NCBI GenBank assembly: GCA_946479805.1
Contig: CAMLHP010000025.1
Location: 1-20,506, forward strand
Length of the DNA stretch: 20,506 bases
Source: an uncultured Gemmatimonadota bacterium
Lineage (GTDB): Bacteria > Gemmatimonadota > Gemmatimonadetes > Gemmatimonadales > GWC2-71-9
Direction: 5' to 3'
The notes beneath the pieces were generated by a model. That model was not told the DNA's origin. It saw only the letters and a program-made list of their open reading frames with translations, and ran no database searches. Shown here one piece after another: positions 1 through 20,506 of the stretch (position 1 is the stretch's first letter; the number at the start of each line of letters is the position of its first letter). The position numbers and the translations under genes are program-made.

Positions 1-13
1 TGGCGACTTTCAT
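1..13 (-). CDS. Start of an unknown gene leaving the left edge (partial)
   Basis: On the minus strand an ATG at 13 reads Met-Lys-Val-Ala before the window ends. It is preceded by a good Shine-Dalgarno block, GGGAGGG at 23-17, four bases from GGAGG to the start codon. It lies downstream of and co-directional with the HEAT-repeat gene, so it is probably the next gene of that transcript. Nothing can be said about function from four codons, and a chance SD-ATG pair is possible. Confidence 0.4.
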
Positions 14-51
14 GAGCCCTCCCAGGCCAGGGTAACTGCCTTTGCCACCTC

Positions 52-105
52 TGCTACCCCTTCTACCTCTTCTACCCCTTCTACCTCTTCTACCTCTCTC
101 ACCCC
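52..105. repeat. 9-bp pyrimidine tandem repeat
   Basis: Six consecutive 9-base units vary around ttctacctc/ttctacccc (52-60, 61-69, 70-78, 79-87, 88-96, 97-105), the first and last being the most diverged. A weaker copy may extend left to about 43. The stop codon of the HEAT-repeat gene (99-101, read on the minus strand) lies inside the last unit, so the array begins exactly at that gene's 3' end. It produces a meaningless Leu-Leu-Pro repeat in the plus-strand reading frame. Confidence 0.85.
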
Positions 106-1580
106 ACCATCGTCTGGGGCGGGTTTCCCAGCGCCAGCTCCACCGCCTCACGCACGCGGGCTTCGCGGTCCTCGCTGAGTCCGCGAAGGACGGTCTCCGC
201 CTGGGCAGATCCCGAAAGTCCCAGCGCCTCGACGGCCGCAATCCGGTTCGCGACCGGCTTCCGTCCCAGCAACCGGCCGCCCGGTGCCGCGGCGTTGGCC
301 AGGACCTTCACTGTCTCGGGCGTCCCGATCCGGCCCAGTGCCTGCAGCATTTCCCTCACGATGTCGGCGTGGGTCTCCTCGTCCACAGCCACGCTTATCG
401 ACATGGCGAGGCCGCGCAGCCGGGCATCCACCTGCTGAACCAGGGCCAGTCGCACAGCGGGCGACTTGTCGCGCAACAGCGTCCGCAGTGCCTCGAGGCC
501 GCTGGACGACGCGATCCGGGCCAGCGCCACCGCGACCGAGCGCCGGACTCGCTCATCCGGGTGCTTCGCATGCCTTGCCAACTTTGATACCGCGGATTCC
601 AGCCTGAGCTCGCCGGCGAGGTCGGCGACGTTCCGCACCACGAACCATTCGTCATGCGTCAGCATGTTGACCAGGAGGTCGGTGCCTTCCGTCATCTGGC
701 GAAGCGTGTCGTAGTAGGCCCTTCGGTCTTCCATCCGGTCCGACGCCGCAAGCAGCGCCAGCAGCGCTTCAGTTGCGTCAGCGCCCACCCGGCGCATCAC
801 GGCCTGACCCGCCTGCTTGTGCTCTGCCCTGGTCACCAGCCGGGCCAGTTGCTCCACCACCCTGCGGGGCATCATCCGGCGAAAGGCGATGCTGTATGAT
901 CTCGATACACTGGAACCCTCGGCTTCGGTCTCGGCCCCGACCAGAATGGCGGCCGCATCGAGAACCTCGGGCCACTTCTCATCTCCCGCCAGCCGGTCCA
1001 CACCACGCACCACCTCGTTGAGCCGGTCCGCCACCGAGGGATCGCGCGGCGATGCCTTGATGGCAACCAGGTGATCGGGAAGTTCCGCCTGCTGCCGCTC
1101 GAGGTTCGACGTGATGACCGGAATGCCGCGCCCGGTTACTTCCTGGTGGACATTCCAGTCACCGGCGTCCCCAAGGCTCTCGGCCGCTGGAGGCGCCAGA
1201 ACCAGTATTGACCGGACCGCCGCCGGAAGCGAGGCAGCCATCAACTGCAGCGACGCGAAAGTGCGCGGCGGCTGCGCCAGCATTCGAACCACATCCAGCA
1301 GCTGGGCCACCGTGGCGGTGCCCGCCAGCTTGAGCTCGCCTATTTCGCGGTCCAGCATGTGGGTCCTGAGCGCACCTGCCATGGGGATGCTGTCCAGCAG
1401 CGGCACGCCGTACACCCGGAGACCGGCATCGTTGGCCCGGAGGTCGAGCCCCCGGCCCCCGATGCTTGCCACCAGCTTCCGGAATTGGGCCGCCTGCTCC
1501 GCACGGGCCTCCGGCCGGTCACGCAGCAGCGTGATCATCGAGGCCAGTTCATAGGCGACTTCCCCGGGGGCACTCAGCAT
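99..1580 (-). CDS. HEAT-repeat protein
   Basis: A 493-residue protein with no signal peptide or membrane segment, so probably cytoplasmic. From about residue 260 to 485 it shows helical-pair repeats of about 30 residues with the HEAT pattern of an R/VRRSVAVALARI-type helix, D-x-x-x-x-VR turns and A-x-x-AL-x-x-L helices (for example near 'DERVRRSVAVALARI', 'SPAVRLALVQQ' and 'EARVREAVELAL'). Such repeats form superhelical protein-binding scaffolds; no enzymatic motif is visible. The N-terminal 250 residues are helical in character but not recognised. An in-frame TAA at 1643-1641 closes the frame upstream and no ATG, GTG or TTG lies between it and the ATG at 1580. That start lacks a visible Shine-Dalgarno, so initiation is unusual or leaderless. 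The role is unknown. Confidence 0.8.
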   Translation of the reverse strand: MLSAPGEVAYELASMITLLRDRPEARAEQAAQFRKLVASIGGRGLDLRANDAGLRVYGVPLLDSIPMAGALRTHMLDREIGELKLAGTATVAQLLDVVRMLAQPPRTFASLQLMAASLPAAVRSILVLAPPAAESLGDAGDWNVHQEVTGRGIPVITSNLERQQAELPDHLVAIKASPRDPSVADRLNEVVRGVDRLAGDEKWPEVLDAAAILVGAETEAEGSSVSRSYSIAFRRMMPRRVVEQLARLVTRAEHKQAGQAVMRRVGADATEALLALLAASDRMEDRRAYYDTLRQMTEGTDLLVNMLTHDEWFVVRNVADLAGELRLESAVSKLARHAKHPDERVRRSVAVALARIASSSGLEALRTLLRDKSPAVRLALVQQVDARLRGLAMSISVAVDEETHADIVREMLQALGRIGTPETVKVLANAAAPGGRLLGRKPVANRIAAVEALGLSGSAQAETVLRGLSEDREARVREAVELALGNPPQTMVG

Positions 1581-1706
1581 GATGAAGGAAGCGATGTCGT
1601 CATGGGAGGATTGGACAAGTGTAGGCCCGTCCCGTGGTTACGGCAATGAGTCAGGGGCCGGCGCCGGGTCGGCCGGGCGGTGCTGAACCGGCCCCGCAGG
1701 GGCGTC

Positions 1707-1712
1707 TATATT
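1707..1712 (+). promoter_or_regulatory. Candidate -10 box for the M28 peptidase operon
   Basis: TATATT is the most AT-rich hexamer in the 198-base gap between the divergent HEAT and peptidase genes and would place a start near 1719, about 60 bases before the peptidase ATG. The -35 is weak (CTGAAC, 18 bases upstream). The region just upstream holds an 8-bp inverted repeat GGGGCCGG (1654-1661) / CCGGCCCC (1688-1695) and a small GCCCC-gca-GGGGC palindrome (1691-1703), which could be an operator or simply GC-rich sequence. Confidence 0.4.
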
Positions 1713-1778
1713 AGAAGGTCAGCATGTCCGTTCTCCAATTTCAATCCGCCCGACTGGCGGGGATGAGATACCAGCAAT

Positions 1779-3062
1779 ATGCGCAGTCAGTCGTTAGCCG
1801 TACTTGCCTTGCTCCTGGCGGCTGCCGCACCGGCTTCGGCCCAGCGTGCGGTGCCCGTGCCCCAGGATCTCGTCGCCGACGTCAGGTTCCTCTCCGACAG
1901 CTCCCTCGCGGGCCGGCTCACAGGCACAGAAGGCGCTGACAGCGCCGCTGCCTACCTGGCGCGGCGATTTGCCGAGGTCGGCCTTCAGCCATCCCGGGGC
2001 GGCTGGTTCCAGGACTTCCCGATGCACGCCAGCGCGCCGGGTTCCCGCCAGAGCCAGCCCGAGGGCGCCCGTGGCCGCAATGTCATCGGAATTCTCCCGG
2101 GGACGGATCCGGCGCTGCGGGATGAAGTGGTGGTGGTCGGTGCCCACTACGACCACCTGGGCGGGGGGCACTTCGGCAGCCTGGATCCCGACAGCACTGG
2201 CGCGGTCCACAACGGCGCGGACGACAACGCATCCGGCACCGCCGCGCTGGTGCAGATCGTCCGGCAGCTCAAGTCCAATCCGCCCCGCCGCACCATCGTG
2301 TTCATCGCGTTCGCCGGCGAGGAACTCGGGCTCCTCGGCTCCTCCTGGTATGTCAAGAATCCGGTCTACGAGCTCGACAAGACAGTCGCCATGGTGAACC
2401 TCGACATGGTGGGACGCCTCCGTGACAAGCGGCTCATCGTGTACGGCACCGCGACCGCGACCGAGTTCCCGGCTCTCCTGGATTCACTCAACTGGTACCA
2501 GGGCTTCGACCTCAAGAAGCAGGGCGACGGCTACGGCCCCAGTGACCAGTCGTCGTTCTATGCCGCGAAGCTTCCGGTGCTCCACCTGTTCACCGACCTC
2601 CACGAGGATTACCACCGCACCACCGACGACTGGAACAAGGTCAACTTCGAGGGCCTGGCCCGGGTCTCGGAGTTCACCGCCGGCATTGCGTCGGCGCTGG
2701 CGGGCCGGACCACGCCGCTGACGTTCGTTGAGGCGCCTGCGCCCAGCCACATGGCGCTGGTTGCGCCCGGCGACTCCCAAGTCGCAACGCCGGGATACGG
2801 GGCCTATCTCGGCACCATCCCGGACATGTCGGAGAATCCGGGTGGCGTGCGCCTCATGGGTGTGCGCCGCGGCAGCCCGGCGGATTCGGCGGGACTCGAG
2901 GCGGGCGACATCATCGTCAAGATCGGGGACCACGAGGTACCGGACCTGCAGGCAATGACCGTCGCGCTCCGCTCCTACAAGCCGGGCGATTCAGCGGCGA
3001 TTGTGGTCCGGCGCGACGACCAGACGGTGACGCGCCAGGCCACCTTCGGCAGCCGGGACTGA
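1779..3062 (+). CDS. Secreted M28-family zinc metallopeptidase with C-terminal PDZ domain
   Basis: A 427-residue exported aminopeptidase-type enzyme. Residues 1-21 form a signal peptide (Arg-2, hydrophobic core, Ala-Ser-Ala cleavage before Gln-22). The M28 domain follows with the expected two-zinc ligands: H123 in GAHYDHLG, D148/D149 in GADDNASG, catalytic E181 and ligand E182 in AGEELGLLG, D209 in NLDMVGR, and H279 in HEDYHRTTDD. Residues about 343-420 form a PDZ domain (GVRRGSPADSAGL, GDIIVKIGD), which usually binds C-termini and may recruit substrate. There is no room for a PA insertion domain. It is first in a chain of seven plus-strand genes; the next start lies 3 bases after its stop. 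Family and export are well supported; substrate is unknown. Confidence 0.93.
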   Translation: MRSQSLAVLALLLAAAAPASAQRAVPVPQDLVADVRFLSDSSLAGRLTGTEGADSAAAYLARRFAEVGLQPSRGGWFQDFPMHASAPGSRQSQPEGARGRNVIGILPGTDPALRDEVVVVGAHYDHLGGGHFGSLDPDSTGAVHNGADDNASGTAALVQIVRQLKSNPPRRTIVFIAFAGEELGLLGSSWYVKNPVYELDKTVAMVNLDMVGRLRDKRLIVYGTATATEFPALLDSLNWYQGFDLKKQGDGYGPSDQSSFYAAKLPVLHLFTDLHEDYHRTTDDWNKVNFEGLARVSEFTAGIASALAGRTTPLTFVEAPAPSHMALVAPGDSQVATPGYGAYLGTIPDMSENPGGVRLMGVRRGSPADSAGLEAGDIIVKIGDHEVPDLQAMTVALRSYKPGDSAAIVVRRDDQTVTRQATFGSRD

Positions 3063-3065
3063 TCA

Positions 3066-3521
3066 GTGCCGGTGCTCCAGTCCGAACGCATCGTCGCGGC
3101 GCTGCGAGGCGCGTTCACCCGCGACGCCAGCCGCCAGGAGTTGCTCCAGATGGCCGCCGACCGCATCCGTGCGGCCGGCGCGCCATACACGTCGGTGTAC
3201 ATGTACATGCTGTCCGGCGATGACCTGGTCCTCGAGGCCCACGCAGGACGCGAGACCGAGCATACTCGCATCGCAGTGGGCCACGGCGTGTGCGGCACCG
3301 CTGTCGCCGAGAAGGCGGACCAGAACGTCCCCGATGTCCGCGCCATCGACAACTACATCGCCTGCAACACGTGGACTCGCTCCGAGCTGGTGGTGCTGAT
3401 CCGGAGGGGCGACCTCATCCTGGGCCAGATCGACGTGGACAGCGACGTGCCGAATCCCTTCACCCCGGACGAAGAAGCCGAAGTGAAGCAGGTCGCCGAC
3501 GCGCTCGCCGTGCTGCTGTAA
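3066..3521 (+). CDS. GAF-domain protein, free methionine-(R)-sulfoxide reductase-like
   Basis: A 151-residue single GAF domain read from GTG at 3066, three bases after the peptidase stop; no other start keeps the N-terminal helix. The central block GHGVCGTAV ... IACNTWTRSELVV and the later LGQIDVDSD ... FTPDEE match the free-methionine sulfoxide reductase (fRMsr) subgroup of GAF proteins. C76 and C100 are 24 residues apart, the spacing of the two essential cysteines of that enzyme; the third cysteine, ten residues before the first, is a histidine here (H66). This supports a redox enzyme that reduces oxidised free methionine, but a ligand-sensing GAF protein cannot be excluded. Being next to peptidases that release amino acids fits such a role. 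Confidence 0.82.
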   Translation: MPVLQSERIVAALRGAFTRDASRQELLQMAADRIRAAGAPYTSVYMYMLSGDDLVLEAHAGRETEHTRIAVGHGVCGTAVAEKADQNVPDVRAIDNYIACNTWTRSELVVLIRRGDLILGQIDVDSDVPNPFTPDEEAEVKQVADALAVLL

Positions 3522-3541
3522 CGGCAGCCCACAGGAGGACC

Positions 3542-4375
3542 ATGGAGGAAACCCTCCGCCGCGACGTTCGCGGCGTATCGTTGCTTGAACGCCGGGTAGG
3601 CGACGGACCACCGGTGGTGGTGCTCCATGGCGGCCCCGGCGCAGACCACGCCTACCTGCGCCCCGGCTTCGACGCGCTCGCGACCGGCAGGACCCTCATC
3701 TATTACGACCAGCGGGGCGGCGGCGAATCACCGGTGCCGCGCGACACGCCCGTGGGATGGACCGAGCAGGTGGCCGACCTCGATGCGCTGCGCGGGCTGT
3801 GGGGAATGGAGTCGCTCACGCTGGCGGGCTACTCGTGGGGCGGGCTCCTTGCCGTTCTCTACGCCATTCATCACCCGGAGCGGGTTGAACGCCTCGCTCT
3901 CGTGTCACCCGCACCCACGTGGCGCGCGGCCCGCAACGAGTTCGAGGCCGCGTTCTCGGCCCGGAACATTTCGCCCGAGCTCCAGGAAGAGCGGCGCAAG
4001 CTGCGGGAGAGCGGCCTCCGCGAGAGCGACCCTGACGCCTTCGCCCAGCGCATCTTCGAGCTGAGCGTCGTACCCTACTTTCACGATCCCGCCAACGCCT
4101 CGAAGCTCACGCCCTTCCGCGTAACCGGCAGGACCCAGCAGGAAGTCTGGTCCAGCCTGGGTGAATATGACCTGCGCTCGGCCATGAAGGGCCTCAGGCT
4201 CCCCGCAGTGGTGGTGCACGGCGAATCAGACCCGATACCCATCGCTACGGCGCGAGTCACAGCTGAATGCCTCAGCGCCGAACTGCACCCGATCCCCGAG
4301 TGTGGCCACGTGCCGTACGTCGAGCAGCCCGAAGCGTTCGTGCGGTATCTCGACGGTTTCCTGCCCCGGTCGTGA
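3542..4375 (+). CDS. Alpha/beta hydrolase, proline iminopeptidase-like (S33)
   Basis: A 277-residue alpha/beta-hydrolase. The ATG at 3542 follows a strong Shine-Dalgarno (aggagga, 3533-3539); the frame is open further upstream but there only shadows the GAF gene. HGGPG at residues 29-33 is the oxyanion-hole signature of S33 peptidases, followed by DQRGGGES (56-63), the nucleophile elbow GYSWGG with Ser98, acid Asp220 in HGESDP and base His246 in CGHVPYVE. These are the features of proline iminopeptidase and its relatives, which release N-terminal residues from short peptides. No signal peptide is seen, so it would act in the cytoplasm. Substrate specificity within the superfamily cannot be read from sequence. 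Its stop overlaps the next GTG (GTGA). Confidence 0.88.
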   Translation: MEETLRRDVRGVSLLERRVGDGPPVVVLHGGPGADHAYLRPGFDALATGRTLIYYDQRGGGESPVPRDTPVGWTEQVADLDALRGLWGMESLTLAGYSWGGLLAVLYAIHHPERVERLALVSPAPTWRAARNEFEAAFSARNISPELQEERRKLRESGLRESDPDAFAQRIFELSVVPYFHDPANASKLTPFRVTGRTQQEVWSSLGEYDLRSAMKGLRLPAVVVHGESDPIPIATARVTAECLSAELHPIPECGHVPYVEQPEAFVRYLDGFLPRS

Positions 4376-5031
4376 CCGCGCCTCCCTCGCCCTTTGCGGC
4401 CGCCCTGCAGGACGTTCCTTCACAGCGCTTCCCGGCGATTCGTGAATCGATGGCCGCGGCCGAACAGGACCCGCGCGACCGCGATGCGTTCATGCTTACC
4501 GGCCCCGCTGTCCAGTTGCTGCGCGACCTTCGGCCCGAGGAAGGTTTGGGCGAGTCCATCGACCAGCTCGCCGCCTTCCTGCACCACGCCTATCTCCACT
4601 GGGCCGATGCCGAGCCGATGAACCAGATCGACAATAGTCAGCTTGCGGCACTCCTCCTGGCAGCTCCGGACGGAACGCCAAGTCCAGGCAGCGCCCAGTA
4701 CACCATCCTGCCCGAACAGGTGGTATGGGCCGAGGTCATCGAGGGGCAGGCACCCGAGCCGCTGCATGGCTGCTCGCTGCACTTCCAGCCCGATGGCGGG
4801 CTCAGGGTGCTCGGCATCTTCGGTATCCACCCCAACCGGGCCGGCTTCAGTGTGGTGGAGGCCGCCGGACCCCGCGTGGCACAGCTGGCCCGCGAGGACG
4901 GGAGCCCGCTCTTCGGGCCTCGGCTCGCAGGTGGTGATTTGGCCGGGCTGCACTCGATAGTGGGACAGGAGGAGCTGCTGGAACTCGGCTGGCGGCTCAG
5001 GGCGCACCTGGAAGCCGTGGCCGTGCCATGA
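4372..5031 (+). CDS. Unknown protein in peptidase/repair operon
   Basis: A 219-residue protein starting at GTG 4372, which overlaps the preceding stop as GTGA; the open frame continues upstream only inside the hydrolase gene. I do not recognise the family. It is soluble-looking, with no signal peptide or membrane segment: an alpha-helical N-terminal half (about 1-95, including an acidic EEGLGESIDQL helix) and a beta-rich C-terminal half (about 115-200) with patterns such as LHFQPDGGLRVLGIFGIHP and GFSVVEAAGP. Its ATGA overlap with the PolX-like gene implies coupled translation, so it may be needed in fixed ratio with its neighbours. Being a real gene is well supported by codon continuity and overlaps; no function is proposed. 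Confidence 0.75.
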   Translation: MTAPPSPFAAALQDVPSQRFPAIRESMAAAEQDPRDRDAFMLTGPAVQLLRDLRPEEGLGESIDQLAAFLHHAYLHWADAEPMNQIDNSQLAALLLAAPDGTPSPGSAQYTILPEQVVWAEVIEGQAPEPLHGCSLHFQPDGGLRVLGIFGIHPNRAGFSVVEAAGPRVAQLAREDGSPLFGPRLAGGDLAGLHSIVGQEELLELGWRLRAHLEAVAVP

Positions 5032-6761
5032 CCACCGCCGCGCTGGTCGACCGCCGGTCAGCTGCCCACGCACTGGAGCAGATCGCCGAGCTGCTCGAGC
5101 TCAAGGGCGAGTCGGGCTTTCGTTCCCGTTCGTTCCGCACTGCGGCGCGAGCCGTCCGGTCACTGTCAGTGGACCTTACCGTCGCCCTCGCGGAGGATTC
5201 GCTTCGCGGCACACGCGGAGTCGGTCCCAGCACGCTCCAGGTGCTCACCGAGCTCGCCGAGACTGGCCGCTCCACCCTCCTCGAGGAACTGCGCGAACAG
5301 GTCCCACCCGGACTGGTGGAGATGCTGCGCATACCCGGCCTCGGCGTGGCGCGCGTCCGCCAGATTCACGACCTGCTGGACATCGACTCCGTGCCCGAGC
5401 TCGAGGCGGCCGCTGTAGATGGCCGCCTCGCCACGCTTCCGCGCTTCGGCGTGCGCACTGCCGAGAACATCCGTGACGGAATCCGCTTCCTCCGCCGCGC
5501 CAGTACGTTCCGCCTGGCGCACCACGCCGCTGACGAAGCGCGCGCTCTCGCCGGAACCCTCGCGCGCCTGCCTGATGTGACGGCAGTCTATCCAGCGGGC
5601 GACGTCCGGCGGCTCAGCGAGGTGGTGGAATCGCTGGTGCTGGTGGTGGTGAGCAGCCTGCCACCTGCCGCACTGCTGGGCCGCCTCCGGCAGCTGCCAG
5701 GGGTGGAAGAGGTCCTCGAAGCCGACGAGCGGGTAGTGACCATCCGGTTTGCGGGCGGCACCGTGGCCCGGCTGATGGCCACACCGCCCGCCAACGCCGG
5801 TGCCGTGCTGGTGCATGCCACCGGCAATGACGCCCATGTTCGAAAGCTGGAGGCCCGCGCGGCTTCGATGGGAATGAGCCTGACCGGCGCCGCCCTGTGG
5901 CGCCGCAGCACCTTCGTGCCCACACCTGACGAGGCAACGCTCTACTCCGCGCTGGACCTCCCCTGGATTCCCCCCGAGTGGCGTGAGGGCACCGACGAGC
6001 TGGAGGCCGCGGCGGAAGGCGTACCACAATTGCTGGAGCGGAGCCATCTGCGAGGACTGCTGCACTGCCACACCCAGTACTCCGACGGCAGTGGAACCGT
6101 GCGCGAGCTGGCGGAGGCGTGCAAGGCACTGGGTTACGATTACGTCGGGATCACCGACCACAGCGGTGCCGCGGCCTACGCCGGCGGGCTCACCGCCGAC
6201 GCCCTGCTGCGCCAGGCCGACGAGATCGACGCGCTCAATGAATCCGATCCTGGTATCCGCGTACTCAAGGGCGTCGAGGCAGACATCCTCCAGGACGGCT
6301 CACTTGAGTACACCCCAGCCGTTCTCGGCCGCCTGGATTTCGTGATTGCGTCGGTGCACAGCCGCTTCAACCTCGACCGGGACGCCATGACATCGCGGAT
6401 CGTTGCGGCCATGCAGAATCCGCATGTGACCATCATCGGCCATCCCACAGGTCGGCTGCTGCTCCAGCGCGAGCCTTACGACCTCGACCTCGACGCCGTG
6501 CTTTCCACGGCCGCCGATCTCGGCGTCGCGCTGGAGATCAATGCCGATCCTCACCGGCTCGACCTCGGTTGGCGCCACCTGGCCCGGGCCCGCGACCTGG
6601 GCGTCAGCGTCTCGATCGGAGCCGACGCGCACAGCGTTGCCGGCCTGGAGAACGTCACCTGGGGAATCGGCATGGCAAGGAAGGCCCGCATCGCGCCGTC
6701 CCGGGTTCTCAACACGCTCAGTGCGTCGGGCTTCCTCGATTTTGCCATGCGGCGACGCTGA
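5028..6761 (+). CDS. PolX-like protein: HhH, degenerate polymerase fold, PHP phosphoesterase
   Basis: A 577-residue protein with the layout of bacterial family X polymerases. Residues 1-155 carry the 8-kDa-type and helix-hairpin-helix segments (RGVGPSTL at 62-69, IPGLGVARV at 102-110). Residues about 160-320 correspond to the palm and thumb, but the catalytic motif expected as GSxRR...DxD reads [16 protein letters not shown] (191-206), with Ser and Val where the two aspartates belong, and the third aspartate site (expected in QVDLR) reads TVARL (245-249). The PHP domain (341-577) is intact: H346/H348, D377/H378, E417, H444, H472, D533/H535. The likely activity is a metal-dependent 3'-5' exonuclease or phosphoesterase acting at gaps and damaged ends, without DNA synthesis. 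It overlaps endonuclease III (TGATG), fitting base excision repair. Confidence 0.88.
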
Positions 6762-7438
6762 TGGCCACCAGGCGCATTTCGAGCAAGCGAGCCGCCGCCG
6801 CGGAGGAAACCTTCTCGAGGCTCTCGTCGGAGTACCCCGACGCCCATTGCGAGCTCGATCACCACGACCCCTTCGAGCTGCTCGCGGCCACGATTCTCTC
6901 GGCCCAGTGCACCGACAAGCGGGTCAATCTGGTCACGCCGGTGCTTTTCAAGCGGTATCCCGATGCGGCCGCGCTGGCCGCCGCCGTCCCGACAGAGGTC
7001 GAAGACATCATCCGGCCCACCGGATTCTTCCGTAACAAGACGAAGAGCCTCATCGGGATGGCACAGGCGCTCGTCGCCGACCATGGCGGTGAGGTTCCCG
7101 CCTCGATGGATCAACTGCGGGTGCTTCCCGGCGTCGGCCGGAAGACCGCCAATGTGGTGCTCGGCAACGCGTTCGGCATGGATGAGGGCGTGGTGGTCGA
7201 CACCCACGTGGCGCGGGTCTCTAACCGGCTGGGCCTGACCCGGCAGACCGACCCCATCAAGATCGAGCGCGACCTCATGACCCTCTTTCCACGCCAGCAA
7301 TGGACGCTCCTCTCCCACCTGCTCATCTTTCACGGACGGCGGGTGTGCGTGGCTCGGCGGCCTCGCTGCGCCGAGTGCGTGCTGGCGTCGTTCTGTCCCA
7401 CGGCACCCAAAGAGCTCAAGAAGGCAGTCCACCGATGA
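6761..7438 (+). CDS. nth: Endonuclease III
   Basis: A 225-residue DNA glycosylase/AP lyase that removes oxidised pyrimidines in base excision repair. The helix-hairpin-helix [12 protein letters not shown] holds the catalytic Lys128, and Asp147 lies in [16 protein letters not shown]. The C-terminal iron-sulfur loop has C196, C203, C206 and C212 with the canonical C-x6-C-x2-C-x5-C spacing. Length is normal for the family. The ATG at 6761 shares bases with the stop of the PolX-like gene (TGATG); the longer upstream frame only overlaps that gene. The 3' end lies in a 12-base repeat that also contains the start of the next gene, so two in-frame stop codons occur 12 bases apart (7436-7438 and 7448-7450). 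Confidence 0.97.
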
Positions 7439-7460
7439 ATCCACCGATGAGTCCACCGAT
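7427..7460. repeat. 12-bp tandem repeat across a stop/start overlap
   Basis: Units gtccaccgatga (7427-7438), atccaccgatga (7439-7450) and the partial gtccaccgat (7451-7460). Each full unit contains ATGA, so the nth stop and the start of the next gene are both duplicated in register: nth has a second stop at 7448-7450 and the lipoprotein gene has ATG codons at 7435 and 7447. Confidence 0.9.
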
Positions 7461-8349
7461 CACGCAGATGTTTTGCAGGATGACGCTGATGGGCGTGGCG
7501 CTGGTCCTTGCTTCGTGCTCACCCGCACAGGACGATGGCGCTGTTGCGGGTGACAGCACGGCCTCCGCCACGCAGGCGGTGGCTGTCATTGCTCCAGGCG
7601 CCGAAGATGCAGCCGCTCGCCTCGCTGCGTCTACCCGCCACGGCGAATGGGCGGTCATACCAGCCGGATCCGGCGATTCGGTTCGCGCCTGGGTGGTGTA
7701 TCCCGAGCGGCCCGACTCGGCGCCAGTGGTCGTCGTGATCCACGAAATCTTCGGCCTGACCACCTGGGTGCGCGCGGTGGCGGACCAGCTCGCTGCCGAG
7801 GGTTACATAGCCATCGCGCCCGACCTCCTCACCGGCCATGGGATGCCCATGGCGGCGGACAGCTTCATGGTCGTGGAGGGCGGCGTCGACTCCGCTATCG
7901 CCATGATCAGCCGGCTGGACCAGGACGAGGTGATGCGCCGGATCGGCGCTGCCGGCGAGTGGGGCGTCGCGCTGCCGGCGGCGGCCGACAAGTGGGGCGT
8001 GGTCGGATTCTGCTGGGGCGGTACCACCGTGCTTGCGGCTGCGGCGATGATTCCCGGGCTCGATGCCTCGGTCGCGTATTACGGGGGCATCCAGCAGGAC
8101 CAGGCCGACATGGCGCGCACCACGGTTCCGACACTGGCGCTCTACGCCGGGGATGACGCCCGGGTCAATGCCACCAGGGGATATGTGGAGGAGAGCTTCC
8201 GCGCAGCTGGCGTGGATTTCGAAGCGGAGGCCTATGACGGGGCCGGGCACGGCTTCCTGCGGCAGCAGACCGGCCGCGAAGGCGCCAATGCCGCCGCCGC
8301 CGCGAAAGCATGGCCCCGGATGCTGGGGTGGTTTGAGCGGTATCTCTAG
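7435..8349 (+). CDS. Dienelactone hydrolase-like lipoprotein
   Basis: Read from ATG 7435 (ATGA overlap with nth, AAGGCAG upstream) the protein has 304 residues. The N-terminus carries a lipoprotein signal ending in Leu-Ala-Ser-Cys28, so it is probably anchored in the envelope and faces the periplasm; the start could also be Met5 (7447) or Met12 (7468), which leave the lipobox intact. The catalytic domain has the dienelactone hydrolase marks: E104 in IHEIFGL, nucleophile Cys193 in GFCWGG, Asp240/241 in YAGDDARVN and His272 in GAGHGF. Classical members open lactone rings in aromatic degradation in the cytoplasm; exported relatives are common and have unknown substrates. It ends the seven-gene chain and converges on the LiaF-like gene 27 bases away. 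Confidence 0.9.
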
Positions 8350-8376
8350 GGGCGGCCCGCAGGCCTCTGTCGGCCC

Positions 8377-9060
8377 TTAATCCAGCCCCTCCCGCTTACG
8401 GTTGAAGAACCCCTTGATCCCGGTGAAGTGATCAGGGGGAAAAGCCTCGGTGGACAGCCGCTGCCGCACGTCCACGCTGCCGAAGCGCACTGATCCCTCC
8501 AGGTGCACCACCAGCCCGTTCGGCTCGGCGCCGTGGCCGCCCTTCATGTTGACCTTGCCGCCGCCGATGAAGTCGTCGATCTCGTTCTCGATCCGGGTAC
8601 CGACGGGCACAACCAGCTTGAGCTCGCCCAGGGTCACATCCACGTTGATGAGCAACGTGTCCCATGCGAACAGCGCGTCACGAAGGTCGATTACCAGCTC
8701 GCCGAAGATGACCTTGGTCTCGATCTCGTATGGCACGACCCACTGCCCGCGCCGCTTGCTGGAGGCGAAGATCGCGGTCATGCGCAGTCGCTGCGGCACA
8801 TCCGGGGCAGGACCGTATGACTCGAGCGACACATCGCGAGAAGAACTCACAGCGTGCGTATCCCTGGCTCCCGCTTCCCACTCACCACTCGGAGCTTTGA
8901 GGTCGGCCACAATCTGGCCAATCGCAGCCGGCGTCGGCGCCTCGCGCACCAGCGCCAGCCGCTGCTCGAACAGCTCCACCGACATGGCTCCCTGCGCCTG
9001 CGCCAGGCATAGCTGGTGAATCGCTTCGCGCCTGTGCTCCTCGAGTTCGTGTCCTGACAT
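8377..9060 (-). CDS. DUF1707 / LiaF-like C-terminal domain protein
   Basis: A 227-residue protein read from ATG 9060. Residues about 8-55 match the DUF1707/SHOCT-like pattern (short helices with LFEQRLALVREAPTPAAIGQIVADL), and residues about 90-215 form the beta-rich domain found at the C-terminus of LiaF and 'cell wall-active antibiotics response' proteins (FGELVIDLRDA, TLGELKLVVPVGTRIE, alternating hydrophobic strands with G turns). Unlike LiaF it has no membrane segment, so it appears soluble. LiaF proteins restrain envelope-stress signalling; whether this one does is unknown. The frame is open far upstream, but a -10-like element lies seven bases before ATG 9060 and the DUF255 gene diverges from there, which fixes the start. 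No Shine-Dalgarno is present. Confidence 0.82.
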   Translation of the reverse strand: MSGHELEEHRREAIHQLCLAQAQGAMSVELFEQRLALVREAPTPAAIGQIVADLKAPSGEWEAGARDTHAVSSSRDVSLESYGPAPDVPQRLRMTAIFASSKRRGQWVVPYEIETKVIFGELVIDLRDALFAWDTLLINVDVTLGELKLVVPVGTRIENEIDDFIGGGKVNMKGGHGAEPNGLVVHLEGSVRFGSVDVRQRLSTEAFPPDHFTGIKGFFNRKREGLD

Positions 9061-9065
9061 GGCCG

Positions 9066-9078
9066 GGAATATAATTCC
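9066..9078. promoter_or_regulatory. Symmetric bidirectional -10 element, leaderless on both sides
   Basis: The whole gap between the divergent genes is 21 bases (9061-9081). GGAATATAATTCC has inverted 5-base arms around ATA. On the plus strand it gives a perfect TATAAT (9070-9075) six bases before ATG 9082; on the minus strand it gives TATATT (9073-9068) seven bases before ATG 9060. With usual -10 to start spacing, both transcripts would begin at or within a base or so of the A of the ATG. No convincing -35 is visible on either side. Confidence 0.75.
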
Positions 9079-9081
9079 TGC

Positions 9082-11166
9082 ATGAACCGCCTGACCGAGG
9101 CCCGCTCGCCCTACCTCCGAAGCGCGGCGCACCAGCCGATCCACTGGCACACCTGGTCGCCCGAAGCCTTCGCCGACGCGGGCGCTGCTGACCGCCCGAT
9201 CCTGCTCGACATCGGCGCTATATGGTGCCACTGGTGCCACGTGATGGACAGCGAGACGTACGAAGATCCGGGAATCGCCGAGCTGCTGAACAGCCGGTTC
9301 ACCTGCATCAAGGTGGATCGCGATGAGCGCCCGGACGTGGACGTCCGCTACCAGCGCGCGGTGCAGGCGCTCACCGGCCAGGGTGGCTGGCCCCTCACCG
9401 TCTTCATGGACCCGCAGGGCGAGCCGTTCTTCGGGGGCACCTACTTTCCACCCGACGACCGCTTCGGGCGTCCCGGCTTCCGCACCGTGCTCAAGAGCGT
9501 GCTCGGTGCGTGGCGCGATCGGCGTTCCCAGATAGCGGCCCAGGCCGCTGCGGTGCGGCACGCAGTTTCCGAGGCAGCCCGGGTCACGAGCGGGGACTTC
9601 ACTCCCGCCGTCTTTGACGAGGTCGAGCAGCGGCTGCTGGGCGTGTTCGATCAGGCCCATGGCGGCTTCGGCTCCGAGCCCAAGTTTCCCCATCCCGCCG
9701 CGTTGCTGCTCCTCCTCGATCGCTGGCAGTCCAGTGGCTCATCGTCGGCCCGGCAGATGACGATTCGCACCCTCACCGGCATGGCGCTGGGCGGCATCCA
9801 CGATCAGGTGGGTGGCGGCTTTCATCGTTACAGCGTGGACGCCGAGTGGGTCGTGCCTCACTTCGAAAAGATGTCGTACGACAACTCCGAGCTGCTGCGT
9901 GCGTATGTCGAGGGCTGGGCCGCGTTCGGCGACCCTCTCCACCGCACCACTGCGGAGCGCATCGTCGGCTGGGTGCGCGAGGTGCTGGCCGACGCTGACG
10001 GCGGGTATGCCGCCAGCCAGGATGCCGACGTGGGACTCGATGACGACGGCGACTACTTCACCTGGACCCGCGCGGAGGCGGCAAGTGCGATTGCGCCGGA
10101 CGATTTCGACGCCGCTGCTGCGGTGTGGGACATCGGCACCGCCGGCGAGATGCACCACGCACCCGACCGCAACGTCCTGTTCGTGGGCGAGCCGGTGGAG
10201 CACTACGCCGCGCGGAGCGGGCTGCCGGAAGCGGAGGTCGCCGCATCACTCGTGCGCGCCCGCGACGCTCTCCGTGCGGCGCGCGCCACTCGGCCGCAGC
10301 CATTCGTGGATTCCACCCGCTACACCGGCTGGAACGCGATGATGGCCTCGGCGGTGCTTCGCGCCGGCATCGTCCATGGGGATCAGTGGGCTGAAGCTCA
10401 TTCGCTGATCACCCTCTCGCGCATAAGGCGAGAGTCGCCTGAGCCCGACCGTGTGCCCCACGACCCCTCGGGTGCCGTGCAGGGTCTGCTCGAGGACCAG
10501 CTCCAGTGCGCTACTGCCGCGCTCGATGCGTTTGAAGTGTCCCAGGACGCCGCCTGGCTCGAGTGGGCACTGGCGCTGGCTGACAGGACCTGGCGCGACC
10601 ATGCGGCCTCCGATGGTGTGCTGGAAGACCTCGCGCGTGGCGCTGCCGGTGAAGGCCTGCTGAGCGCGCCCATCCGCCCCGTGGATGACGCACCGACTCC
10701 GTCTCCCAATGGCGTTGCGGCACTGCTGGCCCTGCGGCTTGCCGCACATACCGGCGATGCTGCGTGGCATCGGCGAGCCGAGCAGATCATCTCGGTATTC
10801 GCTCCCGAGTCGGCGGCGACACCGCTTCATCGCGCGACCCTGCTCCGCGCCGCAGCGTGGCTGCTGGACGACGCCACCCATCTCGTGGTGGTTGGGCCGC
10901 TGGACGATCCTGACGCAGCCGCCATGCACCGCGCCGCCTTGGCGTCGTCGGTGCCGCGCAGGGCCATTCGCTGGCTCTCGCCCGACGCACCGCGCACCGG
11001 CCTCCCCGAAGCGCTGGCGCCGCTGCTGGACGCTGCTCCCCCCACCAGGACCACTGGGTGGTGCTGCACGGGCACCAGCTGCCGGGCGCCCATCACCATG
11101 CTGGATGAGTGGGGGGACCTGCTGGCAGAACTCTCGTCACCTGGAGCACTGCATGGGCACTCGTGA
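9082..11166 (+). CDS. DUF255 thioredoxin-fold protein, YyaL/spermatogenesis-associated 20 family
   Basis: A 694-residue protein, normal length for the family. The N-terminal 160 residues form a thioredoxin-like domain with the family's W48-C-H-W-C52 motif, followed by GGWPLTVF and FFGGTYFPP. The remainder is an (alpha/alpha)6 barrel related to N-acylglucosamine 2-epimerases, with GGIHDQVGGGFHRYSVD and WVVPHFEKMSYDN. The C-terminus has the conserved Cys-rich strand, here TGWCCTGTSCRAPI. The biochemical role is not established; proposals include thiol redox and sugar handling. There is no signal peptide. The start has no Shine-Dalgarno and sits six bases after a TATAAT, consistent with leaderless translation. 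Its 3' end overlaps the YdeI-like gene by 14 bases. Confidence 0.93.
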   Translation: MNRLTEARSPYLRSAAHQPIHWHTWSPEAFADAGAADRPILLDIGAIWCHWCHVMDSETYEDPGIAELLNSRFTCIKVDRDERPDVDVRYQRAVQALTGQGGWPLTVFMDPQGEPFFGGTYFPPDDRFGRPGFRTVLKSVLGAWRDRRSQIAAQAAAVRHAVSEAARVTSGDFTPAVFDEVEQRLLGVFDQAHGGFGSEPKFPHPAALLLLLDRWQSSGSSSARQMTIRTLTGMALGGIHDQVGGGFHRYSVDAEWVVPHFEKMSYDNSELLRAYVEGWAAFGDPLHRTTAERIVGWVREVLADADGGYAASQDADVGLDDDGDYFTWTRAEAASAIAPDDFDAAAAVWDIGTAGEMHHAPDRNVLFVGEPVEHYAARSGLPEAEVAASLVRARDALRAARATRPQPFVDSTRYTGWNAMMASAVLRAGIVHGDQWAEAHSLITLSRIRRESPEPDRVPHDPSGAVQGLLEDQLQCATAALDAFEVSQDAAWLEWALALADRTWRDHAASDGVLEDLARGAAGEGLLSAPIRPVDDAPTPSPNGVAALLALRLAAHTGDAAWHRRAEQIISVFAPESAATPLHRATLLRAAAWLLDDATHLVVVGPLDDPDAAAMHRAALASSVPRRAIRWLSPDAPRTGLPEALAPLLDAAPPTRTTGWCCTGTSCRAPITMLDEWGDLLAELSSPGALHGHS

Positions 11167-11746
11167 TCCGCGGGTGGACGCGTACATCGCCCGGTCGGCG
11201 CCCTTCGCCCGGCCGATCCTCGAGCATATCCGGTCAGTCATGCACGAGGCCTGCCCCGAGGTGGAGGAGACCATGAAGTGGAGCATGCCCCACTTCATGT
11301 ATCACGGCATGTTGGGCGGGATGTCGGCATTCAAGGCGCACTGTGCGTTCGGCTTCTGGAAGGGCAAGCTGATCGTGCCCGTGAAGGAGAAGGAGGCGAT
11401 GGGCCAGTTCGGACGCATCACCGCCATCGCAGACCTGCCTCCCCGGCGCACGTTCGTCACATATGTGAAACGGGCCATGAAGCTCAACGAGGAAGGCGTG
11501 AAGACGCCACGGGCAGCAGCGCCAAGGGCGAAAAAGCCGCTGGCCGTGCCGCCAGACCTGGCCCAGGCCCTCAGCCTGAACAGGAAGGCCAAGGTGGCGT
11601 TCGAGCGATTCGCGCCCGGCCAGCGGCGGGAGTACATCGAGTGGATCACCGAAGCGAAGCGGGACGAGACCCGTGCCCGGCGCATCGCCCAGGCGGTGGA
11701 GTGGACCGCCGAGGGCAAGACCCGAAACTGGAAGTACCAGAAGTGA
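11153..11746 (+). CDS. YdeI/OmpD-associated family protein with DUF1801 domain
   Basis: A 197-residue soluble protein. The N-terminal half is a DUF1801 domain (DPRVDAYIARSAPFARPILEHIR, EETMKWSMPHFMYHG, CAFGFWKGKLIVPV). The C-terminal 65 residues are the OmdA/YdeI type (PPDLAQAL, RKAKVAFERFAPGQRREYIEWI, AKRDETRARRIAQAV). The linker is rich in Ala, Pro and Lys. The start is ATG 11153, with GGAG seven bases upstream, inside the end of the preceding gene; the frame is open further upstream only as a shadow. Function is poorly known; the family has been linked to stress and outer-membrane phenotypes. Confidence 0.88.
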   Translation: MGTRDPRVDAYIARSAPFARPILEHIRSVMHEACPEVEETMKWSMPHFMYHGMLGGMSAFKAHCAFGFWKGKLIVPVKEKEAMGQFGRITAIADLPPRRTFVTYVKRAMKLNEEGVKTPRAAAPRAKKPLAVPPDLAQALSLNRKAKVAFERFAPGQRREYIEWITEAKRDETRARRIAQAVEWTAEGKTRNWKYQK

Positions 11747-11795
11747 CGTGCCGCCACTATCCACGCACCACTTCCCACTCGGCACGGGTTGCGGG

Positions 11796-11801
11796 TACCA
11801 T
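11796..11801 (+). promoter_or_regulatory. Candidate -10 for small-gene cluster
   Basis: TACCAT with TTCCCA 18 bases upstream (11772-11777) lies in the 67-base gap before the small membrane protein and would start transcription just ahead of its Shine-Dalgarno. Weak consensus match. Confidence 0.3.
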
Positions 11802-11813
11802 ACGAGGATCCAG

Positions 11814-12134
11814 GTGAGCCCCGGGCTTGGACGCATCCGCCGGAGCCTGGTCCTGCTGCTGCTGGGACTGGTGCCGATGTTCCTCTGGCTGATGCTGGTG
11901 AACCCGGCCGCCGTTGCTGCGTCGGGCCTCAAGTCCGGAACCGGGGCAGTGCTGGCCGGGCTCACGGCTGGAGTGCTGGTGCTTTCGATTGTTGCCTACC
12001 GGGAGCTGACCGCGGTCCGGCTGGATGCCGGGGCGCCGGAGCGCCCCATGGCAGCCATCATCGCATTGTTCGCCGTGGCTGGTGCAGTGTTCTCGCTGGT
12101 CGCATTGTTGTACGGAGCAAGCCGGCTGATGTAG
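11814..12134 (+). CDS. Small three-helix membrane protein
   Basis: A 106-residue protein read from GTG 11814, supported by GAGGA at 11804-11808; the longer upstream frame overlaps the preceding gene and lacks an RBS. Three hydrophobic segments are visible: residues about 9-28, 42-62 and 77-100. The loops are short, and RxxR precedes the first helix, favouring a cytoplasmic N-terminus. I do not recognise the family. Confidence 0.7.
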   Translation: MSPGLGRIRRSLVLLLLGLVPMFLWLMLVNPAAVAASGLKSGTGAVLAGLTAGVLVLSIVAYRELTAVRLDAGAPERPMAAIIALFAVAGAVFSLVALLYGASRLM

Positions 12135-12139
12135 CCGAC

Positions 12140-12168
12140 GCGGCGTGGCATGGCAGTGGCACCGCCGC
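12140..12168 (+). terminator. GC hairpin between small genes, weak terminator candidate
   Basis: GCGGCG (12140-12145) pairs with CGCCGC (12163-12168) around a 17-base interior that adds two more pairs. No T-tract follows, so it may only attenuate or stabilise. Confidence 0.25.
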
Positions 12169-12195
12169 ACGTGTCACACCCGACCCGGAGGCTTT

Positions 12196-12360
12196 ATGGC
12201 TCGGAAGCGTACCACCCATCGCAGCGTGAGTGGCAAGAAGCTCTACGCAGTGCGGGATGCCAAGGGAAGGTTCGTGGACATCCAGACCTACGAGCGGGCG
12301 CACCGGGCGGACCTCCGCAAGAAGAAGGCGAAGGGCGACAGCAAGCGAAAGCAGAAGTAG
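12196..12360 (+). CDS. Small basic protein (54 aa)
   Basis: Starts MARKRTTH at ATG 12196 with GGAGG at 12187-12191; the frame's earlier ATG at 12145 has no RBS. About a third of residues are Lys or Arg, with a conserved-looking core SGKKLYAVRDAKGRFVDIQTYERAHRADLR. I have seen short proteins of this type in many proteobacterial genomes, without known function. The basic charge suggests nucleic-acid binding, which is inference only. Confidence 0.75.
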   Translation: MARKRTTHRSVSGKKLYAVRDAKGRFVDIQTYERAHRADLRKKKAKGDSKRKQK

Positions 12361-12452
12361 CGGCGCGGACGCCAAGCCGCTACTCTACCGCATCACCCCC
12401 GAGGGCCAGGAGCCCCGGAGGGCGGCCCGTCATCACACTTCTGGAGCAAGTC

Positions 12453-12632
12453 ATGGCAACTCGTCTCGAAAAGACCATCAAGCGCGAGCTGGAGCTCGAC
12501 GGCAATCTCTACACCGTGGCGATTGGTCCGGAAGGGATCAAGATGACACCGAAGGGTGGCCGCAAGGGCACCGAGCTCACCTGGCGGCAGGTCCTGGGCA
12601 GCGGCGCCTCGCCCGAAGCCGCAGGCTTCTAG
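12453..12632 (+). CDS. Small conserved-type protein (59 aa)
   Basis: Starts MATRLEK at ATG 12453, with GGAG at 12442-12445. The sequence alternates strands and turns (LELDGNLYTVAIGPEGIKMTPKGGRKGTELTW), like a small beta-sheet protein; the pattern 'TELTWRQVL' near the end is reminiscent of small hypothetical proteins in related phyla. The longer frame upstream overlaps the 54-residue gene and is not real. Function unknown. Confidence 0.7.
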   Translation: MATRLEKTIKRELELDGNLYTVAIGPEGIKMTPKGGRKGTELTWRQVLGSGASPEAAGF

Positions 12633-12696
12633 CACCACCGGGTTCGCGCTGACGGGAGGGAGCCATCCCGGTTCCCTTCCCGGTCTGCGTGCTCAC

Positions 12697-12885
12697 ATGA
12701 AGCAGGTCTACATCGCCTCAGGGCCGGCCGACGCCGAGTTCATCCGTGCCCTGCTCCGCGCCGAGGGGATCGGCGCCGTGGTCCAGGGCGACACCATCAT
12801 GCTCCCTTCAGCGCCGCTCCCTTCCGTCTGGGTACCCGACGAAGACGAATCAAGGGCCCGCGAACTCCTCGAGGACGTCGAGTAG
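12697..12885 (+). CDS. DUF2007-family protein
   Basis: A 62-residue single domain matching DUF2007 ('putative signal transducing protein'): KQVYIASGPADAEFIRALLRAEGI, a short strand VVQGDT, then VWVPDEDESRARELLEDVE. This small ferredoxin-like fold senses an unknown ligand or partner. The ATG at 12697 is the only start that begins the domain correctly; it has no Shine-Dalgarno. A loosely paired GGGAGGGA...TCCCTTCCC hairpin lies just upstream. The next gene begins 12 bases after its stop. Confidence 0.8.
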   Translation: MKQVYIASGPADAEFIRALLRAEGIGAVVQGDTIMLPSAPLPSVWVPDEDESRARELLEDVE

Positions 12886-12897
12886 GCGGATGGCACG

Positions 12898-13860
12898 ATG
12901 TCATCCATCCACCACGGCACACCCGGTCCCGTCCTTCTCTATGATGGAACCTGCGGCTTCTGCGCTCGCAGCGTCCAGTTTGTCCTGCGCCATGAACGAA
13001 GTCGTGCGCTGCGCTTCGCGCCACTCGATAGTGCCGTTGGACGGAAGGCGCGCGCAGCGTTGCCTGGGCTAGAGGCAGCCGACTCGATGATCCTGCTGGA
13101 CGGGGCAGCTCCTCGTGTTCGCTCGGATGCGGCGCTCGGGGTAGCGTCGATCATGGGCGGCCCATGGCGAATGGCTGCCGTCGCCCGGGTTGTTCCCCGT
13201 CGCCTCCGCGATGCCGTGTACAATTTCGTGGCGCGCCATCGCCATCGCCTCAGCGGTGCACCGTCGTGCGTCGTCCCTCCCGAAGGTGAAGCACATCGAT
13301 TCATCGCGGCTGGCACAATCCTGCTGATGCTGGCGGCCGGCTGCAGCCCGGGAGCTGACCGGCCCTCGGCCGCAGACTCGCTGCCACCCTCCGCCGAAAC
13401 CGTCGACTCCCTCACCTGGGTGGCACGCGCCGACGGGATCGGCCCCATCCGCGCGGGCATGACCCTCGACGAGGCGGCAGCCGCATTGGGTGAGCCGATC
13501 CACGTGGATTACGCCGACTTCGGTAACTGCGACTATGCCACCCCCGCCGCGCTGCCGGACGGCGTGTCGCTGATGATCATCGCCGACACCGTGGAGCGCG
13601 TGGATGTGATCGACCCGAGCGCGGTGCGTACCGCAGCTGGCGCTGGCATCGGGGACCTCGAATCGTCGGTGGTGGCCAGTTACGGCTCGGCTGCGACCGT
13701 CGAGCCGCACAAGTACACCGGACCCGAGGGGCATTACGTGGTGGTGGCGCCGCCTGGCGACTCGGTACATCGGATCATCTTCGAAACCGATGGCGACACC
13801 GTGACCATGTATCGGGTGGGCCGGATGCCTGCGGTTCGGTACGTCGAGGGCTGTGCCTGA
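12898..13860 (+). CDS. DCC-family (DUF393) thiol protein fused in frame to a lipoprotein-like domain
   Basis: One uninterrupted 320-residue frame. Residues 10-130 are a DCC-family domain: VLLYDGTCGFC with D16, C19 and C22, then RFAPLDS, DSMILLDG and the terminal YNFVARHRHRLSG...C124; members are thioredoxin-like and cytoplasmic. Residues 134-149 read HRFIAAGTILLMLAAGC, which looks exactly like a lipoprotein signal with lipobox Leu-Ala-Ala-Gly-Cys. Residues 170-320 form an exported-type domain (IGPIRAGMTLDEAAAALGEP, N/CDYATP, PHKYTGPEGHYVVV, IFETDGDTVTMYRVGR, YVEGC) common in secreted proteins. No in-frame ATG, GTG or TTG precedes the lipoprotein signal except ATG 13327, which would be too late. 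Either this is a real fusion crossing the membrane, or the second gene has lost its start or stop by mutation or sequencing error. Confidence 0.75.
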   Translation: MSSIHHGTPGPVLLYDGTCGFCARSVQFVLRHERSRALRFAPLDSAVGRKARAALPGLEAADSMILLDGAAPRVRSDAALGVASIMGGPWRMAAVARVVPRRLRDAVYNFVARHRHRLSGAPSCVVPPEGEAHRFIAAGTILLMLAAGCSPGADRPSAADSLPPSAETVDSLTWVARADGIGPIRAGMTLDEAAAALGEPIHVDYADFGNCDYATPAALPDGVSLMIIADTVERVDVIDPSAVRTAAGAGIGDLESSVVASYGSAATVEPHKYTGPEGHYVVVAPPGDSVHRIIFETDGDTVTMYRVGRMPAVRYVEGCA

Positions 13861-13896
13861 ACTGAAGTGCCTGAACGGCAGTTCCTGAATGCAGAA

Positions 13897-13933
13897 CGCC
13901 GCCGCCCTGATGCGAGGCATCGGAGCGGCGGCG
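13897..13933. terminator. Bidirectional terminator hairpin between convergent genes
   Basis: A 17-bp stem pairs 13897-13913 with 13917-13933 around a 3-base loop, with one T-G wobble and one C-A mismatch. It lies between the 3' end of the DCC/lipoprotein gene (plus) and rpsU (minus). Neither side has a long T-tract; the minus side continues TTCTGCATTC. Confidence 0.7.
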
Positions 13934-13949
13934 CAATGTCACTGACTGA

Positions 13950-14147
13950 CTAGTCGTCCCGGCTGGCGCTGCGCTTGCGGCGGCGCCGGCGAGCTGCGGC
14001 GGCCTTGAGCTGGCGCGCCTCGCTCGGCTTGACGTAGTAGCGCTTCTTGCGGAGCTCCTGCAGCAATCCTGACCGCTGGACCTTCCGCTTGAACAGGCGG
14101 AGCGCCTGCTCGATACGCTCATCGTCACGCAGACGGACTTCAATCAT
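13950..14147 (-). CDS. rpsU: Ribosomal protein bS21
   Basis: A 65-residue protein of the 30S subunit. The sequence starts MIEVRLRDDERIEQALRLFKRKVQ, followed by LLQELRKKRYYVKPSEARQLK and a run of Arg/Lys (RRRRRKR) that contacts rRNA; this is diagnostic for bS21. Length is usual. AAGGTG precedes the ATG with about 7 bases between. It lies downstream of the cold-shock gene on the same strand, separated by a strong hairpin, with no clear promoter of its own in the 43 bases between hairpin and gene, so it may be reached by read-through. Confidence 0.97.
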   Translation of the reverse strand: MIEVRLRDDERIEQALRLFKRKVQRSGLLQELRKKRYYVKPSEARQLKAAAARRRRRKRSASRDD

Positions 14148-14190
14148 TCGAATTCACCTTGCCCTTGCAAAGCTGGGGGTTGGGGGGCAA

Positions 14191-14225
14191 GAACCGGCCG
14201 GCCCATACTGCGAGCCGGCCGGTTC
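14191..14225 (-). terminator. Perfect 12-bp hairpin between cold-shock gene and rpsU
   Basis: GAACCGGCCGGC (14191-14202) and its exact reverse complement (14214-14225) flank an 11-base loop. On the minus strand it begins 20 bases after the cold-shock stop and is followed by TTGCCCCCC, so the U-tract is poor. It could terminate partially and lower rpsU relative to the cold-shock transcript. Confidence 0.65.
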
Positions 14226-14245
14226 AGCTTGTTCGATCCGATGCC

Positions 14246-14458
14246 TCAGGCGCCGAGACGAACCACGTTCTCGGCCGCTGGGCCCTTCTGGCCCTGAACG
14301 ACGTCGAACTCAACCCGCTCACCCTCGGTAAGCGACTTGAAGCCCTGGGCCTGGATGGCCGAGTGGTGCACGAAGCAGTCCTTCTGACCGTCCTCCGGCG
14401 TGATGAAGCCGAAGCCCTTCGCGTCGTTGAACCACTTGACCGTTCCGGTTGTACGCAT
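14246..14458 (-). CDS. Cold-shock protein, CspA family
   Basis: A 70-residue single cold-shock domain that binds single-stranded RNA/DNA and acts as an RNA chaperone. It has [15 protein letters not shown] (RNP1, KGFGFI at 14-19), then CFVHHSAI (RNP2, with Cys where Val is usual) and [25 protein letters not shown] lies about 8 bases before the ATG at 14458. Upstream of it is a roughly 200-base leader with several stable stems, as is usual for cold-induced csp messages. The gene is followed by a hairpin and rpsU on the same strand. Confidence 0.97.
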
Positions 14459-14656
14459 GTCCTGTTTTCCTGTTTACTTGCGGCCCGTGTGGACCGCGTG
14501 TGAATCGTGACAGCCTCACGAAGGCTCCGACGGTGGGCCGCGGAAGTGCGGCCGGCCCGCGCGATTCACAGTCAACAGAAAGGGGCCTGGCACGAAGCCT
14601 GGCCCCAAGTGACACTCGGAACTGGTCCGCATAAAAACCAAATGCGGGAATCGCTA
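14459..14656 (-). promoter_or_regulatory. Structured 5' leader of the cold-shock mRNA
   Basis: No gene is seen in 14459-14786. On the minus strand the 198 bases before the cold-shock ATG can fold into a three-way junction: P1 TGTGAATCG (14499-14507) with CGATTCACA (14562-14570), P2 AGCCT/AGGCT (14512-14516 with 14522-14526), P3 GGCCGC/GCGGCC (14536-14541 with 14548-14553). All three helices are perfect. An attenuator-like hairpin precedes them in the transcript (14582-14606). The rest, 14692-14786, is C-rich and holds the Shine-Dalgarno of the next plus-strand gene. Folding was done by eye only. Confidence 0.6.
14582..14606 (-). terminator. Attenuator-like hairpin in the cold-shock leader
   Basis: GGGGCCtGG (14582-14590) pairs with CCtGGCCCC (14598-14606): six G-C pairs, a T-T mismatch, two more pairs and a 7-base loop. 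On the minus strand it is followed directly by TTTCTGTT, the layout of an intrinsic terminator, yet it lies inside the leader upstream of the gene. On the plus strand no T-tract follows. Confidence 0.5.
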
Positions 14657-14661
14657 GCCCC

Positions 14662-14691
14662 GATAATAGCCATTTCGGCCCGTTTCCGCAA
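14662..14691 (-). promoter_or_regulatory. Cold-shock gene promoter; -10 shared with the divergent strand
   Basis: On the minus strand, TTGCGG (14691-14686) and TATTAT (14668-14663) are separated by exactly 17 bases, predicting a start near 14656. The same bases read on the plus strand give GATAAT (14662-14667), five of six matches to the consensus, which could serve the gene at 14787 with a leader of about 113 bases. Confidence 0.5.
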
Positions 14692-14786
14692 TATCCCACC
14701 CTTGCCGTTCCCTTCCCGGCCCCAAACCCCCACCTTCCGGGCATCCCCCGTCGGCGGCCCAGCCGGCGGGCTCAGGGGAGGACCCG

Positions 14787-15152
14787 ATGCGGCTTCGCAA
14801 GTTGTTGCCATTCTTGATACTCGGTGTCGCCTGCGCCACCGCCGGTCCCCGCCTGGAGCCGGGCCCCGTGGTCTTCGAACGCAGCATGGCTGTGGGCGAG
14901 TACAGCGTGGTCCAGCTGGAAAGGGGGAAGCAGTACGTCCTGGAGGTCCGATCTGGCCGGATTTCAGTCAGCGTGACTCCCTACCGGCCCGGTGTCCTTC
15001 CGCCACTCGTCACTTCGAACGTTGTCGGGATAAGGATCCAGCCCTCCGCCACCGCCGAGTACCGGATCCTTGCCACTGGCGCGCCCGCCGCCACCGGCCT
15101 GGTTCAGCTCCGGGAGCTGACCCCGCCCCAACCGGAAGCGAATGACGACTGA
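14787..15152 (+). CDS. Small exported protein of unknown function
   Basis: A 121-residue protein with a strong Shine-Dalgarno (GGGGAGGA, ending 5 bases before ATG). Residues 1-19 are a signal sequence (MRLRKLLPFLILGVACATAG); Cys16 lies in Gly-Val-Ala-Cys, an imperfect lipobox, so it is either a lipoprotein or cleaved after Ala-Thr-Ala. The mature part is beta-rich (YSVVQLERGKQYVLEVRSG, YRILATGAP), about 100 residues, like a small immunoglobulin-like or bacterial pre-peptidase C-terminal type fold; that is inference. It overlaps the DUF4230 gene by 11 bases, so the two are probably co-translated. Confidence 0.75.
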   Translation: MRLRKLLPFLILGVACATAGPRLEPGPVVFERSMAVGEYSVVQLERGKQYVLEVRSGRISVSVTPYRPGVLPPLVTSNVVGIRIQPSATAEYRILATGAPAATGLVQLRELTPPQPEANDD

Positions 15153-15834
15153 ACCCGATTCGTTGCCCGCCCCGCTCCGGCCGGAGCCTTCCGAACCCCG
15201 GAAGTTCGGTGCCGGACGATTCCTGCTGGTGGTGGCCACCCTGCTGGCCCTCCTGGCCGTCGCGGCCGTGGTGGGCGCTTTCGGTGTCACCAGCCTGGTG
15301 CGAAGGATGCTGGGCGACGACCGCACCCGGATCACCCAGTCGGTCATGGTGGAACGGACCCGGGCGGTCGCTCGCGTGGTGACCAGCGAGACCCAGGTCC
15401 GCGATGTCGTCACCTACGAGAACCGGCGCCTCGGCTCGACCAAGCGAGCCATCGTCGTGGTCACTGGGCGCGTCATGACAGGGGTGGACCTCGAGCAGAA
15501 TCCGGACGTGACGATCGACGACGAACTGAAGCGCATTCACGTCACGCTTCCGCCGGCCCGGGTGCTGGGCGTCGAGGTAACCGAACTCAGCACTTACGAC
15601 GAGGACCGCGGCCTCTGGAACCCGTTCCGCCCGGCCGACCGCGACAGCATCTTCCTGCTGGCGCGGGAGCAGCTGGAGGCAAGCGCCGGCGAACTGGGTG
15701 TCGCACGCCATGCCGAAGAGAGCGCCGAACGAATGCTGGAGGGACTTCTGGGCGTCGATGGCTATACCGTCGAGGTTACCTTCAGGGGTCGCCCCGCAAG
15801 TGCGCCCCGGATGATCGAGGCTCCCCGCGACTGA
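15142..15834 (+). CDS. DUF4230 membrane-anchored protein
   Basis: A 230-residue protein. Residues 1-25 are a Pro/Glu-rich cytoplasmic tail, 26-50 a single membrane helix, and the remainder a DUF4230 domain facing outward: residues 75-150 with [32 protein letters not shown], the acidic [25 protein letters not shown], and a C-terminal helix-rich tail with [27 protein letters not shown]. The family is widespread and of unknown function. GGAAG precedes its ATG. Six-bp GGCGGC/GCCGCC stems lie 6 bases after its stop (15841-15858), possibly a weak terminator. Confidence 0.88.
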
Positions 15835-15840
15835 CGCTCC

Positions 15841-15858
15841 GGCGGCTGCAAGGCCGCC
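15841..15858 (+). terminator. Short GC hairpin after DUF4230 gene
   Basis: GGCGGC-tgcaag-GCCGCC, a perfect 6-bp stem starting 6 bases after the DUF4230 stop and followed by CCTAATCCTATCTC. The tail is pyrimidine-rich but not a T-run. Confidence 0.35.
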
Positions 15859-15886
15859 CCTAATCCTATCTCAAGCAGATGACGAC

Positions 15887-16333
15887 ATGAAAACTGCCAA
15901 GCTCGAAACGTCCCGCGGGTCCATCACCGCCGAACTCTTTGACGAAGAGGTTCCAGGGACTGTCGCCAACTTCGAGAAGCTCGCCAACGACGGCTTCTAT
16001 GATGGAACCCGCTTTCACCGGGTCATCGACAATTTCATGATTCAGGGTGGTGATCCCTACTCGAGGGATCCCGCCGACCGGCGCGCCGGGACCGGCGGCC
16101 CCGGCTATACTATCAAGTGCGAGACCCACAGGAACACCCATCGGCACCTGGCAGGCACGCTCTCGATGGCCCACGCAGGAAAGGACACCGGCGGGAGCCA
16201 GTTCTTCATCTGCCACTCGCCCCAGCCGCATCTCGACGGCCAGCACACGGTGTTTGGCCAGGTGACCGAGGGTCAGGACGTCGTGGACGCCATCAGGAAG
16301 AACGACCAGGTCACGTCGATCCGGGTGGGCTGA
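15887..16333 (+). CDS. Peptidyl-prolyl cis-trans isomerase, cyclophilin type
   Basis: A 148-residue single-domain cyclophilin without signal peptide, so a cytoplasmic folding catalyst. Catalytic R45 and F50 lie in [14 protein letters not shown] with Q53; F106 in GGSQFFICH and H120 in [11 protein letters not shown] complete the active site. The tryptophan that contacts cyclosporin in human CypA is Leu116, as in most bacterial forms. TVANF and [15 protein letters not shown] are family hallmarks. No clear Shine-Dalgarno precedes the ATG at 15887. Its stop is 2 bases before the probable CTG start of the next gene. Confidence 0.95.
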
Positions 16334-16334
16334 A

Positions 16335-16730
16335 CTGCAAGTCGACTTCGCGGTCCTTGCCGACTACGCGCTCATCGATCAGCATGGCAAGCTGAGCGTA
16401 CTGGGAATCTTCCAGCATGTCTGGGTCGAAAGCTTCCCGGCGATGCATCCTCGTACCCATCTCGTCATACGGGTCAGGGGACGCCGGACCGAGATCGGCT
16501 CCCACGAGCTTGGCATCCGCTTCGTGGACGGAGAGGGTGCTGAGCTGATGGGTGGATCAGGCACCGTGCAGTTCGGTGAGCCACCTGCCGGTGTGGTGGA
16601 TGTCGAAGCCAGTGCCGTGCTCGTCTTCGACATCCCGCTGCCCCGTGCCGGGTCCTACGCCTTCGAGATCACGCTCGATCAGGGCACCGCGCTTCACGTG
16701 CCGCTGACGGCGAGCGGGCGGTCAGAATAG
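16335..16730 (+). CDS. DUF6941-like protein, probable CTG start
   Basis: The only ATG in this frame, at 16443, would begin in mid-domain. Reading back, the coding pattern continues to 16335 as LQVDFAVLADYALIDQHGKLSVLGIFQHVWVESFPA, which has the look of a genuine N-terminus of the DUF6941-type family (start, ADFA-like strand, 'GKLSVLGIF', then a Pro/His segment 'MHPRTHLVIRVRG'). No ATG, GTG or TTG occurs in frame between the cyclophilin region and 16443; CTG at 16335, two bases after the cyclophilin stop, is the best candidate and gives 131 residues. The rest is a beta-sandwich-like domain ending in YAFEITLDQGTALHVPLT. Function unknown. A sequencing error or a fused cyclophilin frame is the alternative. 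Confidence 0.65.
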   Translation: MQVDFAVLADYALIDQHGKLSVLGIFQHVWVESFPAMHPRTHLVIRVRGRRTEIGSHELGIRFVDGEGAELMGGSGTVQFGEPPAGVVDVEASAVLVFDIPLPRAGSYAFEITLDQGTALHVPLTASGRSE

Positions 16731-16739
16731 CGGGCGACC

Positions 16740-16767
16740 TTCTCACTTCTCACTTCTCACCTCTCAC
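16740..16767. repeat. 7-bp tandem repeat in place of the RBS
   Basis: Four contiguous units: ttctcac (16740-16746), ttctcac (16747-16753), ttctcac (16754-16760), ctctcac (16761-16767). Only ttgc separates the array from ATG 16772, so it occupies the ribosome-binding position of the HD-domain gene. Confidence 0.9.
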
Positions 16768-16771
16768 TTGC

Positions 16772-17353
16772 ATGTCCCTCTCCCGCCCCGATGCGCTGGC
16801 CCTGATGCATGAATACACCGCCTCGGAACCGCTCCGGCGCCACATGTACGCGGTCGAGCATGCCATGCGCGCGATGGCGGAGCGGGCCGGCGAGGACCCC
16901 GACGCCTGGGGCCTGGTCGGGTTGCTGCACGACTTCGACTACGAGCGCTATCCCAACGACGCCCACTCCGCCACCGAGGAGCATCCGGCCGAGGGTGTGC
17001 GCATCCTCGCCGCCCGGGGCCTGCCGGAGGAGATGCAGCAGGCCATCCTGGGACATGCCAGCTACACCGGGGTTCCCCGCACCACGCCCATGGCCCGCAC
17101 CCTGTTCGCCGTGGACGAATTGTGCGGCTTTCTCGTGGCCTGCGCGCTGGTACGTCCCAGCCGCAGCCTGATGGACCTGGAAGTCTCCAGCGTAAGGAAG
17201 AAGCTCAAGGACAAGGGTTTTGCGCGGGGAGTCTCGCGTGAGGACGTCGTGGGCGGCGCCGCCGAACTGGGCCTGCCGCTGGAGGAACTTGTTGGCCAGG
17301 TGCTCGAGGCGCTCCGCCCCCATGAGGCGGCGCTGGGGCTCGGCACTGGCTGA
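16772..17353 (+). CDS. HD-domain phosphohydrolase
   Basis: A 193-residue soluble protein with an HD metal-binding domain: H24 and H30 in the first helices, H53-D54 in GLLHDFDYERYP, H71 (EEHPAEGVRIL), H95 and D115 (FAVDELCGFL). This is the layout of small HD hydrolases acting on nucleotides or other phosphate esters; substrate is unknown. A C-terminal helical region (about 140-190) is rich in Lys/Arg then Leu. Its start lies right after four ttctcac repeats and has no Shine-Dalgarno. Its stop overlaps the next ATG (TGATG), so it is coupled to the phospholipase D-type gene. Confidence 0.9.
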   Translation: MSLSRPDALALMHEYTASEPLRRHMYAVEHAMRAMAERAGEDPDAWGLVGLLHDFDYERYPNDAHSATEEHPAEGVRILAARGLPEEMQQAILGHASYTGVPRTTPMARTLFAVDELCGFLVACALVRPSRSLMDLEVSSVRKKLKDKGFARGVSREDVVGGAAELGLPLEELVGQVLEALRPHEAALGLGTG

Positions 17354-18759
17354 TGCGGCCCGCGCTGGAGCAGGTGGTCGCGGCCGCCCGTACCGCGATG
17401 GACCGCGCGTCGGGCGCACGGGCGGTGCCCGGCAATCGTGTCGAGCTGCTTGTGGATGGACCCGAGGCGTACGAGGAGATGCTCGATATCATCTCCGGCG
17501 CACGCGAGTGGGTTCACTTCGAGAACTACATCATAAGGAGCGACCACGAAGGGTGGCGCTTCGCTGAGGCGCTTTCCCGCCGCGCGCGGGAGGGCGTCCG
17601 CGTGCGCGTGCTCTTCGACTGGTTCGGTTCATTCAGCACCCGGCGAAAGTACTGGCAGTTCCTGCGGGACGCGGGCTGTGAGGTTCGCGCCTTCCATCCA
17701 TTCAGCCTGCTGGACCTGGCCCGCACCGTATCCCGCAATCACCGCAAGCTGGTTGTCGCCGATGGGCGCCGCGCCGTGATAGGCGGGCTGTGCATCGGGA
17801 ATGAATGGACCGGATCCCAGTCCGCCGACGGGCAGGCCTGGCGCGACACGGCCGTCGGAATAAAAGGCCCCGCCGCCGCGGTGCTGGACCAGTCCTTCGC
17901 CCGCACATGGGCCGTAGCCGGCGGAAGCATCCCGGCACGGGATGTGGCCGCCGAAGTCCCCGCCGCGGGCGACGCCGAAATCCGCGTGATCGTGGGCGAG
18001 CCCGGAAGGGCGCGGGCATTCCGCACCATGGAGATCCTCACCATGGCCGCCACCGACCGCCTCTGGATCACCGACGCCTACATGATGGCGCCGGCCCGGC
18101 TCTTCAACGCCTTCCGCGACGCCGCGCGCGATGGCGTGGACGTGCGGCTGCTTGTGCCTGGCACCAGCGACCTCCCGCTGGTGCGGAACCTCACCCGGAT
18201 CGGCTATCGCAACCTGCTCCGGTCAGGGGTGCGGATCTTCGAGTGGGATGGCCCCATGCTCCATGCGAAGTGCCTTGTGGCCAACGGCAGGTGGGTGCGG
18301 ATCGGGTCCACCAACCTCAATACGGCGAGCCTGGTCGGGAACTACGAACTGGATGTCCTCGTGGATGACCCGCGGCTGGCCGAAGCCGCCGACCAGCAGT
18401 TCCGGCTCGACCTTGCCAAGTCCCGCGAAGTCACCCGCCGCCCGGTTCGCGTGCCCCACCGCCTGGGCGAGCGACTGAGCCACAGGCTGCCGGCCGCACT
18501 GGAGCATATCGATGCCCAGGAACCACTGGATCACCAGGTCGGATTGCGGGAGCGCCGGGAGCGGGCGGTCCTGGCCCTCCGAAGCGTCATGGCCAACGCC
18601 CAGCGCTCGGTGTACTTGCCCCTCATGGGTCTCTTCGCGCTTCTGGGCGTGCTGCTTTTCCTCCTTCCCCGGTTCTCGTCGTACTTCCTGGGCGCGATCA
18701 GCCTCTGGGTCGCCATCACGGTCGGCCGGGAAGCTTTTCGCCGCCGCGGCGACCACTGA
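17353..18759 (+). CDS. Cardiolipin synthase-like phospholipase D family protein
   Basis: A 468-residue protein with two PLD domains. The first catalytic motif is H130-x-K132-x4-D137 in SRNHRKLVVADGRRAVIGG; the second is H304-x-K306-x4-N311 in LHAKCLVANGRWVRIGSTNLN, with Asn in place of the usual Asp. Cardiolipin synthases of this type join two phosphatidylglycerols. Typical family members carry two N-terminal membrane helices; here there are none, and instead two hydrophobic segments lie at the C-terminus (about 430-450 and 452-466). So it may be anchored the other way round, or act as a different phospholipid-transferring enzyme. Coupled to the HD gene by TGATG. Family confident; exact reaction less so. 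Confidence 0.85.
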   Translation: MRPALEQVVAAARTAMDRASGARAVPGNRVELLVDGPEAYEEMLDIISGAREWVHFENYIIRSDHEGWRFAEALSRRAREGVRVRVLFDWFGSFSTRRKYWQFLRDAGCEVRAFHPFSLLDLARTVSRNHRKLVVADGRRAVIGGLCIGNEWTGSQSADGQAWRDTAVGIKGPAAAVLDQSFARTWAVAGGSIPARDVAAEVPAAGDAEIRVIVGEPGRARAFRTMEILTMAATDRLWITDAYMMAPARLFNAFRDAARDGVDVRLLVPGTSDLPLVRNLTRIGYRNLLRSGVRIFEWDGPMLHAKCLVANGRWVRIGSTNLNTASLVGNYELDVLVDDPRLAEAADQQFRLDLAKSREVTRRPVRVPHRLGERLSHRLPAALEHIDAQEPLDHQVGLRERRERAVLALRSVMANAQRSVYLPLMGLFALLGVLLFLLPRFSSYFLGAISLWVAITVGREAFRRRGDH

Positions 18760-18782
18760 TTCCCGGTGGCATAAGCCGCGGC

Positions 18783-18822
18783 ACGCCGAGCCGCCGAGCC
18801 GCCGAGCCGCCGAGCCGCCGAG
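18783..18822. repeat. 8-bp GC tandem repeat
   Basis: Five units of ccgccgag (the first, 18783-18790, is acgccgag; then 18791-18798, 18799-18806, 18807-18814, 18815-18822) followed by a partial ccgccc. The array fills much of the 100-base gap between the PLD-family gene and the sigma factor gene. On the minus strand it creates a long artefactual frame. Confidence 0.9.
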
Positions 18823-18859
18823 CCGCCCATGAATCCAACGTTTCCATGATGCCACGCGT

Positions 18860-19411
18860 ATGGCTGACGTGACCGACGCCGAACTGGCCGCCCGGGCGGC
18901 TCGCGGCGACGACGGCGCATTCGGCCAGCTGGTGGACCGGCACGCACCGGCGGCACGCCGGGTGGCCCGGGCACTGCTCGGCAGCGACGCCGACGCCGAT
19001 GATGCGGCCCAGGAAGGCTTTCTGTCCGCCTGGCGCGCCATCGAGCGCTTCGACCAGAGCCGCCCGTTTCGGCCCTGGCTGATGCGAATCGTCCTCAATG
19101 CGGCAAGGGACGCCGGGCGGCGCCGGGCGGTTCGAGAAACTGATGTCCTCTCACCCGTCGCCGCGGACAGCCGCGCCGGGCCCGATGTAGAGGCCGGAAG
19201 GGCGCTGCTGCGCGACCGGCTCAAGCAGGCGCTGGCAACGCTGCCGGAGCGGCAGCGAATTGCGATAACGATGTTCGACGCCGAGGGATATGCCCACGCG
19301 GAAATCGCGGAGGTGATCGGTGTGCCGGAGGGGACCGTTCGATCCGATGTATTCCATGCGAGGCGCGCCCTTCGCGCCGACCTCGCGCCGTTCCTGGAGG
19401 ATGTGCGATGA
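18860..19411 (+). CDS. ECF-type RNA polymerase sigma factor
   Basis: A 183-residue sigma-70 family protein of the group 4 (ECF) type. Region 2 spans about residues 6-80 (DAELAARAARGDDGAFGQLVDRH, then the DDAAQEGFLSAWRAIERFD core-binding and -10 recognition helices, FRPWLMRIVLNAARDAGRRR), and region 4 about 118-175 (LKQALATLPERQRIAITMF, EIAEVIGVPEGTVRSDVFHARRALR). Region 3 is absent as expected. No Shine-Dalgarno is seen. The downstream anti-sigma candidate starts inside its final codons (ATGA), which is the usual sigma/anti-sigma layout; the sigma factor probably autoregulates this operon. Confidence 0.95.
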   Translation: MADVTDAELAARAARGDDGAFGQLVDRHAPAARRVARALLGSDADADDAAQEGFLSAWRAIERFDQSRPFRPWLMRIVLNAARDAGRRRAVRETDVLSPVAADSRAGPDVEAGRALLRDRLKQALATLPERQRIAITMFDAEGYAHAEIAEVIGVPEGTVRSDVFHARRALRADLAPFLEDVR

Positions 19412-19758
19412 CGCACGATCATGACCACTTCCCCGACGACCAGCTCGGCCGGCTCCTGCGGGAGTCGCTCGAGCCCCAGTGGCACGGCGCCTTTGTGGTC
19501 CGCGTCGGCGCTGCCATCCGGGCCGACGCTGGCAGCTCGCGCTGGTCGGTGCTCGCCGCCTGGCTCCGGCCCGGCCTCGTTGCCGCAGCCGGAATCGCGG
19601 CCATGACCGCGCTAGGCATTGCACTGCTGCAGGCCCCCGCCGACCCGGCCTCCTTTGCCGACGTGGTCGCGGCCGAGGGCGTGCCGGCAGCCATGCTGGC
19701 GGGTGATGCCGGGCCCAGCAGCGACATGCTGCTCTCGGCCGTGATGGAGGGACGCTGA
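19408..19758 (+). CDS. Probable membrane anti-sigma factor
   Basis: A 116-residue protein that overlaps the sigma gene by 4 bases and has GGAGGA at 19396-19401. It has one membrane helix at about residues 55-73 (LVAAAGIAAMTALGIALL), with the N-terminal 50 residues on the cytoplasmic side. It lacks the HxxxCxxC zinc motif of ZAS anti-sigmas; its start MTHDHDHFPDD is strikingly His/Asp-rich and could bind metal. The role is inferred from position and topology rather than family match. Confidence 0.7.
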   Translation: MTHDHDHFPDDQLGRLLRESLEPQWHGAFVVRVGAAIRADAGSSRWSVLAAWLRPGLVAAAGIAAMTALGIALLQAPADPASFADVVAAEGVPAAMLAGDAGPSSDMLLSAVMEGR

Positions 19759-20156
19759 TGCGATCCGAGAAGCGCAGCGCGGCGTTCCTGCTGGTGGCAA
19801 TGGCAGTCCTTGGACTTGTCGTCGGCATTGGAGGGACCCTGGTCGCCGCCCGTGAGGGCGTCGGCCGGCTCCATTACCACGCGGAGCGTCCCCAGCGAGG
19901 ACCCAATGAGTACCTGGACAAGCTGACCCGGGACCTCGAACTCACTGCGGAACAGCGTGACAGCATCAGCGGCATCCTCGAGCGCCAGCGCGGCGACATC
20001 GAATCCATCTGGAGCGAGGTGCGCCCGAGGTTCGACTCCCTGCGCACCAACGTTCGCGCCGAGATGCGCGTACTCCTCAATCCGGACCAGCAAGCACGGT
20101 TCGACGAAATTTCACGACAGAATGATCAGAGGCGTAATCGTGGCAATTCGCGTTAG
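19758..20156 (+). CDS. Spy/CpxP-like periplasmic metal sensor protein
   Basis: A 132-residue protein with an N-terminal membrane anchor (about 9-31, no clear cleavage site) and a periplasmic helical domain of the Spy/CpxP/CnrX type (YLDKLTRDLELTAEQRDSISGILERQ, then a helical hairpin ending MRVLLNPDQQARFDEI). Just after the anchor it has H39, H41 and E43, in the place where CnrX carries metal ligands; M103 lies in the second helix. Such proteins bind metal or misfolded protein and control the paired anti-sigma or sensor. Starts TGATG-overlapped with the anti-sigma gene, and GGAGGGA precedes it. Confident on family, moderate on metal role. Confidence 0.85.
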   Translation: MRSEKRSAAFLLVAMAVLGLVVGIGGTLVAAREGVGRLHYHAERPQRGPNEYLDKLTRDLELTAEQRDSISGILERQRGDIESIWSEVRPRFDSLRTNVRAEMRVLLNPDQQARFDEISRQNDQRRNRGNSR

Positions 20157-20506
20157 TCCCCTGTTGCTGCTTCTTGCCGGCGTAGCCCTGCCCTGCGCCG
20201 CGCAGGAAGCGGTGCCCGGACCATCGGTGACGCTGGAGGAAGCCATTTCCCGCGCCGAGGGCGTGCAGCCCACCGTAGTCCAGGCCGAGGCGGCCGTATC
20301 CAATGCCGAGGCGCGGGTGCGCCAGGCCGGACTGGGTGCGTGGCTGCCGTCGCTCAGCTTCAGCACTTCGATGAACCAGTCATACTCCGGCGTGCCGTCC
20401 CGGGTCGACCCCAACACCGGGCTTTCGGTGGGCAGCTCGTCCGGAAGCGTGAACGCCCGGCTCAACTCCAGCATGGACCTCTTCACCGGCTTTCGTAGGG
20501 GCGCAG
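20140..20506 (+). CDS. TolC-family outer-membrane efflux protein (partial, runs off right edge)
   Basis: The frame is open to the end of the window (122 codons). Start GTG 20140 has AGAGG upstream; ATG 20122 in the same frame is an alternative. Residues from the GTG form a signal peptide ending Cys-Ala-Ala-Gln, followed by PSVTLEEAISRAEGVQPTVVQAEAAVSNAEARVRQAGLGAWLPSLSFSTSMN, the characteristic TolC N-terminal helix and first strand. This is the outer-membrane channel of tripartite efflux pumps or type I secretion. It overlaps the Spy-like gene by 17 bases. A membrane-fusion protein and RND pump are expected just beyond the window. Confidence 0.9.
   Translation, partial: MAIRVSPLLLLLAGVALPCAAQEAVPGPSVTLEEAISRAEGVQPTVVQAEAAVSNAEARVRQAGLGAWLPSLSFSTSMNQSYSGVPSRVDPNTGLSVGSSSGSVNARLNSSMDLFTGFRRGA

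Follow-up and report, generated by a model that had tools for sequence, protein, structure and literature searches.

The 21-nt intergenic gap between two divergent genes at positions 9061..9081 is probably a minimal bidirectional promoter, in which two -10 hexamers on opposite strands overlap and from which both messages presumably start at their own ATGs. The gap lies within a 20.5-kb stretch of DNA (the window). At the level of sequence, the evidence consists of the geometry of the gap, the conservation of the hexamers in the nearest relative, a peak of TANNNT before gene starts across the phylum, and the recurrence of the core with its spacing at other gene pairs.

Geometry of the gap and its flanking genes

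The plus-strand gene (9082..11166) encodes a 694-aa protein of the Thioredox_DsbH/DUF255 family (PF03190; Pfam, E 1.8e-67). Its best relatives come from Gemmatimonadales and other Gemmatimonadota MAGs, with a top identity of 78%. The minus-strand gene (8377..9060) encodes a 227-aa protein with weak matches to DUF1707 and LiaF-like_C. We use the name LiaF-like tentatively, because both matches score below the curated Pfam cut-offs (25.8 versus 29 and 23.5 versus 27.6 bits). Residue 2 of the plus protein is the first in the DUF255 match (profile position 2), and residue 9 of the minus protein the first in the DUF1707-like match (profile position 7); therefore, both proteins fit the ATGs at 9082 and 9060. 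Although the minus reading frame is open as far upstream as 9693, the 82%-identical homologue in L081 aligns from residue 1.

Inside the gap, a 13-bp near-palindrome, GGAATATAATTCC (9066..9078), carries the arms GGAAT and ATTCC around the 3-base centre ATA. It encloses the shared core, here in the form ANTATANT (9068..9075), in which two -10 hexamers overlap by four bases. TATAAT (9070..9075, plus strand) is separated by 6 nt (9076-9081) from the DUF255 ATG at 9082, and TATATT (9068..9073, minus strand) by 7 nt (9067-9061) from the LiaF-like ATG at 9060. By this geometry, the -7 position of the plus hexamer would set +1 at the A of the ATG at 9082. No Shine-Dalgarno sequence at a working distance was found on either strand in the sequence flanking the gap; the nearest similar motifs are GGGA, some 13-16 nt upstream of the plus ATG, and AGGA, some 15-18 nt upstream of the minus one, both too far away for the usual spacing. 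The hexamers with their distances, the inverted 5-base arms and the lack of a Shine-Dalgarno sequence on both genes, as described in an earlier note on this DNA, were all confirmed from the sequence. That note had also proposed that both messages would be leaderless. The placement of each -10 suits its ATG, and both genes have the layout of -10-adjacent leaderless genes (TANNNT 6 or 7 nt from the ATG, no well-placed Shine-Dalgarno sequence); leaderless messages on both sides are thus a prediction from sequence.

The window contains 39 inverted repeats that have 5-bp arms around a 3-nt loop, so a palindrome of this kind is common and by itself means little. TATAAT and ANTATANT, by comparison, each occur once in the window; the latter has a density of 5.7 per Mb in the window and the G001 set together, and its sole copy in the window is that of the intergenic gap, where it stands in register with both ATGs. 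It is the location and register of the core that are notable, not the palindrome as such.

The same gene pair in relatives

Homologues of the LiaF-like protein (P0001) are present in 71 of the 151 genomes of the order and in 15 of the 102 genomes of the family. Among 30 such loci that were cut out, three have a DUF255 gene within the flank: L081 (G001), L082 (G004) and L084 (G090). The ATG-to-ATG gap of this pair is 21 nt in the window, 22 nt in L081, 29 nt in L082 and 64 nt in L084. In the nearest relative (L001/L081, G001), the hexamers overlap as in the window, with TATATT and TATACT each at 7 nt; 11 of the 13 palindrome bases match, and the two changes break an outer and an inner base pair of the arms. 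L082 has two separate, back-to-back -10s (TATATT at 7 nt, TAGTTT at 5 nt), and L084 has TATCTT at 8 nt on its minus side. At the window's own gene pair, the shared core was therefore found in one other genome, G001.

The earlier note expected the 13-base element to be conserved in close relatives. The strict element is not fully kept, whereas its functional positions are, and the palindrome failed as a conserved unit: in L081 its arms are broken while the hexamers and spacings persist. Because the nearest relative keeps the hexamers and breaks the palindrome, the conserved feature, judged from these sequences, is the two overlapping -10s.

Each of the two genes also tends to have a -10 of its own. 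TANNNT lies 5-7 nt before the ATG at 9 of 12 Gemmatimonadota DUF255 loci (exceptions L007, L011 and L030), and at 7 of 10 DUF255 loci that have no divergent pair. Seven of the 10 LiaF-like homologues looked at have TANNNT 6-9 nt before the ATG (five at 6-7 nt, L084 at 8 and L088 at 9; exceptions L086, L089 and L090), most of them with no DUF255 gene next door. Since either gene carries a -10 in the partner's absence, the shared core looks like two leaderless promoters that have come to overlap. With gaps of 64, 29, 22 and 21 nt, the overlap probably arose as two separate promoters of this kind drew together, an order of events that we infer.

TANNNT before gene starts and recurrence of the core

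Gene starts were called with a simple codon model. In each of the five Gemmatimonadota sets, TANNNT peaked at spacers of 5-7 nt to the called start. The counts at spacers 5/6/7 were 15/22/12 of 708 starts in the window and G001 (background about 4 per spacer), 5/9/3 of 322 in G017, 2/19/2 of 315 in G063, 4/11/2 of 317 in G038 and 2/1/5 of 137 in a mixed Gemmatimonadota set. This peak supports the presence of leaderless genes in Gemmatimonadota, and the peak and the recurring shared-core pairs described below lend support, as far as sequence can, to the earlier guess of a general promoter grammar in this lineage. Acidobacterial loci gave 8/41/26 of 727 starts, with a tail to 9 nt. The base at -8 of the selected hexamers was T in 58-77% for the window and G001, G063 and G038, and in only 34% for G017; the selected TANNNT hexamers of the acidobacterial loci (L009-L080) prefer C at this position (61%).

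A consensus scan of positions 6500-12000 returned 0 promoters, and the logos had no strong -35. The window and G001 did show a weak preference for T-T-G at positions -35 to -33 (T 24-38%), and G063 and G038 one for T-T, so that a weak T-T(-G) -35 tendency in Gemmatimonadota sets is possible. In the window, the bases at -36 to -33 are TTCG for the plus gene and CGGT for the minus gene. Divergent pairs were also collected from the called genes. TANNNT stood on both sides in 4 of 81, 0 of 47, 2 of 50, 0 of 49 and 1 of 21 pairs in Gemmatimonadota and in 10 of 120 acidobacterial pairs; for the control motif TA..T., the first set had 3 such pairs. This route was set aside as weak, because it yields few pairs and the caller misses the window's LiaF-like gene.

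Searched directly, the pattern CATN{5,7}ANTATANTN{5,7}ATG occurs at 44 sites in 41 of the 151 genomes of the order. In the same 151 genomes, the reversed pattern gave 2 sites, spacers of 9-11 nt around the ANTATANT core gave 12, and a swapped core (TNATATNA) gave 7. Acidobacteriota, taken as a second phylum, showed no excess (9 versus 7 in 50 genomes), though leaderless-type TANNNT is frequent there. Much of the 44-site excess consists of two families. Pair A joins cytochrome b561 (Ni_hydr_CYTB) to a protein of about 172 aa with an apparent lipoprotein signal, which has no Pfam match and a lipobox judged by eye; the smaller pair B joins PAP2 to DUF3187. Without pairs A and B, 24 sites remain, versus 12 (p = 0.065) or 7 (p = 0.003) in the controls, and three of the 24, all in G057, are identical to one another.

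Thirty of the 44 sites were cut out and examined: 16 of pair A, 4 of pair B, one of the window's pair in G001, and 9 others. Coding-like frames flanked the site on both sides in 18 of the 30, in 2 of 12 out-of-register sites and in 1 of 7 core-swapped sites (18/30 versus 3/19, Fisher p 0.003, for sites that are not independent, 13 of the 18 belonging to two families). The 18 sites represent seven distinct pairs over the 151 genomes, the window's pair included. Besides the families named above, coding-like frames on both sides were found for a 5'-3' exonuclease with an ATP-dependent ligase (L269), an ArsR-type regulator with a protein without assigned function (L270), a ferritin-like protein with an ABC permease (L272) and a heme oxygenase-like protein with a B12-binding protein (L274). 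The other 12 sites failed the test. Seven are pair-A sites (L251, L254, L257, L258, L265, L256 and L266), five of them with an absent or broken partner frame or a low score; the rest are L267, L271, L278, L279 and L280. Contigs C25, C30 and C33 of G057 (L267) hold three identical in-register sites, the copy cut out has no long frames around it, and the triple site is probably a repeat. Similar TATA-core sites with spacers of 9-11 nt (G010:C18:106927-106959 and G076:C4:5795-5827) also fail the both-coding test.

Homologues of pair A were found at 36 places in 34 of the 102 genomes. Twenty-eight were counted as having the start region in view, two pieces in G153 being taken as one; outside this count are G068, G053, G059 and G070, with uncertain starts, as well as G104, G042 and a second place in G154. 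TATATT lies 6-7 nt before the lipoprotein ATG in all 28. The partner's CAT stands on the other side in 22; of these, 13 have the core AATATATT and 9 have AGTATATT. At these 22 sites, the ATG-ATG spacing is 21 nt in 21 and 20 nt in one, and the flanking bases vary. The pattern search itself had led to 16 of the 22; among the 12 homologues fetched independently of it, 6 show the arrangement. On the cytochrome b561 side, L266 (G117) has a 34-codon frame, and the ATG is absent in G137, G157 and G159; the lipoprotein -10 stays, which suggests loss of this neighbour.

The chief alternative is that both hexamers fell into a short gap by chance and mean nothing beyond two ordinary promoters. We consider this improbable, at roughly one chance in five. 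It would fit the register scans without a -8T, which stay at background (the 18-bp register with any middle bases, TANNNTA, gave 193 sites versus 290 in the reversed control, with no excess; the ANNNTANNNT register gave 297 versus 250 and was not separable from background), and it would fit the small number of independent d = +2 pairs, seven with coding-like frames on both sides. Against it, the overlap is kept in G001 and in 22 of the 28 pair-A homologues, and the 44 in-register sites exceed the 12 and 7 of the controls. Other overlap registers may be used too, because the stricter TAANTTA gave 26 versus 9 sites and ATANTAT 19 versus 7. A TAANTTA-form site (the 18-bp type) between opposite ATGs is the same in three genomes (G046:C10:210537-210560, G083:C271:8549-8572 and G093:C415:3930-3953), and a similar ATANTAT-type site between opposite ATGs occurs at G100:C63:106235-106259 and G066:C52:12736-12761.

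Somewhat less probable still, and in our judgement unlikely, is that one hexamer only works, most likely the TATAAT of DUF255, the other gene having a leadered promoter inside its neighbour; the symmetry would then reflect an AT-rich core that is similar on both strands. A TATA core always somewhat resembles a -10 on the opposite strand, and starts further upstream, inside the neighbouring gene, may exist at the window's pair. Pair A speaks partly for this: among the six homologues without the partner's CAT, four have AATATATT intact, one has ACTATATT and one GGTATATT, so a core can be retained for a single gene. Five of these 6 still have A as the first core base, and the core with and without the partner showed no contrast across the 28 homologues. 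Because the core persists where the partner's CAT is absent, the second core half is not demonstrably kept by the partner gene. The three LiaF-like homologues of 10 without TANNNT before the presumed start point the same way. On the other hand, the minus hexamer keeps both its sequence and its 7-nt distance in L081 and L082, in the latter separate from the plus hexamer, and most of the other seven homologues have their TANNNT without an adjoining DUF255 gene, which was found in 3 of 30 loci. That the palindrome is the operator of a dimeric regulator and its -10 resemblance secondary is very unlikely: symmetric arms, the ArsR-family regulator in one recurring pair (L270) and the operator over overlapping -10s at csoR-cueA of Bradyrhizobium (in the excerpt of PMC5057107) favour it, but the arms are broken in L081, pair A keeps only the 8-bp core fixed or nearly so while its arms vary, and an operator would need no such fixity as the 20-21 nt between ATGs at 22 of 22 pair-A sites.

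Proposed mechanism and comparison with known systems

We therefore return to the gap as a minimal bidirectional promoter. RNA polymerase would load on the AATATAAT core, in which the opposite-strand hexamers overlap by four bases, in either orientation and one at a time. With this spacing, transcription in each direction would begin no more than one base from the A of the corresponding ATG, giving two leaderless mRNAs, and the two orientations would exclude each other. If so, this is about the smallest promoter able to serve two genes: 20-22 bases would suffice for initiating two messages, the -10, start site and start codon being tied to one another. It would offer, in Gemmatimonadota, a directly testable case, visible in alignments, of a shared open complex under selection, and promoters and start codons would become predictable from sequence alone.

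More tentatively, and at a little under even confidence, we propose a class of very compact bidirectional promoters in Gemmatimonadota that are leaderless on both sides. Such promoters would consist of an 8-bp core, typically AATATATT, with an ATG 5-7 nt away in each direction; they would lack a leader, have little or no -35 and use an overlap unlike the 18-bp E. coli form. They would couple genes by mutual exclusion, because both genes must share one open complex, and would be kept by selection at several unrelated pairs, such as cytochrome b561/lipoprotein and PAP2/DUF3187.

The best reading is that two things already known, the shared -10 mechanism and the leaderless mode, are combined here in a compact arrangement that we did not find described. 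In the open-licence literature, to which the search was directed rather than to subscription papers, we found no paper that treats shared -10 promoters with leaderless genes on both sides, or leaderless genes in Gemmatimonadota. In shared -10 bidirectional promoters (Warman et al. 2021, as cited in excerpts of PMC10268837 and PMC12825309), -10s on opposite strands share base pairs, the start sites lie 7-25 bp apart and polymerase binds one orientation at a time. The window resembles them in that its hexamers (9068-9073 on the minus and 9070-9075 on the plus strand) share four bases, and the earlier claim that symmetric -10 elements fire both ways does describe an established arrangement. Its commonest form, as excerpts of PMC10268837 give it, is different: there the start sites are 18 bp apart, with -11A and -7T pairing reciprocally and other spacings allowed, whereas the window has the ANTATANT overlap instead of TANNNTA, and its predicted starts would be 22 bp apart if both are the A of the ATG. 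The window's predicted starts also coincide with both start codons, and the consensus scan found no -35.

Leaderless genes with an adjacent -10 are known from Deinococcus-Thermus, Actinobacteria and others (excerpts of PMC12340547 and PMC3160421). They have in common with the window a TANNNT a few bases before the start codon and no Shine-Dalgarno sequence; as those excerpts describe them, each -10 serves one gene, whereas the window's core would serve two. The words 'bidirectional', 'divergent' and 'Gemmatimon' do not occur in the text of these two papers. The lysG-lysE pair of M. tuberculosis has, in an excerpted account, overlapping promoters and a separate leaderless one. In the csoR-cueA divergon of Bradyrhizobium, as far as the excerpt of PMC5057107 describes it, overlapping -10s lie between divergent genes as in the window, and one leaderless side has been mapped by 5' RACE; unlike the window, its other side has a 42-nt leader, and the regulator's box covers the promoter.
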